A DNA stretch of 64,000 bases from a virus. The position numbers were made by a program, and so were the translations under genes. The notes beneath the pieces were generated by a model. The model was not told the origin of the DNA and made no database searches. It worked only from the letters and a program-made list of their open reading frames with translations. The stretch spans positions 1-64,000 of IMG/VR virus record IMGVR_UViG_3300021957_004962. One strand, 5' to 3'. How positions within the stretch are numbered: the stretch's first letter is position 1; the number at the start of each line of letters is the position of its first letter. Of this stretch, positions 1 to 64,000 are shown piece by piece.

Positions 1-900
1 GGTTTCGGTACTGGCTTAGGTTTCGGTACTGGCTTAGGTTTCGGTGCTGGCTTAGGTGCTGGCTTTGGTGCAGGCTGAGTTGCTGGTGCATCATCTGGTT
101 TAGGAGCTTCCGGTTGAGCTGGCGTAGTAGGAATATCTGGTTGTGTAATTGGGTCTGATTTAGGATTAGTATTTGGATCTATTTTTGGAGTGTTTGGTTG
201 AGAAGGTGCCAGCGGATTTATATTAGGCCCAGGCTCTGGTTTGGGTTGTGGCTTAGGTGGTGCTGCTGGATCTGATGGAGTTGTACTAGGTACTGGTGAT
301 GGATCCGGTAGAGGAATAACAGGCATTGGGGTTGGATCAAATTGCGGATCAGCGTCTGGCGAAATTCTAGGAAGCACAATTGGAGCATTATCAGGCACTT
401 CTGGTGTCAGTGGCTGTTCCGGTGCTTTAGGATCTAATTCAGGTCCCGGTACTGGCAGTGGATCAGGTACTATTGGTTGCTCCGGAGAAGTTGGATCCAC
501 ATCTGGTTCTGGAATTTCCAATGGTGTCTCAGGCCCAGGCGCATCAGGTAGTACAGGAATACCTGGAAACTTAGGCGGCGTTATTGGTTCTGATTGAGGT
601 TTTTTGTCTGGTTCTATTTTTGGATCGCTTGGTTGCTTCGGAGGAGTTGGATCTACATCAGGAGACTTTGGATTAACTTTTGGTTCTGGTGCGTCATCTG
701 GTTCTGGTGTTGTTGGTTTCTCTGGTACAGTAGGAATATCCGGTTGTGTTATTGGTTTCGTTTCAGGACGAGTATCTGGCTCTGGCAATGTCTCTGGATT
801 AAAAGGTAAATCCTCCGGCCACCAATCTGGTTGGACTTGTGGGCTAACTTCATCTGGGGTGGGATCTTCGTTAGGAGAAAAATCAGTAGTATTTTTGCCT
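1..900. repeat. Low-complexity DNA coding the Pro-rich tail
   Basis: Degenerate short repeats (GGTTCTGG / GGATCT type on the plus strand) arise from the P-x-P coding of the minus-strand gene. Bases 1-70 hold near-perfect 18-bp tandem copies coding for Lys-Pro-Val/Ala-Pro units. Confidence 0.7.
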
Positions 901-1460
901 AACATACGTACTATTTCTTGAGCTTGCTTATATTCGTCAGACTCTGTTGGGTTCCATTGTGCGTTTGTTTCTTTTTCTTTTGGGGTTAATGCATCCCATT
1001 CATCATTATAAAACTTAATGTATTCCTTGGGTGCATTTTTTAACAAATATCTTGTAAATTTCCAAACAGCTTCCATTTGTCTTACTGCTTGGTCTTCTCC
1101 CTGGTTTGTAGCACTAGGAGTGAATATTAATCCAATGGCACCAAATGCTTTACCTAGCAACCCTTTGAATAATCCAGGCTTTACGTTTGATTTTAATTGA
1201 CCTTGTGGGTTGAAATTTTGATTAGCTGCTTGAAGTGATTTAGGGTTTTCTAAAAAATAACTCTGTAGTGCATTTTTCATTTGGGGACTTTTAAATCCCG
1301 GCGATAATTTAACTACATTCTTAACTGCGTTTGATGCATTAGCTGCAGAAACCCCGTAGCGTTGTTGGAATTGCTGTGGATCTAACCCAGAGCCAAACAC
1401 CCCACCTTGATTTAAAGCAGGGAGGCCTTCAGTTAGATCAGTGAACTCCGTAAAACGCAT
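1..1460 (-). CDS. Pro/Lys-rich phage protein with capsid-targeting-like leader (partial)
   Basis: The C-terminus runs off the left edge; about 486 residues are visible. The first residues, MRFTEFTDLTEG, match the M-(K/R)-x-x-E leader shared by its neighbours. About 150 globular residues follow, with W/K-rich helices. The rest is a very long proline-rich tail of P-E/D-P-x repeats that ends, as far as seen, in KPKPVPKPKP-type TonB-like repeats. The start overlaps the previous stop (TAATG). A function is not recognised. The leader suggests packaging in the head, and the Pro-rich tail is an extended spacer. Confidence 0.75.
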   Translation of the reverse strand, partial: MRFTEFTDLTEGLPALNQGGVFGSGLDPQQFQQRYGVSAANASNAVKNVVKLSPGFKSPQMKNALQSYFLENPKSLQAANQNFNPQGQLKSNVKPGLFKGLLGKAFGAIGLIFTPSATNQGEDQAVRQMEAVWKFTRYLLKNAPKEYIKFYNDEWDALTPKEKETNAQWNPTESDEYKQAQEIVRMLGKNTTDFSPNEDPTPDEVSPQVQPDWWPEDLPFNPETLPEPDTRPETKPITQPDIPTVPEKPTTPEPDDAPEPKVNPKSPDVDPTPPKQPSDPKIEPDKKPQSEPITPPKFPGIPVLPDAPGPETPLEIPEPDVDPTSPEQPIVPDPLPVPGPELDPKAPEQPLTPEVPDNAPIVLPRISPDADPQFDPTPMPVIPLPDPSPVPSTTPSDPAAPPKPQPKPEPGPNINPLAPSQPNTPKIDPNTNPKSDPITQPDIPTTPAQPEAPKPDDAPATQPAPKPAPKPAPKPKPVPKPKPVPK

Positions 1461-1927
1461 TACATTTCAAATTCGTCGTCAGGAAGGTCATCTATTACTA
1501 CTGGTGCGTCAGATTGTTGATCATTAATTACTAGATATTCCATATAATGTTTAACTGCACTAATATAATCTGCTGCTTTAGTAATTTTTGCTTGTACCCA
1601 AGGCTCTAAATTATCCGTGTCTTGAATCATTCCGTGTAACTCTACACTATACTTACTAAGTTGATATAGTTGTCCTTTTGCCATCCATCCATCATCGTCA
1701 GTGCTATCAAGAACACCTTCCATAATTTCACTCATGTATACAACTGGCTCGACACCTTCTCTAAGTTCTTTATTGTGACGTTTCATATAATGATTTGCAA
1801 TATCAATATCGTCAAATAGTTTCCTTGTAATACCATTTATATCTTTAACTGCATACCCAGCATTTTCTTTGACAACCATTGGTACTGCTTTAGGCGCTTT
1901 ATTTGTGTTTAATGTGTTTAGTCTCAT
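1460..1927 (-). CDS. Conserved T4-like phage protein, unknown function
   Basis: 155 aa, acidic C-terminus. The segment around residues 78-135 (GWMAKGQLYQLSKYS, then WVQAKITKAADYISAVKHY) is a block I recognise from many marine T4-like phages, where it is uncharacterised. No catalytic motif is visible. It sits in the packaged-protein cluster and overlaps both neighbours by 1-4 nt (ATGA upstream, TAATG downstream), so it is probably co-translated. Confidence 0.8.
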   Translation of the reverse strand: MRLNTLNTNKAPKAVPMVVKENAGYAVKDINGITRKLFDDIDIANHYMKRHNKELREGVEPVVYMSEIMEGVLDSTDDDGWMAKGQLYQLSKYSVELHGMIQDTDNLEPWVQAKITKAADYISAVKHYMEYLVINDQQSDAPVVIDDLPDDEFEM

Positions 1928-2118
1928 TTGACTCTCCGAATCATGTTATTTGGATAGCCTGGAACAACAGGTTTGTTTTTTCCTGTGTCTTCTAATCCTA
2001 CTGCTTTTCGTGCAGCCTTGTGATGTGCTTTGCCTTTTTTTCCTGTAAACAGTGGCATAGCAACACTGGCAAATACGCCAGAAGTAGTATCTTCTTTTAT
2101 GACTTCCCAGACTTTCAT
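1924..2118 (-). CDS. Small CTS-leader protein
   Basis: 64 aa starting MKVWEVIKEDT, the capsid-targeting-like leader with a possible prohead-protease cut after IKE. The body is basic (GKKGKAHHKAARK). There is no Shine-Dalgarno sequence: the start lies 5 nt after a perfect TATAAATA late promoter, so the mRNA may be leaderless. Function unknown. Confidence 0.7.
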   Translation of the reverse strand: MKVWEVIKEDTTSGVFASVAMPLFTGKKGKAHHKAARKAVGLEDTGKNKPVVPGYPNNMIRRVK

Positions 2119-2123
2119 ATAGT

Positions 2124-2131
2124 TATTTATA
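2124..2131 (-). promoter_or_regulatory. T4-type late promoter TATAAATA, 5 nt before ATG
   Basis: Exact T4 late consensus. In T4 the transcription start lies about 5-6 nt downstream of the octamer, which here places +1 on the A of the ATG at 2118. Confidence 0.65.
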
Positions 2132-2142
2132 CTAATTGTCCG

Positions 2143-3048
2143 CTAAGTTGACCTTGGTTTAATAAGATCTTTTTTATGCATTTCCGCATGTCTCGAATCC
2201 TCTTCATTTTTATACTTTTCTAGCATAGTATCAAAATCAAAATTAGTAACTGGTTCGTTATTCCTTATTAATGCTGCATTAAATGGTGTAGGCCAAACTA
2301 CACTAATTGCAAGCCAATCAACCTTAGATTCCATACTTAATCTATGCCACATCCAATGGGCAATTGGAGAGCTAGATTCTATTAATCTTTCACCAAACAG
2401 AAATTTATATTTGGTACACACATTAATAAGATTATCGTCTAAGTTTTTTAAATATCTATACATAGTAGATGGAGCAGAAATAAATGCCAAATCACCAAAA
2501 TAGCCGCTTCCGTTATGTAAACGCATCCAAGGAGAAAATATAATATTGTTGTATATATCTTTTCTCATATTGTGTAATAAATTCATCCAATGATGTTCGG
2601 CCATTGGATTAAACACTGTATCACTTCTTGTTTTAATAACAAAGTCATATTCAGTCAACTCTCCACACATTTTTCCTATTGCAGATGCACTTAAAAACAT
2701 CGCATGAAAATTATATGCATATGTACTAAGTTCACTTCCTGGAAATAATAAAGTAGACCTAACATCGTTAGGTACTAGTTCCGTATGCTTATCATATTTT
2801 TTATTTAGATTTTGAATAGCATACATATGTGGATAAAAAACATCATCATAAGACTGTATAAAACATTTAACTGGGTTAAATAGGCGTTGACATTCTTCAT
2901 ATAAGTCTCTTCCCGGTTCTTCCCAAAAATGACAGAAAAAATCAACCTCTATATGTGATCCAGTTATTTTAGGAAACACTTTTTGCCACCATTCAGCACT
3001 TTGTTCGAGATATCTAGCTTGCCCACTAAGCATTATAGCTATTTTCAT
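2143..3048 (-). CDS. Probable glycosyltransferase-like protein
   Basis: 301 aa. It opens with KIAIMLSGQAR and contains DFVIKTRSDTVF near residue 135, the arrangement of small GT-A-like proteins common in marine phage and algal-virus genomes (nucleotide-sugar-binding edge strand, then a D-x-D-like RSDTVF). No signal peptide. It is set off from its neighbours by short gaps and may act on cell-surface glycans or phage components. The family call is by motif only. Confidence 0.5.
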   Translation of the reverse strand: MKIAIMLSGQARYLEQSAEWWQKVFPKITGSHIEVDFFCHFWEEPGRDLYEECQRLFNPVKCFIQSYDDVFYPHMYAIQNLNKKYDKHTELVPNDVRSTLLFPGSELSTYAYNFHAMFLSASAIGKMCGELTEYDFVIKTRSDTVFNPMAEHHWMNLLHNMRKDIYNNIIFSPWMRLHNGSGYFGDLAFISAPSTMYRYLKNLDDNLINVCTKYKFLFGERLIESSSPIAHWMWHRLSMESKVDWLAISVVWPTPFNAALIRNNEPVTNFDFDTMLEKYKNEEDSRHAEMHKKDLIKPRST

Positions 3049-3093
3049 AGTAACTCCATTTTTAATTATTATAACATGTGTTTTTTTGTAAGT

Positions 3094-3957
3094 CTATGAA
3101 TATTTTTGTCTATATGCAGATATCAGTTCTTTAGAATCCATATCTTTGAAACTTTTAGAAATATCAAATGCATAACCGCCTAAACTTTGGCGTCCTGACT
3201 GTGATGTTACTAAACGATGCAATGCTTCTACTGCGGCATCCCAAAAACGATTCTTTTGACTAGCCAAAATTCTATCCATCATTTCATCTTTAGTATCTTC
3301 TCTTTGCAGTTTGTTTGCTAGTTTAACACCAACTGAATCTGCAGCACGAAGTAATTTTCTATATCCTTGTGCAGTTTTGAACAATACTCTGACACCAGCT
3401 ACTGTTGTCTTTAGTGCAACAGCAAGTAAAATTAAATCTACTAAACTAGGCAAACTGCCAAAGTCTTCAACAGCAAATACCTTATTACTTGTTCTGAAAT
3501 CTTTCTTACGCATAACACTCTTGGCAACTAAGTCAAGCATTTTAGTACGTGGGTTAATTTCTAATACAAATGGTACATTAATATCACTTTCTAAATCTTT
3601 CATTATTGCTTGGTTTGGACCCATTTGTGCAATTGGCTTCCCCCATTGCTTATATTCTTTAGCAAATAATCTTCCCAACTCTTGTATACTAATAGGCTCG
3701 CCGTTACGTTCATCATTTACTCTATCTAAAAAGTGACGTGTAAATTCCACATCAATACCAACACGAGCAAATACTTTATCAACAATTTTTTCTAAAGCAT
3801 TTAATTGTCCTTGTGACACATCTTCTTTCATATAAGGCAACTCAAACCAATGTTGGAACCATTCAGTCGTCCCTGGCTGTATACCCTTTTTACGCTCTGC
3901 TTTTTTTAATGCAGTGCCAGTATAACTCATATTTTCAAAAATTTCGTTAATCTTCAT
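3094..3957 (-). CDS. CTS-leader protein with conserved RHFLDRVNDxRNG domain
   Basis: 287 aa. The leader MKINEIFENMS fits the capsid-targeting pattern. Residues about 70-160 (TRHFLDRVNDERNGEPI, then FVLEINPRTKMLDLVAKSVM) form a domain frequent in T4-like marine phages. Its alternating strands and basic residues recall RelE/BECR-type nucleases, but I cannot show an active site. The C-terminal 120 residues are helical. Probably a packaged, perhaps toxin-like, head protein. Overlaps the preceding gene by 1 nt (TAATG). Confidence 0.65.
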   Translation of the reverse strand: MKINEIFENMSYTGTALKKAERKKGIQPGTTEWFQHWFELPYMKEDVSQGQLNALEKIVDKVFARVGIDVEFTRHFLDRVNDERNGEPISIQELGRLFAKEYKQWGKPIAQMGPNQAIMKDLESDINVPFVLEINPRTKMLDLVAKSVMRKKDFRTSNKVFAVEDFGSLPSLVDLILLAVALKTTVAGVRVLFKTAQGYRKLLRAADSVGVKLANKLQREDTKDEMMDRILASQKNRFWDAAVEALHRLVTSQSGRQSLGGYAFDISKSFKDMDSKELISAYRQKYS

Positions 3958-4145
3958 TAATCTAGTCCCAAGTTAAATGCTTGATGAGGCGTAGCACCTT
4001 TTACACCCAATGGCTTGGGCTTTCCGTCTTTATTCATAGGAAACAATTTCTTTGCTTGTCTTTCAGTTTCGCCAGGTTGTACATCAACTGTAGTATTTAC
4101 CCCTGGAACAATTTTTCCATCTTCAGTTAGTTCTCGAAATCTCAT
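3957..4145 (-). CDS. Small conserved CTS-leader protein
   Basis: 62 aa starting MRFRELTEDGK (possible prohead-protease site after LTE). The middle, PGVNTTVDVQPGETERQAKK, and the C-terminus, FNLGLD, are features of a short protein found in marine T4-like phages next to other packaged proteins. Overlaps the preceding gene by ATGA. Function unknown. Confidence 0.7.
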   Translation of the reverse strand: MRFRELTEDGKIVPGVNTTVDVQPGETERQAKKLFPMNKDGKPKPLGVKGATPHQAFNLGLD

Positions 4146-6076
4146 TTCTTCTTACCAGCCTTCATGTTGGCGCACCAGTGATACATTTTTGCTTTTTCAC
4201 CGCTGGCTTTTTTTGCTTTGGCTCTTAGTTCTGTTACACTACCATTACAACTTGCACCACTACGTTTTACACGCCCTGGTCTACTTTTGCCTTTTACTTT
4301 ACCGTCAGCAAAGTTTTCTTGTACACTACTGGCTCCAAGCATATCTACAAAAGGAATAGCAACACTTTCGATCCAGCGTGATATATTACTATATGTCATT
4401 ATTTTTGTTTTAAACAGATCTTTTAAAATATCATCGACCTGATTTTTTGATGCATTGCTAGAATATGACTTATCATATTCTCTTTTTAAACGTTTAATCT
4501 GATCTTTAATATCAGGACTTGTTAGTTCTAATAAAAAAGACTGCAAGTTTAGAAGATAATACTTATCAGTATCTACAATTATTTCGTTATCAAATCCAGC
4601 AGGTGGCCACCCTTTTTTATAACTGGCTACTGCTTTATCTACATCAAAGTCACTTTGCAATGAAATATTTTTTCCACCTGTTGAGCGACCCATGCCCAAG
4701 TCTTCAACTGCATCACTGTAATATATTTCGTTGCTTATTGGGATAAAAATGTTTTGCAATCCAGCTACCCCATGATCCTCAAGTGAGGTTCTGCGAACAT
4801 CTGCATGCTTTCCTGCTGCAAGGTTTGCAAATGTTGGATTGTTGACACCAAGTTTTTGTAAGACTTCTTGTTGTTTTTGATTGCTTCCAGTTTTTATTTT
4901 TCTGCCACTATCATTAGTTACCTTTTTAATAATTTTTCCAATACGATCTGCGTCATATACAAAACTTCTAAACATTATTGGACGATTACCCATTGCATCA
5001 GTTATTTTTTTAACTTTTAGCAATCTGTTTTTCATATGAAAGATATCTTCTGGAAGACTTACCTCTTCAGTAACTGAAGCCTCAGCAAAACTACTAAGTT
5101 TATATTCGTATGTATCAGCACCTGTCTTTTCTAACCATTCAAACTTGTCAAAAAACTTCTGATTAGTTACTTTATATATTGTTATTGGCAAACCCTTTTG
5201 ATCTGCATATGACTTTATTGCGTTCATAACTTTAACGCCGACGCCACCACCACGATTAGAAGTTGATATTTGTGCCATTAAAATTTGTTCTGGGCTAAAA
5301 CTCTTAGCCGCATCCAACAAGATATGACCGAAATCACCTTTAAGCATATATGTGCCACCGCCACCGATCATTTCTTTTTCTGACCATGGGACACCAACTT
5401 TACCCCAACTAGTCCAACTAGTTGCGCCGATTGCTTTACCGATATGTTTGATCAGTGGGTAATCATCGTCTAGTGGCCACCACTTCTTATCAAACTCAAT
5501 ATCAACGTATCCATTCTGAATAGCATCAAACTCTTCTTTTGATACTTCAGTAACTGAAGCCTCAGCAAAACTACTTTGTGGATTTACAAACGTAAAGACA
5601 TCCTGATAACTATCTTGCTTAGTTTCTAAATTAAAGCCAGTCATTTGTGCAAACTTTTTAGCAAATCTAGCATATAGTACTGCTCTGCTTTTACCATCTT
5701 TTGCTTTATCTGCGGTAAATTCAAGTTCGTCAATATCATTTACTTTTGATCCCATTTGTTTCCACCAATCAGTAAATGCGGCAACCACTGTAGCAAAAAT
5801 TCTAAATTGATCACCTGCACCGGTCTTGTGAGTTTTATAACCAGTCATAAAGCTAAGTTCCCAAATGGTAGGAACCACACGCTCATCATCGTCCCAGTCA
5901 TCACCGCCTGAAACTCTGTCAGCTATTATTCTAAGTGTTGCGTCTTCGTCATCTCTTCCATCAGATGAACGTTCTGAATTCAATTCTGCATATGCAGTCC
6001 ATGTATCATTACTACGCTCGTACCAGGTGTATGGATATGGATTATCTAATGCTTCTGTTAATTCATTAAGTCTCAT
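4142..6076 (-). CDS. Multi-domain packaged protein with GNAT-like domains and internal cleavage-site repeats
   Basis: 644 aa, leader MRLNELTEALDN. Residues 1-170 are a GNAT-like phage domain (TGAGDQFRIFATV, ELEFTADK, SRAVLYARFAKK). Residues 180-330 look like a second acetyltransferase (ILMAQISTSNRGGGVGVKVM acetyl-CoA loop, then TIYKVTNQKFFDKF). Residues 335-590 have no clear family. The last 50 residues (PGRVKRSGASCNGSV, MYHWCANMKAGKKK) are a basic tail seen in marine phages. SSFAEASVTE occurs at residues 168-177 and again at 328-337, exactly between domains; FAE fits the T4 gp21 rule L/I/F-x-E. I infer a polyprotein matured in the prohead. Confidence 0.7.
   Translation of the reverse strand: MRLNELTEALDNPYPYTWYERSNDTWTAYAELNSERSSDGRDDEDATLRIIADRVSGGDDWDDDERVVPTIWELSFMTGYKTHKTGAGDQFRIFATVVAAFTDWWKQMGSKVNDIDELEFTADKAKDGKSRAVLYARFAKKFAQMTGFNLETKQDSYQDVFTFVNPQSSFAEASVTEVSKEEFDAIQNGYVDIEFDKKWWPLDDDYPLIKHIGKAIGATSWTSWGKVGVPWSEKEMIGGGGTYMLKGDFGHILLDAAKSFSPEQILMAQISTSNRGGGVGVKVMNAIKSYADQKGLPITIYKVTNQKFFDKFEWLEKTGADTYEYKLSSFAEASVTEEVSLPEDIFHMKNRLLKVKKITDAMGNRPIMFRSFVYDADRIGKIIKKVTNDSGRKIKTGSNQKQQEVLQKLGVNNPTFANLAAGKHADVRRTSLEDHGVAGLQNIFIPISNEIYYSDAVEDLGMGRSTGGKNISLQSDFDVDKAVASYKKGWPPAGFDNEIIVDTDKYYLLNLQSFLLELTSPDIKDQIKRLKREYDKSYSSNASKNQVDDILKDLFKTKIMTYSNISRWIESVAIPFVDMLGASSVQENFADGKVKGKSRPGRVKRSGASCNGSVTELRAKAKKASGEKAKMYHWCANMKAGKKK
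5065..5095. repeat. 31-bp direct repeat, copy 2
   Basis: Identical to 5545-5575. Both code for SSFAEASVTE in the same frame of the GNAT-like polyprotein, 480 bp apart. Confidence 0.85.
5545..5575. repeat. 31-bp direct repeat, copy 1
   Basis: Identical to 5065-5095. It marks the boundary between the first and second domains of the protein coded at 4142-6076. Confidence 0.85.
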
Positions 6077-6101
6077 GTAAAGGGCCTTTATTTACTAAGT
6101 G

Positions 6102-6109
6102 TATTTATT
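6102..6109 (-). promoter_or_regulatory. T4-type late promoter (AATAAATA)
   Basis: GAATAAATACA, the commonest form of the late motif in this window, lies 25 nt upstream of the ATG at 6076. It overlaps the end of the CCA-adding enzyme gene. Confidence 0.6.
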
Positions 6110-7223
6110 CTTTACTTACACTCTTTAGCAAATCGTCTTTACTTAAATCAAAGTTACCTTTTTTCCATTGATCTCTCATTGACTGCAACGTTTTTCCTAT
6201 ACCAGGACCACGTGCATGTCCTAGTTTCATCAAGTCATTTCCAGTAACTGGAAACTCAGGTGCTTTGAATGATTTAACATGCTGTATCATATCGTCTTGA
6301 TGATTAAACCTAGCAAGTGCATCCAACAAATCTCTATTAAATCCGTCTGCCATTTGATCAGTAAACCACTTTTTATCGTGTGTTTGCCCTTTGTTTTGTA
6401 TTAGGAACCCTAGCTTTGATTTTTCATCATTGCTCATCTTCCAACGCTTGCCTACTGATTCATCGTTAGTTATTCTAGCAAGATTTATAATAGGATCTCC
6501 GCCATCTTGTACTTTATCTATATTTTGCACTTGTAAATTTAAAGAATTAGTTACACCAGTATGTGACATAGCACTAAGTACTTGCTGTATATTTCCACCA
6601 CTAAGTATCTTGCTTATTTCCATCCAAACACGTTCAACACTCAACTGCTTTAGTCCAGAAACATTATCTGCTATAGATTTCATTGTATCTTTTTCAAACT
6701 TTGGCGTATCCATTCTTCCTTGGAAACGGAAATACCTTAATATACGCAAATAATCTTCTTGTATACGTGCTGCAGGATCACCGACAAAACGGCTTACTTT
6801 GTTTTGTAAGTCATCCATACCACCAAAGTAATCATATAGTTTACCATCAAAATCCATGCTCATTGCATTGTACGTTAAGTCTCTGCGTTTAGCATCTTCT
6901 TTCCAACTACGTACAAACTCCACTTCTGCATGCCTACCGTCTGTTTCCACGTCTGCTCTTAGTGTGGTTATTTCAAACTCCTCGCCGTTGATTATGGCAG
7001 TTATAGTGCCATGTTCAATGCCTGACGGTATATGCTTAACGCCTGAGCTGTCAAACATTTTTTGCATTTCTGTGGGGGTTGCGTTTGTTGCAAGGTCTAT
7101 ATCTTTTGGATCTTTACCTAATGCGAGATCTCTTACTGCACCACCTACAACTCGTATGTCGTAGCCAGACTTAGTAAACATTTTATCTAGTTGTTTCAGT
7201 TCTTTAGTTATTTTCATTTCCAT
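6105..7223 (-). CDS. CCA-adding enzyme / poly(A) polymerase family nucleotidyltransferase
   Basis: 372 aa, close to bacterial class II tRNA nucleotidyltransferases. Residues 22-50 hold the head domain, with VVGGAVRD, the catalytic pair DIDLAT and the following TPTEMQKMF. Further on come RRDLTYNAMSMD and EDYLRILRYFRFQGR, the standard neck and tRNA-binding motifs. It would add or repair the CCA end of tRNAs (or tail RNA) with CTP and ATP. No tRNA genes were found in the window, but an RNA with a CCA end (tmRNA) is present. The start has AGGT 8 nt upstream. Confidence 0.88.
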   Translation of the reverse strand: MEMKITKELKQLDKMFTKSGYDIRVVGGAVRDLALGKDPKDIDLATNATPTEMQKMFDSSGVKHIPSGIEHGTITAIINGEEFEITTLRADVETDGRHAEVEFVRSWKEDAKRRDLTYNAMSMDFDGKLYDYFGGMDDLQNKVSRFVGDPAARIQEDYLRILRYFRFQGRMDTPKFEKDTMKSIADNVSGLKQLSVERVWMEISKILSGGNIQQVLSAMSHTGVTNSLNLQVQNIDKVQDGGDPIINLARITNDESVGKRWKMSNDEKSKLGFLIQNKGQTHDKKWFTDQMADGFNRDLLDALARFNHQDDMIQHVKSFKAPEFPVTGNDLMKLGHARGPGIGKTLQSMRDQWKKGNFDLSKDDLLKSVSKE

Positions 7224-7278
7224 TTTGATTACCTAGATTGTATGTACTACTATGTTGTATACTATTGGGTATTAACTG

Positions 7279-8127
7279 TCAATTAAAATTTGCATCTTTA
7301 TATACAATATTGCCAACAGGAGATTCAATTTGTAGTATTCTTGTTTTACCTTTAAACTTTACATCTCTATTAATACGTCTTGATTCTGCACTCTTATTAG
7401 CAGTATCAGGATTAACTTGTTGCATTAATACCGATAATAAATCTTCCATGTTTTCTCTAAAAGTATCATACGCATCAAAGCCAATGGCTCTTGATCTGCC
7501 ATATGCGTCTTCAACCTTACTAGCTGACTGTAATAATTTAGTTGCCATTTGTTTTACTATAGAAATGGCTTGCTTACTTGGTTTGGATTTTTTCTGTAGT
7601 ATTTCTATTGTTCGTGTGGCGATTTGAGTTGCGGATTTATCTATATTACTAACCATCCAATCAGCAGCCCATCCTTGATCTGGATAGCTCATTCCAGAAT
7701 AACGATCAGGTGGCTCATCTTTAAACTTCATTCCACTTGGTATGATATCTGGTCTTTTATTAGGTGCGTCAGCAGACAGTTTTCTCATTATTTGCTGGGC
7801 GGCATCACTAATACTAGCAACTATTTCATCCTCGTCAAGGTCTCCTGAACCTTTTACATATTGTATTGTAACTAGTGCCTTTTCGCCACCATGTGTTCCA
7901 ACTGCTTCACGAGCAACTTCTAATGCAAAGCCTTTCTCACTAGCAACATATACACCACCCATACTCGCAGTACTTGCACCATACGTGTCTTTATCATATG
8001 TTTTCTTTGGTGGTGTTGCTAATAATCCGTTAGACTTAATACTAGGTATTAAATTAGTACTAGTGCCATGATACATAATCTGTGTACGTTGTTGAACACG
8101 TTCATTTATGATTTCAAATGCTTTCAT
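7279..8127 (-). CDS. ADP-ribosyltransferase-like packaged protein
   Basis: 282 aa. The leader MKAFEIINERV is capsid-targeting-like. Residues 18-75 read IMYHGTSTNLIPSIKSNGL and then GGVYVASEKGFALEVA. This is the H...Y..S pattern of diphtheria-toxin / KptA-like ADP-ribosyltransferase folds, with an acidic DLDEDEI segment further on. In T4 the packaged Alt protein is an ADP-ribosyltransferase injected with the DNA, and this may be its functional counterpart. The catalytic Glu is not assigned. Overlaps the next gene upstream by ATGA. Confidence 0.65.
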   Translation of the reverse strand: MKAFEIINERVQQRTQIMYHGTSTNLIPSIKSNGLLATPPKKTYDKDTYGASTASMGGVYVASEKGFALEVAREAVGTHGGEKALVTIQYVKGSGDLDEDEIVASISDAAQQIMRKLSADAPNKRPDIIPSGMKFKDEPPDRYSGMSYPDQGWAADWMVSNIDKSATQIATRTIEILQKKSKPSKQAISIVKQMATKLLQSASKVEDAYGRSRAIGFDAYDTFRENMEDLLSVLMQQVNPDTANKSAESRRINRDVKFKGKTRILQIESPVGNIVYKDANFN

Positions 8128-9197
8128 GATACCAGTGTTAATAACTGTAGTATAGCTTGTGGATTAATTGTTTGTCTACCAGATGTTAAACTTTGTACAG
8201 CTCTTCTCATAAAGTCAGCGTCTTCTGGTGTAACATATTCTTGGCTCTCAAATTCTTGTATTTTAGACATAATAGCATTTTCATCAACTGGCAATTCATT
8301 ATCGCTTTCTGCTTCTTGCTGTATATTTCTACTATTTGATCCGCCTTTACTACGTATTGACTGCAAGTCATCTAACGCTTGTACTAATGCCCCAACTTTA
8401 GCTGCTAACACCTTATTACTGTTAAGTGCATAATTTGCATTACGAAAACCCTGTGTGCCTTGTTTCATCTGAGTTAACATTTGTGTTGTTTGATCGATTA
8501 CATTTTTCATCAAACTATCAATGTTCATAGTACCGTAACCTGGTACTGCTACTGTACTTTTGTTTGGTTCGTCTTTATTAAATTTATCTATTTTTTCACT
8601 GTAAATGTCTTTGTAACTTGTTTTGTTAAATGCTTTTACTAGTGCTAGCAACTCATCTGCATCCATGCTTATCTTTATTGTGTCAACTGTACTGTTGCCT
8701 AAGTTCATAGCAACTAACCATCTGTGATGTCCGTCAATAATATAGTTGTCTTGACTAACTATAATTGGTTTCTTTTTTGCACCTTTGAGTAGTTTAGTCA
8801 TTGATCTCTCAACACCAGCATCGCTAAATTCACCCTGTGTTGATTTGAATGTGTTAGCAGGAATATCTCTTTGCATCTCAAAAGTAGCACCGTTAGATTT
8901 TAAGTATTCAAAAAATTCTGGATAATCTTTTTTGGACACTTGTGGCATATCACTACGTTTAATACCTTTGGTATCCTTAGGATTAGGCTTAACTATTTTA
9001 AGTTCATTTACACCACGCCCTGGCATTGGAATCTGTTTTGTTGGTTTTACGGCTGTTTTACTTCTTGCTAAAGCTCCCATTTCACGATTGTAAGTAGCTT
9101 GACTCACTGGTCCACTCGCTTTAGCACCTTTTTTAAATGAAGTACCTGTTCTTAATCCTGCTGCGGCTGCAGGTAACCTTAAATCTTCAGCTTTCAT
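8124..9197 (-). CDS. ParB/sulfiredoxin-like packaged protein
   Basis: 357 aa from the ATG at 9197, directly after the TGA of the upstream gene. The first residues are MKAEDLRLPAAAAG. Residues about 85-190 include YPEFFEYLKSNGATF, KPIIVSQDNYIIDGHHRWLV and AMNLG. This DGHHRW signature is typical of ParB-like nuclease / sulfiredoxin folds (nucleotide-binding GxHR-type loop). The C-terminal half is helical. A longer reading upstream exists but overlaps the neighbouring gene out of frame, so it was rejected. Likely a head-packaged DNA- or nucleotide-acting protein. Confidence 0.7.
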   Translation of the reverse strand: MKAEDLRLPAAAAGLRTGTSFKKGAKASGPVSQATYNREMGALARSKTAVKPTKQIPMPGRGVNELKIVKPNPKDTKGIKRSDMPQVSKKDYPEFFEYLKSNGATFEMQRDIPANTFKSTQGEFSDAGVERSMTKLLKGAKKKPIIVSQDNYIIDGHHRWLVAMNLGNSTVDTIKISMDADELLALVKAFNKTSYKDIYSEKIDKFNKDEPNKSTVAVPGYGTMNIDSLMKNVIDQTTQMLTQMKQGTQGFRNANYALNSNKVLAAKVGALVQALDDLQSIRSKGGSNSRNIQQEAESDNELPVDENAIMSKIQEFESQEYVTPEDADFMRRAVQSLTSGRQTINPQAILQLLTLVS

Positions 9198-9198
9198 A

Positions 9199-9573
9199 TC
9201 ACCACTTTCTACATGACCAGTAACGTGCCTTAGTCTTTGGCCCTGGGTTATCGCAATTATGTCTTGCTCTAAAACTCTTACGTGCTTTTGGATTGCTTTT
9301 GCGTATACGCATTGTTGGACGTTTGGCACTAGTACCACCGTGTCCAAAGTTAACTTTGATAACATTGCCTTTTTTATTCTTAACATATACTTTAAACTTT
9401 TTAACATCGCCACGCATTGGCTTGTTTAGTTTAACTTTACGTCCTTGATACTCTGCTTCGAACAAATCACTTTCATCAATGCTGTATGCTAGATAGCCAT
9501 ATTCTTCATGGAAGTCTTGATCATCTTCTAGCGTAACTTCTTCTACTATTTGTATCACTTCATTAATTTTCAT
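9199..9573 (-). CDS. Conserved phage protein with basic C-terminal domain, CTS leader
   Basis: 124 aa. Starts MKINEVIQIVEE, followed by an acidic stretch and then a conserved basic domain (KLNKPMRGDVKKFKVYVKN, FRARHNCDNPG, ARYWSCRKW). I recognise this block at the ends of several head-associated proteins in marine T4-like phages. The two Cys near the end could bind metal. Function unknown; probably packaged. Confidence 0.75.
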   Translation of the reverse strand: MKINEVIQIVEEVTLEDDQDFHEEYGYLAYSIDESDLFEAEYQGRKVKLNKPMRGDVKKFKVYVKNKKGNVIKVNFGHGGTSAKRPTMRIRKSNPKARKSFRARHNCDNPGPKTKARYWSCRKW

Positions 9574-9575
9574 TA

Positions 9576-10178
9576 TTACATCCCTACTTGTGCCTTTAAT
9601 GCATCAAGTTTGGCGTCATATTTTTGTCCCCATCTCATAACTGCATTTTTAATTTTAGTAAACATAGAAGCAATGCCCTCACGTAGATTTAACATTTCTT
9701 GTATTGATTCTTCTTTTTTTGCAACTTTTAAGGCTGGTGCTTTTTGTGTTACTGTAACCATTTCTGATTTTAATCTAGTATATACTTCTGTTAACTCTGG
9801 TGTAAATTGTTTTTCGAGTGTTTCTAGTATCTTTTTATATTGTGGACTTTCAGTTGCTTTTGGATCTTTAGTCATAGTAAAAATAAATTGTAATGTGTCT
9901 ACAACTCTCGTACTTGCTGCATCTTCTGCATCAAATAAATCTGCAACATTTTCTCTTGATTGTTGCTTAATTTCAGCAGTTAGTTCTTTAGCTTCTTGTT
10001 TAATTTCTTCTAGCCTTGTTAATTTCATAGCTAACTTAGTATACACGCCGCTTTTATAACTGTTTAATTGTGCTACAACTTTGGTAGCAGATGCACCTTC
10101 GCTATCTGTGTAACTAACTTCTGGATTGCCTTCAATACGGCCCTCTACTAAATTAATTAAATTTCTCATGTTATCCAT
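9576..10178 (-). CDS. Helical CTS-leader head protein
   Basis: 200 aa. Starts MDNMRNLINLVEGR, with a possible cut after LVE. The remainder is almost wholly helical and charged (coiled-coil-like between residues 45 and 90 and at the C-terminus), as in T4 core or internal proteins. AGGAAG lies 8 nt before the ATG and a late promoter lies further upstream. First gene of the minus-strand packaged-protein operon. Confidence 0.7.
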   Translation of the reverse strand: MDNMRNLINLVEGRIEGNPEVSYTDSEGASATKVVAQLNSYKSGVYTKLAMKLTRLEEIKQEAKELTAEIKQQSRENVADLFDAEDAASTRVVDTLQFIFTMTKDPKATESPQYKKILETLEKQFTPELTEVYTRLKSEMVTVTQKAPALKVAKKEESIQEMLNLREGIASMFTKIKNAVMRWGQKYDAKLDALKAQVGM

Positions 10179-10197
10179 ATTAACTTCCTATCAAATG

Positions 10198-10205
10198 TAT
10201 TTATT
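10198..10205 (-). promoter_or_regulatory. T4-type late promoter (AATAAATA)
   Basis: GAATAAATACA, 19 nt upstream of the ATG at 10178. It probably drives the whole 1-10.2 kb operon late in infection. Confidence 0.65.
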
Positions 10206-10228
10206 CTCATTAGTTTGGATCTTCCATA

Positions 10229-10273
10229 AAAAAACCCTTAGTAAACTTTAAAGTATTTATGTGTTTACTAAGG
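10229..10273 (-). terminator. Intrinsic terminator
   Basis: On the minus strand CCCTTAGTAAAC and GTTTACTAAGGG form a 12-bp stem followed by seven T. It ends the transcript of the structural gene at 10293-10682. Confidence 0.85.
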
Positions 10274-10292
10274 GAAGAGTTTTATAATTTTA

Positions 10293-10682
10293 TTATGCTA
10301 GGTCTAGTATAACTGATACGCCAGCTTCAGCGGCACTGAGGTTCCACTGTACTTTTGTTTTTGATGCAAACTGTGTTCCTGAATCTGCTACTACTGTGCA
10401 AGTTCTACCAGAAATTTTACTTACAAAGTAAGTTCCGTTCACACTATCTTTACATTTGATAACCATTTCACCAGTAGCAGCTGGTACATCCGTTACTAGT
10501 TTGCAAATTTGGTCTGGTTGATCGACCCCAGACAGCGCAGTTGCTACTAGAAAACGCTTACTACCTTTTTGCTTGATTATATGAGCATTACCAAATAGTT
10601 GGGTAGTGTATGCGGCTGGTGCAATTTGGGCACCAGCGTCTGCTCGTGCGCCGAAATTTCTCTTGTTTAGTGGTCTTCCCAT
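10293..10682 (-). CDS. Probable virion structural protein, MGRPLNKR family (copy 1)
   Basis: 129 aa starting MGRPLNKRNFGARADAG, with later HIIKQKGSKRFLV and KISGRTCTV. A paralogue lies directly upstream (10793-11164). I know MGRPLNKR proteins as small, abundant virion-type proteins of T4-like marine phages. Rich in small residues and beta structure. Good SD (AAGGAGAAAA). It has its own late promoter and intrinsic terminator, fitting high late expression. Confidence 0.7.
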   Translation of the reverse strand: MGRPLNKRNFGARADAGAQIAPAAYTTQLFGNAHIIKQKGSKRFLVATALSGVDQPDQICKLVTDVPAATGEMVIKCKDSVNGTYFVSKISGRTCTVVADSGTQFASKTKVQWNLSAAEAGVSVILDLA

Positions 10683-10792
10683 TTGTTTTCTCCTTAAAAA
10701 GAAGTCCTATGCGAGTTCTAGTCGCTACGCTGTGGGTACAGCATAAGTCCTCTCATGAGTACTATTGGACATACGTATTTATGCTGCCTTAA
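10683..10792 (-). promoter_or_regulatory. Late promoter and leader, duplicated cassette copy 1
   Basis: A late promoter (CATAAATA at 10776-10783) is followed by a leader of about 85 nt with a hairpin-forming segment. The leader is nearly identical to the one upstream of the paralogue (11165-11264), so the gene and its control region were duplicated together. Confidence 0.7.
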
Positions 10793-11164
10793 TTATAGAA
10801 AGTCGATTACAACACTTTCATTAACCACGGCGCCAATTTTGTTCCAAGGAACTTTATCGCCTTGAGCAAATTGTGTACCTGTCTGTGGTTTAACTGTACA
10901 TGTTCTACCTGAGATTTTAGTAACATCATAAGTACCTGCTGCACTGTCTGTTACGTTAATTCTCACTTCGCCTACGCCTGGTGCGCCTGCTCCTAATGAA
11001 CAAACTGCTTCACTTCCGCCTACATCACATAGAAAACGCTTGCTGCCTGTTTGCTTTACAATATGACCTGCGCTTGCGCCAGCACCTACGTCTGCTGTTA
11101 CCCTGATCTGGAACCCATCATTACCTGGATTGCCAAAGTGTCTTTTGTTTAGTGGTCTTCCCAT
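10793..11164 (-). CDS. Probable virion structural protein, MGRPLNKR family (copy 2)
   Basis: 123 aa, MGRPLNKRHFGNPGNDG. It is a paralogue of the 10293-10682 protein, with shared HIVKQTGSKRFLC, GTYDVTKISGRTCTV and GTQFAQGDKVPWN. No enzyme motif. Strong SD, own late promoter. Confidence 0.7.
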   Translation of the reverse strand: MGRPLNKRHFGNPGNDGFQIRVTADVGAGASAGHIVKQTGSKRFLCDVGGSEAVCSLGAGAPGVGEVRINVTDSAAGTYDVTKISGRTCTVKPQTGTQFAQGDKVPWNKIGAVVNESVVIDFL

Positions 11165-11264
11165 TTGTTTTCTCCTTAAAAAGAAGTCCTACGCCCGTTC
11201 TATGGGCTACGCTGTGGTGCAGCATAAGTCCTCTCATGAGTACTATTGGACACACGTATTTAGT
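11165..11264 (-). promoter_or_regulatory. Late promoter and leader, duplicated cassette copy 2
   Basis: ACTAAATA at 11257-11264 plus a leader that matches the 10683-10792 leader nearly base for base, except a changed but still self-complementary loop region. Confidence 0.7.
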
Positions 11265-11272
11265 GGAGATTG

Positions 11273-11830
11273 TTATTTAAATTTGCTTACATTACTAGCA
11301 TAAAAATCAACTAGTTGTTTATTATCTGCACTTGGCTGTTTTCTGTAAGACTCTGGTAAATCGTCCCAGGGACGCATTGCTGGATGAGTTTTTTCTTGCA
11401 TACTTAAATTTAACCCGTAGCGCCAGCCTTTGTGTTGCTTGTCTTGTATCCAAGCATTATGTTGCTGTCTTGAATATGTATCTTCTAATATACTACGAGC
11501 ACCTTCGTCTAAATCAATGTCATAATCAAAAGGATGACCAAAGTCTGCATCTACACGATATACGTTACTTGATTCTATTTGAAAATCATGATCTGCAATT
11601 CTCATATACCCTTCAACAATTACTTCTGCTTCGTTAGCAGTAAGATGTCTTACTAGCGGTATTAAGTACAAATACGAATCAGCTTGTGTAGCCATAACAA
11701 AACTATTAGTTTCGTCATCACTCATAATAACATCTTCTGGTGTAAGCATGTCAACAGTTAAATACCAACGCTGAATTACTTCAGCATTAAGTGGCTTATC
11801 TGTTCTTTGTAGTATATAAAAATCTTGCAT
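11273..11830 (-). CDS. RyR-domain protein
   Basis: 185 aa. Residues 125-165 contain HNAWIQDKQHKGWRYG and EKTHPAMRPWDDLPE, the pattern of the RyR repeat (E/H..W...K...GW.YG...K.HP...P..L). The N-terminal 120 residues are acidic and of unknown fold. RyR repeats occur in bacterial and phage proteins, possibly as ligand or nucleotide-binding modules. The role here is unknown. Confidence 0.7.
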   Translation of the reverse strand: MQDFYILQRTDKPLNAEVIQRWYLTVDMLTPEDVIMSDDETNSFVMATQADSYLYLIPLVRHLTANEAEVIVEGYMRIADHDFQIESSNVYRVDADFGHPFDYDIDLDEGARSILEDTYSRQQHNAWIQDKQHKGWRYGLNLSMQEKTHPAMRPWDDLPESYRKQPSADNKQLVDFYASNVSKFK

Positions 11831-12073
11831 TTAGTCCATGTCCACAACCCATCCACCGTCACGGAAATCCGCAACAACAGGGTCACCCATATTAACATCT
11901 TTAATTTTAACTTTGAGAATAGGCATCATTCTATGGTCTAATTCTTGACTAATAATCTGTGCATCCATCATACCTCGATCAGATCCGAATCCACTGTTTA
12001 TTACTCTAACTTGAATCATTTGCGAATCTTCTGAGATACCAGCATTGCGTTTTAATAAATCTAATTCGTTCAT
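11831..12073 (-). CDS. Hypothetical small phage protein
   Basis: 80 aa (MNELDLLKRNAGIS...). This start was chosen over an earlier in-frame ATG because AAAGGA lies 8 nt upstream and a late-type motif overlaps the longer reading. The protein is a mix of strands with a Trp-containing C-terminus, FRDGGWVVDMD. No family recognised. Confidence 0.65.
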   Translation of the reverse strand: MNELDLLKRNAGISEDSQMIQVRVINSGFGSDRGMMDAQIISQELDHRMMPILKVKIKDVNMGDPVVADFRDGGWVVDMD

Positions 12074-12096
12074 AACATTGTCCTTTGTATTAACAA

Positions 12097-12104
12097 TATT
12101 TATG
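12097..12104 (-). promoter_or_regulatory. Possible late promoter (CATAAATA)
   Basis: Located 24 nt upstream of the ATG at 12073 and overlapping the last codons of the upstream gene. Confidence 0.45.
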
Positions 12105-12363
12105 CTTCGCACACACCTAACACACCTGGATTAATCCACTCTGCAAACAATCCACATGTGTCCAGCACATCATTAATTTCACGCTTAACACCAAACAAGT
12201 ATTCTGGCTCATTCATGTATTCACCATAGTAGTCGGCCCAAACAACTGTATCGTTATCTTCACCGCTAATACGAAATGTATCTTCGCCATTATAACCGCC
12301 TTCGATTACTGGCACCCCCATTTTCTTCAGTGCATTGAATGCTGTTCTATAATTACGTTTCAT
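12100..12363 (-). CDS. Hypothetical small phage protein
   Basis: 87 aa, acidic. Opens MKRNYRTAFNALKKMGVPV, then DNDTVVWADYYGEYM. AAGGA precedes the start. No family recognised. Lies downstream of the palindromic-spacer promoter at 12737. Confidence 0.65.
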   Translation of the reverse strand: MKRNYRTAFNALKKMGVPVIEGGYNGEDTFRISGEDNDTVVWADYYGEYMNEPEYLFGVKREINDVLDTCGLFAEWINPGVLGVCEA

Positions 12364-12374
12364 TTTATTAATCC

Positions 12375-12704
12375 TTATGTAGTGTAAGTTTCACCTGTGA
12401 ATATATTTACCATATCAACACCTGGTCCCATTGCACCAGCTGCCATCATACGTTCTTCTGCAATTTGTTCTGGACTGCGATTTGCTTGTGCTGTTCTATA
12501 TTCTGCAAATATTTCTTTAAGATGCTCTTTACGGGCATCTGCAGTTGCATTAACAATAGCGGTATCTACAAGTCCTGCTTCTAAAAGCTCTGCCATTGCA
12601 TCTGCCATAAGCGGACGAAACTCACCACTATCAAACAACCAACCTGCGGCGCCATTTTGCATTTTAACTTCACCGTTATTGAATTTATTGATCATATAGC
12701 TCAT
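12375..12704 (-). CDS. Hypothetical phage protein
   Basis: 109 aa (MSYMINKFNNGE...). The ATG at 12704 was chosen because AAGGAA lies 7 nt upstream; longer readings would start inside the promoter. The centre is helical and Ala-rich. No family recognised. First gene under the promoter at 12737-12765. Confidence 0.65.
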   Translation of the reverse strand: MSYMINKFNNGEVKMQNGAAGWLFDSGEFRPLMADAMAELLEAGLVDTAIVNATADARKEHLKEIFAEYRTAQANRSPEQIAEERMMAAGAMGPGVDMVNIFTGETYTT

Positions 12705-12736
12705 TGTGTGTTCCTTTTTGTTTAACTTATACACAT

Positions 12737-12765
12737 ACCATAGCACCAAGACGTCTTGGTGTCAA
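12737..12765 (-). promoter_or_regulatory. Sigma70-type promoter with palindromic spacer (class A)
   Basis: TTGACA, 17-bp spacer, TATGGT. The spacer region holds the perfect 18-bp palindrome CACCAAGACGTCTTGGTG. Drives 12375-12704 and probably the next genes. Confidence 0.75.
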
Positions 12766-13106
12766 TCACTTTCTTTTGCTCTATAAAACTCTTCTAAATC
12801 AAAATCTGCGGCGGCTTCAACTGCATCTTCAAACACTGTAAACGGATCTACACCTTTGACCGTATCATAACCTCTTATAGTAGCTTGTACACCATCTCCT
12901 GGAAACGCTGTAACACAACCAACTGTAGTATAATGAAAGCCATCTTCTGTATATTTGATATTCCAAATTGGAAGATCATATGCCCACTCACCGTTTTGAG
13001 TTTCACGCTCAAAGCTAAAACGTATTGATTTATTAGAGCCTGACTTATTAACGTAACGGTTCCAAATTCCAAATCCGGTTTCTGCTGTGCTTAACTGAGT
13101 TTGCAT
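12762..13106 (-). CDS. Hypothetical phage protein
   Basis: 114 aa, mostly strands with aromatic residues (GFGIWNRYV, WAYDLPIWNIKY). Acidic C-terminus. SD AAGGAAG. Its last codons overlap the next promoter's -35 box. No family recognised. Confidence 0.65.
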   Translation of the reverse strand: MQTQLSTAETGFGIWNRYVNKSGSNKSIRFSFERETQNGEWAYDLPIWNIKYTEDGFHYTTVGCVTAFPGDGVQATIRGYDTVKGVDPFTVFEDAVEAAADFDLEEFYRAKESD

Positions 13107-13145
13107 TTTGTCTTCCTTCTTTGTTATGTTGTTTTCTATGTACTA

Positions 13146-13174
13146 CATATAGCACCAATACGTCTTGGTGTCAA
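13146..13174 (-). promoter_or_regulatory. Sigma70-type promoter with palindromic spacer (class A)
   Basis: TTGACA, 17-bp spacer, TATATG, with the palindrome CACCAAGACGTATTGGTG (one mismatch). Drives 12762-13106. Confidence 0.75.
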
Positions 13175-13195
13175 CACTTAATTGTAAGAAATCAT

Positions 13196-13220
13196 AAAAA
13201 AAGACGCATCGAAATGCGCC
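13196..13220 (-). terminator. Intrinsic terminator
   Basis: On the minus strand GGCGCAT-TTCG-ATGCGTC forms a stem, followed by a run of seven T. Ends the 13246-13593 transcript. Confidence 0.85.
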
Positions 13221-13245
13221 TTCTTCTGGGGATATTCTTTATAAT

Positions 13246-13593
13246 TTAGAATTCAAAATCGACTACTGTTGCACCTGATAAGTCATAATTATTTGATCCA
13301 ACGTTTAGTCCGTTTGCTGTTGGTCCTAATACCCTTAGTGCGTCCTGTAATGTCGCCGCTTTCCATTTACCACCATGTAACATAATACGAAATGCACCAG
13401 CAGTATCTTCTACTCCTACTGCAATAATATTTGAAAATTCTTCAATACATCTTGTAATTGCGTCCATAGCTTCGCCTGGATTAGTTTCATTTGCCAGTGT
13501 TGCACCACCATCAATTGTAAACATTTCTACATCTTCGGCAATTCCATTTGTGTGGCTAAATGCATTTAAATTGTTTGTTGCTCTTGCTACCAT
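13246..13593 (-). CDS. Probable small virion protein
   Basis: 115 aa, rich in Gly/Ala/Asn/Thr. No signal peptide or enzyme motif. It shares an outline with the 84-aa protein next upstream (alternating helix, strand and GG turn: FRIMLHGGKW versus MHFAIQGGGA), so the two may be distant paralogues. Late promoter, SD and terminator make it a monocistronic late unit, which fits a structural protein. Confidence 0.55.
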   Translation of the reverse strand: MVARATNNLNAFSHTNGIAEDVEMFTIDGGATLANETNPGEAMDAITRCIEEFSNIIAVGVEDTAGAFRIMLHGGKWKAATLQDALRVLGPTANGLNVGSNNYDLSGATVVDFEF

Positions 13594-13618
13594 TTTAATC
13601 TCCTATATACTCTACCTG

Positions 13619-13626
13619 TATTTAGT
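13619..13626 (-). promoter_or_regulatory. Late promoter (ACTAAATA)
   Basis: Located 25 nt upstream of the ATG at 13593, with AGGAG between. Confidence 0.55.
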
Positions 13627-13627
13627 C

Positions 13628-13660
13628 ATAAAAAAAGCAGTGCCGAAACACTGCTTTTAT
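13628..13660 (-). terminator. Intrinsic terminator
   Basis: Minus strand: AAAGCAGTG-TTTCGG-CACTGC followed by a T run. Ends the 13678-13932 transcript. Confidence 0.8.
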
Positions 13661-13677
13661 TTTAGTATTACTAAAAC

Positions 13678-13932
13678 TTAGTCTTCAAATGTTGCAACAA
13701 TTGCTGTTGCTTCTGCGCCTGTTGGGTTAGCTACTGCACCGCCACCTTGGATTGCAAAGTGCATTGTTCCGCCGTGTGCGCCGTCGACGCCTGCAATTGT
13801 GTGTCCTGCTGCGCCTACTGCTTTTTCAAATGCATCTAATGCCGCTTGATCTGATGGTGCTGCTGAAACGATTTGTGTTACTGAACCTAAGCCGTTGCCT
13901 GCTTTGGTTGCTGCGTTTGTTGTTAAAGCCAT
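13678..13932 (-). CDS. Probable small virion protein
   Basis: 84 aa, Ala/Gly-rich (MALTTNAATKAGNGLG...). No family recognised. Strong SD (AGAGGAGA), late promoter upstream and terminator downstream suggest an abundant late product. Confidence 0.55.
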   Translation of the reverse strand: MALTTNAATKAGNGLGSVTQIVSAAPSDQAALDAFEKAVGAAGHTIAGVDGAHGGTMHFAIQGGGAVANPTGAEATAIVATFED

Positions 13933-13978
13933 TTCTGGTCTCCTCTAAAAATTCATTACACTATATTGTGTACCTATA

Positions 13979-13986
13979 TATTTATT
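13979..13986 (-). promoter_or_regulatory. Late promoter (AATAAATA)
   Basis: Upstream of the gene at 13678-13932, with the start 47 nt downstream. Confidence 0.5.
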
Positions 13987-14002
13987 TATCTATTTTATGT
14001 GT

Positions 14003-14668
14003 TTAAATCTGTTTAACTTCAATTAATTTTACAAGTGCCGTCCATCTAATAGTACTTGAAGCTCTTCCACTGCCTGAAACATTTAGTGAAGTATCATTAG
14101 AGGTTAGGCCGATTATAGCATCTAAATCAAATCCTGGTCCAGATGAAATAGTAGTTTTTTGTTCATTAATTTTACTCATACTACCATAATTGTCAACATT
14201 GATTGCACCAGTAAATTGTATGGCGGCATGATTAGTTCCTGCATTACCTCTGCCTATTACATCAATTTCATAAAAATAAGTTGTATTATTATCTAAGATA
14301 ATTTTATTATTGAGTGAATCTCTATAAAGTTCTGATACTGTGTTATTAACTGTTGTGCCGTATAACACATATTCATATTTTGTAACAGGATCAATAGTCT
14401 CGTCAGATTCTAATAGTGCAGCACCTGTAATTGTTATTTGAGTATCAGTAAGCTCAACAACACTGCTAGTTGCAAAATCAGTAATACCAGTTAAACCACC
14501 ACCGCCTCCGCCACCACCGCCTTGTAATACTATACCGCCTGGTGTCACGCCGTCACTGAGTCTAAATGATCTAGTTGCAAGATCAAAAAATAGTCTATTC
14601 TTTTCGCCTACATAATCAGGACCATCAAGTTTTTTATTAAGACTAGTAACTAATTTTTGAACAGACAT
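14003..14668 (-). CDS. Tail-fibre-like virion protein with Mtd-N-type start
   Basis: 221 aa. Residues 20-48 (NRLFFDLATRSFRLSDGVTP) match the N-terminal tropism-determinant repeat (A...L.Y...T..fkiGDG.tp) that anchors phage fibre proteins. A run of nine Gly then acts as a hinge, followed by a beta-rich domain (about 160 aa). It could be a short fibre or head decoration. Abuts the next gene with no gap. Confidence 0.6.
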   Translation of the reverse strand: MSVQKLVTSLNKKLDGPDYVGEKNRLFFDLATRSFRLSDGVTPGGIVLQGGGGGGGGGLTGITDFATSSVVELTDTQITITGAALLESDETIDPVTKYEYVLYGTTVNNTVSELYRDSLNNKIILDNNTTYFYEIDVIGRGNAGTNHAAIQFTGAINVDNYGSMSKINEQKTTISSGPGFDLDAIIGLTSNDTSLNVSGSGRASSTIRWTALVKLIEVKQI

Positions 14669-14995
14669 TTATTCCACCTCTGCGCCGTTGCCACCATCCT
14701 GTACTAAACCCAACGCCTTGCGAAAATTATCCATACTGTCATTATCAATTTGTTCTTGTTCATCTGATGGGATATCATCAGATGTAATTTTATCAATTGC
14801 TTCACTATCTTTACCTAATGCAGCTTTTTTAAGTTCTAAGTTTTGCTGTAATGGTGGAACCATTAATGGATCTGGGTCAAGTCCATCAGACTTTTCATAA
14901 CCATCATCATTTTGTCCCATATCAATTTCAGGATCGCCGTCACCATTAATCTTAATATTAATTGGTACGTTAATTGTAAATTCTTTAGCTTTCAT
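14669..14995 (-). CDS. Conserved acidic phage protein
   Basis: 108 aa (MKAKEFTINVPINIKING...). The block MVPPLQQNLELKKA is conserved in marine T4-like phages; function unknown. Very acidic. Overlaps the upstream small gene by 11 nt in another frame, pointing to translational coupling. Confidence 0.7.
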   Translation of the reverse strand: MKAKEFTINVPINIKINGDGDPEIDMGQNDDGYEKSDGLDPDPLMVPPLQQNLELKKAALGKDSEAIDKITSDDIPSDEQEQIDNDSMDNFRKALGLVQDGGNGAEVE

Positions 14996-15155
14996 CTTTA
15001 ATAATCTCCACTAATTTACCAGCGCCGACTAGAGCTTGTACTGCTTCTTCTATAGTGGAGATTATTTCTCCGTTAAGTATCTCTGATGCTGATTGATCGT
15101 CTCGAATTAGTTCGCTTACTTTAATAACGACCATATCTTCATTCATCTTTGCCAT
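14985..15155 (-). CDS. Small acidic protein
   Basis: 56 aa (MAKMNEDMVVIKVSELIRDD...), probably all helical. AGGA lies 9 nt upstream and a late promoter at 15181. Function unknown; co-transcribed with the fibre-like protein. Confidence 0.65.
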   Translation of the reverse strand: MAKMNEDMVVIKVSELIRDDQSASEILNGEIISTIEEAVQALVGAGKLVEIIKDES

Positions 15156-15180
15156 AGCACAATATCCTATTAGTTACATG

Positions 15181-15188
15181 TATTTATT
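15181..15188 (-). promoter_or_regulatory. Late promoter (AATAAATA)
   Basis: TAATAAATACA overlaps the stop codon of the upstream gene and lies 25 nt before the ATG at 15155. Confidence 0.6.
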
Positions 15189-15864
15189 ACAGTTCATTTA
15201 TTAGAACACATTTTTTGGTTGATGTTATGTGTTTCTTAAACATCAGATGCAATGTGGCAACATCATCATATTCTTTTAAAAATATAGTACCAGTGTTAGT
15301 ATAAGGATCGTGCATTGTCTTGTGCCTAATAGACCGCTTCATAATATGATTCATCTGATAATTATTTGCGTCAAATGTTTCATCAACAAACTCAAAAATT
15401 TCAGACAGTATGTCGAGTGGTTGTCTACCATGTCTAGTAAAGCTAACCTTATATCTAAATTTATTATACCAAAGTTCTTTTTTTGTTACCAAGTCTAAAT
15501 TATCAATCATAAGCTCTTGATGTTTTTGGTTAATAGGCCCTTGTATTTGCAATATATCTTCACCCCAACGATCTACTAATTTAGATATTAAATTATGTTC
15601 AGTCAGATATACAAAAAACTTTCTGTCTCGCCTAACCTTCCAACGTTCATATCCTAATTGATTTTTTAAAAGTGAGTTGATGTCCATATTACGTATCATA
15701 CAAGTTCTCCATGCATTCTCATGCTCTAGATCTTTATAAAATCCACGTCTAAAGAACTCTGGTTGCCAAAACTGAATACGCCAAGGAAACTTTTTATAAT
15801 ATATTCCAGTAGCATAGGTAAATTCTGGTAAATTTTTAATTTGTTGTAATGTTAATACTGCCAT
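15187..15864 (-). CDS. Conserved hypothetical phage protein
   Basis: 225 aa, rich in aromatic and basic residues (FPWRIQFWQPEFFRRG, ERWKVRRDRKFFVY). No signal peptide or enzyme motif. Starts inside the 3' end of clpA (overlap 29 nt). No family recognised. Confidence 0.65.
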   Translation of the reverse strand: MAVLTLQQIKNLPEFTYATGIYYKKFPWRIQFWQPEFFRRGFYKDLEHENAWRTCMIRNMDINSLLKNQLGYERWKVRRDRKFFVYLTEHNLISKLVDRWGEDILQIQGPINQKHQELMIDNLDLVTKKELWYNKFRYKVSFTRHGRQPLDILSEIFEFVDETFDANNYQMNHIMKRSIRHKTMHDPYTNTGTIFLKEYDDVATLHLMFKKHITSTKKCVLINEL

Positions 15865-18079
15865 CTAATATTTCCAGTGTTACTGTTTTAATGTCACTAC
15901 CAAATAATAATTCTTTAGCAAGCGGTTTTTTGATTTGTTGATTAATGACACGTGCCATCGGCCTTGCGCCCATTGTTTCACTGAATCCATTGTCAGTTAG
16001 CCATTCAATTACTTTATCATCATATAATAGTACAATCTCCCGTGGAGTTAACATTGCTTCTAGTTCAGTAATAAACTTAACTGTAACATTTTTCATCAAT
16101 GTTCTGTCTAATTTTTTAAATTGCACAATTGCATCAAGTCTATTTCTAAACTCTGGACTAAAGAAACTTTTAACTGCCTCACCTGCTGCTGACTCATTTT
16201 TTCCAGCACCAAAGCCAATTAAGTTCTTTTCGCTATCAGCAGCACCTAAATTACTTGTAAGTATAATAATACAATTTCTAGCACTGACTGTTTTGCCGTC
16301 ACTTGATGTAACCATTCCATTATCCATTAGTTGTAACAATACGTTACTAACGTCTGGATGAGCCTTTTCAATCTCATCTAATAGTAAAATACTATTTGGA
16401 TTTTCTTCTAGTTTATTAATTAACAGACCACTACCTGAACCGCCTTCACTAAATCCAACGTAGCCTGGAGGACTGCCGATAAGTTTTGATACTGTATGTC
16501 TTTCTTGATATTCACTCATATCAAAACGTAATAATTCCATTCCCATGGTATTACTGAGCTGCTTTGCTGTTTCTGTTTTACCAACACCCGTTGGTCCACT
16601 AAACAAGTAACTGCCAATTGGTTTATCTTCTGCTTTAAGACCTGCTTTCGCAATGTAAATACTATCAGCTAACTTAGTGATAGCTTCTGATTGGCCAAAC
16701 ACTTTAAGATTTAATTGCTTTTCAATATCTACAGGCTTTTCTTTTTTGTACTCACTATCTTTGGTTAATACTAATTGGTCAATTGGTATCCTTGTTAGTT
16801 TAGCAACCTCAAATCTAATTTCATCTAAGTCAATAATACTCTTACGATCGTCTTTGGGAAGTAACCGTTGACGAGCCGCCGCACTATCAATTACATCAAA
16901 TGCTTTATCTGGAAGAAATTTATTATGCCAATATTGTGCAGTTAAGTCTACTGCACCATCAAGTGCGTTCTTAGTAAATGCAATCTCGTGGTGTGCTTCA
17001 TATGGATATATGCTGTTATTAATTATACGCTTTGCATCTGCCACACTTGGCTCAGGTACGTCTACTTTGTGAAATCTACGTACAAGTGCCTTATCTTTTT
17101 CAAAATGTTGGCGGTATTCATCATAGGTTGTACTACCAAGACAACGCAACTTTCCTTTTTGTAGTGCTGGCTTTAACATATTAGCAACATCCATTGCACC
17201 GGATCCACTATTGCCTGCTCCCATAATCATATGTATTTCATCAATAAACAAAATAGCATCGTCTCTTTTTTCTAATACATCTAGTACTTCTTTAAGTCGG
17301 TCTTCAAAGTCTCCTCTAAATTTAGTACCAGCTAATAAAGCACTTAAATCTAAACTATAAACAATATGTCCTTGTATTAGATCAGGAACACTTCCTTCAT
17401 TGATTAAATAAGCAAGTCCTTCGGCAATGGCAGTTTTGCCAACACCACTATCACCAACAAGCACAACATTATTCTTTTTACGACGAGCAAGGGTCTGTAC
17501 TGTTTCGGCTAATTCTTCTTCTCTACCAACAATAGCATCTATTTTACCACTAGCTGCTGATTCATTTAAATTTTCACAAAATTTACGTAATATCTTGTCA
17601 GCTTTTGTAATTGTTGGTGATGAATCTTGATTAATATTTTGCTCTCGAATACGATTAATATCCTGAAGATAGTTACTAACTGCATCTCTGTCAATACCGT
17701 ATTTTTGTAAAATAAAAGCACTTGGCGTTTGTTGCTCTGATAAAATACTAATCAGTAAATCTCTGGGGTCTAAGTTATTACGGCCATTGAACAATGCTTG
17801 CGTAAATGCTCTATGGAATACTCGCTCCAACATGACAGTCTTTTTGGGTTCTTGTTCTGTAGCATCTGGATAACTATCAACTGAATCTGCTAAATGATCG
17901 TATACTTCTCTGCTTATATCAGATGGATCTACACTAAAATCAGAAACAATATCCTTCACTTCATCTAAATCAAGAATAATAGCTAGTAAATGCTCAATAG
18001 TTACATAGTGGTGACGGTAATCTTTACTCAACATAAATGTCTTGTTTACGATTTTTTCAATCTTATCTTCATTAGACAA
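15836..18079 (-). CDS. clpA: ClpA-like AAA+ unfoldase
   Basis: 747 aa, near the 750-760 aa of bacterial ClpA. It has a Clp N-domain (residues 1-150), AAA-1 with GDSGVGKT Walker A and FIDEIHMI Walker B, and AAA-2 with GPTGVGKT and LLDEIEKAH plus the C-terminal lid. The loop NLIGFGAG precedes SFFSPEFRNRLD, where ClpA carries its IGL/IGF ClpP-docking loop, so it could feed host ClpP. No ClpP gene in the window. Starts at TTG with AGGAG 8 nt upstream. It may degrade tmRNA-tagged or host proteins. Confidence 0.92.
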   Translation of the reverse strand: MSNEDKIEKIVNKTFMLSKDYRHHYVTIEHLLAIILDLDEVKDIVSDFSVDPSDISREVYDHLADSVDSYPDATEQEPKKTVMLERVFHRAFTQALFNGRNNLDPRDLLISILSEQQTPSAFILQKYGIDRDAVSNYLQDINRIREQNINQDSSPTITKADKILRKFCENLNESAASGKIDAIVGREEELAETVQTLARRKKNNVVLVGDSGVGKTAIAEGLAYLINEGSVPDLIQGHIVYSLDLSALLAGTKFRGDFEDRLKEVLDVLEKRDDAILFIDEIHMIMGAGNSGSGAMDVANMLKPALQKGKLRCLGSTTYDEYRQHFEKDKALVRRFHKVDVPEPSVADAKRIINNSIYPYEAHHEIAFTKNALDGAVDLTAQYWHNKFLPDKAFDVIDSAAARQRLLPKDDRKSIIDLDEIRFEVAKLTRIPIDQLVLTKDSEYKKEKPVDIEKQLNLKVFGQSEAITKLADSIYIAKAGLKAEDKPIGSYLFSGPTGVGKTETAKQLSNTMGMELLRFDMSEYQERHTVSKLIGSPPGYVGFSEGGSGSGLLINKLEENPNSILLLDEIEKAHPDVSNVLLQLMDNGMVTSSDGKTVSARNCIIILTSNLGAADSEKNLIGFGAGKNESAAGEAVKSFFSPEFRNRLDAIVQFKKLDRTLMKNVTVKFITELEAMLTPREIVLLYDDKVIEWLTDNGFSETMGARPMARVINQQIKKPLAKELLFGSDIKTVTLEILDGSINITTN

Positions 18080-18098
18080 TAAACTTACTCCTATTACT

Positions 18099-18950
18099 TT
18101 ATTCTAATAATTCCCCAATTGGGGTATTTAAATTGTCGACTGTTAATGGTGGTATAGAAACATCAATATGTAATATTAAATCACCATTTGGTTGATTGGG
18201 TTGTGGTAACCCATGTTGTGGTATTCTAAGTTTTGTATTTGGGCTAGTACCCGCCTTTATATTTAATTTAAATTGACTTCCGTCTATTCCGCTAATAGGG
18301 ATGTCACCACCAAATAATGCAGTTTTTAAACTTATATTAATTTTTTCATTTAAATTGTAACCATCTGTCCAAAACCTATTATGTTTTTTTAATCGATAAG
18401 TTACGATTAAATTACCAGGTGGTCCAGGAACGGAATCATCACCCATACTATTGTATCTTATCTTAGATCCTTCATGTACACCACGTGGAATGTGTATAGT
18501 AACAGTTCTAAAATTACCATTCATAAGATTTATATTTAAGTTTTTTTGAGATTCGTTTAATACTTCTTCTAATGTTACATGTGCAGTTATTTCTACATCC
18601 TGATTACGTTGGTGGTATTTTTGCTGTCTTCCAAACATACTATCAAACATACTATCAAATCCAGGAGGAGTGTTGTGATTATTGAATGGATTAGACTCTG
18701 CTTTATGTTGCCAGTTATGTGGGTTAGATGTATGCTGTTGTTGTTCTTGTTGGAACCTAGCATCGACATCTTTAATTGATTCATATGCAGTATTTACTTC
18801 ATTAAACTTTTTAGCATCTCCATTAGGAGTATCAGGATGCCATTTTTTTGCTAATTTTCTATACGCACTTTTAATATCACTATCAGTAGCAGTTTTGTCA
18901 ACACCTAATAGATCATATGGATCTGAATTTTTATATGGTTTTGTTGACAT
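18099..18950 (-). CDS. DnaJ/CbpA-type J-domain co-chaperone
   Basis: 283 aa. The J-domain (residues 10-70) has DPYDLLGV, AYRKLAKKWHPDTPNG with the HPD triad, and FNEVNTAYE. A short Gln/Asn-rich linker follows, then two C-terminal substrate-binding domains (ITAHVTLEEVLNESQKNLNI, KIRYNSMGDD). It lacks the CxxCxGxG zinc fingers, so it is class B (CbpA type). It would work with host DnaK in folding or assembly. Overlaps the o-spanin stop by TAATG. Confidence 0.9.
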   Translation of the reverse strand: MSTKPYKNSDPYDLLGVDKTATDSDIKSAYRKLAKKWHPDTPNGDAKKFNEVNTAYESIKDVDARFQQEQQQHTSNPHNWQHKAESNPFNNHNTPPGFDSMFDSMFGRQQKYHQRNQDVEITAHVTLEEVLNESQKNLNINLMNGNFRTVTIHIPRGVHEGSKIRYNSMGDDSVPGPPGNLIVTYRLKKHNRFWTDGYNLNEKINISLKTALFGGDIPISGIDGSQFKLNIKAGTSPNTKLRIPQHGLPQPNQPNGDLILHIDVSIPPLTVDNLNTPIGELLE

Positions 18951-19339
18951 TACTTTGCTACTGAGTTGTCTAGAGTTTCTTCTGCTTCAATATAATAATT
19001 TTTATATGCTACAATAATTGCTTGCTGTTGTTGTACTAGAGCACGTATGTCACTAAAGTTCAGACCTAAATTTTCATAACCTTGACCAGTTAATGCATAC
19101 AAACCAGTTGGAATGTTTTTTTCTTTAAGTTTAGCTAACTCATCATCTACATTTTCTTCATTAATAACAATCCATTCAATGCGGCGCATTGATACTTCGT
19201 CAACATCAGGCAATACCAATATTGGCTTTGTAACTGGTTTTGTTGATACATTTAAGGTGCTTGGTAAACTACTGCACCCACTAAGGAGTGTCATTACCAG
19301 GCCAAAGCCAAGGACACTCTTTGTTAAATTGTATGCCAT
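18950..19339 (-). CDS. Rz1-like outer-membrane spanin lipoprotein
   Basis: 129 aa from the ATG at 19339 (GGGAG upstream). The signal sequence MAYNLTKSVLGFGLVMTLLS ends in a lipobox, LLSGC at residues 16-20. The mature part is a Pro/Val-rich stretch, then helices with Gln-rich LVQQQQAIIVAYK. It starts inside the i-spanin gene in another frame, the classical Rz/Rz1 layout. Acts with its partner to fuse inner and outer membranes in lysis. Confidence 0.75.
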   Translation of the reverse strand: MAYNLTKSVLGFGLVMTLLSGCSSLPSTLNVSTKPVTKPILVLPDVDEVSMRRIEWIVINEENVDDELAKLKEKNIPTGLYALTGQGYENLGLNFSDIRALVQQQQAIIVAYKNYYIEAEETLDNSVAK

Positions 19340-19742
19340 TGGTGGCTCCCTTTTCCTTTTCATTTAAATCAGCACCACTTAATAATTCGAAACATCTTCC
19401 TGCATTTTCTGTACCTCTATTGACTGCTCTGCCAATCCCATCGGGATTATTAACTGCCGCTAGTCCAAGATCAATCGTTGCAAGTTTTTCATTTAATCTA
19501 TTATTTTGTTTCCGAACATTAGCAAATTGTTGATTAATAGTTGTTAGTTCTTCATTAACTCTTCTGTAATCTGATTCCAAAGAAGTTATAGTTTCTTCAT
19601 TTAAATTTATTGCTACGTTTAGTTTAGCATTATTTTCATTTAAGATTGCAATACGTTGCTGGGTGTCATTATAGTACCAGTAACCGACACCACTTGCGGC
19701 AATCAGTATTATAAACATAACACCTGCTAATTTTGCTCCCAT
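19281..19742 (-). CDS. Rz-like inner-membrane spanin
   Basis: 153 aa. One N-terminal membrane anchor (LAGVMFIILIAASGVGYWYY), then about 75 residues of coiled coil (Asn/Leu/Glu-rich heptads), then GRCFELLSGADL with a Cys that may form a dimer bond. Typical of Rz i-spanins. Its 3' end overlaps the o-spanin by 59 nt. SD GAGG. Confidence 0.75.
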   Translation of the reverse strand: MGAKLAGVMFIILIAASGVGYWYYNDTQQRIAILNENNAKLNVAINLNEETITSLESDYRRVNEELTTINQQFANVRKQNNRLNEKLATIDLGLAAVNNPDGIGRAVNRGTENAGRCFELLSGADLNEKEKGATNGIQFNKECPWLWPGNDTP

Positions 19743-19758
19743 TATTATACCTCGATTT

Positions 19759-20232
19759 TTAAATTCCAGATAAGGTTTTTAGCCTTAATAATTCTGAAGA
19801 TTCTTCCATCTTGTCCGCATACTTTAACACATAATCTTGCGGATTGTCAAGTACCAAAGAAGACAGATTGTCTTCATCTAATTGTGAAGATGCTTCAGAT
19901 TTGTATCCATCAAACTGCCATTCTGATATACCAGTTGCACTCGATACAGCATGCATAATATCTAAGATATTACTGTGTAATCTATTATCTCTAGCAAATT
20001 CAACAAATACAAGATGCTTGCCATCCTTATTTGGACCTTGGGAAACATCCACATCTAACATTTCAACAACATCAGTTTCTAATAAATTTGCTAAATCACT
20101 TGCTGGTTGTTCTGAGTCAACTTCAAATGCTACTACAACTGTTTCACTAGCTTCGCCAATTTTAGGCTTATATTGATCAATACTAATTGTTGGATTAACT
20201 AGGTTTGCCATTTCATTAAATTTTACACTCAT
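19759..20232 (-). CDS. Conserved T4-like phage protein
   Basis: 157 aa. LVNPTISIDQYKPKIG and EASETVVVAFEV at the start, and VFVEFARDNRL in the middle, belong to a conserved but uncharacterised marine T4-like family. The very C-terminus, LRLKTLSGI, is also found near the end of the protein at 26279-27049. Start overlaps the preceding stop (TAATG). Confidence 0.75.
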   Translation of the reverse strand: MSVKFNEMANLVNPTISIDQYKPKIGEASETVVVAFEVDSEQPASDLANLLETDVVEMLDVDVSQGPNKDGKHLVFVEFARDNRLHSNILDIMHAVSSATGISEWQFDGYKSEASSQLDEDNLSSLVLDNPQDYVLKYADKMEESSELLRLKTLSGI

Positions 20233-20777
20233 TATTGTTCTCCAATATTGTCTAATACATCTGATTTTTCTGGTGTTAAATCAAGATTTTGATCACTATC
20301 ATATGCTCCATCAACTTCACTTAAATCAATGTCTGTTCCGTTAATAGTAATCTTACTGCTTTCAAATTCATCAACAAACTGTCGTGGCATTTCAACATTT
20401 ACTATCCAAATTGGAGTGTTTTTCTTTTTTGCTCTGCTTTTTCCGTCTGTGCCAGGCGCAATCTCTAAATCGTCTTGTGTTACAATCTTAATTGGTTCAA
20501 TAAGAGTGTCTTTCTTAAAAGATACTCTTGCACCGTGTTTAGTTAATCGTAATGCACCATCTGGATCTGGCATAAGATTTCGAGGCCACATCAATGAACA
20601 AGTAATCCAATACTTACTAATATCAGGACCAGCAAGTACTTCTCCATACTCCCAATTCTTATATGCATATATGTTTAGATTATCCAATACTTCTTCAAAC
20701 TCTAATAGGATATTTAAATCGCTACTAGAATCGACTAGTTGGTCTAATGTTTGTTTTAATTCTTCAATTTCACGCAT
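20232..20777 (-). CDS. Conserved T4-like phage protein
   Basis: 181 aa with helical N-terminus. Conserved block WEYGEVLAGPDISKYWITCS and MWPRNLMPDPDGALRL, then IWIVNVEMPR. Usually paired with the downstream gene in marine T4-like phages; function not known to me. Acidic C-terminus. Confidence 0.75.
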   Translation of the reverse strand: MREIEELKQTLDQLVDSSSDLNILLEFEEVLDNLNIYAYKNWEYGEVLAGPDISKYWITCSLMWPRNLMPDPDGALRLTKHGARVSFKKDTLIEPIKIVTQDDLEIAPGTDGKSRAKKKNTPIWIVNVEMPRQFVDEFESSKITINGTDIDLSEVDGAYDSDQNLDLTPEKSDVLDNIGEQ

Positions 20778-20878
20778 TTTTACATCTCTTTTATACAGTT
20801 ATTTAGCAGTTTGGTAATAAGTAATAGTGTGGACACATTGGACTCGGCAAAGACTAACTCAACAATGGAGTTCTACAA

Positions 20879-21601
20879 ATGGCTAAAAGAGCAAGACAAA
20901 CAAAACAAAAAGGATCGTTTAACGATATGGTATCAGAACTAGAGCGTTCTAAAAAAACCAAACTACAAATCCTACCTCGTAATTTAAATCAAGAAGAATA
21001 TCTTGATATCCTAGAAGACACCCATAAACATATATGCTTTGCAACTGGACCTGCGGGTACAGGCAAAACCATGATGGCTGTCCAAATGGGAATTAAACAA
21101 ATGGAGGCAGGAAGTGTAGACAAAATCGTTGTTACACGGCCCGCTGTAAGTGTTGACGAACAACATGGATTCTTACCCGGTGATTTAAACGCCAAGATGG
21201 CGCCTTGGACACGACCAATATTTGATTTCCTTGAGGAATTTTATACTATCAAACAGATAGCAGCAATGTTAGAAAACAAAGACATTGAAATTTCCCCATT
21301 AGCATATATGCGAGGACGAACATTTAAAAAATCTTGGATTGTTGCAGACGAAATGCAAAACGCAACTCAAGAACAAACTAAAATGTTATTAACTCGTATC
21401 GGTGTTGGATCAAAGGTTGTTGTGACAGGTGACCTTGCTCAACATGATAGAGGATTTACAAATAATGGTTTAAAAGACTTTTTAGAAAGATATAGATCAC
21501 ATTCTCCTGCGTCTATAGGACATGTGCATTTTACAAAACGGGATGTCGAAAGACATCCCGCTGTGATAGACATACTGAATATTTACGGTGAAAATAACTA
21601 A
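20879..21601 (+). CDS. phoH: PhoH-like ATPase
   Basis: 240 aa, the usual phage PhoH length. Walker A GPAGTGKT (residues 57-64), VVTRPAVSVDEQHGFLPG, Walker B SWIVADEMQNAT, and VVTGDLAQHDRG. Predicted cytoplasmic ATPase/RNA-helicase-like protein; its role in marine phages is unsettled. Start supported by GGAG 9 nt upstream. Tail-to-tail 4-nt overlap with the phosphatase gene. Confidence 0.93.
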   Translation: MAKRARQTKQKGSFNDMVSELERSKKTKLQILPRNLNQEEYLDILEDTHKHICFATGPAGTGKTMMAVQMGIKQMEAGSVDKIVVTRPAVSVDEQHGFLPGDLNAKMAPWTRPIFDFLEEFYTIKQIAAMLENKDIEISPLAYMRGRTFKKSWIVADEMQNATQEQTKMLLTRIGVGSKVVVTGDLAQHDRGFTNNGLKDFLERYRSHSPASIGHVHFTKRDVERHPAVIDILNIYGENN

Positions 21602-22182
21602 GTTATAGTATTAACAATTTGAGTCCAATTGTCCACAACTTTGATACGTTCATCATAAAAATTTGCGTTATGTTTATGCCGCATTAGAATTGTGTTTAAT
21701 CCTAGGTCTGCACCTAGTAGTGCATTCTCAGGCTTATCTTCTAGCCAATAAAGACCACTGTCTTTATATGGCAAAAGCTCATTGTCTTTATCTGCACCAG
21801 TATCGATACATTTTACAAAGTCAAACGTGTCTTCTCCGAAAATTAGTTCTAAATTATTTTTACGTAACTGTGTAGCAAATGGATCTTCGGATAAACTTGT
21901 AATAGCGCCGAACCTCCATTTTTTTTCTTGGTGTAATATACGAACCCCTTCTACTGAATCACGTAATGGTTGTAAGAATCCAATCCAGGCACTTTCATTG
22001 AACTGACGTATTAGCTCTTTAACGTGTGGTTTTTTTAAACCAAAACGAAGGTTCATTTCATAACTATATTGCTCAGGTTCTGGTCGAAACCCTTTGGTTT
22101 CCATCCATTGAGTAAATTTACTTTCCCAATCAAGTAAGACACCATCTACATCAGTTAAAATTATATCTTTTCTAAATTTCAT
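21598..22182 (-). CDS. HAD-family phosphatase (5'-nucleotidase-like)
   Basis: 194 aa. Motif I ILTDVDGVLLDW at residues 9-20, motif II AITSLS, and late motif YWLEDKPENALLGADLGL. These place it with HAD phosphatases such as phage and NT5C-like nucleotidases. It may salvage nucleotides by removing 5' phosphates. Own sigma70-type promoter at 22213-22241. Confidence 0.8.
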   Translation of the reverse strand: MKFRKDIILTDVDGVLLDWESKFTQWMETKGFRPEPEQYSYEMNLRFGLKKPHVKELIRQFNESAWIGFLQPLRDSVEGVRILHQEKKWRFGAITSLSEDPFATQLRKNNLELIFGEDTFDFVKCIDTGADKDNELLPYKDSGLYWLEDKPENALLGADLGLNTILMRHKHNANFYDERIKVVDNWTQIVNTIT

Positions 22183-22212
22183 TTCTTCATCCTTTATTTC
22201 TAATTCATAATA

Positions 22213-22241
22213 TATCTAACACTATTTGTCATCAGTGTCAA
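22213..22241 (-). promoter_or_regulatory. Sigma70-type promoter with inverted repeat in spacer
   Basis: TTGACA, 17-bp spacer, TAGATA. ACACT and AGTGT form 5-bp inverted arms just inside the boxes. Drives the HAD phosphatase. Confidence 0.6.
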
Positions 22242-22398
22242 CTTTTTTTGGAGGATTGAATGCTTTCTTTTTCCATAGATAACGAATGTCTTCTTCTTCT
22301 GTACGAGCAAATTTCTTACAAATTGTTACCTCGCCACCTTTTTTTAAATACTCGTCAATTAATTTCTGATCTTCATCAGTTACACTAAATCTTCCCAT
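22222..22398 (-). CDS. Small basic protein
   Basis: 58 aa (MGRFSVTDEDQKLIDEYLKKGG...), helix-turn-helix-like in outline: a charged helix, then GGEVTICKKFARTEEE, then IRYLWKKKAF. Could be a small DNA-binding protein, but no family is certain. Starts 2 nt after the previous stop; coupled translation. Confidence 0.6.
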   Translation of the reverse strand: MGRFSVTDEDQKLIDEYLKKGGEVTICKKFARTEEEDIRYLWKKKAFNPPKKVDTDDK

Positions 22399-22399
22399 T

Positions 22400-22645
22400 T
22401 TATTTCACTTCTTTTTCCATTAATTTTTTGCATTGAACTATAATACGTTGATGTTCCTGACTAAAATCATTCCATCTATATCCAAATATTTCATTAAATG
22501 ATTGTAAATTTCGTGAAATTTCACTCAACGTGTTTGCTAGTTTATAATCTTCTCCAGTCGAATAAGTTAGGTTCGCGATAAACTCAGCGAGCTTTGTTGC
22601 TTCCCGACGATCATTAGTTACTTCAAAAGCATTAGGTATTGTCAT
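22400..22645 (-). CDS. Small helical protein
   Basis: 81 aa, all-helical composition (EATKLAEFIANLTYSTGED, DFSQEHQRIIVQCKKLM). SD GAGGAG. No family recognised. Confidence 0.65.
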   Translation of the reverse strand: MTIPNAFEVTNDRREATKLAEFIANLTYSTGEDYKLANTLSEISRNLQSFNEIFGYRWNDFSQEHQRIIVQCKKLMEKEVK

Positions 22646-22654
22646 TTAAACTCC

Positions 22655-22864
22655 TCAGTGTATTGTTATATTATTTTCTTCATTTCCATCAAGTTCTAAT
22701 CCAAAAATGTCAGTAATGATTGCAACAATACTATCTGGCACGTTTTCATTATTATTGATAATTTTTGGAACAAATAGACCTTTTAGCTCTCCAGTTCTAC
22801 TAATAATAATACCATAGTCATCATCCGACATTGCATCTTCAAAATCAACCTCTTTATTACTCAA
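22655..22864 (-). CDS. Small acidic protein (TTG start)
   Basis: 69 aa beginning at TTG with GGAGCAGG upstream; the next ATG is 11 residues in. Contains YGIIISRTGELKGLFVP and an acidic C-terminus. No family recognised. Confidence 0.6.
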   Translation of the reverse strand: MSNKEVDFEDAMSDDDYGIIISRTGELKGLFVPKIINNNENVPDSIVAIITDIFGLELDGNEENNITIH

Positions 22865-22895
22865 AATATTACCTGCTCCTTTTTTGTAATATTAA

Positions 22896-23054
22896 TTATT
22901 CTGCTTGTTTCTCAAATTCCTCTACTATTAATTGTTTTTTAGCAACTAAGTTTTCCATATAACCAAGTGCCATTCGGCGTTCATCACTAGCACCTTCTGC
23001 CATTGCAATAAGTACGCTTTCCATTACTGCGATATCTTCTAATAGATCGTTCAT
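22896..23054 (-). CDS. Small helical protein
   Basis: 52 aa (MNDLLEDIAVMESVLIAMAE...), amphipathic helices. Start overlaps the stop of the upstream gene (TAATG). Function unknown. Confidence 0.6.
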   Translation of the reverse strand: MNDLLEDIAVMESVLIAMAEGASDERRMALGYMENLVAKKQLIVEEFEKQAE

Positions 23055-23296
23055 TAAAATGTCTCCATTTCACCAGTTAAAGGGTTATGCATTTCAAGAA
23101 TATTAAACGGTACTTTTGCACTGGCAGTAACTTTACTTGCCCAATCACAAGCATCGCTCCAGTCTACAAAGTTCATCTTTTCATCGAAAGTAAGACCTTG
23201 CAAAATGCCAGTTGTCATATGCTTTTTAAATTCAACTACAAACTTCATACCTAGGTACTCCTGTTTAAGTGTTTCTAACATTTGGTTCTCATCCAT
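23054..23296 (-). CDS. Conserved small phage protein
   Basis: 80 aa from the ATG at 23296, which overlaps the end of the upstream gene. Middle FVVEFKKHMTTGILQGLTFD and DACDWASKVTASAKVPF suggest an alpha/beta fold of the kind found in small T4-like early proteins. A longer TTG reading is possible but lies inside the neighbour. Confidence 0.6.
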   Translation of the reverse strand: MDENQMLETLKQEYLGMKFVVEFKKHMTTGILQGLTFDEKMNFVDWSDACDWASKVTASAKVPFNILEMHNPLTGEMETF

Positions 23297-23480
23297 GTGT
23301 ATACATTTCTGAAACTGCTTCGTCAATCTGAGATTCGCTAATATGTGGAACCATTGGTTTACCTAATGAAACTGATCTTTCAATAGCCTCATTTAAAGTT
23401 GAAGATTGCTTCATAATATCGTTAACACAGTCCCAAAAAGTTTCTTCTACTGCCATCATCCAATTTTTTGTAGCACTCAT
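23289..23480 (-). CDS. Small hypothetical protein
   Basis: 63 aa (MSATKNWMMAVEETFWDCVN...), helical. Excellent SD (AGGAG). First gene after the promoter at 23517-23545. No family recognised. Confidence 0.6.
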   Translation of the reverse strand: MSATKNWMMAVEETFWDCVNDIMKQSSTLNEAIERSVSLGKPMVPHISESQIDEAVSEMYTHG

Positions 23481-23516
23481 TTTATTATCTCCTGATCTAC
23501 TTAACTTTATTCATAC

Positions 23517-23545
23517 GTTATACTACTATTACAATAGTTTGTCAA
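23517..23545 (-). promoter_or_regulatory. Sigma70-type promoter with inverted repeat in spacer
   Basis: TTGACA, 17-bp spacer, TATAAC. The spacer holds ACTATT-GT-AATAGT, a different palindrome from class A. Similar to the promoter at 26216. Confidence 0.65.
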
Positions 23546-23549
23546 TGTA

Positions 23550-23699
23550 TTAATTGGCAAAATACTGAATTAAATTCCACCAAGTGTATTGTTGACTATT
23601 TTCCACACCAAAAATCCAAAGAGTATCCATCCACCCAAAAGCAAATACAGCAAGCAACATAACACCAATGGCATCATCTATTATTTCATTACGAGTCAT
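23550..23699 (-). CDS. Small membrane protein
   Basis: 49 aa with one likely membrane helix (AIGVMLLAVFAFGWMDTLWI) and a Trp-rich C-terminus. Overlaps the end of the WYL_2-like gene. Function unknown. Confidence 0.55.
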   Translation of the reverse strand: MTRNEIIDDAIGVMLLAVFAFGWMDTLWIFGVENSQQYTWWNLIQYFAN

Positions 23700-23964
23700 T
23701 TTTAACCTCAATTTTAGTTACACGGTCATAACGAAAACTACGAAAGCCATTACTCTCTAAAGCCCATACAACTTGTACGTTTTCATTAAGAGTTCTAATT
23801 TTCTTCTGTGTTAATGGATCTTCTTTTTTTGCTTCAGGCAAATAAGTTTCCATTAATGTACAGGGCATAGTACGCTCTTCACCATTAAGTTTTGTAAATG
23901 TTACAGTTACGATTTCATTACTCAAAAGTTCTTTGAGTTCTTGAATTGGCATGATGTCTTCCAT
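23689..23964 (-). CDS. WYL_2/Sm-like SH3-barrel phage protein
   Basis: 91 aa. VTVTFTKLNGEERTMPCTLM, then VVWALESNGFRSFRYDRV, is the signature of the small SH3-barrel proteins (DUF2693/WYL_2 type) common in T4-like phages. Probably nucleic-acid binding; role unknown. Second gene after the promoter at 24142. Confidence 0.75.
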   Translation of the reverse strand: MEDIMPIQELKELLSNEIVTVTFTKLNGEERTMPCTLMETYLPEAKKEDPLTQKKIRTLNENVQVVWALESNGFRSFRYDRVTKIEVKNDS

Positions 23965-23966
23965 TA

Positions 23967-24110
23967 TTATGATCCTGGTACTGTGAGTTCTGCTTTTTTC
24001 ACACCGTTTTGTTTTCCGATGTAGTAAAAAAACTTTTTGGCGCTTTCATATGTTTTGAAAGTGCGTATCTTTTTTGGGTAGTTATAGTATCCATATTCTA
24101 CTGTATACAT
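23967..24110 (-). CDS. Small basic protein
   Basis: 47 aa (MYTVEYGYYNYPKKIRTFKT...), aromatic and basic, with FKTYESAKKFFYYIG. GAGGTG 7 nt upstream. First gene under the class A promoter. Possibly a tiny nucleic-acid-binding protein. Confidence 0.6.
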   Translation of the reverse strand: MYTVEYGYYNYPKKIRTFKTYESAKKFFYYIGKQNGVKKAELTVPGS

Positions 24111-24141
24111 TTTGGCACCTCGCTTTGTTTAACTTATCTTC

Positions 24142-24170
24142 ACAATAGCACCAAGACGTATTGATGTCAA
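24142..24170 (-). promoter_or_regulatory. Sigma70-type promoter with palindromic spacer (class A)
   Basis: TTGACA, 17-bp spacer, TATTGT. The palindrome is CATCAATACGTCTTGGTG (imperfect). The leader carries the shared TAAGTTAAACAAA element. Confidence 0.65.
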
Positions 24171-24200
24171 GAAAAAAGCGAAGGTTTAATCCTTCGCTAT
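24171..24200 (-). terminator. Intrinsic terminator
   Basis: AGCGAAGG-ATTAAA-CCTTCGCT stem followed by TTTTTTC on the minus strand, abutting the next promoter's -35 box. Confidence 0.85.
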
Positions 24201-24292
24201 CTTCGTCGTTGACTTCTTGTTTATATTACTTTTTCTTCTTGCCGTAGTGACCTTTTCCATGGGTCAACTGAGGATATTAGTGGCAAAAGTTA
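24201..24292. other. Short non-coding stretch with ORF remnant
   Basis: One minus-strand frame reads THGKGHYGKKKK before a stop, which looks like a natural basic phage C-terminus. It has no start and is separated from the upstream gene by stops. It could be a decayed or frameshifted end of the 24293-24766 gene. Confidence 0.3.
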
Positions 24293-24766
24293 CTAAGACC
24301 GAGCGTCTGAATGTGTTCCAGTTTTAAATAATTTTGCAAGTTGTGCTTGTGTTACATCATACAGCGACGGCAGCGTAACATTGTTTGCATAACGTTGCTC
24401 CCCTGTGTTATCGTTAACAATTAGCAACGTATTAGAATTAATTACTGTAAACACAAATTTGGGTTTTGTCTCGCCTTCATTAGCTGTTGATTCAAATGAC
24501 ATAGCATCTGCATCATGCACATGGTTTGTAAAATCTTGAATCACATCAGCATGTAAAAATCGCAGCATTTCTCTTAGTACTGCATCGGCACCATGTGCAT
24601 CAATTAATTTCCAAACACCTTTAGTATAATAATCACCCGCTTCGTCGACTGCTTCTTCTTCAGTAGTTTCTTTTTCTACTACTTCTGCTGACTCAATTTC
24701 TGAACTAACGTGAGACTCTAATAATGGCACTCCTGCCAGTTCTCTTACTCTATTTAAATCGTCCAT
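24293..24766 (-). CDS. Acidic phage protein with RELAG leader
   Basis: 157 aa. Starts MDDLNRVRELAGVPLLES, an N-terminal form I know from several marine T4-like proteins. A Glu-rich linker follows, then a helical/strand domain (WKLIDAHGADAVLREMLRFL). The start has AAGGAAAA. Possibly virion-associated; no function assigned. Confidence 0.65.
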   Translation of the reverse strand: MDDLNRVRELAGVPLLESHVSSEIESAEVVEKETTEEEAVDEAGDYYTKGVWKLIDAHGADAVLREMLRFLHADVIQDFTNHVHDADAMSFESTANEGETKPKFVFTVINSNTLLIVNDNTGEQRYANNVTLPSLYDVTQAQLAKLFKTGTHSDARS

Positions 24767-24797
24767 TATTTTTCCTTTAATACATGTATATCATTAT

Positions 24798-25082
24798 TTA
24801 GCTTAATACAAATAATTGCACCATAGCAATGCTATTCATTACAACAAACCAAAGTGTCAGAACAATAGCAAATCCAGCCCGCCTAATCCAAGTACTAATC
24901 ACACCAAGTATACTGCCTACCAAATACATTGGAATGAAGATTTTAGTTGCTGGATCTAGCACAGTAAATGTTAGTACTGCACTAGCACCTATTAGCATTA
25001 CTGCCTCAACTAGTTCACAGTAAAATGCCAATGGTGACAGTGTATAACTATCTTTAAAAAATTGTTTAACTGATTCAATCAT
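24798..25082 (-). CDS. Small multi-pass membrane protein
   Basis: 94 aa with about three hydrophobic segments (VEAVMLIGASAVLTFTVL, IPMYLVGSILGVISTWI, FAIVLTLWFVVMNSIAMVQL). Starts within the last codons of the ligase gene (8-nt overlap). No family recognised. Confidence 0.65.
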   Translation of the reverse strand: MIESVKQFFKDSYTLSPLAFYCELVEAVMLIGASAVLTFTVLDPATKIFIPMYLVGSILGVISTWIRRAGFAIVLTLWFVVMNSIAMVQLFVLS

Positions 25083-26181
25083 TACGTACTCCTACACCAT
25101 AATCAATTACTACTGGAAAGCGAGGTACACCGTCGTTGCTGTATTCGAAGAATCTACAAGTAACCCAATTGGGTTTTACTTCCGCTTCTAACAGCTCTTT
25201 GAGTTGTGCTTGAGTGCCACGTACTCCACTGCCAAACTGTGTGCCATCTGGCATTGCAAGAACAAAACGTTTTGCATATCCAGTCCATGCACCTTGTCCT
25301 TCTATTACCTCTACTACGTCAAACTCTTCTGTGATAAACTCTTTACGCTTGAGTAGATTTTTGCTACGTTTACATTCGTATGGTGTGTTATTGCGGATCA
25401 TTTGTCCTTCATATCCACGTTCCATATAATCGCTGTACAGTGCATCTAGTTCCTCCTGGAAACTAGCATAATCTGTTTGTACAATATGTACAACATCACT
25501 TTTTGCACCTTTGGCAATTTTGATACGGTCTGCGAACTCCATGTCTGGGATATAGCAATCATATACGTGATACTGCACAAGCTCTGCACTTTCTGCAATC
25601 TCTTCTGGACGACATTTTACTTTACGCACAAGGCTAACAATCTTTTGAAAGTCTGCTTTAAGGTCGTGATTGTAAAGCTCACCATCCAGTACAATGCCTG
25701 GATTAGCGTCAATAAATGGCTTTACACTTTCCCAAACATGCGGACAACTTGTAATGGCTTTGCCGCTACGTGTCCATAGTCCGTTAGCATCTGCTACACA
25801 ACGGATACCATCTAGTTTAGGTTGACTGTAACCTTCGCTTTGTGGACGCTTGGTATAATCATGTGCAAGCATTGGCTTGAACTTTTCATACGTATCGATT
25901 TTGTTTACGTCTGCAAAATATTCTTTGTCAGCTTTTTTAGTCCACTGTGCATGTGCTTCATCTTGTGCTTGCTCTCTTGCAGTAGTGGCATTTGAACGTC
26001 CTACGTTCTTTGCTTCACTTATGTTCCAAACACTTGTGATCTTCTCGCCATCAACTAACCCGCTAATACTGCGGATACCTGCTGTATCTTCATTGTCGTA
26101 TCCAAACTCTATAGTCCAAATACGAACTTTGCCTTTTGAATCTCTTTTGTAAAGGCTGTTTAAACTAACTATATTCTGCAT
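25075..26181 (-). CDS. ATP-dependent DNA ligase
   Basis: 368 aa from the ATG at 26181 (AGAGGTGA upstream). Residues 1-85 form a WGR-like N-terminal domain (WTIEFGYDNED, KNVGRSNATTAREQAQDEA). The adenylation domain has the nucleophile motif QPKLDGIR, then VLDGELYNHD, EGQMIRNN and KRKEFITEEFDVVEV, and an OB domain ends the protein. Seals nicks using ATP. Promoter at 26216-26244. Confidence 0.88.
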   Translation of the reverse strand: MQNIVSLNSLYKRDSKGKVRIWTIEFGYDNEDTAGIRSISGLVDGEKITSVWNISEAKNVGRSNATTAREQAQDEAHAQWTKKADKEYFADVNKIDTYEKFKPMLAHDYTKRPQSEGYSQPKLDGIRCVADANGLWTRSGKAITSCPHVWESVKPFIDANPGIVLDGELYNHDLKADFQKIVSLVRKVKCRPEEIAESAELVQYHVYDCYIPDMEFADRIKIAKGAKSDVVHIVQTDYASFQEELDALYSDYMERGYEGQMIRNNTPYECKRSKNLLKRKEFITEEFDVVEVIEGQGAWTGYAKRFVLAMPDGTQFGSGVRGTQAQLKELLEAEVKPNWVTCRFFEYSNDGVPRFPVVIDYGVGVRND

Positions 26182-26215
26182 TATTCTCACCTCTTTTATT
26201 TAAACTCTCTAACTA

Positions 26216-26244
26216 TCAATATACTATTTTATAATAGTTGTCAA
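26216..26244 (-). promoter_or_regulatory. Sigma70-type promoter with inverted repeat in spacer
   Basis: TTGACA, 17-bp spacer, TATTGA. The spacer contains ACTATT-ATAA-AATAGT. Drives ligase; divergent from the plus-strand late promoter at 26251. Confidence 0.65.
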
Positions 26245-26250
26245 TAAAAG

Positions 26251-26258
26251 AATAAATA
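26251..26258 (+). promoter_or_regulatory. Late promoter (AATAAATA)
   Basis: GAATAAATAAA, 20 nt before the ATG at 26279, with AAGGAT between. Confidence 0.6.
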
Positions 26259-26278
26259 AACATAACAAGGATATCGTC

Positions 26279-27049
26279 ATGAAAAATTTAAAAGAGTACC
26301 TTAAGGAAACCCAAATTAATGAATTTGAAGGTAAAACCATTAAAGCATACAAATTATTCAATACAAAAGGTGGAAAATTATATCCATTATATGTGAATAA
26401 AAATATACCAGTAGAAATGGGTGTATGGAAAACTGCTGAAGAAGGTGAACGTGCTAAAGATAATAAAAGTGGTGGAAGAATGGTTAAATCTAAATTAGGT
26501 GATTTAGCATATCGTCCAGGTTGGCATGCAGGTGATTATCCAATGGCAACACATATTGGTGGTAAGAGTAAAGGCAAAGGTCAAGCAGAGCCAGATTACA
26601 GACCAGATAACCAAGTATGGGCAGAAGTATTAATGAGTGACGAAGTTGATTGGCAGGCGAGAGCTGATGCAAAAGGTACTGTATTAAAAAGTGGACCGTT
26701 TAAAGGTCAAATCAGTGCAAAAAGTAAAGCTATTACTGACCAAATACCATTGGGCGGACATTATAGATTTAAAACAAATAATAACATGACAGGAAATTGG
26801 ATTATTTCTGGTAACATGATGATTAATAGAGTACTATCAGATGATGAAGTTAAAAAAATTAATGCAAAGGGTGGATATGCAGACCTTCCAAGATTATCTG
26901 AATTAAAGGCCGCTGAAGCAGAAAAAGCTAAATCAGAACCCACTGATAAATTTCCAGCAAACACTAGTGCTACGCAAGGAAAAAGAATGGGTTCTGATGA
27001 TTCTTCAATTGACGATCTCAAAACATTATCTGGAATTAAACCAAGTTAA
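26279..27049 (+). CDS. CTS-leader protein with widely conserved KAYKLF domain
   Basis: 256 aa. MKNLKEYLKETQINEFEGK carries a capsid-targeting-like leader with possible cuts after QINE or FE. Residues 20-185 form a domain found in many phages: KAYKLFNTKGGKLYPLYVN, LAYRPGWHAGDYPMATHIG, GHYRFKTNNNMTGNWIISG. It resembles ADP-ribosyl-transferase/macrodomain-sized phage modules in size only; function unknown. The C-terminus has LKTLSGI. Alone on the plus strand, with a late promoter, it is likely packaged. Confidence 0.65.
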   Translation: MKNLKEYLKETQINEFEGKTIKAYKLFNTKGGKLYPLYVNKNIPVEMGVWKTAEEGERAKDNKSGGRMVKSKLGDLAYRPGWHAGDYPMATHIGGKSKGKGQAEPDYRPDNQVWAEVLMSDEVDWQARADAKGTVLKSGPFKGQISAKSKAITDQIPLGGHYRFKTNNNMTGNWIISGNMMINRVLSDDEVKKINAKGGYADLPRLSELKAAEAEKAKSEPTDKFPANTSATQGKRMGSDDSSIDDLKTLSGIKPS

Positions 27050-27052
27050 TTA

Positions 27053-27556
27053 TTAACTAACACTGTCCAATGCTTTAGCATATAGAGGGAACATAGTACA
27101 ATCTGTCATTCCTTCTAATAGTGCAAGCATTTCCTTTTGGTATACTTTCCAAAAACTAGGATCATTTTCTTTGATGTCCTGACTGTTATCCAATATATCA
27201 GCCAGTTTAACAAACTGTGCATCAACACTGCCACAGAGTGTGTGCTCCATGTCTATTGATTTTCTGGTTGCTCTATTGCCATCATAGGAACAAGACACAT
27301 CTGTAAGGTCTGAAACCAAATCAGCGATAGTATCGCCAAACATGTCACGAATAGTATCAATGTCAACTTGTGTATCCTCCACAACATCATGTAGGTAAGC
27401 GGCGGCAATCTGATCGTCACTGCCTCCATATGTTCTAACAATATCAGCAACTCTCTGAGGATGAACAATGTAAGGTGCACCATCATACTTTCTTTTTTGT
27501 CCAACTGCGGCGTGTGCTGCGGTGGCAAATGCAAATGCTTTATCAATTACAGACAT
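27053..27556 (-). CDS. SpoT/MESH1-like HD-domain alarmone hydrolase
   Basis: 167 aa, ATG at 27556 (GGAG 8 nt upstream). The metal site residues are in place: KRKYDGAPYIVHPQRVADIV, AAYLHDVVEDT (HD pair) and FVKLADILDN. The single-domain size matches small alarmone hydrolases, which remove the 3' pyrophosphate of (p)ppGpp. It would blunt the host stringent response during infection. No synthetase domain. Controlled by a class A promoter. Confidence 0.82.
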   Translation of the reverse strand: MSVIDKAFAFATAAHAAVGQKRKYDGAPYIVHPQRVADIVRTYGGSDDQIAAAYLHDVVEDTQVDIDTIRDMFGDTIADLVSDLTDVSCSYDGNRATRKSIDMEHTLCGSVDAQFVKLADILDNSQDIKENDPSFWKVYQKEMLALLEGMTDCTMFPLYAKALDSVS

Positions 27557-27587
27557 TTTCAACTCCGTTTGTTTAATTTATATACAT

Positions 27588-27616
27588 GTTTTAACACCAA
27601 TACGTATTGGTGTCAA
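27588..27616 (-). promoter_or_regulatory. Sigma70-type promoter with palindromic spacer (class A)
   Basis: TTGACA, 17-bp spacer, TAAAAC. The palindrome CACCAATACGTATTGGTG is perfect. Drives the alarmone hydrolase. Confidence 0.7.
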
Positions 27617-27622
27617 CTGTTT

Positions 27623-27715
27623 TTATAATATTAAAAGTAGTGCAATAATTGGTGTAATACCTAACATACCAATTATTGCACAATGTATTGTTCTCCATAA
27701 CGCTACTTGAGTCAT
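27623..27715 (-). CDS. Very small membrane protein
   Basis: 30 aa (MTQVALWRTIHCAIIGMLGI...), nearly all hydrophobic; one membrane helix. AAGGAAA upstream. Second gene of the 28066 operon. Confidence 0.5.
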   Translation of the reverse strand: MTQVALWRTIHCAIIGMLGITPIIALLLIL

Positions 27716-27724
27716 TTTATTTCC

Positions 27725-28066
27725 TTATTTCAAATAATGTGGGCCAGTCCATGCTACATTGTATTCACCAAAAACATTGCCACGTGCAGCGTTACGAGCT
27801 GGAGCATTATAACCTGCGGCTTTAAGGATATCACCTTTAACAAACTTTTTATCGTTGTCTGTGTTAACAATAAAGCCCCAAACACCTCCGCCTCGGATTA
27901 GTTTGATATACTTACTGCCTTCTTTAACAGTAAAACTATTTTCAAAGTTAGCAAGTTCTTTAGCAAAGTAGCTACCTGCTTCTGGTTCACCACGTCCGCC
28001 AGCAGTAGCAAATTTTGTGTAGTCTGCTTTGGCTTTTTGGATCAATGTTTGAATCTGTTCTTGCAT
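27725..28066 (-). CDS. Hypothetical phage protein
   Basis: 113 aa. Helical start, then GSKYIKLIRGGGVWGFIVN, FVKGDILKAAGYNAPARN and WTGPHYLK, a beta-rich domain conserved in phages. Function unknown. TGAGGTAC upstream. Confidence 0.65.
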   Translation of the reverse strand: MQEQIQTLIQKAKADYTKFATAGGRGEPEAGSYFAKELANFENSFTVKEGSKYIKLIRGGGVWGFIVNTDNDKKFVKGDILKAAGYNAPARNAARGNVFGEYNVAWTGPHYLK

Positions 28067-28098
28067 TTTAGTACCTCATTTGTTTAACTTACTCACAC

Positions 28099-28127
28099 TT
28101 TATAGCACCAAGACGTTTTGGCGTCAA
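28099..28127 (-). promoter_or_regulatory. Sigma70-type promoter with palindromic spacer (class A)
   Basis: TTGACG, 17-bp spacer, TATAAA. The palindrome is CGCCAAAACGTCTTGGTG (imperfect). The leader has GTAAGTTAAACAAA. Confidence 0.7.
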
Positions 28128-28172
28128 GCAGTTTTTTCACTTTTTTTCACCTTTTTTATGTAAATATACTTG

Positions 28173-28187
28173 TAGGTTTAAAACCTA
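28173..28187 (+). promoter_or_regulatory. Leader hairpin upstream of the small membrane protein
   Basis: TAGGTTTAAAACCTA is a near-perfect inverted repeat between a weak late-like GTAAATA and the very strong SD AAAGGAGG of the gene at 28212. Confidence 0.4.
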
Positions 28188-28211
28188 TCTAACTGAAAAA
28201 GGAGGTATATA

Positions 28212-28442
28212 ATGGATATACTGAATAAAGTAAGAGCGTGGGCCGGAGGACTAGCTGATCTTGGTATCAGCATCGCGGCATTAATGATCATAGTAGAAGT
28301 ACTTGGCGTTGGTGCGATCCCATTTTTTCCAGAAGTGAGTGTTATTGCAAATGTTAGTAGTATGCTCGGTTCACTTGGAGCGGAAGGCCTAATGGGCTTA
28401 ATCGCAATCTGGGTGTTATATCAAATCTGGGAACGCAAATAA
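28212..28442 (+). CDS. Two-helix membrane protein, holin candidate
   Basis: 76 aa. Hydrophobic segments at residues 17-33 (LGISIAALMIIVEVLGV) and 53-71 (LGAEGLMGLIAIWVLYQI), charged ends. One of the strongest SDs in the window (AAAGGAGG). Holin-like size and topology, but far from the lysin. A terminator-like hairpin follows. Confidence 0.55.
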   Translation: MDILNKVRAWAGGLADLGISIAALMIIVEVLGVGAIPFFPEVSVIANVSSMLGSLGAEGLMGLIAIWVLYQIWERK

Positions 28443-28449
28443 CATGAAA

Positions 28450-28490
28450 TAAAAGACTGAAAACCCTGGTAGGAAATCAGCCTTTTTATT
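28450..28490 (+). terminator. Probable intrinsic terminator
   Basis: GACTGA...TCAGCC with inner AAACC/GG pairing, followed by TTTTTATTTTT. Placed between convergent genes. Confidence 0.55.
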
Positions 28491-28492
28491 TT

Positions 28493-28708
28493 TCAACTAT
28501 TATAATAAGTCTTAGAACGATGATTGTTAACTATACGATCATAGTGATACGGATCTAGATTTAAGTTACTAGCCATTTTATTTGCATCATCTAAAGTATG
28601 ACAGATACTATGAGTATACTTACTAGCTATCATTACTGCCCATTTAGTTTTACCATGTCTGTTTTGTATTTCTTCTACTGTAAAGTCTTTTCTATCTTCG
28701 GGATTCAT
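28493..28708 (-). CDS. Small hypothetical protein
   Basis: 71 aa, alpha/beta (KWAVMIASKYTHSICHTLDD, ANKMASNLNLDPYHYDRIV). AAGGAAA upstream. It follows the LPD29-like gene. No family recognised. Confidence 0.6.
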   Translation of the reverse strand: MNPEDRKDFTVEEIQNRHGKTKWAVMIASKYTHSICHTLDDANKMASNLNLDPYHYDRIVNNHRSKTYYNS

Positions 28709-28721
28709 TTAATTTTCCTTA

Positions 28722-29129
28722 TTAAGCCACACACTCGTATGGCTTGTTCCACTTACCAACATTAATGTCAGTGTAGTGCGAACGACTAAAGTAATCAGTC
28801 ATTGCATCATCATTATTAAAGTACTTTGGACCTTTCATAGCAGCTACAAGCTCTACTAGGAAGTCACTAGCGGCACCGTATGTTTCAGGATAGCAATCAT
28901 TGACTTGAATGTATCCATCATTTTCATAGTATGGTGTTCCACGGCGTTCTGCGATCTCCATATTCTTTTTATTAGCTTCGCCAATAAAGTCAATTGGACC
29001 GCTCTTAATGTTTACACAAATTGTTGAGTGATTATTAACACTAATGCTGGCTTTGGTTTTGTACTTTTTCAGTACAGCTTTAATGCCTGGTGCTAATTCT
29101 TTTTTCATCGCTTGTGATACATATGCCAT
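28722..29129 (-). CDS. LPD29-like protein
   Basis: 135 aa. GIKAVLKKYKTKASISVNNH, STICVNIKSGPIDFIGEANK and YIQVNDCYPETY match the large polyvalent-protein-associated domain 29 type known from phages and mobile elements; activity unknown. Class A promoter. Confidence 0.65.
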   Translation of the reverse strand: MAYVSQAMKKELAPGIKAVLKKYKTKASISVNNHSTICVNIKSGPIDFIGEANKKNMEIAERRGTPYYENDGYIQVNDCYPETYGAASDFLVELVAAMKGPKYFNNDDAMTDYFSRSHYTDINVGKWNKPYECVA

Positions 29130-29166
29130 TTTGATCTTCTCCGTGTTACGTTGTTTCTATATACAT

Positions 29167-29195
29167 GTTCTAACACCAATACGTCTTGGTGTCAA
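29167..29195 (-). promoter_or_regulatory. Sigma70-type promoter with palindromic spacer (class A)
   Basis: TTGACA, 17-bp spacer, TAGAAC. The palindrome is CACCAAGACGTATTGGTG. Confidence 0.7.
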
Positions 29196-29201
29196 CAACT
29201 A

Positions 29202-29783
29202 TTAAAGAAAATCTACATTAAAACTTAAACTAATTCTATCTTGATCCCATTGGTTTATACGTGTACCATGTTGTAACCATCCTGGAAATAGATACAAAGA
29301 TTGCACTCCTGGCGGCATATCGTGTTGGCTTGGTGAATTGACCATTAAATTTGTTGCTCTTGTAACTGCGAGAGGACTTATAAAATAAATGTTACCAGCT
29401 GTATCAGTATGAGTTTTAATATAATAGACGCCAGAAATATCTGATGTTCCATGGTCATGCAGTCTAGCATACTCACCAGGTGCAGTACTAGTTAACCAAC
29501 TGGATGTAATTTTCCATCCATTATGTACTGACTGTAACTGATCAGTATATTCTTTAACACACTCATTAATTTTATCTATTAAATGATAACATCGATGCTT
29601 ATGTAATATATTTTCTTCAAAGGTAGGATCACTGAGACTGTGAGTATTTTTCTCCCAGCCAGGATGTTTTGAAAATCCAGTTTGTAGGGCTTTCTCGTAT
29701 AACCATTCTGCCTCAGTCTGTATATTTTGACCTTCCTCGAACCCAACAACATGGTCATAAATTAGTATTGGAAATAGATGCAT
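29202..29783 (-). CDS. Putative 2OG-Fe(II) oxygenase
   Basis: 193 aa, ATG at 29783 with AAAGGAAT upstream. MHLFPILIYD at the start. The iron site is in YARLHDHGTSDISGVYYIKT and LFPGWLQHGTRIN, with the 2OG-binding Arg in DRISLSFNVDF. This matches the small TIGR02466-type phage oxygenases that hydroxylate proteins or nucleobases. The substrate is unknown. Confidence 0.75.
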   Translation of the reverse strand: MHLFPILIYDHVVGFEEGQNIQTEAEWLYEKALQTGFSKHPGWEKNTHSLSDPTFEENILHKHRCYHLIDKINECVKEYTDQLQSVHNGWKITSSWLTSTAPGEYARLHDHGTSDISGVYYIKTHTDTAGNIYFISPLAVTRATNLMVNSPSQHDMPPGVQSLYLFPGWLQHGTRINQWDQDRISLSFNVDFL

Positions 29784-29784
29784 A

Positions 29785-30504
29785 TTAAATTCCTTTATCA
29801 AATAATTTTTTTAGTTTTGTATAGCCGCCTCTGAACCATATCCAAGGTCGAAATAATCTGCGCCATTCTTCCCAAGTAACTGTTTTAATCTCAATATTTA
29901 TATCTTTATCTGTTAATGGTAATAGATAACAAATTGGAGTTCCTGGCTCTATTGTGAATGTCTTAGTTTCTTTACTTTTTGGTATGAATAGATTAACATG
30001 CGCTGAGTGTTGAAATTTAAATTCTAATTTCCCAGGCAATACTGTATAATTAGAAAATTCATTCCGATGCCAAGTTGCATCCAGCAATAAAAACTCTGTT
30101 CTATCATTACAGACTGTCAGCCAAGGACTTTTTAATTTTAAATGTATACTATCACTAAAATTATTTCCATACTGTACACTTGGATGAGTTTCAGCCTGTT
30201 CACTTAGTTCTTGGTCAGTATTAACACCAGCTATCTCTATTTTCCTAATTCGAGTGTCATATGTGATTTTTATTTCTCTCCACATAGGTATAGCAATAGC
30301 AGTACTTAATAAGTCAACAAACCCTGGACACGTTTTCATAGTTGGTACAATATCATGTAAACTTCGACTTGTGTCTGATTTGGATTCTTTTAATGATCGC
30401 CACCAATCTGGATAAAGTTTAGTTCGAGGAGCAAATACTTCAGCGAATACTGGATTATCTTTTTGGTAGAATGTTAATATTGTTTCTTTATTTTTCATAA
30501 GCAT
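29785..30504 (-). CDS. Conserved marine phage protein, unknown function
   Basis: 239 aa. FAPRTKLYPDWWRSLKES, MKTCPGFVDLLSTAIAIPMW and IEPGTPICYLLPLTD are features of a family often placed beside oxygenases in marine phages. No known catalytic motif. There is no SD: the -10 box TACAAT lies 6 nt upstream, so the transcript is probably leaderless. The gene abuts the oxygenase. Confidence 0.65.
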   Translation of the reverse strand: MLMKNKETILTFYQKDNPVFAEVFAPRTKLYPDWWRSLKESKSDTSRSLHDIVPTMKTCPGFVDLLSTAIAIPMWREIKITYDTRIRKIEIAGVNTDQELSEQAETHPSVQYGNNFSDSIHLKLKSPWLTVCNDRTEFLLLDATWHRNEFSNYTVLPGKLEFKFQHSAHVNLFIPKSKETKTFTIEPGTPICYLLPLTDKDINIEIKTVTWEEWRRLFRPWIWFRGGYTKLKKLFDKGI

Positions 30505-30510
30505 ATATAA

Positions 30511-30538
30511 ATTGTAACATAAAGATAATTATTGTCAA
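30511..30538 (-). promoter_or_regulatory. Sigma70-type promoter
   Basis: TTGACA, 16-bp spacer, TACAAT. It points at the ATG at 30504. Confidence 0.6.
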
Positions 30539-30565
30539 TAAAAAAGGCACAAGTGATGTGCCTTT
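30539..30565 (-). terminator. Intrinsic terminator
   Basis: AAAGGCACA-TCAC-TTGTGCCTTTTTT on the minus strand. Ends the small-membrane-protein operon. Confidence 0.8.
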
Positions 30566-30572
30566 GATTACT

Positions 30573-30803
30573 TTATGCTATACGTTGTAGTTCAGCTTCG
30601 TCTTCTCGATCCATTTCAGTAAACTCGTCGTCTTCAAACAGATCATCATCTTCATAATCATCTTCATCTTCATAATCATCTTCATGTCTGGTTGATACAT
30701 CTGCTAGTGACATCATATGTGCAAAAACTATGCCACATACTCCAAAACCAACAATTAAAACTACAATTTCTGCTAGGTTAGATAGTGCGATATTAAGATC
30801 CAT
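30573..30803 (-). CDS. Small membrane protein with acidic tail
   Basis: 76 aa. A membrane segment (IVVLIVGFGVCGIVFAHMMS) is followed by a strongly acidic cytoplasmic or periplasmic tail of Asp/Glu repeats. Last gene of a four-gene cassette of tiny membrane proteins. Confidence 0.6.
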   Translation of the reverse strand: MDLNIALSNLAEIVVLIVGFGVCGIVFAHMMSLADVSTRHEDDYEDEDDYEDDDLFEDDEFTEMDREDEAELQRIA

Positions 30804-30936
30804 TGCGTTTACTCTTAAACATATCCCAATACATCCACACTAGTGCGGACACTTGCATTATCATACATCCTAGTCCTACTCCTACAAGAAACCCTATTGC
30901 AACTCTTTGCAACAATTCATATGTTAGATATTCCAT
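30793..30936 (-). CDS. Small membrane protein
   Basis: 47 aa, one or two hydrophobic segments (VAIGFLVGVGLGCMIMQVSA). AGGAGACAGG upstream. Overlaps both neighbours. Confidence 0.55.
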   Translation of the reverse strand: MEYLTYELLQRVAIGFLVGVGLGCMIMQVSALVWMYWDMFKSKRNGS

Positions 30937-31022
30937 TACCTGTCTCCTACATCTATGCACATTGCTATAATAGCAACTACTACCGGGATTGCAACCATTA
31001 AGATAATAATTTCATTAGTCAT
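30936..31022 (-). CDS. Very small membrane protein
   Basis: 28 aa (MTNEIIILMVAIPVVVAIIA...), a single hydrophobic helix. Overlaps the end of the upstream gene by 8 nt and shares 1 nt with the next. Confidence 0.5.
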   Translation of the reverse strand: MTNEIIILMVAIPVVVAIIAMCIDVGDR

Positions 31023-31203
31023 CTTCATACTCCTCGTCTTCATCTTCGATCCATAGTTGACCTGTGTTGTTTGCTATAAACAACCAACCTAATACACCGG
31101 AGCACATTAAGAAACCTGGCATTAGTGCATCTAATGCAATAAGCCAAATACCCAGACCACCAAATACTACTGCGAACATAATCCATAATGGGTTAATTTG
31201 CAT
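31015..31203 (-). CDS. Small membrane protein with acidic tail
   Basis: 62 aa. Two hydrophobic segments (LWIMFAVVFGGLGIWLIALD, MPGFLMCSGVLGWLFIANN) and an EDEDEEYEDD tail. AAGGAAAG upstream; promoter at 31234. Confidence 0.6.
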   Translation of the reverse strand: MQINPLWIMFAVVFGGLGIWLIALDALMPGFLMCSGVLGWLFIANNTGQLWIEDEDEEYEDD

Positions 31204-31233
31204 TGTCTTTCCTTTTTGTTAAGTTACTCTTAC

Positions 31234-31262
31234 GTTATATAGTAAGAAGTCATAGAATGCAA
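31234..31262 (-). promoter_or_regulatory. Sigma70-type promoter
   Basis: TTGCAT, 17-bp spacer, TATAAC. Upstream of the membrane-protein cassette. Confidence 0.5.
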
Positions 31263-31313
31263 TCTAGCAAAAGTATGGATTATTATATAATAAGTTTGTA
31301 AATAAAATAAAGG

Positions 31314-31841
31314 TTAGCCTTTTTCATAAAAAATATGATCATCAATAACGATTACTTCAACGTAAGAATCTGTCCAATATGGATCAACATAATTAGCGTG
31401 ATACATAATAGCTTCTGAAATAGGGCTATTATTTGCTCGAGCCCAATCAAGAAGTACAATCTGTGCCACAAGCCCAGCATCTTCCCAAGCACGTTGCTCT
31501 AGTTTAGTTTTACCTGGCTTATCGCTTTTACCGTCATGGGTCCAGCTGAATTGCTTATTTTGCCAAACTACTTTACAAACACTGTTAGGGTAAGACGTAT
31601 CGGTCATTCGATTGAGAGTAACCCAAGCAACCGCAACTTGTCCCAACACACTCTGATTACGGGCTTCAAAATAAATATTTTGTTGTAAACAAAATACGTC
31701 ATCAGAAGTAACATGCTTTAATCGTTGTTCAGCTCGTGCTTCATTCCACTGAAGTGACACTATTGCAGTTACAGTTATCAGTATCATCACATTAATAGAT
31801 AATGCAAATATACCAAGTATAAGTTTCAAACGGCTCAACAT
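31314..31841 (-). CDS. SleB-like cell wall hydrolase (endolysin) with N-terminal anchor
   Basis: 175 aa. One N-terminal hydrophobic helix (LGIFALSINVMILITVTAIV), signal-arrest type. The hydrolase domain has CLQQNIYFEARNQSVLGQVA with the catalytic Glu, WVTLNRM, VCKVVWQNKQFSWTHDGKSD and YHANYVDPYW. Cleaves peptidoglycan (lytic-transglycosylase-type Hydrolase_2 family). The spanins lie 12 kb away. Confidence 0.85.
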   Translation of the reverse strand: MLSRLKLILGIFALSINVMILITVTAIVSLQWNEARAEQRLKHVTSDDVFCLQQNIYFEARNQSVLGQVAVAWVTLNRMTDTSYPNSVCKVVWQNKQFSWTHDGKSDKPGKTKLEQRAWEDAGLVAQIVLLDWARANNSPISEAIMYHANYVDPYWTDSYVEVIVIDDHIFYEKG

Positions 31842-32065
31842 ACTACTCCAATATCTGCTAACATTTTTTGTGCTAAGTTTAAATTGTCACGATCATCGTG
31901 TTCCATCATTGCAATGAGTATCATTTCATGAAGTGTAACCGCTTGTTGGAATTCATCGTCATCAAGTGTGTCAAACCAAGTTAATAAATCTTCTTGATTA
32001 TCAAGATCCCACATAATATCCAACAACTTTTTCTGTTGCTGTGTAATCCCTGGAATTGATATCAT
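31835..32065 (-). CDS. Small acidic protein
   Basis: 76 aa, helical. Starts ATGA-overlapped with the previous gene and ends inside the lysin start. TQQQKKLLDIMWDLDNQEDL, DEFQQAVTLHEMILIAMMEH. No family recognised. Confidence 0.6.
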   Translation of the reverse strand: MISIPGITQQQKKLLDIMWDLDNQEDLLTWFDTLDDDEFQQAVTLHEMILIAMMEHDDRDNLNLAQKMLADIGVVC

Positions 32066-32154
32066 GACATTATGCTCAATATACCAGCCACTACAATTAA
32101 ACTCATTGTAGTACTCAATGTATTAATAGCCCAATTATTAATTGCTTCCAACAT
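32062..32154 (-). CDS. Very small membrane protein
   Basis: 30 aa (MLEAINNWAINTLSTTMSLI...), one hydrophobic helix. TAATG with the upstream gene and ATGA with the downstream gene. Confidence 0.5.
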   Translation of the reverse strand: MLEAINNWAINTLSTTMSLIVVAGILSIMS

Positions 32155-32333
32155 TATACAGTTACCTCTTCTATTTTAAAGTCAATTTCTGGATAAAACT
32201 CTTGATAAAGGCAAACAAACTCAGCTGCATTGCCATAACAATCTTCTGTAGTTTCAACTTCATTCACAAAAGTTTTAACTTCACCAGTTGGTAGTGTAGT
32301 TGTTCCGTTTAAAATAATGTTAAACTTTGTCAT
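32154..32333 (-). CDS. Small hypothetical protein
   Basis: 59 aa (MTKFNIILNGTTTLPTGEVK...), beta-rich. GGAG upstream of the ATG at 32333. No family recognised. Promoter at 32359. Confidence 0.6.
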   Translation of the reverse strand: MTKFNIILNGTTTLPTGEVKTFVNEVETTEDCYGNAAEFVCLYQEFYPEIDFKIEEVTV

Positions 32334-32358
32334 TTCATCATCTCCGTTGGTTGCACTA

Positions 32359-32387
32359 TCTATAGCAAATGGTGCAACCATTGTCAA
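32359..32387 (-). promoter_or_regulatory. Sigma70-type promoter with inverted repeat in spacer
   Basis: TTGACA, 17-bp spacer, TATAGA. The spacer holds ATGGT-TGC-ACCAT, and TTGGTTGCAC recurs just downstream of the -10 box. Confidence 0.6.
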
Positions 32388-32401
32388 ACACTTTTTTCGT
32401 T

Positions 32402-32590
32402 TTACCAAATAAAATTTTGAATTTCTTGGTAGACGAAAGAAGAGTCACTGTTTACTAGCTCTAATTCAGCATCAGTAAGTTCTGTTCCATCTGCATGTTC
32501 AGCAGACGCGATATAAGCATCACAAAATTTTGGATAGTCTTTCATGTCGACATCCTCGACTTGGATGTTTTGTAGTGTATTAAAGTCCAT
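32402..32590 (-). CDS. Small conserved phage protein
   Basis: 62 aa from the ATG at 32590 (GGAGAA upstream). VEDVDMKDYPKFCDAYIASA and SSFVYQEIQ resemble a short family of marine T4-like phages with no known function. Confidence 0.65.
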   Translation of the reverse strand: MDFNTLQNIQVEDVDMKDYPKFCDAYIASAEHADGTELTDAELELVNSDSSFVYQEIQNFIW

Positions 32591-32622
32591 TTTATTTCTC
32601 CATTTGTGTTTAAGATACGTAA

Positions 32623-32651
32623 CGTATAGCACCAATGCATATTAGTGTCAA
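32623..32651 (-). promoter_or_regulatory. Sigma70-type promoter with palindromic spacer (class A, diverged)
   Basis: TTGACA, 17-bp spacer, TATACG. The palindrome CACTAATATGCATTGGTG is diverged at the centre. Confidence 0.6.
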
Positions 32652-32672
32652 GTACTTTTTTACAATAAAATG

Positions 32673-32680
32673 AATAAATA
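32673..32680 (+). promoter_or_regulatory. Late promoter (AATAAATA)
   Basis: TGAATAAATAG, 52 nt before the ATG at 32733. Confidence 0.55.
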
Positions 32681-32732
32681 GTAATGAGAGTACAGAGTAA
32701 TAAGTTTTAAACAGAGGAGTTCGATCTAACAC

Positions 32733-33215
32733 ATGATAGATCCAGTAAGCGCCATTGGCATGGCGGCCGCCGCATATCGCGGAATTAAGTCAGCAATAGA
32801 CACAGGAAAAGAACTGCACGATATGGCAGGCACACTTTCTCAGTGGTCAACTGCTATGAGTGATTTAGACTTTTCACACAAACAAGCACAAAATCCACCA
32901 ATGTTCAAAAAACTGTTTGGTGCAAGTCAAATAGAGCAAAATGCTCTAGAAATTTGGGGACATAAACAAAAAGCAAAAGAAATGCGTGAAGAAATGAAAA
33001 CGCACATCAGCTTTTATTACGGCCCGAGTGCTTGGGATGAAATTGTACGCATGGAAGGTCAAATGCGCAAGAAACGTGCAGCAGAAGTTTATGCAGCTGA
33101 AGAACGCAAACAAATGATTCTTGAATGGATAGTCGGAGGATCTATAGCAGCAGTAGGCGCAGGCGTATTAGCTGTTATTTTTTGGTTAATAGGTATGGGA
33201 ACAGGGAAATGGTAA
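32733..33215 (+). CDS. Conserved phage protein with C-terminal membrane anchor
   Basis: 160 aa. MIDPVSAIGMAAAAYRGIKS at the start, NPPMFKKLFGASQIEQNALE in the middle, then a long charged helix and a membrane segment (GGSIAAVGAGVLAVIFWLIG). The family is common in marine phages beside long fibre-like genes. AGAGGAG upstream. Role unknown; first gene of the plus-strand late block. Confidence 0.65.
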   Translation: MIDPVSAIGMAAAAYRGIKSAIDTGKELHDMAGTLSQWSTAMSDLDFSHKQAQNPPMFKKLFGASQIEQNALEIWGHKQKAKEMREEMKTHISFYYGPSAWDEIVRMEGQMRKKRAAEVYAAEERKQMILEWIVGGSIAAVGAGVLAVIFWLIGMGTGKW

Positions 33216-33216
33216 T

Positions 33217-33387
33217 ATGTGGTTATTAATGTGGTTTGTATTCATGGAAGATCAAGGTGTAAGGTATCATCATTTAGATACGTTTACAGCTGAAACACTG
33301 TGTACAGTAAACTTAAAAAAAGCATCAGTTATGGTAAACGACAAATCTGAAACAATAGAATGCGTTTATGTAGATATTAAAGGCTAA
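33217..33387 (+). CDS. Small Cys-containing exported-type protein
   Basis: 56 aa (MWLLMWFVFMEDQGVRYHHL...). Hydrophobic N-terminus and two Cys (TAETLCT, ETIECVYVD). Same general layout as the protein inside the tmRNA gene (59768-59956) and small proteins of cyanophages. Follows the previous stop by 1 nt. Confidence 0.55.
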   Translation: MWLLMWFVFMEDQGVRYHHLDTFTAETLCTVNLKKASVMVNDKSETIECVYVDIKG

Positions 33388-33619
33388 AAATATTTAATTT
33401 TTTACACTTAGCAATTAGTGTAGTACGCTTAATACCCAAGCACTTGCTTGCTTTTGTTTGATTTCCATTATGCTCCAATAATGCATCTTTTATTTTATCA
33501 ATAATAAAATCATCAACATCATTGTCTAAACAATATTCTTCTGGTACAGGTAATGCTTCTGTCCAAGTCTCAAACAATTCAAAAAATGTATCTTGTTCTT
33601 CCATTTGTTGTGATTTCAT
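33377..33619 (-). CDS. Fis-type helix-turn-helix protein
   Basis: 80 aa. The C-terminal HTH, ALLEHNGNQTKASKCLGIKR then TTLIAKCKKLNI, matches the Fis / NtrC C-terminal domain. The N-terminal half is acidic. Fis-type proteins bind as dimers to palindromic DNA, so it is one candidate for the recurrent operator. Leaderless layout: ATG 5 nt after TATAAATA. Confidence 0.8.
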   Translation of the reverse strand: MKSQQMEEQDTFFELFETWTEALPVPEEYCLDNDVDDFIIDKIKDALLEHNGNQTKASKCLGIKRTTLIAKCKKLNIFSL

Positions 33620-33624
33620 AAAAC

Positions 33625-33632
33625 TATTTATA
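33625..33632 (-). promoter_or_regulatory. T4-type late promoter TATAAATA, 5 nt before ATG
   Basis: Exact late consensus. Spacing to the ATG at 33619 puts the expected +1 on the start codon. Confidence 0.65.
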
Positions 33633-33668
33633 CATAGTTAACTGGTGTTAAAATTTTAACACCTGATC

Positions 33669-33676
33669 GATAAATA
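33669..33676 (+). promoter_or_regulatory. Late promoter (GATAAATA)
   Basis: Located 44 nt before the ATG at 33721. Confidence 0.5.
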
Positions 33677-33720
33677 CTGTAGTGAGAATATGTGCTAGAT
33701 ACATACAACTGGGGAAATTC

Positions 33721-34953
33721 ATGAAGTTTTTTTTAAAGACCACCATCTTAGCGGCGTTACTGTGGATGATAGCATCGAGTGTATCAGCACAAGTGGCAAA
33801 CGATGCTGATGGTAACTTTGATGATACAAGTTACGTAGAAACTGATAGTACAACTACTAGCACTAGCACTGTGAATAGTACAAATACTAATACAAATAAT
33901 AACAATACAGTTATGAGTGGTGGAACAACTAACACAAATACTAATAATAATACAAATACCAATACGAATACAAACAACAACACCACAACGTATACTGGTA
34001 CTAATACAAATACGAATAACAACACCAACACAAATACCAACAACAACACCACAACGTATACTGGTACTAATACAAATACGAACACTAATAATAATGTTTT
34101 AAGCGGTGGTACCAATAATACAAATACGAACACTAATAATAATGTTTTAAGCGGTGGCACGAACAATACTAATACGAACACAAGCACGAATACCAATACA
34201 AACAACAATACCAACAATACAACTGTTAATAGTACAGCAACTAATACTAATAACAATGTTATAAGTGGTGGTACGAACAATACGAACACTAACAATAATA
34301 CCAACACGAATACAAGCACTGTTAATCAAACTGTAAACAGCACTAATAATAGTACTGTAGACCAAACTGTTAATAGTACTAGTAATAATACAAACACGAA
34401 TAACAATACTAACACAAATACCAACACCAATACAAACAACAATACAAATAACAATACAAATGAAACTACTGTTGACAGTACTAGTGACAACACTAATACA
34501 AACAATAACAATAACAACAGCACTATTACACAAAAGATAGAAGCTCCTCCCCCGAGTGCTATTGCTCCTACAGTAAATGCTGGCGGCAATGACACTTGTA
34601 CAACTAGTATTAGTGGTGCAGTGCAAACACAAATTGTAGGTATTGCAGGCGGAACACATGTAAGAGATATGAACTGTGAAGCTTTAAAACTTTCTAAGAC
34701 ATTATATAACATGGGCATGAAGGTCGCGGCAGTTAGCTTACTCTGTCAAGACGAACGGGTTTATCGTTCAATGGAAATGGCAGGAACACCTTGCCCATTC
34801 GATGGCTCAATAGGTCAAGAAGCAAAAGACAAATGGGCAGCTAATCCAGAAAAACAACCTGTAGCAGTGCAGACTGAAGAGGACAAAGAACGTGCAACTA
34901 ACAACATGCTTAAAGGCGCTGGCGCTGGCATCTTGCTTCTTCTTTTACTCTAA
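33721..34953 (+). CDS. Exported Asn/Thr-repeat phage protein
   Basis: 410 aa. Signal peptide MKFFLKTTILAALLWMIASS with a likely cut after VSA. Residues 35-270 are almost pure Asn-Thr repeats, including tandem NNVLSGGTNNTNTNT units. A Cys-containing conserved C-terminal domain follows (ISGAVQTQIVGIAGGTHVRD, LYNMGMKVAAVSLLCQDERV, AGTPCPFDG), ending in a Leu-rich helix. The C-terminal domain recurs in marine phages with long fibre-like genes; possibly a surface or receptor-related protein. SD GGGGAAA. Confidence 0.7.
   Translation: MKFFLKTTILAALLWMIASSVSAQVANDADGNFDDTSYVETDSTTTSTSTVNSTNTNTNNNNTVMSGGTTNTNTNNNTNTNTNTNNNTTTYTGTNTNTNNNTNTNTNNNTTTYTGTNTNTNTNNNVLSGGTNNTNTNTNNNVLSGGTNNTNTNTSTNTNTNNNTNNTTVNSTATNTNNNVISGGTNNTNTNNNTNTNTSTVNQTVNSTNNSTVDQTVNSTSNNTNTNNNTNTNTNTNTNNNTNNNTNETTVDSTSDNTNTNNNNNNSTITQKIEAPPPSAIAPTVNAGGNDTCTTSISGAVQTQIVGIAGGTHVRDMNCEALKLSKTLYNMGMKVAAVSLLCQDERVYRSMEMAGTPCPFDGSIGQEAKDKWAANPEKQPVAVQTEEDKERATNNMLKGAGAGILLLLLL
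33840..34520 (+). repeat. Asn/Thr codon low-complexity repeat
   Basis: AAT/AAC/ACA/ACT codons repeat throughout, with near-identical 40-60 bp units around 33960-34170. Likely a site of length variation by slippage. Confidence 0.85.
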
Positions 34954-37732
34954 CGAAAGCCTAGCAGATCCTACACCAGCATCTAACTGTGCTGTAACAA
35001 CTTACACAGGCACAGGCAGCGGCTCAGCAATGATATCAAACCGCGACGGCAGAAAATACCAAAACACAGAAAGCGATACATTAGAGTGTACAACACTTGA
35101 CATGAATGGCAACGTAGGTTATATCGTTGATGAAACTATGAGCTACGACTCAGATGGTAATCCTGTAGCAGTATATTCTTCAACAGACGGTTCCTATACA
35201 TTTTCCGCAGACACTCTTAGTAATAAAATTATTAAATCTACATTTGCTATTAATGAAGCACTACAGCAAGCTGGCCTTACAACACAATTTAGAGGCTTTG
35301 GTTACGAATGGGAAGTTAAGAAACCTGATGCTAGTAGTAACTTAATACTTACTGTTAAAATTTGGGGTCCTAGTAATAATGGCACCACAGGTCAAACACA
35401 TGAAGGCGATTGGGAAGACGGATTAATATATAGTTCTGAATACAGCTATGCTAATCAATCTTTTGCAGACTGGACAGGCTTTGATGTAGATCATCCTCCA
35501 CCAGGATTTTTTACAGTGGAAGATGACTGGTATGTAGAAATGACTATGGAAGGCAACGGCGAAGGCAGTGGTGTGCGTGGAATGAAAATGACATTCGCAT
35601 ATGCAATCAGAGAAGGAGCAGATCCATTTGATCCTAACTACGATTACGGTGCAGCTGATGACTTTGCGGCAGCTTGTAATTCAGACCCGTTAAGTTCAGA
35701 TCAATGTCCGGGCTATCAACAAGCATATACTGACCAACAATGTTCGAACGATCCTCTTTACGATTCGAGTTGCAGTGGTTATGAACAAGCATACACAAAC
35801 CAACAGTGTGCAAACGATCCATTGTATGATTCAAGTTGCAGTGGCTATGAACAGGCATATACTGATCAGCAGTGTTCACAAGATCCGTTATACGATTCAA
35901 GTTGTAGCGGATATCAACAAGCATATACTGATCAACAGTGTGCAAACGATCCATTGTATGACGAATCGTGTGCTGGATATCAACAAGCATACACACAACA
36001 ACAGTGTTCAGCAGATCCGTTGTATGACTCAAGTTGTGACGGTTATGATGATGCATATCAACAGCAACAGTTTGATGAACAATGTAGAATGGATGCACAG
36101 AGTAGTAATATGTGTCCAGGATATATTGAACCAACTCCTGAGACTTATGATGATCCAAGTACACAGTCTAGTGACGGACAGGATGACGGGTCAGATGCAG
36201 GAAACCCTGAACCAGAAACATTTACAGGGACAAGCGATCCAGTAGATCAAAGCACCGGAATGGTAGATACTAATTCAGGAGTAGACATTCAAAACACAAC
36301 AGGTATTGATGTTGAAGCAGCCACCGGTGTTGACCTAGAAGCAACTACTGGTATTGACATTGAAGAACAAACAGGACAACAAGATTTTAGTGAGCCGCCT
36401 GTTCCAGAAGAAACATACGAAGATCCTATTGTTGATATAAGCACAGGCGAAGATGTACAAGCAACTACAGGTGTTGATGTAGAACAGTCAACGGGTGTTG
36501 ACGTAGAACAGTCAACAGGTGTAGTTGACACGCAAGAAGAATTTACAGAGCCTGTAGAAATATTTACAGATCCTGTAGAAGAATTTACTGAAGTAGAAAC
36601 GTTTACAGAGACAGTTGAAGCGTTTGAAGAGTCAATTGTAGAAGAGCCAATTGTAGAGGAAACAGAAGCTACAGTTGAAGAAACTATAGAAGAAGTTATT
36701 GAAGAAGAATTAGTAGAAGAAACTATTGAGGAAATTACAGAAGAAGTAATTGAAGAAGAAGTAATTGAAGAAGAAACAGTAGAATCTCCAATTGCAACTG
36801 TTGCAAAACGATCAAGTGTAAAAACTAGAGCACTTAATATTGCAAGTACCACAACTAAAGCAGCAGAACAAGTGGCGTCAACACAAGCACAACAGAGTAC
36901 ACAATCTAGCACAGGTGGATATAGTGCAGGCAACAGTGCAAATAGTACAGCACAGAATACTGGAAGTACTGAAAATAGTAATACAGGAAATGCAGGTTCA
37001 AGTGCTAACAATAGTGGCGCTAGTCAAGATACAGGACAAGATACAGGACAAAGTAGTAGCGACTTTGCTAACAATAACGGAGGAGGGTCAACAAGCGAAG
37101 GAGGGTCAACAGGATCACAAACATCATTCACAACAGGTAGTAATAGTTCTATGCAAAACTTTAGCACAGGACAAACAACACTACAACAGGGAGACAGCGG
37201 CATCGCTGCTCTCAATTCTGGAACATCTACAGAAATGCTTGCAGGCACAGGGGTTTCTACAGTAGATGTTACAGGCGCAGCTGATTACGGACAAACTCAG
37301 GAGTCAACATATTCCTTTGGCGGCAATATAGATGCAACTGTAGCAGCGGAGATATCAAGTATAATTGCAGCAGAAATAAACGCATTTATAATTGATATGA
37401 CAAAGCGAGCATTAGAAGAAGCAAATGAAATGGGAGAACCGTTAGACGAAGTTAGTCCAGAAGATTTGTTAGAACAACAGCAACTAGAAGACGATCTAGT
37501 TGAAAAAGCACTAGCAGGTGATGACAGTGAAGATGCACAGGCAGCACTACTAGGGTACAATCCTAGCTTCCGTCAATACATACAGCCGCAAATGCCAACT
37601 AATAACGATTGGTATAGTTCTGAAGGGATATACACTGACCAGAAGGTTTGGGATAACCCTAGTGCTAGATTTTTTAATGGTGCAAGTGATGAACTACATA
37701 AAAAAATGGTAAGGGAACAATACAATGATTGA
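34892..37732 (+). CDS. Large exported Cys-repeat phage surface protein
   Basis: 946 aa, GTG start at 34892 with GAGGA upstream. The signal peptide is encoded in the overlap with the previous gene and is likely cut after ESLA. Residues 30-240 are a beta domain. Residues 255-400 hold six or so tandem repeats of about 22 aa built on QQCxxDPLYDSSCSGYxQAY. Next come STGVDVEQ repeats, a Glu/Val/Ile-rich stretch, and a Ser/Thr/Gly/Asn-rich linker. The conserved C-terminus has NPSFRQYIQPQMPTNNDWY. Looks like an elongated fibre- or adhesin-like virion protein. Confidence 0.65.
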   Translation: MQLTTCLKALALASCFFFYSNESLADPTPASNCAVTTYTGTGSGSAMISNRDGRKYQNTESDTLECTTLDMNGNVGYIVDETMSYDSDGNPVAVYSSTDGSYTFSADTLSNKIIKSTFAINEALQQAGLTTQFRGFGYEWEVKKPDASSNLILTVKIWGPSNNGTTGQTHEGDWEDGLIYSSEYSYANQSFADWTGFDVDHPPPGFFTVEDDWYVEMTMEGNGEGSGVRGMKMTFAYAIREGADPFDPNYDYGAADDFAAACNSDPLSSDQCPGYQQAYTDQQCSNDPLYDSSCSGYEQAYTNQQCANDPLYDSSCSGYEQAYTDQQCSQDPLYDSSCSGYQQAYTDQQCANDPLYDESCAGYQQAYTQQQCSADPLYDSSCDGYDDAYQQQQFDEQCRMDAQSSNMCPGYIEPTPETYDDPSTQSSDGQDDGSDAGNPEPETFTGTSDPVDQSTGMVDTNSGVDIQNTTGIDVEAATGVDLEATTGIDIEEQTGQQDFSEPPVPEETYEDPIVDISTGEDVQATTGVDVEQSTGVDVEQSTGVVDTQEEFTEPVEIFTDPVEEFTEVETFTETVEAFEESIVEEPIVEETEATVEETIEEVIEEELVEETIEEITEEVIEEEVIEEETVESPIATVAKRSSVKTRALNIASTTTKAAEQVASTQAQQSTQSSTGGYSAGNSANSTAQNTGSTENSNTGNAGSSANNSGASQDTGQDTGQSSSDFANNNGGGSTSEGGSTGSQTSFTTGSNSSMQNFSTGQTTLQQGDSGIAALNSGTSTEMLAGTGVSTVDVTGAADYGQTQESTYSFGGNIDATVAAEISSIIAAEINAFIIDMTKRALEEANEMGEPLDEVSPEDLLEQQQLEDDLVEKALAGDDSEDAQAALLGYNPSFRQYIQPQMPTNNDWYSSEGIYTDQKVWDNPSARFFNGASDELHKKMVREQYND
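35690..36070 (+). repeat. Tandem Cys-rich coding repeats
   Basis: About six imperfect copies of a 63-66 bp unit coding for the QQC..DPLYDSSC..Y..AYT motif in the surface protein. Confidence 0.85.
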
Positions 37733-38045
37733 ATGTCTAATTAGTTTAGGATTGAGTATGCATGTGGGGTTTGAATATGATTATAACCAAATACATCCAA
37801 ATTTTAGATGTACACAAGAACAAATATTTGCTGGAGTGTTTTTAAACAGCGAAAATAAAGTAAGTATATACACTGGGGTAAATATTTTTGAAAATATAGA
37901 AGTAGGAATGATTACTGGCTATACTGATTACAAAATTACGCCAATGATAAGATGGAAGAAAGACAATTGGTTTGTTATGCCTGGGATTGAAAATGGCAGA
38001 CAAGTAGGAATTGTTTTTGGATTAGAAATACCAATAGGAGATTAA
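37725..38045 (+). CDS. Conserved phage protein
   Basis: 106 aa, beta-rich. MHVGFEYDYNQIHPNFRC, IYTGVNIFENIEVGMITGYT, VFGLEIPIG: strand pattern of a small outer-membrane-like or virion beta-barrel protein, without signal peptide. Overlaps the previous gene by 8 nt. Common in marine phages next to the Cys-repeat protein. Confidence 0.6.
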   Translation: MIECLISLGLSMHVGFEYDYNQIHPNFRCTQEQIFAGVFLNSENKVSIYTGVNIFENIEVGMITGYTDYKITPMIRWKKDNWFVMPGIENGRQVGIVFGLEIPIGD

Positions 38046-38047
38046 AT

Positions 38048-38707
38048 ATGGCCGAAGTAGAAGTAGGTGGAGTAAAATTTACAGGTGGCAAGATGTTTGC
38101 TGTTATAACTGCACTCAGCACATTGGGTGGAGTTGCATGGGGTGGGTTTGAATTTTATAACGATTATAGAAATATGAAAGAACAGATACAAGAATATGTT
38201 GCTCCAGATCTTAGTGGATTGCAGGAGCAACTAAGTGTGTTAAATTCTCAATTAGAAAGAGTTGAACAAACAAATGCAACTAAGTTAATTGCAATTGATG
38301 ATTCAGTAATTAAGGCTCTGGACTATACAAGAGATATTAGAAACCAACTTAAAGCTGACATACAAAGTCTAGAAGCGGCAACTGATAGTACTGAATTGAG
38401 AGTTAAGAAAACAGAAGATAATATTGAGAACCAATTAGAAGCAAGTGAATCCAGACTTAAAGCAACACAACAAGAAATTAATAATACATTAGAAATTATT
38501 AGAACACAAATGGATGTCATTAGAGTTGAGACTAGTGCAACACTACGTGAAATTGAAAATACTGTTAGAGAGTCAGAAAAAGATGTTAGGGATAATATGC
38601 GTGAAACCGAAGAACGTATTGATAAGGAAATGAGTAAATTAGATAGCAAGGTTAATGAAAGAATAGACGAAGCACTTGATAATCCTCTCAATGATATGAA
38701 TAAATAA
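38048..38707 (+). CDS. Membrane-anchored coiled-coil protein
   Basis: 219 aa. A membrane segment at residues 15-36 (MFAVITALSTLGGVAWGGFE) is followed by about 170 residues of continuous coiled coil rich in Glu, Arg, Asn and Leu. AGGAG upstream. Possibly a spanin-like or virion scaffold protein; no family certain. Confidence 0.6.
   Translation: MAEVEVGGVKFTGGKMFAVITALSTLGGVAWGGFEFYNDYRNMKEQIQEYVAPDLSGLQEQLSVLNSQLERVEQTNATKLIAIDDSVIKALDYTRDIRNQLKADIQSLEAATDSTELRVKKTEDNIENQLEASESRLKATQQEINNTLEIIRTQMDVIRVETSATLREIENTVRESEKDVRDNMRETEERIDKEMSKLDSKVNERIDEALDNPLNDMNK
38699..38706 (+). promoter_or_regulatory. Late promoter (AATAAATA)
   Basis: TGAATAAATAAC, 37 nt before the ATG at 38744. Overlaps the preceding stop codon. 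Confidence 0.55.
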
Positions 38708-38743
38708 CTACATACATAATAAACTTATTATAGGAGAAGATTT

Positions 38744-39880
38744 ATGAGCGAAGATAAAGTCGAGTTGAGTAAACAGGAAAAAGCGGAGGCATTTGTAGCA
38801 GGGGCTGATGTAGAAGCACATGCTGAAGCTGGAGCAAGTGCAAGTGCTGAAGTAACTGATTCAAGTGTTGCGGCAACTGCTGAAGCACATGCCGAAACTG
38901 GAGCAAGTGCAAGTAGAACAGATACTGTTGGTGATGTTGAAATTACAAACGAAGCACATGTTGGTGCAGAAGTACATGCAACCGCAGAAGCACAAGCTGG
39001 TGTAGATGATAGAAATGCATATGCTGATATTGGTGCCGAAACTGGTGCCAGTGTTGAAGCTGGCACAAGTACTAGTGCAGACGTAGGTGATGTGACTATT
39101 ACTAATGAGTCATCAGCAACCGCTTTTGCAGAAGCTGATGCAGGTGCCCATGCACAGGCTGGAATGGATGGTATTTCTGGTGAGGCTGGTGCTCATGCTG
39201 GTGTTGGTGTAGGGGTTGAAAACTCAACTAGTGCATATGATGACGCAGGGAATGGCGGAAGCATTGGGGCTGGTGTAAGTATTGGTGCTCAAGTAGGTGC
39301 TGATGTTGGTGGTGGTGCAACAATGGAAGATGGTGTTGCAACTATCGGTGTTAGTGGAGAAGTTGAATTACTTGCAGGTGTTGAAATTGATGCTAGTGTT
39401 AGTGTGGATACAAAACCAGCAGTAGAGGCAGTCACCCAAACCTCAAAGGCAGTTGCAGAAGCATCACATCAAGCAGCATATGACACTGCTAAATTAGCAA
39501 AAGAACAAGCAGATGCGGCTGCGGAAGCCGCACAAGTAGAAGCAGATCGTGCCGCTGCTATGATAAAGCAACAACAAAAAGAAGCCGAGGCGGCTGCTAG
39601 AGAAGCAGCTGAAGCTCTTGCACGTCATAATAGAGAATTACAAGCAGAAGCAAAACGTGTTGCAGCCGAGGCTGAATCTCAACGCCGAGCTGCTCAGAAA
39701 GCAGCACAGGTTGCAGCTCAACAGGCAGCAGAACAAGCGGCTGCGGCACAACGTGCGGCGGAACAAGAAGCTAAACGTGTTGCAGCAGAAGCTCAAAGAC
39801 AAGCAGATGCCGCAGCTAAAGCAGCAAGGGATGCAGAAAATGCAGTAAAACATGCAGCTAAGAAACTTAAATTTTGGTAA
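38744..39880 (+). CDS. Ala-rich repetitive structural protein
   Basis: 378 aa, Ala about a third of residues. The N-terminal 220 aa carry A-E-A-H-A-E-x-G-A-S-A repeats (beta-helix or elastomer-like). The C-terminal 140 aa form a TolA-like Ala/Glu/Lys/Arg helix. No signal peptide. Strong SD (AGGAGAAG). Probably a filamentous virion or intracellular scaffold protein; no family recognised. Confidence 0.6.
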   Translation: MSEDKVELSKQEKAEAFVAGADVEAHAEAGASASAEVTDSSVAATAEAHAETGASASRTDTVGDVEITNEAHVGAEVHATAEAQAGVDDRNAYADIGAETGASVEAGTSTSADVGDVTITNESSATAFAEADAGAHAQAGMDGISGEAGAHAGVGVGVENSTSAYDDAGNGGSIGAGVSIGAQVGADVGGGATMEDGVATIGVSGEVELLAGVEIDASVSVDTKPAVEAVTQTSKAVAEASHQAAYDTAKLAKEQADAAAEAAQVEADRAAAMIKQQQKEAEAAAREAAEALARHNRELQAEAKRVAAEAESQRRAAQKAAQVAAQQAAEQAAAAQRAAEQEAKRVAAEAQRQADAAAKAARDAENAVKHAAKKLKFW

Positions 39881-39895
39881 TTAGCAATAAATACT

Positions 39896-39903
39896 CCTGA
39901 GAG
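39896..39903 (+). promoter_or_regulatory. Late promoter (AATAAATA)
   Basis: GCAATAAATAC, 18 nt before the ATG at 39922, with AAAGGAG between. Confidence 0.6.
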
Positions 39904-39921
39904 AAGACAAAGGAGAACTCG

Positions 39922-40326
39922 ATGGCGGCAGCGAAAAAAGCTAAAACACTAGAATCATCATCTAAATATAACCAATTAGATGCTGATGGCGATGGTATTA
40001 TTACAGACGATGAAATGGCACAGGCTGAGGCAATTATGGAACTTGAATTTCGTAAAGTAACAATGGAGAATGAAGATAAAAAGCAAGATGCACAGCGTAA
40101 CATGGCATGGTTTGCACTAGCTGGAATGTTGTTGTATCCATTTGCGGTTGTTATTGGTGTAGCACTAAACTTAGTGCAAGCAAGTGAAATTTTAGGAGAT
40201 ATGGCGAGTGTGTATTTTGTATCAGTTGCTGCTATTGTTGCTGCATTTTATGGATCACAGGCGTACACCGCTAAAGCAGTATCTAAACCAGTAGCCAAAA
40301 AAGCCGCAAAGGATGACGATTGGTAG
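39922..40326 (+). CDS. EF-hand membrane protein
   Basis: 134 aa. A canonical EF-hand calcium loop, DADGDGIITDDE, lies at residues 20-31. A charged helix and two membrane segments follow (MAWFALAGMLLYPFAVVIGV, ASVYFVSVAAIVAAFYGS), then a Lys-rich tail. Could sense or bind calcium at the inner membrane. No family name known. Confidence 0.7.
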   Translation: MAAAKKAKTLESSSKYNQLDADGDGIITDDEMAQAEAIMELEFRKVTMENEDKKQDAQRNMAWFALAGMLLYPFAVVIGVALNLVQASEILGDMASVYFVSVAAIVAAFYGSQAYTAKAVSKPVAKKAAKDDDW

Positions 40327-40327
40327 G

Positions 40328-41242
40328 TTACAATTGAGCTAGCTCAATTAATGTAGCACTAAGATTAATTTCAGGATCCGCAACTTGTGTATGTTTAACC
40401 ATACTGTTGCGGATCACCACAATCGCTTCGTCATGTTTATCATCAGTATCACCAAAAAAGTTAACATTACGATAAAGCCAACGATACATATCCTCATACT
40501 CATCTTGTCTAGCATTTGCAACAATAAGTTTACGTGCTTCAGAAATCTTACCTGACTTAAACAAATCTACCATAGTAATGCGCCAACCAGTATCTTGTTC
40601 AGATACATCACCAATGTTTAGTATATTATCAACAACTGCCATCTGTACATTATTAATAGTTTTACGCATATCTGGATATGTTGCTCTTACAAAACTATCA
40701 AGTGTTTCAATTTCAAATTGTACTTTATTTTCAACAAGTATTTCTGCAATACGTACTGTAAAGTCTGTTTCATCCAAACTAGTAATATGAAACCCTTGGC
40801 ATCTACTATGAATAGCTGGAATAATCTTGTTGGGATAATTGCATGTGAGAATAAAACGTGCTGTTGAATGGTATTCTTCCATTACTCCACGTAATGCTGC
40901 CTGTGCTTGGTGTGACAGATAATCAGCTTCATCAAGCAACACAACCTTAAAGTCACCCCAAGGCATGGTTTGTATAAAATTGATAATCGATTCTCTAACA
41001 TCATCAACACTATTTGTGCGACTTGCGTTAATAACAAGCACATCAGCAGGCTGTACGTCCAAGTCATTAATAAGCACTTTTGCTAATGTTGTTTTACCTG
41101 TGCCAGCACTGCCACTAAACAATAGATGTGGTATTCCCCCATCTGCAATCCAGCTCTTTACTTGATTTTTTTGTGCATTATCTTTAAATACATAATCTTC
41201 AACTGTATCGGGGCGATACTTTTCTACCCAAATGTCTTTCAT
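40328..41242 (-). CDS. 44: Sliding clamp loader ATPase (T4 gp44-like, RFC small subunit)
   Basis: 304 aa. WVEKYRPDTVEDYV at the start, Walker A GSAGTGKT, Walker B VVLLDEADYL, the sensor and arginine-finger region FILTCNYPNKIIPAIHSRCQ, and RFC-type C-terminal helices. Loads the replication clamp with a gp62-type partner not seen here. Convergent with the EF-hand gene. Confidence 0.92.
   Translation of the reverse strand: MKDIWVEKYRPDTVEDYVFKDNAQKNQVKSWIADGGIPHLLFSGSAGTGKTTLAKVLINDLDVQPADVLVINASRTNSVDDVRESIINFIQTMPWGDFKVVLLDEADYLSHQAQAALRGVMEEYHSTARFILTCNYPNKIIPAIHSRCQGFHITSLDETDFTVRIAEILVENKVQFEIETLDSFVRATYPDMRKTINNVQMAVVDNILNIGDVSEQDTGWRITMVDLFKSGKISEARKLIVANARQDEYEDMYRWLYRNVNFFGDTDDKHDEAIVVIRNSMVKHTQVADPEINLSATLIELAQL
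40332..40349. repeat. 18-bp perfect palindrome
   Basis: AATTGAGCTAGCTCAATT lies over the last codons of the clamp-loader gene between convergent genes. No T run, so not a clear terminator. Confidence 0.5.
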
Positions 41243-41243
41243 A

Positions 41244-41477
41244 TTATAGCCTTAAATTTTTAGAATTTTGTAATAGTTTAAGATTTAAAACAAAGTTTTC
41301 AACTAACAGTTTAACAATGACTGCTTTATTTGTCAATGGACAATTATCCATATCAAGCACATGCATTGCCATTAGTTTAAATGCCGTATGCTCGTCAATA
41401 GCTAGTTCGCCCCAATCAATTTGGTCACGTTTGTCAATTTCCAAAGCTAAATCAGCGAGCTGTTCGGCAGTTATCAT
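41244..41477 (-). CDS. Conserved small T4-like phage protein
   Basis: 77 aa, helical. WGELAIDEHTAFKLMAMHVL and IVKLLVENFVLNLKL form a block conserved in marine T4-like phages beside the clamp loader. Too short for gp62. Function unknown. Confidence 0.7.
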   Translation of the reverse strand: MITAEQLADLALEIDKRDQIDWGELAIDEHTAFKLMAMHVLDMDNCPLTNKAVIVKLLVENFVLNLKLLQNSKNLRL

Positions 41478-41801
41478 TTAATAAATCTCGTCCACACTTC
41501 CGTGATATACTCCCATAATATCTTTGGGATCGATTCCGTATAACTTTTTACCTTCAGGATGATCTATATCAAATCCACGAGTCCAACGTCCGTGCGCTAC
41601 ACAAATAATATCACCTTCTTTGATGTCATTTGTTACTATGTTGTCGTCACCTACACTATGAACAATAAAGTACCTGCTTTTAATTCCTCTAGTTTTTCCG
41701 TCATCGTCTAAAACAATAACCCCGCCTTTTGTTGTTGATTCTCCTGGCTTGTTAACAAAAAATCCTAACACACTATGTCTAATTGCTCTAATATTTTTCA
41801 T
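41478..41801 (-). CDS. GroES-like co-chaperonin (gp31-type)
   Basis: 107 aa. IRAIRHSVLGFFVNKPGEST, then TKGGVIVLDDDGK (the mobile-loop and first barrel strands), RYFIVHSVGDD, IKEGDIICVAHGRW. Size and strand order fit a Cpn10 fold, as in the T4 co-chaperonin that caps host GroEL to fold the capsid protein. Sequence is diverged. SD GGAG. Confidence 0.6.
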   Translation of the reverse strand: MKNIRAIRHSVLGFFVNKPGESTTKGGVIVLDDDGKTRGIKSRYFIVHSVGDDNIVTNDIKEGDIICVAHGRWTRGFDIDHPEGKKLYGIDPKDIMGVYHGSVDEIY

Positions 41802-41804
41802 CGT

Positions 41805-42998
41805 TTACTCCTTAATTAATTCTTCTAATATTTCTAAACATGCACTGCTATTATCAGGCGCACCTTCGTTAATAGCCATTTTAACACATTCTCTAGTAAA
41901 GTCTAATGGAAAACGTACACCGTCTCTATCCATGCCTGTATTAATCAAATACACATTACAGTCGTTGGCATGTACTTTTTGTATTAATAAATCACTATAC
42001 TCTTTTACTGCTCTTGGCATAAATGGCGAACCATAGCAAGGTGAGAACAAAGGTTTAATTTCATCTGTTCCTGCTTCTGTACCTGGCATTTGACTGGTAT
42101 ATCCTGTTTCAAAGAAACGTCTAATAGTTCCGTTTGTAATTTTACTTACTGGTGGAAATACACCTTTAGCATCCATTGTTAAAAAGAAAATATTAGTTGG
42201 ATGGTCGAACATTTTTGATGTGTGATATGCATTTTCTACACAGTCAATTGGATAACTTAGTCTAGCATTTGACACACCTGGGTTTTCTACAACCAATGTA
42301 TCACGTTCACGGGCAAGTTCTACTGCATTAAAAATAGTTGGATGCGTTTCTGGTGTAAGGCCTTCTGACTTTGCATAGCATCCTGTTTCAATCATTTGAA
42401 TGCCGTCTTGTTCCCATGCAACTTCGTCATCACTAATAAGCTGATAATCAGGATCACTACTAAGTGTTGTTTTGCCTGTGCCACTAAGTCCAAACATTAA
42501 GTTTGTTGTATCATTGTAGGTAAATGCACTACAATGCATAGGAAGTGAGCCACTGTCGGGTAACATAAAACTAATAATACCAAACACACCTTTTTTAATC
42601 TCACCTAAGAAAGTAGTGCCTGCAATAAGCATCACTTGTTCATTTAAGTGTACATGTATCTTGGGCTCAGTAACTACTAGGTCTGTGTTATGTAGTATTG
42701 TCCAGTCAGCTGTGTGTTCTAATCCGTTTTCCTCTACAGTAAACATGTTGCGTACAAACTGTGCATGTCTGTCATCATTTGTTTCTACTCTAAAGCATAT
42801 TCCACATGTATAAAACACAAGATTATGATTATATTCTAGTTCATACATTTCGTTATGAAAGTCTTTGAAGTCTTGTTCTTTACCAATTTTATTATACTTA
42901 GGCCTCGACATGTCTAAGTATTTTGTTTTATGTCCAAAGAAGTATTTGTTCTCAGGACTGCGACCAGTTGGACTGGTGGTTATGCTAATGTTGGTCAT
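41805..42998 (-). CDS. pckA: ATP-type phosphoenolpyruvate carboxykinase (short form)
   Basis: 397 aa against 520-540 for bacterial PckA. Oxaloacetate + ATP gives PEP + CO2. Kept: TGRSPENKYFF (substrate Arg), GEIKKGVFG (catalytic Lys), MHCSA (metal His), kinase-1a GLSGTGKTTLS, kinase-2 LISDDEVAW, NARLSYPI and FSPCYGSPF. Much of the usual N-terminal domain and part of the C-terminus are missing, and the usual GTERG reads GTEAG. Probably active but unproven. Confidence 0.88.
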   Translation of the reverse strand: MTNISITTSPTGRSPENKYFFGHKTKYLDMSRPKYNKIGKEQDFKDFHNEMYELEYNHNLVFYTCGICFRVETNDDRHAQFVRNMFTVEENGLEHTADWTILHNTDLVVTEPKIHVHLNEQVMLIAGTTFLGEIKKGVFGIISFMLPDSGSLPMHCSAFTYNDTTNLMFGLSGTGKTTLSSDPDYQLISDDEVAWEQDGIQMIETGCYAKSEGLTPETHPTIFNAVELARERDTLVVENPGVSNARLSYPIDCVENAYHTSKMFDHPTNIFFLTMDAKGVFPPVSKITNGTIRRFFETGYTSQMPGTEAGTDEIKPLFSPCYGSPFMPRAVKEYSDLLIQKVHANDCNVYLINTGMDRDGVRFPLDFTRECVKMAINEGAPDNSSACLEILEELIKE

Positions 42999-43423
42999 TA
43001 TTCCTCATCTAATGATATTTCTAAAGTTTCGATGCTTCCGTCATCGAATTCAATTTCGACATACTTTGTTCCGTCTTGTCTAGTTCTAGTAATTTTACTT
43101 ACGGGTTCTGGAATATTTTCTTGTTCAAATTCTTCATCTAAATCAGGCATAGTTGGTGTTTCTACTTCTGGTTCAGGCTGTGGGGTAGTCTTTTGTACAA
43201 TTGGCTTTGTATCACTAATGGGTTGTTGTTGCGGTGGCTCTACCATATTTTGATGAGCTACTGCAATATCTTCTACTTTAACTTTAACACTACCGTCATT
43301 ATTAAGACGGTCACCACGAGCATTCATAAGAACATTACTCACTGCTCTAGTTTGTTCATGCTTCATAGCCATACTAGCCATGTCAATAATTCTGCCACGG
43401 GCTGTTTTAACTCCTCTACTCAT
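42998..43423 (-). CDS. Conserved T4-like phage protein
   Basis: 141 aa. VKTARGRIIDMASMAMKHEQ and SNVLMNARGDRLNNDG are conserved in marine T4-like phages. A Pro/Gln/Glu linker and a C-terminal EIEFDDGSIETLEI strand pair follow. Possibly virion- or transcription-related; unknown. ATGA and TAATG overlaps on both sides. Confidence 0.7.
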   Translation of the reverse strand: MSRGVKTARGRIIDMASMAMKHEQTRAVSNVLMNARGDRLNNDGSVKVKVEDIAVAHQNMVEPPQQQPISDTKPIVQKTTPQPEPEVETPTMPDLDEEFEQENIPEPVSKITRTRQDGTKYVEIEFDDGSIETLEISLDEE

Positions 43424-43929
43424 CTTAAAAACTCCTTATAGTCTAAATCGTATTTAATACTATCAACTTTATGTACACCAATTAAATACAAGATATAGCT
43501 TGAAACGCTACTTCCTCTGCCAACACCCCACAAGATATTGTTACTTTTTAATTCAGCTACCATATATACTAGAAACTTTAGTACAGGAAACATATCACGC
43601 TTTTTAAATTCTTCAAGTTCCTCAACGCATCTGTCATAATTTTCTCTAGGACTTAGTCCTAGTATATAATCCACGATGTTTAGTTGTTTAAATTCTTCTG
43701 GTATCCACCAATTGTCAGCATTTTTATAACTATACTTATCCTCACCATTTCTACTAGGATTAGATACTTCAATTTCATCACCAAATTTAAATAAGGTACT
43801 AAAATGATTAAATTGGTCAATAATTTCAGGGTTATAAGTTATAACCTTTTCAAAGGTTTTTCCTTCTAGCATTGCTTCCACTAGATCATTTTCCTTAACA
43901 ACAATTTCATTATAGTTATTCAATTTCAT
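43420..43929 (-). CDS. Mini DNA polymerase III alpha-like protein
   Basis: 169 aa. The C-terminal part, ILWGVGRGSSVSSYILYLIG then VHKVDSIKYDLDYKEFLR, closely matches the bacterial DnaE segment G-R-G-S-A...YLLGI..VDP..YDL.FERFL just before the palm. The polymerase catalytic aspartates are absent because the protein ends there. Similar stand-alone fragments exist in marine T4-like phages. Could bind the clamp or replisome. Confidence 0.7.
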   Translation of the reverse strand: MKLNNYNEIVVKENDLVEAMLEGKTFEKVITYNPEIIDQFNHFSTLFKFGDEIEVSNPSRNGEDKYSYKNADNWWIPEEFKQLNIVDYILGLSPRENYDRCVEELEEFKKRDMFPVLKFLVYMVAELKSNNILWGVGRGSSVSSYILYLIGVHKVDSIKYDLDYKEFLR

Positions 43930-44162
43930 CCTATATTTAACACATCTTCATCAGGGTCTTTACCATCGTCTTGTGCTTTGCGTAAATCATCACTTGCTAA
44001 TTCAGATCTCATATGTATCTGCAAATAATCTATCATATTCTGAATTTGATCTACAACATCCTGTGACATACCAGTCTGGTATGCTATACTATGTTTTTTT
44101 CGAAGTTCTAATAATTTCTCTGTTAGTTGATCTTGTGACATTCCTGTATAATCTGTAAACAT
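43926..44162 (-). CDS. Small helical conserved protein
   Basis: 78 aa from the ATG at 44162 (a GTG 15 nt upstream is possible). DQLTEKLLELRKKHSIAYQT and VVDQIQNMIDYLQIHMRSEL give two helices with an acidic tail. ATGA with the next gene. Function unknown. Confidence 0.6.
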   Translation of the reverse strand: MFTDYTGMSQDQLTEKLLELRKKHSIAYQTGMSQDVVDQIQNMIDYLQIHMRSELASDDLRKAQDDGKDPDEDVLNIG

Positions 44163-44192
44163 GTTTAAATATAACACTATGACATAAATTTG

Positions 44193-44939
44193 TCAAGTAT
44201 CATCCTTTCGTATGCTATTGTTATAGTTGATTGCTTCTTGTAAGATAGATAAATTATATCCATTCTTTTTAGCTGTAGTTACTAAAGCAAATGTATCTTT
44301 AGGAAAACAATGTCCACCAAATCCACGTTCTGATGTTACTTGTGTATGGCTTTTGCCAATTCTTTCATCTGCTCCAATATATTCTGATACTATTTTATAA
44401 TCAATATTAGTTACTTTACACAAATCAGATATCTGATTAAAGAATGCAACTTTAGTTGCTAAGAAACTGTTGCGGAAGTATTTTATAAGAATAAGCTCTT
44501 CAGGTTTAAAAATATTAACGTTAACATCCATGGCACCTGTAAACAGGTTTGCCCAAAACGTAACATCGTCACCACCCATCATTATTTCTTTAGTATTTGC
44601 GAAATCTTGTAATGCAGTATCTGCACGAAGAAATTCTGGACTAAATGTAAAATTGTTGTTTGGAAACATATGTTTTAGTGTTTGCCAACCTTCTAAACTA
44701 ATTGTACTTTTAATCAGTATTGGAACATTAGGTGCAAGTCTAACCACATCATATACATTGTCCATATGACAGCCGCCATGTGAACCTTGTGGTGTACTCA
44801 CACATATAATTACTGCATCAGGTTGATTAAAATTCTTATACTTTAATGCTGGGTCATATATTTCAATATCATGGTGAGATTTTAAAACATTATGGTGTGC
44901 TTTACCAACAAATCCATAACCTGCTATTCCAATTTTCAT
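44193..44939 (-). CDS. UDP-glucose/GDP-mannose dehydrogenase family, short form
   Basis: 248 aa against 390-450 for the family. Rossmann start KIGIAGYGFVGKAHH, then ICVSTPQG, FSPEFLRADTALQD, and the catalytic Cys in GFGGHCFPKDT. The C-terminal UDP-binding domain is absent. Would oxidise a nucleotide sugar to a uronic acid, perhaps for surface glycans. Strong promoter at 44969. Confidence 0.8.
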   Translation of the reverse strand: MKIGIAGYGFVGKAHHNVLKSHHDIEIYDPALKYKNFNQPDAVIICVSTPQGSHGGCHMDNVYDVVRLAPNVPILIKSTISLEGWQTLKHMFPNNNFTFSPEFLRADTALQDFANTKEIMMGGDDVTFWANLFTGAMDVNVNIFKPEELILIKYFRNSFLATKVAFFNQISDLCKVTNIDYKIVSEYIGADERIGKSHTQVTSERGFGGHCFPKDTFALVTTAKKNGYNLSILQEAINYNNSIRKDDT

Positions 44940-44968
44940 TCATATTCCTACTAGTATTAACAACTTTT

Positions 44969-44996
44969 ATTATACGCTATAATAACCGTAAGTCAA
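44969..44996 (-). promoter_or_regulatory. Sigma70-type promoter
   Basis: TTGACT, 16-bp spacer, TATAAT (consensus -10). Drives the sugar-nucleotide dehydrogenase and probably the following genes. Confidence 0.7.
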
Positions 44997-44998
44997 GA

Positions 44999-45025
44999 AA
45001 AAAGGCCCTATTAAAGAGCCTTTTT
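44999..45025 (-). terminator. Intrinsic terminator
   Basis: AAAGGCTCT-TTAAT-AGGGCCTTTTTT on the minus strand, after the transporter gene and just before the next promoter. Confidence 0.8.
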
Positions 45026-45041
45026 AGTCTATGTTTATTAA

Positions 45042-46013
45042 TTATAATCCGTTAGGTACAATAATATAATGGATCATCAGCACTAGTGCAACACTTGCAC
45101 CTAGGCCTACCATCATCTTACCAAAGTCCTTTGCTACCAATGGGAATACAGACTTAGTTTTCTTCTTACCAAAGTATGTCGCCATAGCCAACTCACGTCC
45201 TGCTAACAAGCCTACAAACACCCAAGTAGTACTCATAGGAATGTCATTCAACTCTTTGAAGAAGTAAAGACACAACCAATAGAACAAGTCAATCAATGTT
45301 GCTGATCGAACATATCTTGTGTTATGTTTTTCTAAAACAATCTGTTGAATCTTACCACCACGCTCTCTGAACATAAAGAATAGACCAGCAACAAATACTA
45401 CGCTGATCATTAACATTAGATCAACTGGAATGACTCTTGGAAGGAACACAGCTATGTTAGCCATATCATGTGACAACCAAGTCCACCATAAGCCACCTGT
45501 GGCTACCCATTGTGCGATGCGCCAGAACTTCTTATTGCTTTCAGTGACTGGAGCAGTTTCATCATACCAGCGTCCAAAGTACTTGTGTATTGCAAACCAT
45601 ACTACATATGCAAAACCCGCCGCAACGCCGTAGCCCATGATTGATTTCATCAGCATCTTCTCTAGTACAAAGGTACTTGCGAATACACTTAGCACCAAGA
45701 AACTTGTGCTAACTGGTACACCCATCCTTGTAAGTGCTACAAGAATAGCAGGTGCGGCTGCGTGATACCATTGTACTTCTTGCCACGGTATTTTGTTTAG
45801 TCTTCCGTAACTGATGTCCCCACCATTTACTGTCCAACCGTACCATAAGGTTGCAAGTAACACTGCACTTGCGGCTCCCCATAATACTTTGTAGTTGAAT
45901 CGCTCATTGTTTGATGCCATCCAAGTACCGAGCGTTTGTACTGAATCGTTTGCTATAACTGCATAGGCAGCTAATAAGAAGCCAAGTAGGCTCCATAAAG
46001 TGAGTGCGTCCAT
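45042..46013 (-). CDS. PiT-family inorganic phosphate transporter
   Basis: 323 aa, about nine membrane helices. Repeat signatures VIANDSVQTLGTWM near the N-terminus and WLSHDMANIAVFLPR in the second half, plus GVPVSTSFLVLS and IPMSTTWVFVGLLAGRE. Would import phosphate (with Na+ or H+) across the inner membrane, useful in phosphate-poor seawater. SD AAAGGAG. A GACGG..CCGTC leader hairpin precedes it. Confidence 0.87.
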   Translation of the reverse strand: MDALTLWSLLGFLLAAYAVIANDSVQTLGTWMASNNERFNYKVLWGAASAVLLATLWYGWTVNGGDISYGRLNKIPWQEVQWYHAAAPAILVALTRMGVPVSTSFLVLSVFASTFVLEKMLMKSIMGYGVAAGFAYVVWFAIHKYFGRWYDETAPVTESNKKFWRIAQWVATGGLWWTWLSHDMANIAVFLPRVIPVDLMLMISVVFVAGLFFMFRERGGKIQQIVLEKHNTRYVRSATLIDLFYWLCLYFFKELNDIPMSTTWVFVGLLAGRELAMATYFGKKKTKSVFPLVAKDFGKMMVGLGASVALVLMIHYIIVPNGL

Positions 46014-46029
46014 AATAATCTCCTTTGCT

Positions 46030-46046
46030 TGACGGCTTTACCCCGT
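46030..46046 (-). promoter_or_regulatory. Leader hairpin of the PiT gene
   Basis: GACGGGGTAAAGCCGTC forms a 5-bp GC stem just upstream of the SD of the phosphate transporter. Could be regulatory or protective. Confidence 0.4.
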
Positions 46047-46087
46047 CGCTCACAAATATAATACTTTTGTATTACAAAAATTATTTA

Positions 46088-46444
46088 TTACTCAACAAAC
46101 TGTGCTAGTTGTGGTGCTTTCCAACCTTCTGGCTTTAGTACTTTTCCGTCTTCACGTTTGCGTACTTTGCCTGTGTCTGGATCAATCTTAGCAAAGTTTG
46201 TGTCCATTACTTCTTTCCAGGCCGCTTCGCCATCCCAACCTGCGGCACGAATAGCACCCATAGTAACAACAAGAATATCAATTAGTGCATCTAGTTGTTC
46301 TACTTTATCATTTGCAGCAACAGCTTCTAATAGCTCATCCATTTCTTCATCTACAAGACTTAGATACATCTTGTAATTTGCTTCACTGGGTGGTTGGTCA
46401 CATGCTGTGCCAAATGTTTCAATATCTTTAAATGGGTTTGTCAT
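46088..46444 (-). CDS. MazG-like nucleotide pyrophosphohydrolase
   Basis: 118 aa. LVDEEMDELLEA (E-x-x-E-x-x-E) and LDALIDILVV (D-x-x-D) give the metal site of all-alpha NTP pyrophosphatases; the tail GWKAPQLAQFVE is typical of the phage sub-family. Hydrolyses (d)NTPs or related nucleotides; in marine phages it is thought to modulate host nucleotide or alarmone state. Confidence 0.85.
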   Translation of the reverse strand: MTNPFKDIETFGTACDQPPSEANYKMYLSLVDEEMDELLEAVAANDKVEQLDALIDILVVTMGAIRAAGWDGEAAWKEVMDTNFAKIDPDTGKVRKREDGKVLKPEGWKAPQLAQFVE

Positions 46445-47155
46445 TTATATTCTTTCTTTTAAATTATCTAGCCACCATTGACTAGTTGGTGTTAATGGAT
46501 TTTTTTCTTTCTCATATATTTCAGATGGAGTACTAATACTTGTACATATTTCATCTATTTTAACATCACCAAATCCTGGGGTTGTTATTAATGTAATGCC
46601 ACAATTACGTTCGTCTGTTCCGTATGGATAGTCGCTAATATCATAACTTCCATTATTATGTATGCGTAGATCTGCAATAAATTCTCTACATCCATCTATT
46701 ACTGCGGTATCATGAAATACTATTATACCTTGTGGATTCATATGCGTCCATACATTAAAGAAATCATTTTTAATTCCTTCATAACTATGACAGCCATCTA
46801 TAAATGCAAAATCAATACCAAGTGTAAAACGACTAGTAAGTTCTTTCCTAAATGTGTCTTGATCTTTTTGTGTGTCTAATTTGACAAGTGAATAACGATC
46901 TCCAATATGTTTTAATTTTTCATCGACGTGTTCAAATGATCCCATTTGTGAAAATTGACCACTTACGCCATGTGTATCCCAAATATCAAATCCTGTATAC
47001 CAAGATTCAATATCTGTATCTTGTGTGTTTTCATTTAATGCACTGTATATTGCATTAGCCATACGTCCTTCAGCAACTCCTATTTCTATTGCTATTCTAG
47101 GACGTTGTAGTTTAATTAAGCCGTGTATAAAAGACCATTCTTGTTTAGTACTCAT
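46445..47155 (-). CDS. Class I SAM-dependent methyltransferase (Methyltransf_24 type)
   Basis: 236 aa. IAIEIGVAEGRMANAIYS (SAM-binding motif I), VKLDTQKDQDT, then FAFIDGCHSYEGIKNDFFNV and MNPQGIIVFHDTAV. This set is typical of sugar or small-molecule methyltransferases in phages. Substrate unknown. Overlaps the next gene by ATGA. Confidence 0.78.
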   Translation of the reverse strand: MSTKQEWSFIHGLIKLQRPRIAIEIGVAEGRMANAIYSALNENTQDTDIESWYTGFDIWDTHGVSGQFSQMGSFEHVDEKLKHIGDRYSLVKLDTQKDQDTFRKELTSRFTLGIDFAFIDGCHSYEGIKNDFFNVWTHMNPQGIIVFHDTAVIDGCREFIADLRIHNNGSYDISDYPYGTDERNCGITLITTPGFGDVKIDEICTSISTPSEIYEKEKNPLTPTSQWWLDNLKERI

Positions 47156-47433
47156 TTTACTTCTAAATCTATAAACTGCCCTTGAGTTTCTCCTGGGCTT
47201 ACAGTTTTACCGCTTCGGTCGTAGCGAGTAGCAGCTTGATCTCTTAGTTGTTGAATCTCTAACATTCGTTCTTCAACTTTCCTAGTTTGATCTAATTTTA
47301 GATCTGCTCGTGTAGCTGCTTCTATAACTCGAATACGTTCTTTTTCCATCGGCGGTTTAATGTGTTCGCTGTTAGGATATACATTAGGGTGTCCGTATTG
47401 ACTTGCTTGTATCGCTTGTTTAATTTCAGTCAT
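47152..47433 (-). CDS. Small coiled-coil protein
   Basis: 93 aa from the ATG at 47433 (AAGGAAA upstream); an earlier ATG overlaps the aldolase stop. ERIRVIEAATRADLKLDQTR and KVEERMLEIQQLRDQAATRY form a helix. Function unknown. Confidence 0.6.
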   Translation of the reverse strand: MTEIKQAIQASQYGHPNVYPNSEHIKPPMEKERIRVIEAATRADLKLDQTRKVEERMLEIQQLRDQAATRYDRSGKTVSPGETQGQFIDLEVK

Positions 47434-47446
47434 ACATGATTTCCTT

Positions 47447-48310
47447 TTAACTTTCATTTCCTGAATTCGCTGCTTTATAAATATTGGTTATATTTTTTGT
47501 AATAGCAACATCAAAATATTCTTCGCTGTCAGTATAATAAAGATGTTCACTAAGTGCTCTACTAAAACTTGCTGTCATATTGCTATTTTTTGAAAGTCTC
47601 TCACATGCTTCTTTATTATCGTATCCGCCAGATAACCCTACTAGTTTGTGTACTTTAGGAGACTTGGATGTATGTAAATACTGGTTAGACTCTTCAGGAA
47701 GTGTTAATTTAAGAATACACATTCCAGTATACTTTTCTAAAAATGCTCTAAGTCTAGCGTCTAATAATTTTTCTAATAGATCTTTTTTTGGATGATCAAT
47801 TGGAATTTCAGGTTCAATAATTGGCATTAGTCCTGCCTTGTAGATAGTAGTAGCAAGTGTAAATTGTTGCTCTAACACCTTATCCAATATTTCTGTAGTT
47901 TTTACAATACTACGCATCTTTGTTCCAATGCATCCATAGTTTTTAGCATATGAAATCATCTGTTTTACTGGAAACTGTTTAAGTGTTCCGTCTTCATTGC
48001 ATCCACTATCTATTTTAAGATATGTTTTAATACCCTTTCTTTCTAGTACGTTAACAATTCCCCGATCAACACTATCTTTATATACAATAGCCGCCTGAAT
48101 GTAACTACTATTAAAATTATGATTGTTAATCATGCGCAATCTCATATCATGCACAAGATCCATTTTATTTTCTTCAGTATATTCTTGTCCGTAGCGTTCT
48201 AGTACGCCACCTGTTGAACCACCACTGTGATCCATTGCTGCGATAAATGTCATATCTTTCCATTTACTCCTATGTTTATTCATTGATGATAAATGTCTAC
48301 CCACTGCCAT
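47447..48310 (-). CDS. Class I fructose-bisphosphate aldolase
   Basis: 287 aa, near the 296 aa of the short bacterial class I enzyme. AAMDHSGGSTGGVLERYG (fda-type N-terminal motif), YLKIDSGCNEDG, GCIGTKMRS, IEPEIPI, the Schiff-base Lys region CILKLTLPEE, and SFSRALSEHL. Joins DHAP and GAP to fructose-1,6-bisphosphate, reversible. Start directly follows the purS stop. Confidence 0.88.
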   Translation of the reverse strand: MAVGRHLSSMNKHRSKWKDMTFIAAMDHSGGSTGGVLERYGQEYTEENKMDLVHDMRLRMINNHNFNSSYIQAAIVYKDSVDRGIVNVLERKGIKTYLKIDSGCNEDGTLKQFPVKQMISYAKNYGCIGTKMRSIVKTTEILDKVLEQQFTLATTIYKAGLMPIIEPEIPIDHPKKDLLEKLLDARLRAFLEKYTGMCILKLTLPEESNQYLHTSKSPKVHKLVGLSGGYDNKEACERLSKNSNMTASFSRALSEHLYYTDSEEYFDVAITKNITNIYKAANSGNES

Positions 48311-48673
48311 CTAATTGTTTTCCGTTATTTCACTAACTTCATAGTCTTCCATTACTTCGTTAGTTTGACTTTCAGCAATTGCACAAGCCTGTTCTAGACT
48401 GTCTGCATTGTATTCTAATATCTTTCCAATACGTACACTGTTTACTTCTGGAAATCCTAAATATTTTAGTGCATGGGTAACAGCATTTCCTGCATTATCT
48501 AGTATACCCAATTTTAATGTTATTACTGCTTTGTACATATTTGGTAACCTAACTTGCCTACAATCTTCTTTCTCTAAGCCGTATACTGTTCCATGACAGC
48601 CGGCGCATCGTACTGAAAATGCGCTACTAGGTAACTCCATTACAAGTTCTCTGTTGCGACATATGCAGTTCAT
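48311..48673 (-). CDS. purS: PurS-like protein with Cys-rich N-terminal extension
   Basis: 120 aa. Residues 46-118 match PurS (about 80 aa): YKAVITLKLGILDNAGNAV, LKYLGFPEVNSVRIGKILEY and EVMEDYEV. PurS bridges PurL and PurQ in FGAM synthetase (purine step 4). Residues 1-45 add a Cys-rich segment (MNCICRNRE, then VRCAGCHGTVYG) that looks like a zinc ribbon and is not part of normal PurS. Start supported by ATGA overlap with GAPDH and no SD before the internal Met. Confidence 0.78.
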   Translation of the reverse strand: MNCICRNRELVMELPSSAFSVRCAGCHGTVYGLEKEDCRQVRLPNMYKAVITLKLGILDNAGNAVTHALKYLGFPEVNSVRIGKILEYNADSLEQACAIAESQTNEVMEDYEVSEITENN

Positions 48674-49635
48674 AGTTTAGCTATATGTGCGGCATTATCA
48701 GCCATGCGACATGAAAACCCCCATTCATTATCATACCATCCTAACACACGAACCATCCTTTTGTCTACTACTTTTGTTTGGTCGGCTGCAACAATACAGC
48801 TTTCACTAGTATGGTTATAATCTATACTAACTAATGGTGCAATTTCATATCCAAGTACTCCGTTCATATCATTCACACTTGCATTGTATAAAGCCGTATT
48901 AATATCATCAACTGAAGTATCTGTATCACTTTCAAAAGTAAAATCAACACAACTTACATTTGCGGTTGGTACTCTAATTGCACTGCCTGTTAATTTTCCT
49001 TCTAATTCGGGAATAATTAATCCTATGTTTTTTGTTGCACCTGTGCTGGTGGGTATCATACTCATGCCTGCTGTTCTAGCACGATAGGGATCTTTATGTC
49101 GTCGGTCAACTGTACTTTGGTCACCAGTGTAACTGTGTACTGTTGTCATTATTCCCCTTTTAATCCCAAACTCTTGATGCAATATCTTTGCCATTGGCCC
49201 AAGACAATTTGTTGTGCAACTTGCATTGCTGATAATTTTGTCACTACTGGTGGCTTCTTCATGGTTAACTCCATATACAATTGTTTTGTCTACATTCTTA
49301 GCAGGCGCACTAATAAGAACTTTCTTTGCTCCGTTCTCAATGTGTACTTTTGATACTTCTCCATCGTTAAATGCGCCTGTACATTCCAGTACAACATCAA
49401 CACCGGACCAATCTATCATTTCTATGTCCCTAGTATGACTCCATTTTAGCTTGTCGCTTAGTTGTCCGGCCCAACGACCGTGAATACTATCGTAATGTAA
49501 CAAATGGATATTAGATTCAACATCACCACTTGCGTTTATTTTTACTAGAGTCAGATCATCTCTCTCGTCAAGTATATGACGAGCTACGCACCGACCTATT
49601 CTTCCAAATCCATTAATGCCTACTTTAACTGTCAT
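48670..49635 (-). CDS. gapA: Glyceraldehyde-3-phosphate dehydrogenase
   Basis: 321 aa (typical 330-335). NAD(P)-binding VKVGINGFGRIGRCV, catalytic Cys in SNASCTTNCLGP, catalytic His in TTVHSYTGDQ, phosphate-site STGATKNIGL, and end WYDNEWGFSCRMAD. Interconverts GAP and 1,3-bisphosphoglycerate. All key residues seen. Overlaps PRPP synthetase and purS by 4 nt each. Confidence 0.93.
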   Translation of the reverse strand: MTVKVGINGFGRIGRCVARHILDERDDLTLVKINASGDVESNIHLLHYDSIHGRWAGQLSDKLKWSHTRDIEMIDWSGVDVVLECTGAFNDGEVSKVHIENGAKKVLISAPAKNVDKTIVYGVNHEEATSSDKIISNASCTTNCLGPMAKILHQEFGIKRGIMTTVHSYTGDQSTVDRRHKDPYRARTAGMSMIPTSTGATKNIGLIIPELEGKLTGSAIRVPTANVSCVDFTFESDTDTSVDDINTALYNASVNDMNGVLGYEIAPLVSIDYNHTSESCIVAADQTKVVDKRMVRVLGWYDNEWGFSCRMADNAAHIAKL

Positions 49636-50564
49636 TGAAATAGACTTGAGACTGATTCTTCATTAGTGATGCGTCTAATAGCTTCACCAAATAGTTTGCT
49701 TACTGTTACAGTTCTAATCTTTTTGGTTTTTCCAGTATATTGAATTGTATCACTAATAACAAGTTCTTCCAATACACTTTTTTGAATCTTTTCACTAGCT
49801 GTACCACTTAACACCCCATGTGTAATATAAGCACGAACACTTAATGCACCTGCATCTATAATTGCTTGAGCTGCATTACATAACGTTCCTCCGCTGTCTA
49901 CGATATCATCTACTAAAATTGCGTGTTTGTTTTTTACCTCCCCAATTAAATTCATTACTTCAGATTTTCCTGCTTCTGGACGAACCTTGTCTACGATAGC
50001 AATATCACCAGCAAATGTATCAGCAAATTTACGAGCTCTCACAACACCACCTGCGTCTGGAGATACAAATACTGTCCCTTCACTTACATTAATATGTTGT
50101 TCAATGTCTTTAGCAAATACTACACGGCTTGTTAAATCATCTACTGGAATATCAAAAAATCCTTGTATCTGTCCTGCATGTAGATCCATTGTAAGGACTC
50201 TATCTGCACCTGCTGTTGTTAGTAAATCTGCTACTAGTTTTGCAGTAATAGGTGTACGACTTGCACTTTTACGATCTTGTCTCGCATAACCAAAATAAGG
50301 AATAACTGCGGTAATTCTTTTTGCACTTGATCGTTTTGCAGTGTCTATCATAATTAATAATTCCATTAAGTTATCATTAACTGGAGTACAAGTGCTTTGA
50401 ATTAAAAATAAATCTTTTCCACGGATATTTTCAAGTACTTCTGTACATATTTCTCCGTCTGCAAATTGTTTAATATTGGATGGTACCAAATCGGTAAAAC
50501 AGTGGGTGGCTACATTAGTAGCAAAAGGTAAATTACTATTACCGCTCAAGATTTTTACAGTCAT
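49632..50564 (-). CDS. prs: Ribose-phosphate pyrophosphokinase (PRPP synthetase)
   Basis: 310 aa, full length. VIPYFGYARQDRKSASRTPI (ATP/flexible loop), TMDLHAGQIQGFF, SPDAGGVVRARKFA, and PRPP-binding ILVDDIVDSGGTL. Makes PRPP from ribose-5-phosphate and ATP for purine, pyrimidine and NAD synthesis. AGAGGAAA upstream. Confidence 0.93.
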   Translation of the reverse strand: MTVKILSGNSNLPFATNVATHCFTDLVPSNIKQFADGEICTEVLENIRGKDLFLIQSTCTPVNDNLMELLIMIDTAKRSSAKRITAVIPYFGYARQDRKSASRTPITAKLVADLLTTAGADRVLTMDLHAGQIQGFFDIPVDDLTSRVVFAKDIEQHINVSEGTVFVSPDAGGVVRARKFADTFAGDIAIVDKVRPEAGKSEVMNLIGEVKNKHAILVDDIVDSGGTLCNAAQAIIDAGALSVRAYITHGVLSGTASEKIQKSVLEELVISDTIQYTGKTKKIRTVTVSKLFGEAIRRITNEESVSSLFQ

Positions 50565-50579
50565 TATTTCCTCTTATGG

Positions 50580-50891
50580 TTAAACGTTAAAACTTTCGCC
50601 ACAGCCACATGAAGCTGTCGCGTTTGGATTTTTGACAACTAGATAGTTGCCGCCAAGTTCTCTTATATAATCAACTGTACAACCGAAAACAAACATTTCG
50701 CTCATTGGATCAAGTTCTAGAATATCGTCTATTACTTTTCCTTCTGGCTCATCTGTAAAGTCCCAATCATACTTAAATCCACTACAGCCGCCGCCTTGAA
50801 CTGCCAACCTTACATATTGCTTTTTGTTTTGTAGCAACATTTCTTGCAAGTAACTTTTAGCTGATTCGGTAACTGTTAATGGTATCTGCAT
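50580..50891 (-). CDS. A-type iron-sulfur carrier (IscA/ErpA-like)
   Basis: 103 aa, full length. The three ligand Cys are in GGGCSGFKYDW and ASCGCGESFNV. Carries Fe-S clusters to apoproteins such as the ferredoxin coded 1.1 kb upstream in the same operon direction. Confidence 0.9.
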   Translation of the reverse strand: MQIPLTVTESAKSYLQEMLLQNKKQYVRLAVQGGGCSGFKYDWDFTDEPEGKVIDDILELDPMSEMFVFGCTVDYIRELGGNYLVVKNPNATASCGCGESFNV

Positions 50892-50892
50892 T

Positions 50893-51339
50893 TTACTTCT
50901 CTATTGGTTCTGGTATAATGCCACGCTCTGTTAGCATTGCTCTGTTATTTAAGTGTGCTTGTGCAATATCATCTTTTGACTGTCCATGATATGCTGTTGC
51001 ATGTCCTTCAGTAATCATCTTAGCATTAATGTCTACTCCGTCTACTAGTACTGTTCCTAATATACGTCCGAACTTACCTTTTTCATTGTCTACTACAGTT
51101 TGCACAATAATTTCTTCGCCTTTAATGTTTTCATATAACCAGTCTTTTGCAAGTAATCCGTATGCTTTTTCTTCTAAATCTCGTGTACGGCTCTCCGGAG
51201 TATCTATACCCAACATCCTAACTCTTCCTGCTAGTAATACGTCGAATCCTAAATCTAGTATACAGTCAAATGTGTCACCGTCAACCACTCTTGTTACTTG
51301 TTTAACCCGAAAGTTATATAATTCAATTTCTTTACTCAT
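50893..51339 (-). CDS. Thermonuclease-like (SNase) protein
   Basis: 148 aa. VTRVVDGDTFDCILDLGF, VRMLGIDTPESR and KFGRILGTVLVDG carry the staphylococcal-nuclease Asp, Arg, Glu and second Arg positions. No signal peptide, so it acts in the cell, perhaps on host DNA or RNA. Common in marine T4-like phages. SD GAGGAG, late promoter upstream. Confidence 0.87.
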   Translation of the reverse strand: MSKEIELYNFRVKQVTRVVDGDTFDCILDLGFDVLLAGRVRMLGIDTPESRTRDLEEKAYGLLAKDWLYENIKGEEIIVQTVVDNEKGKFGRILGTVLVDGVDINAKMITEGHATAYHGQSKDDIAQAHLNNRAMLTERGIIPEPIEK

Positions 51340-51358
51340 TGTGTACTCCTCTATGGAG

Positions 51359-51366
51359 TATTTATG
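51359..51366 (-). promoter_or_regulatory. Late promoter (CATAAATA)
   Basis: TCATAAATACTCC, 19 nt before the ATG at 51339. It overlaps the end of pyrF. Confidence 0.55.
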
Positions 51367-52024
51367 AGCAACTCATGCTTTCCTTAATTTGTTCAATAGC
51401 CCTAATAGGATCGTCACTTTCAGTAATAGTTCTACCAATAACCAAATAGTCAGCGCCCATGTTATATGCTTCTTGGGCCGTAACTGCTCTCACTTGTCCT
51501 TTATTGCTTCCAATGCCAGGACAGACTGTTATCATATCTTGTGCTAAGGGCTTTACTATTGCTAAGTCTGCAGGGCTACATATCATACCACTAAAACCGT
51601 GCTTTTGTACTCGTTCGATGTTGTCTCTCCACATTGCGTCTACACCTTTAGGCAAATAGTGCAATATGTTTAACAAGTCACTGCCGCTCCAACTGGTGAG
51701 ATATGTAACGCCCAGTAGTTTAATTTGATTTGAAAATTGTTTAAGTTCTTCAAATACTGCTTCATTATTGTGTGTGCATATAGTTGTCATTGTAGCGCCC
51801 TTGTCTACAATTTTCTGTACAACTTGCTTTACAGTATTTGGTGTGTCCCATAGTTTACAGTCAACAAATAGTTCTTTACCTTCTGTATAATCTTTAATGT
51901 AAACACTTTGACTCCACAGTGTGTGATTAGTTTTAAATCCGTCTACATGGTGTCTTAATTTTGCCGCCATTTCTAATGCATCTAATGGATTAGTATAATC
52001 TAATGCGACAATAATTTTACTCAA
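51362..52024 (-). CDS. pyrF: Orotidine-5'-phosphate decarboxylase
   Basis: 220 aa. [10 protein letters not shown], the catalytic D-x-K-x-x-D as [39 protein letters not shown] and [14 protein letters not shown]. Converts OMP to UMP, the last step of UMP synthesis. TTG start overlapping the ferredoxin stop, with GGAG upstream. Confidence 0.88.
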
Positions 52025-52377
52025 CTGCCTTCTCCTGGATTTTTACTGAACAAATGTAGTTTTGATTTTAATGGATCCCATGTACCACCTTTGGGACCAT
52101 AGTATTTGTGGTCAGGTAGTGGTTCTCTTTTTTCAGTAATTACTGGCCATATATCAGCATATCTTTGATTAATTTCAACCCATCCTTCAGATTCTGGTGC
52201 AGTATCTGGAAATATTGCACCCTCTGGGCATTCTGGCTCACATACCCCACAGTCGATACATTCAACTGGATTAATTACAAGAGTGTTTTCGCCTTCGTAA
52301 AAGCAGTCTACAGGACAAACCTCTACACAATCTGTATGCTTACACAAAATACAAGCATCGTTAACAATATACGTCAA
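52021..52377 (-). CDS. 7Fe-type ferredoxin (FdxA-like)
   Basis: 118 aa. [17 protein letters not shown] and [16 protein letters not shown] give ligands for a [3Fe-4S] and a [4Fe-4S] cluster, and the C-terminus is of bacterial FdxA type ([18 protein letters not shown]). Electron carrier with unknown partner. TTG start, AAGGA upstream. Confidence 0.9.
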
Positions 52378-52383
52378 TTAAGT

Positions 52384-52677
52384 TTAATCCTTACTTGCTT
52401 CTGCTAAAAACTGATTTATAATATCAACTTTTTTATTTCTTTGATCTATTTCTATTCCCAATTCATCTGTAGCTAGATCAATTAGCTGTTTTTTATTTAA
52501 CTTATTTAAGCTACGTACAGTATGTTTGTTAGATTCGTTAGTAATTTTTTCTCTTGGACTAATAACCAATGCGTTAGTAGCCGTGGCATTTTTAAATACA
52601 TTAACTACTTCATCCATTGCTTCTTTTTGATTAGATTCTGTTGAATTATAACCAAAGAGTTTGTTAATCCATTTCAT
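52384..52677 (-). CDS. Small protein with SAP/Rho-N-like C-terminus
   Basis: 97 aa. The C-terminal 40 aa (LNKLNKKQLIDLATDELGIE, KKVDIINQFL) match the helix-extended-helix of SAP or Rho N-terminal nucleic-acid-binding domains. N-terminal part has MKWINKLFGYNSTES. Function unknown. Confidence 0.6.
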   Translation of the reverse strand: MKWINKLFGYNSTESNQKEAMDEVVNVFKNATATNALVISPREKITNESNKHTVRSLNKLNKKQLIDLATDELGIEIDQRNKKVDIINQFLAEASKD

Positions 52678-52689
52678 AATATTTTTCCT

Positions 52690-53139
52690 TTATATATCGC
52701 CCATGTATACGCCAGTTTCATTACCAACAGTACATTCTACAGATGCAATCCAACAACGATTATCAGTATTTCTTTTAATATAGATGCTTCCATAACTCAG
52801 AACTTCTTTTGCAAACGCATGTACACCAGTGCCGTCTACTTCAAAAAGTTTTAGCAGGTCTAACTTTTCCATATTTCGAAACTCGTCAAGATAAGGATCT
52901 GCTATGTCTACTATTACAGTGTTACGCCATCTGGTGAATAACCAGTCTTCCAACCAGTTAAAACTGCTTATAACTTCAAGATTTTCATCAACATCATGGC
53001 ATGCAATTGTAATTTTAAAGTTTAAAGTGTGACCAGTTAGGTGTCTTTTTGGATTTTCAGTTTCCATATTTTCGAATACTCGAAATGCAACTGACAAATT
53101 ATACTCATCACCATAAGTTTTAACTTGAAAATGTGGCAT
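52690..53139 (-). CDS. Diverged QueD/PTPS-family paralogue
   Basis: 149 aa, clearly related to the next gene (same YLDEFRNME / EVDGTGVHAFAKEVLSYG layout). The FDH motif has become RWRN and the Cys before LHG is lost (HLTGHTLNFK keeps two His). Probably catalytically weak or a structural partner in a heteromer. Confidence 0.7.
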   Translation of the reverse strand: MPHFQVKTYGDEYNLSVAFRVFENMETENPKRHLTGHTLNFKITIACHDVDENLEVISSFNWLEDWLFTRWRNTVIVDIADPYLDEFRNMEKLDLLKLFEVDGTGVHAFAKEVLSYGSIYIKRNTDNRCWIASVECTVGNETGVYMGDI

Positions 53140-53591
53140 TATTTCTCCATTTCATAAATTGCTGAGTTTGCGCCGTGTTCACTACATTCAGCACTCACAC
53201 AATAACAACGATTGTCTGTGGCTTCACGTATTAATTTATCTGCAAATTTACATGCGTGTTCTGCAAACTTTTCTGCACCAACTCCATCTAGAACCGTAAC
53301 TTCACATAACCCCATACTCTCAAGTTCAGAAAACTTATATAAGTATGGATCTTCACGATCAATTACTGTCTTGTGATCAAATGTATCTTCCAACCACTTC
53401 TTGAGTGGCTTCAATCCACCGAAGTCAACAGCCCAGTTTTTGTTATCTAGTTCGTCGCATCCAAACGTAAACTTGAATGCCAAACTATATCCATGTAAAA
53501 ACTTGCAATGTGAATGATCTGCATGTGGTTGACGGAATACTGCACTTAGTCCAATGTTGTGTCCGTATGTTTTTGTGCTATAATAAGCCAT
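53139..53591 (-). CDS. QueD/6-pyruvoyltetrahydropterin synthase family protein
   Basis: 150 aa. HSHCKFLHGYSLAFKFTFGC (zinc His and catalytic Cys region), WAVDFGGLKPLKKWLE, FDHKTVI, and a late ECSEHGANSA. QueD makes carboxytetrahydropterin on the preQ0 route. Phages use 7-deazaguanines to modify DNA; partners queE, queC and folE are not in the window. Strong SD, late promoter 72 nt upstream. Confidence 0.8.
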   Translation of the reverse strand: MAYYSTKTYGHNIGLSAVFRQPHADHSHCKFLHGYSLAFKFTFGCDELDNKNWAVDFGGLKPLKKWLEDTFDHKTVIDREDPYLYKFSELESMGLCEVTVLDGVGAEKFAEHACKFADKLIREATDNRCYCVSAECSEHGANSAIYEMEK

Positions 53592-53662
53592 AATTTCTCC
53601 TTATGATGTGTTAGGAGCGGAGTCTTTATAGTGGGTCGATCCTTTTTTAGTCCACTGTACTA

Positions 53663-53670
53663 TATTTATT
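53663..53670 (-). promoter_or_regulatory. Late promoter (AATAAATA)
   Basis: GCAATAAATATAG, 72 nt before the ATG at 53591. Overlaps the end of the exonuclease gene. Confidence 0.5.
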
Positions 53671-54208
53671 GCTGTACACATAGTAGTTTTTGATGTGCTA
53701 TTTGAATTGCTTTTGCTTGATAGTAACTATCAGCAAGTGCATTATGTAAATCTTGTTGCATAGTTTTACGTGGATCACTTGGCAATATACTGATAAATGT
53801 TCTTGCATCTTTTACTTGCCAGAAGTTATAAGGAATTGGAATACCTTTTGATCGGTACATATCTTCAATAATAGTTAAATCAAATCCATATCCCCACCCC
53901 CAGATTGTATCAGCACCAACAAGCCATTTACTAAGAGCAGTTAACATTGCCTCCATACTAACTCGGTCACCATTATCACCAAATGCTTCTTCTTTTACTT
54001 TGGGATCTTGTTTACCCCACCATTCAATTGTTGAGTCGGTAACTGTTCGACCAAGAGCGTCTTGTTCGTCAATATCTAATTTATAGTAAAACTCGTCATA
54101 TGGTTCATTATCGTTATTCGGATTAAACTTAACACCGCCAACTGTCAGCACTGTACAGTGTGGGTCGGTTGCCAATGTTTCTAAATCAATCATTGCGTGA
54201 ATTGGCAT
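53666..54208 (-). CDS. DexA-like 3'-5' exonuclease (DnaQ fold)
   Basis: 180 aa from the ATG at 54208 (GGAGGAAAA just upstream). Exo I AMIDLETLATDPHCTVLTVG, Exo II WGWGYGFDLTIIEDMYRS, Exo III around NALADSYYQAKAIQ. Resembles T4 DexA and other RNase-H-like phage exonucleases. Could degrade host DNA or process ends. Confidence 0.82.
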   Translation of the reverse strand: MPIHAMIDLETLATDPHCTVLTVGGVKFNPNNDNEPYDEFYYKLDIDEQDALGRTVTDSTIEWWGKQDPKVKEEAFGDNGDRVSMEAMLTALSKWLVGADTIWGWGYGFDLTIIEDMYRSKGIPIPYNFWQVKDARTFISILPSDPRKTMQQDLHNALADSYYQAKAIQIAHQKLLCVQQ

Positions 54209-54338
54209 TTTTCCTCCAGTTTTCATATTGTATCCATAGTATACAATGTATTGCTAAAGAAAGCAAGTTAAAAGATAACAAACTTATCCAAAGATTAAAG
54301 GCAAAGAATATGCAAACTGGATAGTCCCACCATTTCAT
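54186..54338 (-). CDS. Small membrane protein
   Basis: 50 aa (MKWWDYPVCIFFAFNLWISL...), one or two hydrophobic helices and a polar tail that overlaps the exonuclease start by 23 nt. TAATG with the upstream gene. Confidence 0.5.
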   Translation of the reverse strand: MKWWDYPVCIFFAFNLWISLLSFNLLSLAIHCILWIQYENWRKNANSRND

Positions 54339-54688
54339 TATCGTCTCATACTCGCAATATCTTTTGCATCTTCTTTTTTATCGGCGAAGATAGGAACCAT
54401 ATTTGATTTATGCATCGTGGCAATACCAAGTAACTGTCTCTCTCCACTGTATGTCATACTTTCTTTAGCAGGACCATGTCCAGCAATCTGATTACTAAGC
54501 TCTACTTCTTGTGTAGTACTGTAATCAGGTATTTCGTTAGTGTGTTTGGTTTTAGATTTACCCACGCCCATTTTAGCTAACCATTTTTCATGCTCTGCGT
54601 TTGCCTTTATTGTTTTGGCGTTGACTTTTTTCTTTTTACGATTGTACTGTGTAGTGGTCATGTATGGACCAACTAAATGCATACTCAT
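54338..54688 (-). CDS. Conserved phage protein, MSMHLVGPYxTTT family
   Basis: 116 aa. MSMHLVGPYMTTTQYNRKKK, then a Lys-rich helix with KWLAKMGVG, then GHGPAKESMTYSGERQLLGI near the end. A small basic family found in many phages; function unknown. Good SD (GGAG). Confidence 0.75.
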   Translation of the reverse strand: MSMHLVGPYMTTTQYNRKKKKVNAKTIKANAEHEKWLAKMGVGKSKTKHTNEIPDYSTTQEVELSNQIAGHGPAKESMTYSGERQLLGIATMHKSNMVPIFADKKEDAKDIASMRR

Positions 54689-54736
54689 GTTTACTCTCCA
54701 GCGTAAATTATTGTTTCTTACGGTATAGCGTAAATG

Positions 54737-55282
54737 TTAATTTAACATTTGATAGCGAATACGAAAGGTTTTCCATTGCCCTACACGTAACCGTTCACCT
54801 TGTGCTCGGTTAACACGAAAGCTAACATTTCTACCGTCAATATTATAAGTGATATCATACTCATTAATAACCCTGGTACTAACATATTGATAGGTAGTAT
54901 TACATTGTCTCTGCGTACGATATCCAGTAATTACACGCTGTCCTTGTGAATTATTGGCCCCTACAATACCACCAATTACTGCACCTGCAGCGGCGCCTTT
55001 ATCTTTTCCAGTAACACCTTTACCAAGTAATCCACCAATAATCATGCCTGCAAGTGCATTGGCACCAGCATCACCGCCGCCAGCTTGACCGTAAATTGGT
55101 ACATCAACATTTTGACAACTTTGTTGTGGCTGTTGTTGTCGTACTTGAGTATATACTGGTGTAATATGTTTTACAATACCCTGTGTTTGATAACTACTAT
55201 TTGCCATTGCAGACAATGGCATTGTTGTACATCCTGCTACTGTCAAAAATGACATTGCTAATAATGTTTTAACTACTTTCAT
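54737..55282 (-). CDS. Glycine-zipper outer-membrane lipoprotein
   Basis: 181 aa from the ATG at 55282. Lipoprotein signal MKVVKTLLAMSFLTVAGC with lipobox VAGC. The glycine-zipper block ALAGMIIGGLLGKGVTGKDK then GAAAGAVIGGIVGANN is of the 17-kDa antigen/SlyB type. The C-terminus is beta-rich with two Cys. Phage copies of outer-membrane lipoproteins can block superinfection; not shown here. Confidence 0.8.
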   Translation of the reverse strand: MKVVKTLLAMSFLTVAGCTTMPLSAMANSSYQTQGIVKHITPVYTQVRQQQPQQSCQNVDVPIYGQAGGGDAGANALAGMIIGGLLGKGVTGKDKGAAAGAVIGGIVGANNSQGQRVITGYRTQRQCNTTYQYVSTRVINEYDITYNIDGRNVSFRVNRAQGERLRVGQWKTFRIRYQMLN

Positions 55283-55442
55283 TTTCTTCTCCTTGAATTG
55301 GATACACCATCTTACCAGTATCGTCAATAACATGTCGTAGAGGTTCATCAATTTTAAATGGACCTTGACATAATGCAATAGCATCATGTAATTCACTAGC
55401 CATAGCAAATACTTTGTTTGAGGTATCAACAACACTATACAT
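55269..55442 (-). CDS. Small acidic protein
   Basis: 57 aa (MYSVVDTSNKVFAMASELHD...). AGGAG upstream of the ATG at 55442. Overlaps the lipoprotein start by 14 nt. Function unknown. Confidence 0.6.
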   Translation of the reverse strand: MYSVVDTSNKVFAMASELHDAIALCQGPFKIDEPLRHVIDDTGKMVYPIQGEENESS

Positions 55443-55460
55443 TTTTTCTCCTATAAAACT

Positions 55461-55489
55461 AACTTAACACTACTATAAGTCTTTGTCAA
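55461..55489 (-). promoter_or_regulatory. Sigma70-type promoter
   Basis: TTGACA, 17-bp spacer, TAAGTT. Drives the 55442 gene and lipoprotein; overlaps the end of the upstream gene. Confidence 0.55.
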
Positions 55490-55670
55490 CATATTTTGTT
55501 TTATTATACACAGGCTCTTGAAAATCAGTGGTAATTTCTAAATCGTCCGCAAGGCTGCTATTCCGGGAAATTAGTTTCTCCATTATCGCTAATGCAGTAT
55601 CCTTATCCGGCAAACACTCATATAAAATTTTGCTTGTTGAAGTTTGTTTTATTTGATATATATCAAACAT
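55473..55670 (-). CDS. Small hypothetical protein
   Basis: 65 aa (MFDIYQIKQTSTSKILYECL...), alpha/beta. The start at 55670 follows the previous stop by 1 nt. No family recognised. Confidence 0.55.
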   Translation of the reverse strand: MFDIYQIKQTSTSKILYECLPDKDTALAIMEKLISRNSSLADDLEITTDFQEPVYNKTKYVDKDL

Positions 55671-55671
55671 T

Positions 55672-55764
55672 TCATAACCCTGTAATCCAGTGTGTGCAGT
55701 CATCGCACGGATCATCTCGCCAATTTTTATCAGTAATTATGTAGTCCTCACTATCACGATTCAT
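55672..55764 (-). CDS. Tiny CxxC protein
   Basis: 30 aa (MNRDSEDYIITDKNWRDDPC...), with CDDC and a following His (CTHWITGL), suggesting metal binding. A late-like TTAAATA lies upstream. Moderate support. Confidence 0.4.
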   Translation of the reverse strand: MNRDSEDYIITDKNWRDDPCDDCTHWITGL

Positions 55765-55837
55765 CGTTCTTTATTTAATGTTAAATAGACATATAGTAAT
55801 ACACTACTATAATTAAATAGTCAATAGAAAGTTATAT

Positions 55838-56197
55838 ATGAGTACAATATTATTATTCCTCTTAATGATAAAGCATGCAATAGCAGACTTAGCATTACAA
55901 CATCGACATTATAATAAAGGAGACAAGGGGTCACTTAAAGATAGTAGAAATTATCTACATGCTCTGGACCATGCAGTACTGACCGGATTAGTAGTACTAG
56001 TTCTAGTAGGGCTGCCCACTGCTATTGCCCTTTCTTTACTAGATTTTGTGTTACATTTTGTTATAGACTATGCAAAAACAACTTACATAAACCGTAAGAA
56101 ATTAACAATGAAATCTCAGAAATTTTGGACTTTGCAAAGTATTGATCAAATTGCACATATGGTCTGTTACTTGTTTTATGTTATTGTGGCTTTGTAA
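55838..56197 (+). CDS. DUF3307-like membrane protein
   Basis: 119 aa, three or four membrane helices. Conserved polar residues in the membrane: IKHAIADLALQHRHYNKG, LHALDHAVLTG, VLHFVIDYAKTTY, SIDQIAHM. This H..DF.LQ...H..H...HF.iD..K pattern is DUF3307. Possibly an enzyme, but function is unknown. Confidence 0.7.
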   Translation: MSTILLFLLMIKHAIADLALQHRHYNKGDKGSLKDSRNYLHALDHAVLTGLVVLVLVGLPTAIALSLLDFVLHFVIDYAKTTYINRKKLTMKSQKFWTLQSIDQIAHMVCYLFYVIVAL

Positions 56198-56225
56198 ATT
56201 TCTTTAACTTATCTTTCATTAGTTT

Positions 56226-56546
56226 CTAATCCCAAGGACTGCTATACTTTTCTTTTTTGGGCTTGGCAGGCTCTGGCTGTTTTGGTTCAGGTTTTTCCAA
56301 GGAGCTTTGCTTTGAGTCTCTCTGCTTCTGTGATTTCTGATTTGATTTGAGACTCTTTAGATACCGTTGGTCCTTGAGTAAGGCTTCTTCTGAGGTCAGC
56401 ACTTTTGATACGGAGTCTTTGGATTTCTTTGGTTTCGTCCATCCTCGGTGTGGGAAGAACTGGCTTCTGGGGATTTTGTGCTTCCCAGATGCGTCCTCGT
56501 ATATCACGTACTCGCTGTTCCAGTCTATCAATATCACTCCTATCAA
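56226..56546 (-). CDS. Alternative overlapping frame, possible frameshift extension
   Basis: A 106-codon frame overlaps the next entry over 260 nt. Its first two thirds look accidental, but its end (EKPEPKQPEPAKPKKEKYSS) looks natural. The 56287-56574 gene may run into it by a +1 shift near the GGAAAAACC run. Confidence 0.3.
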   Translation of the reverse strand: MIGVILIDWNSEYVIYEDASGKHKIPRSQFFPHRGWTKPKKSKDSVSKVLTSEEALLKDQRYLKSLKSNQKSQKQRDSKQSSLEKPEPKQPEPAKPKKEKYSSPWD

Positions 56547-56574
56547 TTGGGGTAGGTTTAAACCAGTTGAACAT
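56287..56574 (-). CDS. Small coiled-coil protein
   Basis: 95 aa. MFNWFKPTPIDRSDIDRLEQ and long charged helices (EIQRLRIKSADLRRSLTQ, EITEAERLKAKLLG). No SD; starts 5 nt after a late promoter (leaderless layout). Codons end in C/G more often than in neighbours. Function unknown. Confidence 0.6.
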   Translation of the reverse strand: MFNWFKPTPIDRSDIDRLEQRVRDIRGRIWEAQNPQKPVLPTPRMDETKEIQRLRIKSADLRRSLTQGPTVSKESQIKSEITEAERLKAKLLGKT

Positions 56575-56579
56575 AATCG

Positions 56580-56587
56580 TATTTATT
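56580..56587 (-). promoter_or_regulatory. Late promoter AATAAATA, 5 nt before ATG
   Basis: Octamer ends 5 nt before the ATG at 56574, the same spacing as at 2124, 33625 and 61247. Confidence 0.6.
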
Positions 56588-56599
56588 TAAAATTTACTC

Positions 56600-56627
56600 A
56601 AAAAAAAGACATTACCGAAGTAATGCC
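56600..56627 (-). terminator. Intrinsic terminator
   Basis: GGCATTAC-TTCG-GTAATGTC followed by eight T on the minus strand. Ends the 56652-56825 transcript. Confidence 0.85.
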
Positions 56628-56651
56628 TTGTAGTCGAGTAGTTCTGATTTA

Positions 56652-56825
56652 CTATTTAATTTTAGATCCAGCTGTAATTTCACCGTTATTATCAATAGCT
56701 AATACATTTTGTGCTATCATCCCATCAATAGCAGCTTCAATGCCGTCACGAATTCCTTTTCGGTAACCCATGTAACATATTAATAATGCCAATGCACATC
56801 CAATATATGGTTCATATCCAGCCAT
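56652..56825 (-). CDS. Small membrane-anchored protein
   Basis: 57 aa. N-terminal hydrophobic helix (YIGCALALLICYMGYRKG), then an acidic soluble part. AGGA upstream; own promoter and terminator. Confidence 0.6.
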   Translation of the reverse strand: MAGYEPYIGCALALLICYMGYRKGIRDGIEAAIDGMIAQNVLAIDNNGEITAGSKIK

Positions 56826-56864
56826 TTAATCATCCTAACTCATTATGTTATTTGTTATACATCT

Positions 56865-56893
56865 AATATAGTATACTTATCCGTATAAGTCAA
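56865..56893 (-). promoter_or_regulatory. Sigma70-type promoter with inverted repeat in spacer
   Basis: TTGACT, 17-bp spacer, TATATT. ACTTAT-ACGG-ATAAGT spans the -35 end and spacer. Confidence 0.65.
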
Positions 56894-56907
56894 GAGATAG
56901 CCGTAAA

Positions 56908-56929
56908 AAAAGGCTCCGAAGAGCCTTAA
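56908..56929 (-). terminator. Intrinsic terminator
   Basis: AAGGCTC-TTCG-GAGCCTT followed by a T run on the minus strand. Ends the porin transcript. Confidence 0.88.
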
Positions 56930-56948
56930 TTTATTTTATGTTTTTAAC

Positions 56949-57719
56949 TTAGAAGTTAAAGCTAAGTCCAACTGTTGGAGTTAAATCTTCACTATCCAAA
57001 TTGTAGTTTGTGCCTGCTGAAAATTCTACACCTTCAGACATAGTATATGTATACTCAGCACCAATGTTCTGTAATAGGTCATCTTGATCACCATTTAGGT
57101 AAGATTCGATGCTACCTGTTTTTGCTACTGTTTCAAAGCCAAACATTTCTGCATCCATGTCATATGTTGCAGCGCCGCCGATTAATGCTACACCAAGATC
57201 TTGGTCTGCAACTTCCGCACCTAGTACAACATTATCTGTATCGAGATTCATATCAACACTTGCTGTTACTACATCGCCTAATGTGTAAGCACCTTGAACG
57301 TTGCTGATATCTGTGATATCGCTTGTCCAGTCAGTAAAACCAATTGCTACACTTGCTGCACCTACTGATAATTGTAGTGATTCAGTCATTGCTGGCGCTG
57401 CTAGTGTTTGTTCGCCTTCTGCACCTGGCATAAGACTATTGTCATCACCAAATGCCATTGATACGCCACTTACTGACGTTCCAACTGTCCAGTTGTCAAG
57501 TTTTAGGTTGCCGCCATCTGTAGCACTAAAGTCCAGTGCTACGCCGCCTAATGCTGAGTCAACATCAACGTCGACTCCCATTTTTCCGCCCCAGTCGCCT
57601 GAAGTCTGTTCACTAAAGTCTAGTGAAACTTCTCCGCCGATTGTAGCATCTTGTGCAAATACATTAGTACTGAGTACCATTGTGCCTGCTGTTAAAATTG
57701 CTAATACACGATTCATCAT
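56949..57719 (-). CDS. Phage-encoded outer-membrane porin-like protein
   Basis: 256 aa. Signal peptide MMNRVLAILTAGTMVLSTNV with cut after VFAQ or FA. The rest alternates polar and hydrophobic residues in 12-16 strands, is acidic, and ends in the outer-membrane signature GLSFNF. Similar to small porins of marine alphaproteobacteria. Could replace host porin, change uptake or mask the receptor. SD AGGGAAAA. Preceded by a promoter and then an intrinsic terminator inside the leader. Confidence 0.82.
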   Translation of the reverse strand: MMNRVLAILTAGTMVLSTNVFAQDATIGGEVSLDFSEQTSGDWGGKMGVDVDVDSALGGVALDFSATDGGNLKLDNWTVGTSVSGVSMAFGDDNSLMPGAEGEQTLAAPAMTESLQLSVGAASVAIGFTDWTSDITDISNVQGAYTLGDVVTASVDMNLDTDNVVLGAEVADQDLGVALIGGAATYDMDAEMFGFETVAKTGSIESYLNGDQDDLLQNIGAEYTYTMSEGVEFSAGTNYNLDSEDLTPTVGLSFNF

Positions 57720-57734
57720 ATTTTCCCTGTTCGT

Positions 57735-57760
57735 AAAAAAAACAACTGGTAATCAGTTGC
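57735..57760 (-). terminator. Intrinsic terminator/attenuator in the porin leader
   Basis: CAACTG-ATTAC-CAGTTG then eight T on the minus strand, lying between the promoter at 57769-57797 and the ATG at 57719. Could attenuate porin expression. Confidence 0.65.
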
Positions 57761-57768
57761 TTCATATA

Positions 57769-57797
57769 TATTTAACACTTTCTTGGTTAAAAGTCAA
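57769..57797 (-). promoter_or_regulatory. Sigma70-type promoter of the porin gene
   Basis: TTGACT, 17-bp spacer, TAAATA, with ACTTT...AAAGT inverted arms in the spacer region. Confidence 0.6.
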
Positions 57798-57870
57798 CTT
57801 TCATAGTAAGTTAACTAAAGTTTGTTGCAAATATGCAACGCCTGTGTTACTGATACATTACCAATTATCA

Positions 57871-58794
57871 CTAACTTATTTTTTTATAAAAATCTATTAC
57901 ACGATCTATTCTATTTTCCATTGTATTATCTGTATTGTCAGCAATAGAACATAAAAAATCTTTACCCACTGATGTTGTGAAATGGATGAAGCTAATTGGT
58001 AACCAATCATATTTTGATTTATCAAATATCGCATGGTCCAATTCAGAATTATTTCTTACTATGATATTACTAGACCAGTTAAGTAACTCTGGGAGAGAAT
58101 CGTATTCTGCTAATTGTGAAATTACTTCACAAAATAATACTTCGTCATCTGCTTTAAATCCATGTTGCTGACATTGTATATATCTTAACAAAAATTTAGT
58201 TTTGTTCCAAAATGTTTTGTCAAATGAAACCACACCTGTATTACACTGTACACAATTACTGATCTGTTTATATCTAGAGTGTTCTTCATACCTACTTTTA
58301 TAATACTGATTAAGTAAATCATATTTAGGAGATCTCGGTTTGTCATAAGTTACTTGTAATTTATAACTATCTGTAAAAATAGATTTATAAGAATCTTTTT
58401 TAAAAATAAACGGAACTACGTCTATGTCTAAATAAGCTACTTGGTCATAACCCAGTTCATTAAAAAGATAATCTATCAGCAAAAATGCATAATGATACAC
58501 ATCTTCAAATCCAGTTCTTTTTAAATTATGTTTTTCCCAAAGGCTGTTTAAGAAATCTATATCGTTAAAAAACTTGTAGTCTGCTCCTACATGGTCTGCA
58601 TACGCATTTTGTTTTGCACATACGTAATCTGTATGTTTACCTCTATATCCTTGAGTAGAAGTTTCTTCTTGATAAGGAAAAAACTCACCTGGAAAACGTA
58701 CAGGCTGCTGAAGGAAAAAGCCACTGTTCTCTTGAAATATATCTATAAAGCAAGAAAAAACACATTGTTTTTTAGAAGTCATATCTTTACTCAT
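57871..58794 (-). CDS. Putative glycosyltransferase (DxD type)
   Basis: 307 aa. GYDQVAYLDIDVVPFIFKK contains the D-x-D metal/sugar-nucleotide motif; FVDEVLF-like FKADDEVLFCEVI and QCNTGVVSFDKTFW follow as in GT-A transferases of the GT8/GT32 kind. Next to a sulfotransferase-like gene, so both may modify a glycan or surface polymer. Confidence 0.65.
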   Translation of the reverse strand: MSKDMTSKKQCVFSCFIDIFQENSGFFLQQPVRFPGEFFPYQEETSTQGYRGKHTDYVCAKQNAYADHVGADYKFFNDIDFLNSLWEKHNLKRTGFEDVYHYAFLLIDYLFNELGYDQVAYLDIDVVPFIFKKDSYKSIFTDSYKLQVTYDKPRSPKYDLLNQYYKSRYEEHSRYKQISNCVQCNTGVVSFDKTFWNKTKFLLRYIQCQQHGFKADDEVLFCEVISQLAEYDSLPELLNWSSNIIVRNNSELDHAIFDKSKYDWLPISFIHFTTSVGKDFLCSIADNTDNTMENRIDRVIDFYKKIS

Positions 58795-58796
58795 GT

Positions 58797-59582
58797 CTAG
58801 TCTATACTTAACATTCCATCTTCAGATATTTCAATTCCATCAACAATAAATTCTTCTACTAAAGTTAAAAATAAAGTATGTAATTCTTCATAGTTCTCTA
58901 TCATATCTTTATTATCAATATTTTTTGTCAAAACATGTTGTACTTGATCTTCGTTATTTAAATCTGCAAACCCATGCACTTTACGTTTAATATCAACATG
59001 ATCATCTGAAAAGTCTTCATATGCTAATACAATGTGGTTTTTAAATTCATTCATAAACTCTACAAGAATCTTATATTGTTCTACATAGAACATAAACTTT
59101 TCAGTAAAGTATTCTTGATCAAATGTAAGTTGGTTGCTTAGTTTAGCAGTATGAGTTTGAAAATGATTAATGTCATCATCATTTTTATTTTTATATTCTG
59201 CTATACAGTAACTAATTATTGTAGAAAAAAGATCTTGTCTATATAGTATTACAGTATTCCAATTATGTTTTATGTATTCTTCCCATAAAATAGGATGGGA
59301 GTCTTTCATTTCTTTTAGTGGCACTACTACATTCTTTACCACTACATTGTCACTGTTTAACGAATCGAAAAATTTTGAATTTTCAATAACATATTGTGCA
59401 TCAGATAAATCCTCTTCGTCGAAAAGTTCTCCTCCTAATAGTAGATCGTCATAAGGTACTCCAATTGGCTCATTGAAACGATATACACTATCGCCCACCA
59501 ATTCATCACTTAAAACTTGATGAAGAAAAGTACTGCCAGTTCGACCAGGTGCAACGATTTGTATTTTATATTTCTCTGTCAT
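58797..59582 (-). CDS. Sulfotransferase-like protein
   Basis: 261 aa. IQIVAPGRTGSTFLHQVLSD is the 5'-phosphosulfate-binding loop; VILYRQDLFSTIISYCIAEY matches the 3'-phosphate-binding R...S motif of PAPS sulfotransferases. Substrate unknown. It starts about 20 nt after the tmRNA coding piece, with AAAGGA upstream. Confidence 0.72.
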   Translation of the reverse strand: MTEKYKIQIVAPGRTGSTFLHQVLSDELVGDSVYRFNEPIGVPYDDLLLGGELFDEEDLSDAQYVIENSKFFDSLNSDNVVVKNVVVPLKEMKDSHPILWEEYIKHNWNTVILYRQDLFSTIISYCIAEYKNKNDDDINHFQTHTAKLSNQLTFDQEYFTEKFMFYVEQYKILVEFMNEFKNHIVLAYEDFSDDHVDIKRKVHGFADLNNEDQVQHVLTKNIDNKDMIENYEELHTLFLTLVEEFIVDGIEISEDGMLSID

Positions 59583-59599
59583 TAGATGTCCTTTACATT

Positions 59600-59766
59600 A
59601 GAGTGGCACTTCTGTTGCTAGGCAGTACCCGCCCCCACATACCCTTAGGCTGCTAATGCCATTTCTGGCGCTCTATTTGCGTTTGCATTTAGAAATGTTG
59701 ACCAATAACGCAGTCATCCGGTAAACTCCACTTCACTACCACACCTGTCGATCCTATTTCATCCCC
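59600..59766 (-). ncRNA. ssrA: tmRNA coding piece (5' part)
   Basis: Mature 5' end predicted at 59766: GGGGATGAAATAGGATCGAC, then AGG, matching the tmRNA start (acceptor strand plus the GGAxxCGAC D-arm region). The tag frame at 59645-59686 is followed by a G-rich hairpin region that can close helix P5. The 3' end near 59600 is approximate. Confidence 0.85.
59645..59686 (-). other. tmRNA tag reading frame (ANANRAPEMALAA)
   Basis: Resume codon GCA at 59686-59684, 13 codons and stop TAA. With the charged alanine the added tag reads A-ANANRAPEMALAA. The ending ALAA is the form recognised by ClpX/ClpA degradation systems. The preceding sequence is A/T-rich, as usual before a resume codon. Confidence 0.82.
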
Positions 59767-59767
59767 A

Positions 59768-59956
59768 TCATAAAGACACTGAATCTAAAGGTTTACAGAT
59801 ATATTCAACTGTATCCCAATGTCCGTCCGCTGGCATTTCTGTATATTCTACAAGCATAGTTTTACACTGTGCTTTAGTTTCAAACTGTTGTACATCTTGT
59901 TCTAAGCAGGTTGTGCCAGAACAAACTGTTAATAGTATGTGCCAGATAATTTCCAT
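59768..59956 (-). CDS. 62-aa Cys-rich protein inside the tmRNA intervening segment
   Basis: MEIIWHILLTVCSGTTCLEQ at the start (hydrophobic, signal-like), then Cys at 31 and 54. The ATG is 15 nt after the acceptor CCA (AAGGA between) and the TGA ends 1 nt before the mature 5' G of the coding piece. The layout resembles small secreted-type cyanophage proteins and the 56-aa protein at 33217. Codon use matches neighbours. Function unknown; it could be translated from the tmRNA precursor. Confidence 0.6.
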   Translation of the reverse strand: MEIIWHILLTVCSGTTCLEQDVQQFETKAQCKTMLVEYTEMPADGHWDTVEYICKPLDSVSL

Positions 59957-59970
59957 TCTCAATGTCCTTA

Positions 59971-60030
59971 TGGTGGAGATGCGCGGTACTGCCCCGCGGT
60001 CCAGTATGCGTTCACGTTGCTTCAACGTTT
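59971..60030 (-). ncRNA. ssrA: tmRNA acceptor piece (3' part)
   Basis: Ends at 59971 in CATCTCCACCA with encoded CCA. The T-arm is a 5-bp stem CGCGG/CCGCG with a 7-nt loop GGCAGTA. The loop differs from the usual TTCAANT and fits my memory of alphaproteobacterial two-piece tmRNAs. The 5' end is about 7 nt after the promoter. Confidence 0.85.
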
Positions 60031-60039
60031 ACAATATTA

Positions 60040-60068
60040 TTTATAACAGTAGTATATAACGATGTCAA
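60040..60068 (-). promoter_or_regulatory. Sigma70-type promoter of the tmRNA gene
   Basis: TTGACA, 17-bp spacer, TATAAA. The expected transcription start (about 60033) fits the acceptor piece. Confidence 0.7.
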
Positions 60069-60077
60069 TCTTTATTA

Positions 60078-60085
60078 AATAAATA
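60078..60085 (+). promoter_or_regulatory. Late promoter (AATAAATA)
   Basis: Plus strand, 21 nt before the ATG at 60107. It is divergent from the tmRNA promoter. Five nt downstream is an ATG directly followed by TAA. Confidence 0.5.
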
Positions 60086-60106
60086 TTAATATGTAAGGGA
60101 AAATAA

Positions 60107-60241
60107 ATGTCAGACAATGTATTAAAATTTCCAGAACTAAGTGAGCTGGACAAACAATTTATTATTTTAGATAAACAGCGAGAATTAATCAAACAGCAGA
60201 AGGAAATGATTGATAAAATAAATCATAACAGAAAGAACTAA
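60107..60241 (+). CDS. Small helical protein
   Basis: 44 aa (MSDNVLKFPELSELDKQFII...), one charged coiled helix. AAGGGA upstream. TAATG with the next gene; three-gene late operon. Confidence 0.6.
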   Translation: MSDNVLKFPELSELDKQFIILDKQRELIKQQKEMIDKINHNRKN

Positions 60242-60579
60242 TGTGGCAACGGTTTCGCAAATGGTTGAATATAGACCATGTTGTGGATCTATCTGTTGAC
60301 TTATTTTTACTACTGATTGAAGTTGTATCATCACCAATATTAATAGTGATGCGATTACTGAGATGGACTGTGGGAAAATATATATTGGACGGATTAAAGA
60401 GTAAAATAAAAAAATTAATATATTGGACAATGGGAAAACATCCAGTACTACAAATTTGGATATGGACGCTTACAATATGTGTGGCAGCATGTATACTTGT
60501 ATTAATATGGATCTTTGGTCAGGCGTTTGGAGAATTTGTAATGGAAGAATGGGGTCAAGGTTGGGGGAGTAACTTATAA
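60241..60579 (+). CDS. Membrane protein
   Basis: 112 aa, hydrophobic segments at residues 16-40 and 69-96 (WIWTLTICVAACILVLIWIF), Trp-rich with a basic middle. Function unknown. Confidence 0.6.
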   Translation: MWQRFRKWLNIDHVVDLSVDLFLLLIEVVSSPILIVMRLLRWTVGKYILDGLKSKIKKLIYWTMGKHPVLQIWIWTLTICVAACILVLIWIFGQAFGEFVMEEWGQGWGSNL

Positions 60580-60794
60580 TGGAACCAAATGAAACAGAAA
60601 GAACTGCTATAGAGTTTAGTGCAGATGGCACAGTCGAAGCAATTACCGTCGATCCATCGTCTATGGGTGATGTTCAAGCAGGAATAGAGTTCATCTATCA
60701 TATGCGAGAACATCTAGTAGACGTAGGAGTAGCAACAATATATTTGTTTGTGTGTTATACTGCTTATCTATTATTAAAAAAATATATAAAGTAA
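60579..60794 (+). CDS. Small membrane protein
   Basis: 71 aa. Acidic N-terminal domain, then a C-terminal membrane helix (VGVATIYLFVCYTAYLLLKK). Overlaps the previous stop by 1 nt. Function unknown. Confidence 0.6.
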   Translation: MEPNETERTAIEFSADGTVEAITVDPSSMGDVQAGIEFIYHMREHLVDVGVATIYLFVCYTAYLLLKKYIK

Positions 60795-60799
60795 ACTAA

Positions 60800-61024
60800 C
60801 TACCACTTGGTTGACATTGTAACATTAAGTTGTTGTTGACTTTGAACAGCATCGATAATTTTACGACATGTATCTACTGGTGAATTATCGACCATACCTT
60901 TGGTTAAAAATCCACTATATGTTTTACGTTTATCCGCCTCTAATGCCATTTGTGATCTTGCTAATTTTTCAATAAATTTAAGTTCTTCATTGGATAGAGA
61001 TTGTATTTTGTTGCTTATTACCAT
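60800..61024 (-). CDS. Small helical protein
   Basis: 74 aa. LSNEELKFIEKLARSQMALE, then TCRKIIDAVQSQQQ. Overlaps the upstream gene by 38 nt in another frame. No family recognised. Confidence 0.55.
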   Translation of the reverse strand: MVISNKIQSLSNEELKFIEKLARSQMALEADKRKTYSGFLTKGMVDNSPVDTCRKIIDAVQSQQQLNVTMSTKW

Positions 61025-61241
61025 TTTTGGTTTCCCATGCTATTACAAAATTATCTTCACTGATTGATGATATGTCTTCATTTCCCCATGTTTCAGCGAA
61101 ATATGTATCGTACATATTTATAATGTCCGTGTTGTTCCAGTTTTCAGGTATTAGATGACCATTAACTTTCCAAAACATCCAATTGGCTTCTTTGATAGTA
61201 ACTGGTAAATATGCACTATAAGAATTGATGAAATGTTTCAT
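60987..61241 (-). CDS. Small hypothetical protein
   Basis: 84 aa from the ATG at 61241, aromatic-rich (EANWMFWKVNGHLIPENWNN). No SD; the ATG lies 5 nt after ATTAAATA, the leaderless spacing seen elsewhere. Confidence 0.55.
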   Translation of the reverse strand: MKHFINSYSAYLPVTIKEANWMFWKVNGHLIPENWNNTDIINMYDTYFAETWGNEDISSISEDNFVIAWETKNGNKQQNTISIQ

Positions 61242-61246
61242 AAGTC

Positions 61247-61254
61247 TATTTAAT
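61247..61254 (-). promoter_or_regulatory. Late-like promoter ATTAAATA, 5 nt before ATG
   Basis: Same octamer-to-ATG spacing (5 nt) as at 2124, 33625 and 56580. Confidence 0.5.
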
Positions 61255-61284
61255 CTGTACCTCAAATGTTGTGCGCTAACACTA

Positions 61285-61833
61285 CTAAAAAGTAATCAAG
61301 CTCTTTACTTTATTAGATGCACTGGCTTTTAATCCAGTACTCCATTGGTAACTACTGATAGTATTCCACATAAGATCTTCTCTATACGGTATATTTGTCC
61401 ATAAACTTTTACCCTGTGTTCTACTTCCATAAATTTCACTTTCTAATTGACCAGGTCCCCATTGACTTTGACCAATTACAATCTTCCATTTAGATGGGAA
61501 ATTTCCTAAATTAAGCATATTGATTATATGCTTTTCTCTAGTTAGGCACAAATTTTCAGTTAATTCAATAGTGTTACTAAGCCTTAAATCAGGAGTATGC
61601 AACACATATGCTTGCTCTACATTAACTGGACCACCGAAATAAATAGGTTGGTTTTTTTCCTTTAGCCCCATTTCTTGTGATACACTAGCACTACTCTTAT
61701 CATCAAGCGGCTTATTAATTATCCATCCAGCTGCTCCGTTACCATTATGTTCATGCATATAAATCAAACTATTACTGAATTTTTTAGTTGCCATGGTAGG
61801 CAAACTAATTAAAAAGTCTTTACTTAAATTCAT
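61285..61833 (-). CDS. YqgE/AlgH-family protein
   Basis: 182 aa (family about 185-190). FLISLPTMATKKFSNSLIYM, GAAGWIINKPLDD, PIYFGGPVNVEQAYVLHT and GQSQWGPGQLESEI are the standard UPF0301 blocks. Function of the family is not settled; a phage copy is unusual in my experience. AAGGGA upstream. Confidence 0.85.
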   Translation of the reverse strand: MNLSKDFLISLPTMATKKFSNSLIYMHEHNGNGAAGWIINKPLDDKSSASVSQEMGLKEKNQPIYFGGPVNVEQAYVLHTPDLRLSNTIELTENLCLTREKHIINMLNLGNFPSKWKIVIGQSQWGPGQLESEIYGSRTQGKSLWTNIPYREDLMWNTISSYQWSTGLKASASNKVKSLITF

Positions 61834-61876
61834 ATACTATCCCTTTAGGTACTTTAATATATTTACCCAGTTTACC

Positions 61877-61884
61877 AATAAATA
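61877..61884 (+). promoter_or_regulatory. Late promoter (AATAAATA)
   Basis: CCAATAAATATAG, 31 nt before the ATG at 61916, with GGGAG between. Confidence 0.55.
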
Positions 61885-61915
61885 TAGTATGAGAGAGTAA
61901 TACAGGGAGTCTAAG

Positions 61916-62677
61916 ATGACAAATTATAACATAACAAATAATTTTAGTTATGCTAACGCCGCTCATTTTGCAAAATTAAGCGAATGGGCATACAAGGACA
62001 AAGTCAATTTTACAAAAAGTGTCAAATCATTAGGATATAAAGATATTATGTTTTTTGACAAAAATGGTGCGCAAGCATATGGTATAAGATTTAAGGATTA
62101 TGTTATATTAGCATTTAGAGGAACTGAGCCCACACAGTTTAGTGATATAAAAGCAGATCTCAGAGCATTTCATGTAAAGAACGAACTAGGTATAGGAAGA
62201 GTACATAAAGGATTTAAAAATCAAGTAAATCATCTTTGGCCAGAAATTGAAAAATGGTTATTGAAAAAACCATATAAACAAGCATATACCTGTGGGCATA
62301 GTTTGGGTGCAGCAATGAGTACTATTGCAACTAGTAGACTGCCTGCTGGAACAATATGTTATAACTTTGGAAGTCCAAGAACTGGCACTAAAAGTTGGGT
62401 CAAGGAAGTTAATAAAAATTTTACAATACATCGTTTTGTAAACAATAATGATATTGTAACTCGTGTTCCTCCAGCTTCATTATTCTTTAAACATGCTGGA
62501 AATTTACATTACATTAATACATATGGAAATATTCGTAATGCTACGTTATGGCAACGATTTAAAGACAGGTTTAGGGGATATCGTGCAGCGTGGAAACAGC
62601 GCCAATTTTTTGATAGTTTAAGTGATCATAGTATGACCCACTATGTTAAACACATATCAAATAAAATCGAAGCCTAA
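61916..62677 (+). CDS. Class 3 lipase-like protein
   Basis: 253 aa. VILAFRGTEPTQFSDI, catalytic Ser in YTCGHSLGAA, FGSPRTG, catalytic Asp in NNNDIVTRVPP, and a late His around AGNLHYIN. Lipase_3 alpha/beta hydrolase, no signal peptide. Found in several marine T4-like phages; may attack host lipids at lysis. Confidence 0.86.
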   Translation: MTNYNITNNFSYANAAHFAKLSEWAYKDKVNFTKSVKSLGYKDIMFFDKNGAQAYGIRFKDYVILAFRGTEPTQFSDIKADLRAFHVKNELGIGRVHKGFKNQVNHLWPEIEKWLLKKPYKQAYTCGHSLGAAMSTIATSRLPAGTICYNFGSPRTGTKSWVKEVNKNFTIHRFVNNNDIVTRVPPASLFFKHAGNLHYINTYGNIRNATLWQRFKDRFRGYRAAWKQRQFFDSLSDHSMTHYVKHISNKIEA

Positions 62678-62889
62678 CCGCTTACAAATTTACCTTTAGG
62701 CCTGTACCATACTTTTTGATCATGAATACGTCCGAGTAGTGCTTGTATCTCTGTCATCTCCGAATGGAGTTGGGTTGATGTATCACCTTGAGCAATAGCC
62801 ATTCCTCTGCGTCCAGCTTTTGCTCTTAGTGCTGATTCAATGACTTCAATGTCACGAACTGATAAGTCAAAGTTGTTATTTGGTTTCAT
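62674..62889 (-). CDS. Small helical protein
   Basis: 71 aa from the ATG at 62889 (GGAG upstream, ATGA overlap). FDLSVRDIEVIESALRAKAG, MTEIQALLGRIHDQKVWYRP. Function unknown. Ends 4 nt into the lipase gene. Confidence 0.6.
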   Translation of the reverse strand: MKPNNNFDLSVRDIEVIESALRAKAGRRGMAIAQGDTSTQLHSEMTEIQALLGRIHDQKVWYRPKGKFVSG

Positions 62890-62993
62890 AATCCTAAACT
62901 CCACATCCAAATTGGTATAACGACTATATGTAATACAACGCATAAGGCAAGCATTAATATAACTATTTTAGGATTGCCTCTGTCGCCATGCAT
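62886..62993 (-). CDS. Very small membrane protein
   Basis: 35 aa with one hydrophobic helix (IVILMLALCVVLHIVVIPIW). TAATG with the upstream gene and ATGA with the downstream gene. Confidence 0.5.
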   Translation of the reverse strand: MHGDRGNPKIVILMLALCVVLHIVVIPIWMWSLGL

Positions 62994-63196
62994 TACTTTG
63001 TACTTAGTCCTGAAGGGTTATACTGTGCGCCATTGTATCCCGAGTACTTACTTTCGTCGACACCGAAGTTACACGATGCTGCAACCAACAAAGCCGCAAT
63101 TGCCGCATATGATCCTCGCTTACTCCACAAGATAAATCCAGCAAATGTTTTCTCTGCTTCGGCTTGTAGTGAGGCTCTCATTTCTTCGTCGGTCAT
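62993..63196 (-). CDS. Small membrane protein, aa3-oxidase subunit IV-like
   Basis: 67 aa. A short N-terminal amphipathic helix, FAGFILWSKRGSYAAIAALL (one membrane helix), then a Tyr/Asn-rich tail with a Cys. This F.GF...wg.i...l pattern resembles bacterial aa3-type cytochrome c oxidase subunit IV. Weak because of length. SD GAGGAAACAGAAC. Confidence 0.4.
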   Translation of the reverse strand: MTDEEMRASLQAEAEKTFAGFILWSKRGSYAAIAALLVAASCNFGVDESKYSGYNGAQYNPSGLSTK

Positions 63197-63212
63197 GTTC
63201 TGTTTCCTCTCA

Positions 63213-63383
63213 TTACCACCATCCTAATTTTTTGGTGTTGTGTATAATAATTGCAAAGCAAGTGAGGATGTGTACTACCCACCAAAACGTTCGAATTGCT
63301 GCTACTGCATTTGCTTGCGCATCAGTTTCACCAACTTTTTCGCCAAGGCTTTTAGCCCATATCCGCCACCATCTTTTAATCAA
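63213..63383 (-). CDS. Small membrane protein
   Basis: 56 aa, TTG start at 63383 overlapping the DoxX-like stop. The leader GAGGAAACAGAAC is identical to that of the next gene downstream, which supports this start. An N-terminal basic part, then TFWWVVHILTCFAIIIHNTK. Confidence 0.5.
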   Translation of the reverse strand: MIKRWWRIWAKSLGEKVGETDAQANAVAAIRTFWWVVHILTCFAIIIHNTKKLGWW

Positions 63384-63787
63384 GTTCTGTTTCCTCGCAG
63401 AGCGAAGTACATTCCACCTACCCATAGTAGGACATGAAAGTGATCATATAGTATAACGTCTGTGAAACTTTCAGGCTCGCCAGTCCATATAACACCTGTC
63501 ATAATACTGGCAATAGTAATGCCCGAGAATCGTGTAATCATATCGCCAAGCTCTTTAATACGCTTTTGCAGTCCAATTACACCGCCAACTACTAAACCTA
63601 ATGCGGCGCCCAGTTCACCTAATACAACAACTGACCACACCAGTAGAGTTAATTCTACTGGTGAGTCGTTTACGTCGATTGGCCACTTGTCCATTCCTTG
63701 CTGTACAAATACAACAATAAGCGGTAAGCGTAGCAACCAATGAGTCATACAAAACTCTGGGATTTTGTTTACCAAGTTTTTAAGCAT
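63380..63787 (-). CDS. DoxX-like membrane protein
   Basis: 135 aa, four membrane helices: LLRLPLIVVFVQQGMDKWPI, VWSVVVLGELGAALGLVVGG, IASIMTGVIWTG and FHVLLWVGGMYFAL. The G..K......GELgaal pattern is DoxX-type. Immediately downstream of pseudoazurin, so probably linked to it. Confidence 0.65.
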   Translation of the reverse strand: MLKNLVNKIPEFCMTHWLLRLPLIVVFVQQGMDKWPIDVNDSPVELTLLVWSVVVLGELGAALGLVVGGVIGLQKRIKELGDMITRFSGITIASIMTGVIWTGEPESFTDVILYDHFHVLLWVGGMYFALRGNRT

Positions 63788-63790
63788 AAC

Positions 63791-64000
63791 TTATAACTCT
63801 TTCAACAATGCCTTTAGTTTTTTCTTTGACTTGCCTTTTACTTTGGCTTTGGATACATCATTGTCTCCGTCACCTACGACAACAATAGCAATCATACCCA
63901 TTGACTTGTGTGGTGAACACTGATATAGATATACGCCTGGTGTGTCAAATGTAATCGCAACTTCTTTGTTGAGTTTTGATTTACGTGGTGCATCCCAGCC
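63791..64000 (-). CDS. Pseudoazurin-like blue copper protein (partial, C-terminal part)
   Basis: 69 residues visible; the N-terminus is beyond the right edge. ITFDTPGVYLYQCSPHKSMG then M gives the type-1 copper ligands Cys, His and Met in the C-x-x-H-x4-M spacing of pseudoazurin. A Lys-rich C-terminal tail follows. Periplasmic electron carrier if the missing part has a signal peptide. Stop codon 3 nt before the DoxX-like start. Confidence 0.87.
   Translation of the reverse strand, partial: GWDAPRKSKLNKEVAITFDTPGVYLYQCSPHKSMGMIAIVVVGDGDNDVSKAKVKGKSKKKLKALLKEL

Follow-up and report, generated by a model that had tools for sequence, protein, structure and literature searches.

Within a 64,000-nucleotide stretch of viral DNA (hereafter the window), which is part of the 107,580-base viral record IMGVR_UViG_3300021957_004962, a full-length phage ClpA is encoded together with a permuted tmRNA whose intervening segment carries a small reading frame under purifying selection. 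We consider that the phage genes for ClpA and tmRNA are probably both functional, although inherited separately, and that the tmRNA locus is probably a composite gene, in which one gene for a small protein lies inside another for a non-coding RNA. The features on which this reading rests are collected in Table 1. Another contig, 78 kb long and with a ClpA 99% identical to this one, extends 54 kb past the left end of the record, indicating that the genome of the phage is larger than the record itself.

Table 1. Features of the ClpA and tmRNA loci, with positions in the window
Feature	Position	Strand	Basis
Phage ClpA (Hsp100 unfoldase), 747 aa	15836..18079	-	ORF, Pfam, NCBIfam, PDB alignment
IGF tripeptide, ClpP-docking loop (aa 621-623)	16211..16219	-	Aligned on E. 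coli IGL
DnaJ/CbpA-type co-chaperone, directly upstream of clpA	18099..18950	-	Profile and neighbourhood comparison
Permuted two-piece tmRNA locus, acceptor piece first	59554-60063	-	ARAGORN, Rfam
Coding piece, begins GGGGATG	59600..59766	-	Rfam
Tag reading frame ANANRAPEMALAA and stop	59645..59686	-	ARAGORN and reading
Intervening segment, 204 nt, between CCACCA and GGGG	59767..59970	-	Segment scan
Nested 62-aa ORF, ATG to TGA	59768..59956	-	Reading, selection, predicted structure
Stem 3' arm, TCAGTGTCTTTA (encodes S V S L in the nested ORF)	59771..59782	-	Pairing and covariation
Stem 5' arm, TAAGGACATTGA	59959..59970	-	Pairing and covariation
Shine-Dalgarno AAGGA, 8 nt before the nested ATG, within the stem	59965..59969	-	Reading and Shine-Dalgarno scan
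Acceptor piece: T arm, acceptor 3' strand CATCTCC, ACCA	59971..60032	-	Rfam and covariation
Promoter-like TTGACA-17-TATAAA before the tmRNA	60040..60068	-	2 in window vs 0.09 expected

The tmRNA gene and the reading frame nested in it

The tmRNA is of the alphaproteobacterial permuted, two-piece type and scored above the gathering cut-off with two Rfam models (RF04321, 109.8 bits; RF01849, 106.4 bits), its two pieces and the spacer between them together occupying 59600..60032 on the minus strand. The tag frame ends in a Clp-type degron, so that the ALAA tag end recognized in the original prediction is upheld. The T4-type late promoter motif TATAAATA occurs six times in the window against ten expected and is therefore not enriched, for which reason we do not read the copy within the tmRNA promoter as a promoter of that type. 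Gene order, acceptor stem, T arm and tag frame are the same as in alphaproteobacterial permuted tmRNAs (RF01849/RF04321). The difference lies in the intervening segment, which in 109 bacterial genomes has a median length of 29 nt and a maximum of 116, whereas that of the phage is far longer and protein-coding.

The acceptor and T stems covary, with changes on both sides of a pair in 40 cells as compared to 9.6 in shuffled and at most 6 in slid controls. Three acceptor pairs are altered on both sides among 17 nested relatives, and G3-U70 is invariant in all 17. These observations bear on whether the nested gene might be real and the tmRNA around it a decaying remnant, as altered motifs in the coding piece of some relatives (GGGCC, GATAGAC) could suggest. 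We regard this as very unlikely, because the change to GGGCC is matched by a compensating one in the acceptor stem (GGGCC with GGTCC), the acceptor pairs are 100% retained in the 17 sequences and the tag frame and stop of the window are intact.

The nested ORF ends one base short of the coding piece, and its TGA is the UGA of the conserved UGAU. Its family is under purifying selection, with a pN/pS of 0.30 (mean pS 0.44, mean pN 0.13) and variable columns divided 29/16/51 by codon position, and the same holds for most pairs of five other families of nested ORFs; such ratios show that an ORF is a gene, not that it is translated from a tmRNA precursor. The family has four conserved cysteines, and AlphaFold2 predicted a beta-beta-alpha-beta fold for the protein (mean pLDDT 88.6) that looks much like those of numerous small phage proteins without an assigned role. 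No match to the protein was found in Pfam, NCBIfam or PHROGs, and a search with the predicted fold returned no significant PDB or viral match. The best PDB entry by Foldseek, 8g9s chain A (E 0.28, Z 5.3), was level with pieces of topoisomerases, and as the match is insignificant and tied we read no function from it.

Long intervening segments of this kind recur among viral tmRNAs. With the same search pattern, segments of at least 120 nt were found in 34 of 120 viral permuted tmRNAs, whereas none of the 109 bacterial tmRNAs had one. The tmRNA identity was upheld by covariance models at the 16 loci checked; the tmRNAs of L106, L114, L196 and L173 escaped ARAGORN and were recovered by the covariance model alone. 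Among the 34 long viral segments, 28 contain a significant ORF, i.e., one longer than 95% of dinucleotide shuffles (p<=0.05), and 13 contain one at p<=0.01, with the longest ORF occupying a median of 89% of the segment. The nested ORFs fall into 19 sequence groups, four hand-read ORFs included, and represent many unrelated families. Upstream of the nested ORFs an SD-like motif is present in 23 of 31 cases, compared to 12% in shuffled leaders, a count that, like that of extended stems given in the last section, uses an earlier segment set in which the acceptor piece is misplaced in L166 and L150. Most of the ORFs terminate on letters that belong to the tmRNA itself, whether the UGA within the conserved UGAU or a UAG, that of GGGGCGAAAUAG, and 12 of 34 ORFs (p<=0.05, segments of at least 100 nt) read into the coding piece and stop at the TAG of GGGGCGAAATAG.

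Could the nested ORF be an accident, an open frame without meaning in a segment that is neutral filler? Significant ORFs are few in segments shorter than 120 nt (7 of 45), as that reading would have it. However, the purifying selection refutes it for the nested family of the window, and it is also at odds with the selection seen in most pairs of the five other families, with ORF lengths exceeding those of shuffles in the long segments, with the Shine-Dalgarno motifs, with the confidently predicted fold and with the annotation of a homologous protein, gp85, in phage Melnitz, so that we consider it scarcely tenable. No ORF was found in the intervening segment of DSS3_MAL1, of L148 or of many short segments. 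Sinorhizobium phage Phosso has an unannotated permuted tmRNA (L407, 1033-1635) whose intervening segment, ~410 nt long, contains no convincing ORF. Another family, with the pattern VKGH...RLW.NEE...EGFEEAY, is nested in permuted phage tmRNAs of the alpha type as well as of the beta type (L238, 7898-8368, with no ordinary start codon; L241, 3843-4379; L086; L196). Other RNA elements, namely glutamine riboswitches, a manA RNA and a GOLLD RNA, were seen near phage tmRNAs (L404, 3102-3150; L117, 2150-2198; L173, 662-870; L406, 767-1230).

The closest comparison among cultured phages is with Melnitz, a Methylophilales phage (OM43 host H5P1) that is also a large marine myophage with a permuted alpha-type tmRNA (PMC9004378). 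Melnitz gp85 belongs to the same small protein family as the nested ORF (59% identical), but is free-standing and lies directly upstream of ssrA, whereas the family member in the window lies inside the tmRNA. The intervening segment of Melnitz is filled by a different small ORF, MFKWLSKTRLVVITRDYFRERNRKADAKIPKYLSGTRSVYDGGELGSTGRNRKV, which spans 46096-46260 of MZ577097, is unannotated, has a Shine-Dalgarno and is akin to ORFs of L144, L153 and L156; a glutamine riboswitch follows, and there is no ClpA. The tmRNA and the glutamine riboswitch are both reported in the Melnitz paper (PMC9004378), in the text of which the word "intervening" was not found. In other viral contigs a homologue is likewise situated directly upstream of the tmRNA, and in four (L478, L481, L485, L488) it sits between tRNA-Thr and tRNA-Leu: it begins ~15 nt past the first tRNA, and its end coincides with the beginning of the second or lies only a few bases from it. 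Judging from the latter copies, the intervening segment is used much as a spacer between two tRNA-type ends would be. Nested copies account for 29 of the 80 homologues retrieved (30 with that of the window). They could not be assigned to a single clade, as the tree requires five changes and is compatible with one or several moves. Four other families of nested ORFs had no match among isolate phages.

Extra genetic content within a tmRNA gene has been described before, as permuted intervening sequences with a tRNA-Ala or a repeat and as a tmRNA with a group I intron bearing a homing endonuclease gene (PMC11915505). In those cases the content is a tRNA, a repeat or an endonuclease borne by an intron in the T-loop, whereas that of the phage is a plain small protein gene. 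No description of a protein gene in a permuted intervening sequence was found in the open-access literature searched, so that the novelty of the arrangement is provisional.

ClpA, its neighbours and its partners

The ClpA ORF begins with a TTG start codon and, as originally proposed, it is full-length and has an IGF-type loop at the docking position; its IGF falls on the docking IGL of E. coli ClpA. It contains a Clp_N domain and two AAA+ modules with Walker A and B motifs (Pfam Clp_N, AAA_lid_9, AAA_2 at 188 bits and ClpB_D2-small), and its alignment with E. coli ClpA (PDB 1ksf/6w1z, ~672 bits) runs from end to end, the M (middle) domain typical of ClpB being absent. Its best NCBIfam family is TIGR02639 ClpA (850.7 bits over 3-725/734). 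As this score is below the curated equivalog cut-off of 993.15 bits, we have filed the protein as a divergent phage ClpA-type protein and not as an equivalog. Among 85 aligned ClpA sequences, nearly all from phages, no variation occurs at the key Walker A and B residues or at the GF of the docking loop (85/85), and the residue preceding the GF is I in 77 and V in eight. Judged from its sequence, the phage ClpA with its IGF loop could be compatible with host ClpP.

The dnaJ-clpA pair is conserved across related contigs; the two genes are also adjacent in Atu_ph07 and PA5oct and are separated by one gene in Phosso. Near the pair are an Rz-like spanin (18950-19363, phrog_812) and two head/packaging proteins. 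The former is part of an overlapping gene pair resembling i-spanin/o-spanin lysis genes, directly upstream of dnaJ-clpA (18950-19742, minus strand). The ClpA proteins of jumbo phages (Atu_ph07, Phosso, RaK2, PA5oct) are likewise full-length with the GF loop, some with DnaJ adjoining, and the ClpP, ClpA and DnaJ of jumbo phages have been noted previously (PMC7824862). They differ in that a full-length phage ClpP was present in all ten ClpA-bearing isolates tested, whereas none was found in the record containing the window, an incomplete genome in which the gene could lie outside the sequenced part. ClpP is also encoded by several metagenomic ClpA contigs, and was not found in G001, in the relatives at 66-68% identity or in G087. 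SmpB was detected in none of the 26 records searched, the incomplete record of the window among them. With neither ClpP nor SmpB found in the record, the host proteins would be needed for both functions.

Its genomic setting raises the possibility that the principal role of ClpA, acting with DnaJ, is that of a late chaperone or unfoldase, in virion assembly or the timing of lysis, unrelated to tagged proteins. The adjoining spanin and head/packaging genes are consistent with this, as is the location of clpA among structural genes in RaK2-like phages and PA5oct, and a late chaperone role for jumbo-phage ClpA/ClpX has been suggested in a published overview (PMC7824862). However, the retention of the docking GF in every aligned sequence, together with a phage ClpP in each of the ten isolates, points to proteolysis, and we consider such a role a serious possibility, but a somewhat doubtful one.

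Elsewhere in the window there are two freshwater-2 RNA motifs on the minus strand (10680-10762, 71.7 bits; 11162-11243, 66.4 bits), each directly ahead of a small gene, the two genes (10293-10682 and 10793-11164) being similar to each other. There is also a class 3 lipase gene (Lipase_3, 61916-62677, plus strand), a homologue of which, at 45% identity, is present in relatives G004 and G006.

Occurrence of ClpA and tmRNA across phages

It had been proposed that the ClpA and tmRNA of this phage, placed 42 kb apart (about 41.5 kb as measured here), form a self-supplied set. In that reading they would be a single dedicated phage system in which stalled products are tagged and then degraded with host ClpP. 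In its favor, the tag ends in ALAA, the IGF loop is intact, and ClpA and tmRNA occur together in G087 (ClpP not found), as they do in G074, G104, G067, G017, G023, G030, G032 and Phosso. The co-occurrence of ssrA and clpA, suggested as a check on the proposal, nevertheless proved patchy, with the two genes separate across phages. Phosso is the only one of ten ClpA isolates to have a tmRNA, the other nine having ClpA without it. Permuted tmRNAs were found in 4 of 50 ClpA contigs, each of these four being >200 kb; among the ClpA contigs of at least 100 kb the count was 4 of 12, leaving eight large contigs with ClpA and no tmRNA. Conversely, ClpA was identified in 2 of 35 tmRNA contigs, and three complete phages (Melnitz, DSS3_MAL1 and MD18) have tmRNA without ClpA. 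No match above cut-off to the standard one-piece tmRNA was obtained in the 50 ClpA contigs or in the isolates. Most of the contigs in these counts are fragments, so that absences from them are weak evidence and the test of co-occurrence is limited.

For a sample unbiased with respect to either gene, we used 22 relatives chosen by NrdA, of which 16 had tmRNA and three a full ClpA. All three also had tmRNA, an outcome with a chance probability of 0.36. The most similar case to the window is the 172-kb contig G087, in which a 72% identical ClpA accompanies the tmRNA. Across phages there is thus no general link between ClpA and tmRNA, and within the closest lineage of the window (G087) the two may be used together. 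Phage ClpA goes with phage ClpP rather than with tmRNA; clpA and the tmRNA gene are unlinked on the genome, and ClpA usually accompanies phage ClpP and DnaJ. Of the original proposal, therefore, the apparent functionality of both genes and the fit of the IGF loop to host ClpP have stood, while a dedicated set is unsupported across phages, and we judge it distinctly unlikely.

Two tmRNA-bearing contigs, G097 (24809-25357) and G106 (13638-14183), encode ClpX-length AAA+ proteins (383 and 387 residues), another kind of phage unfoldase alongside a phage tmRNA. Contig L583 (CAKLQF020000008.1, labeled "Acinetobacter phage MD-2021a") has argC, aroF and clpS-clpA and resembles a bacterial contig despite the label.

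Pairing over the intervening segment and the proposed composite gene

In the window the two arms of the stem (TAAGGACATTGA with TCAGTGTCTTTA) pair over 12 bases and extend the acceptor stem. Among the 17 nested relatives this 12-bp stem is 98.5% paired; most of its pairs are invariant and only three of the 12 change on both sides, because the 3' arm is under coding constraint. Helices of at least 8 bp that extend the acceptor stem are present in 84-97% of viral segments of at least 60 nt, as against 1-2% of shuffled controls and 17-29% of bacterial ones. The stem of the window includes the Shine-Dalgarno, which in Melnitz and others comes just past the stem. With the Shine-Dalgarno and the last codons paired above the acceptor stem, we infer that folding of the precursor and translation of the nested ORF compete.

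In the composite gene that we favor, the tmRNA would be transcribed from its own promoter as a single precursor, which host tRNA-processing enzymes would cut into the two pieces, and the mature tmRNA would be charged with alanine and work with host SmpB. The intervening segment would serve as a protein-coding spacer, such as phages also have between two tRNAs, providing the Shine-Dalgarno and the ORF, whose stop codon is taken from the conserved UGAU. Once folded, the precursor should no longer allow the nested ORF to be translated, as the ORF's Shine-Dalgarno and last codons pair atop the acceptor stem, and a ribosome completing the ORF would have to open that stem. Separately encoded, ClpA, adjoining DnaJ and the lysis/head genes, would partner ClpP, that of the host in this lineage and that of the phage in most others.

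It is feasible that this competition makes the precursor two-way, either held open by ribosomes or folded, with its Shine-Dalgarno hidden, and matured. For the classes of ORF that read through into the coding piece, the message left by the RNase P cut would lack a stop codon, and the nested product would consequently be tagged by the very tmRNA from which it came, a self-limiting loop. We put forward this extension, in both its parts, tentatively and think it rather unlikely.

If the composite gene is as we propose, a core non-coding RNA gene would double as the messenger of a small protein, with folding and translation as rivals for the same bases. The nested arrangement recurs across many lineages of marine phages, the small proteins being unrelated, and has been unannotated even in a cultured phage.

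Follow-up and report, generated by a model that had tools for sequence, protein, structure and literature searches.

The tmRNA is an RNA that rescues stalled ribosomes. A permuted, two-piece form of this RNA is described for Alphaproteobacteria (Rfam models RF01849 and RF04321), and its two pieces are separated in the gene by an intervening segment (IVS) that is removed on maturation. Two-piece tmRNAs are also known from phages, notably from phage Melnitz (PMC9004378). The current tmRNA database paper (PMC11915505) describes endonuclease genes within group I introns of tmRNA and one tRNA-Ala inside a permuted tmRNA IVS, in a single, nominally archaeal case, and the passages covered here mention no protein-coding gene in such an IVS. 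The open literature likewise yielded no report of a protein gene in a permuted tmRNA IVS, in agreement with an earlier, sequence-only reading of the locus analyzed here, which knew of no phage tmRNA with an internal protein gene; subscription papers lay mostly outside this search, so the absence is no proof.

The window analyzed in this study is a stretch of 64,000 nucleotides of a marine phage, from the IMG/VR virus record IMGVR_UViG_3300021957_004962. In the whole record of 107,580 bases, a tmRNA of this kind and the open reading frame (ORF) described below each occur once. The Rfam models, ARAGORN, and direct reading identified a permuted tmRNA of the alphaproteobacterial type on the minus strand of the window, at 60032-59600. 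Both covariance models scored well above their cut-offs: tmRNA_permuted (RF04321) gave 109.8 bits (gathering threshold 47) over 60032-59645, and alpha_tmRNA (RF01849) gave 106.4 bits (gathering threshold 50) over 60083-59600, while ARAGORN called the locus a permuted tmRNA. The acceptor piece (59971-60032, delimited with both models and ARAGORN) is located upstream of the coding piece (59600-59766, delimited with Rfam and ARAGORN; its 3′ end is approximate). The former contains a T arm with a 5-bp T stem, followed by CATCTCC and ACCA (59981-59971), so that the CCA is encoded and ends at 59971. CATCTCC pairs with GGGGATG at 59766-59760 to form an acceptor stem that includes the alanine identity pair G3-U70, and the first base of GGGGATG (G1, 59766) is the mature 5′ end of the tmRNA. 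The coding piece contains the start GGATCGAC and a tag reading frame, ANANRAPEMALAA, which occupies 59686-59645 with its stop codon and has a hydrophobic end (ARAGORN and direct translation). The sequence-only reading had recognized a two-piece tmRNA from the stem, G3-U70, CCA, T arm, start, and tag; every one of these elements is present, and the covariance models bear the identification out.

Between the CCA end and G1 is an IVS of 204 nt (59767-59970, minus strand), which is nearly filled by a 62-codon ORF, MEIIWHILLTVCSGTTCLEQDVQQFETKAQCKTMLVEYTEMPADGHWDTVEYICKPLDSVSL (59771-59956). Its ATG is located 15 nt after the CCA (14 nt between), and its UGA stop codon (59768-59770) ends 1 nt before G1, with a single U between them, as had been claimed from the sequence. 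A 62-codon ATG ORF was longer than that in every dinucleotide shuffle of homologous IVSs (0/500 and 0/200). A first scan of IMG/VR identified at least 60 loci with relatives of this ORF, and in at least about 20 of them, the window included, the ORF is inside a permuted tmRNA. A profile scan raised the number of relatives to at least 338; among the best of these, the ORF was nested in a tmRNA IVS at 30 of 79 readable loci and lay outside any tmRNA IVS at 49. The nested sets from the two scans overlap. In the first set, all nested copies have 62 codons and a start codon 13–18 nt past the CCA, and each terminates in UGA-U-G1. The dN/dS among nested copies (Nei-Gojobori) was about 0.05–0.57; the upper part of this range reflects distant pairs, for which dS is noisy in so short a gene (62 codons). 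Four cysteines (C12, C17, C31, and C54) are invariant across the relatives, including those outside a tmRNA, and AlphaFold2 produced a confident beta-beta-alpha-beta model of the protein (mean pLDDT 89.7). Judging from these comparisons, the ORF is a real protein gene under purifying selection, and the earlier expectation that homologous phage loci would conserve the frame as protein held; the start, length, and stop register are also the same. The protein matched no known family in Pfam or PHROGs, and a fold search with the model gave no significant match; the best PDB entry (8g9s_A, E 0.24) is a lead only. All nested cases of this family, here called MEIIW, are metagenomic contigs, many of them independent, and no isolated phage with a nested copy was found. 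Outside the tmRNA, which is beyond what the sequence-only reading had covered, the ORF is often tightly wedged between tRNA-Thr(tgt) and tRNA-Leu(tag), and in some tRNA-flanked copies the 5′ end of the tRNA abuts the stop codon or overlaps its last base.

The first 8–9 nt of the IVS pair with the 8–9 nt that precede its terminal UGAU. Compared with shuffled partners, this pairing gave a z value of 24 in 127 phage IVSs without an ORF and 7.2 in 23 phage IVSs with one, and bacterial permuted tmRNAs also have the stem (z = 10.9 in 53 IVSs); these values are inflated by kinship among the sequences, and adjacent registers give no comparable signal. Two-sided changes are numerous, e.g., UAAACACA/UGUGUUUA and UAAUUACUU/AAGUAAUUA. 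The consensus lines of RF04321 and RF01849 do not contain this stem and leave the segment unpaired. In the window, covariation and the predicted fold place the 5′ strand, UAAGGACAU, at 59962-59970, where it holds the Shine-Dalgarno sequence AAGGA (59969-59965). The 3′ strand, placed by the same evidence and by the relatives at 59771-59779, consists of the last three codons of the ORF, GUG UCU UUA (VSL), and the contents of both strands are as described in the MEIIW family. The acceptor stem and the 9-bp IVS stem both have a predicted pair probability near 1; in the minimum-energy structure the helix reaches 14 bp and covers parts of both the CCA and the stop codon. Because their last codons form the 3′ strand, the nested proteins end in S[VM]SL in 30 of 30 cases, compared with 2 of 49 non-nested relatives (among the best 79 of at least 338). 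The terminal UGAU is conserved in phage IVSs with an ORF and mostly also in those without, and it is this conserved end that supplies the stop codon of the ORF.

To avoid selecting loci by their ORFs, we surveyed IVSs by scanning with tmRNA motifs: two sequence motifs were used for IMG/VR and the first motif only for a set of bacterial genomes. An IVS of 60 nt or more was defined as long, and an IVS was defined as ORF-filled when at least 70% of it was covered by an ATG ORF of 25 codons or more. The motif finder requires a fully paired acceptor stem, so the pairing of acceptors is independent covariation only where a locus was identified by its ORF; variants that the finder overlooked, such as CAGGTCC acceptors, were brought in by a looser test. 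The survey frequencies are those of samples, among the matches listed. Among these matches, the median IVS length was 83–85 nt in phages and 30 nt in bacteria, and of 103 phage clusters with a long IVS, 21 were filled by an ORF in the sense direction compared with 1 in antisense. The lengths of sense and antisense ORFs in phage IVSs differed accordingly (Wilcoxon p = 3e-8). Only 5 of the 82 bacterial IVSs among the matches listed reached 60 nt, and none was ORF-filled. In 240 alphaproteobacterial genomes, 3 of 150 listed tmRNA matches spanned at least 300 nt, compared with 388 in the window, and both of those that could be parsed among these three lacked a filling ORF.

The ORFs in phage IVSs belong to at least six unrelated families, among them MEIIW (the window), MKNPL, MYYVM, KITKENT, MDREIW, and MAKYRRKG, which likewise extends the sequence-only reading. 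Among the matches listed, the MKNPL family was nested at 64 of 80 loci (57 by the strict test and 7 by a looser, downstream-only test) and the MYYVM family at 6 of 26. In families other than MEIIW, dN/dS was 0.02–0.40 where pairs exist; three of these families were sought in isolated phages, and none was found there. The IVS of phage tmRNAs is thus a recurrent cargo slot for small protein genes.

A consensus-like promoter, consisting of TTGACA (60068-60063), a 17-nt spacer, and TATAAA (60045-60040), was read directly from the minus strand just upstream of the acceptor piece. Of 224 phage permuted tmRNAs, 134 have the sequence TATAAATA no more than 170 nt upstream of their CCA end, mostly at 74–78 nt, compared with 17 that have it on the opposite strand. 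The 14 nt between the CCA and the AUG leave no room for a separate ORF promoter, so the ORF would most simply be read from the tmRNA precursor. Based on the promoter position and this lack of space, we infer that a single precursor is both mRNA and tmRNA.

Starting from the tmRNA, the purifying selection on the ORF, its fixed register, the covarying stem, and the recurrence, all of which the sequence comparisons establish, we consider it likely that the locus is a dual-output phage gene, i.e., a permuted tmRNA that carries a small protein gene as cargo in its excised loop. The promoter directly upstream of the acceptor piece would give one precursor transcript, in which the Shine-Dalgarno sequence would be made nearly 200 nt ahead of its pairing partner; because it would emerge well before this partner, ribosomes could already translate the 62-codon ORF while the RNA is still being made. 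With the 3′ strand in place, the IVS-closing and acceptor stems would form a nearly continuous helix that masks the Shine-Dalgarno sequence and the stop-codon region, and RNase P together with 3′ processing would then free the two tmRNA pieces, with the ORF message discarded or inactivated. A shared transcript, this order of events, and a mutual exclusion of the two outputs are what the arrangement suggests, and translation and processing of the precursor would probably compete. We advance only tentatively, and with more doubt than belief, the stronger proposal of a switch in which one helix opens for the phage protein and closes for the tmRNA, the mutually exclusive products are coupled to ribosome traffic, and marine phages use the slot for many different small proteins. 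The Shine-Dalgarno sequence lies within the stem in the MEIIW family and in one other (MAKYRRKG) and outside the stem in several other IVS ORF families, and mutual exclusion therefore cannot account for the arrangement in general.

Against a dual-output gene, compaction of the genome could be enough to account for a small ORF flanked by two processing sites, because the same ORF family is also found tightly packed between ordinary tRNA genes. A related explanation is that the IVS is a safe, transcribed slot, comparable to an inter-tRNA gap, which ORFs enter by recombination and in which no regulatory coupling exists. This explanation, to which we assign a real but minor chance, remains a serious rival because the hiding of the Shine-Dalgarno sequence is not a general rule. 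It accords with the MEIIW copies between tRNA-Thr and tRNA-Leu in other phages, with the unrelated ORFs in the IVSs of other phages, and with the repeated gain or loss of the nested state (five changes on a protein tree that is poorly resolved with 62 columns, at least three of them forced by supported branches). However, it predicts neither the location of the MEIIW Shine-Dalgarno sequence and last codons inside a covarying stem nor the invariant 62-codon register.

Alternatively, the excised IVS RNA could itself be the message, a mini-mRNA left by RNase P that ends one nucleotide after the UGA; slight 3′ trimming would deprive it of its stop codon, and the tmRNA from the same precursor would then tag its product. 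Nested copies have their stop codon 1 nt away from the predicted RNase P site, and the tRNA 5′ ends that overlap or abut the stop codon in some tRNA-flanked copies point in the same direction; we nevertheless consider a mini-mRNA improbable, because the excised RNA is predicted to keep its Shine-Dalgarno sequence hidden in the stem and the register is explained by the UGAU end, which is conserved in IVSs without an ORF too. It is very unlikely that the tmRNA is a pseudogene or a decoy and that only the nested ORF is of importance. Although a form of the phage DS6A tmRNA without a tag is reported to inhibit endogenous tmRNA (cited in PMC11915505), the acceptor stem here is kept paired despite sequence changes among the loci found by the ORF, and the relatives keep tag frames with ALAA or similar ends. 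Constraint at the RNA level could explain conservation at the ends of the ORF, but the notion of a chance or decaying frame retained by such constraint, with no working protein gene, is scarcely credible given that the same protein, with its invariant cysteines, is encoded by relatives outside the tmRNA, that dN/dS is well below 1, and that the AlphaFold2 fold is confident.

Several other features of the window were recorded. Two copies of the freshwater-2 RNA motif (Rfam) are located on the minus strand (10680-10762 and 11162-11243, with 71.7 and 66.4 bits, respectively); each ends in AAGGAGAAAACAAATG, which is likely to be a ribosome-binding site with its start codon. Genes of central carbon metabolism are clustered on the minus strand at 41805-50564: PEP carboxykinase (41805-42998), class I aldolase (47447-48310, a weak match below the Pfam cut-off), GAPDH (48670-49635), and PRPP synthetase (49632-50564). 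A phage-encoded ClpA/ClpB-like AAA protein is located at 15836-18079, also on the minus strand. Elsewhere, in roseophages DSS3_MAL1 and MD18, the IVS of the permuted tmRNA contains an apparent tRNA-like sequence that includes a T-arm-like hairpin (about 1105-1205 of the retrieved sequence).

Permuted genes that carry a protein gene in the removed loop add a form to the tmRNA genes, and the survey shows the ORF-bearing loop to be a slot that recurs across marine phages and no mere curiosity. This may be why marine phages commonly have two-piece tmRNA. The locus also offers a testable case of one RNA acting as message and as ribosome-rescue RNA. Small phage proteins of this kind may go unannotated because the tmRNA feature covers them.

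The locus shares with the alphaproteobacterial permuted tmRNAs (RF01849 and RF04321) the order of the pieces, the G3-U70 acceptor, CCA, T arm, tag, and IVS-closing stem, and differs from them in its 204-nt IVS with a conserved ORF, whereas the bacterial IVSs have a median of 30 nt and no filling ORF. The Melnitz tmRNA (PMC9004378) is also phage-encoded, of the alphaproteobacterial type, and preceded by TATAAATA; however, its relative of the window ORF lies outside the IVS, with its end about 100 nt upstream of the tmRNA CCA, and its IVS contains an unannotated frame of another family that continues into the tmRNA coding piece. This frame of the isolated OM43 phage (MFKWLSK...IPKYLSG; tmRNA at 285-737 of the retrieved sequence) resembles the IVS ORF of another locus (L438). 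A tmRNA group I intron with an endonuclease gene does not fit the locus, where the break is at the acceptor end and the ORF has no Pfam or PHROG match. According to PMC11915505, group I introns with homing endonuclease genes also place a protein ORF inside a removed segment of tmRNA, but they sit in the T loop and self-splice, whereas the segment in the window is the permutation loop. The tRNA-Ala case in the same source is likewise a foreign gene in an IVS, but it is an RNA gene, whereas the IVSs described here carry protein genes, in many phages.
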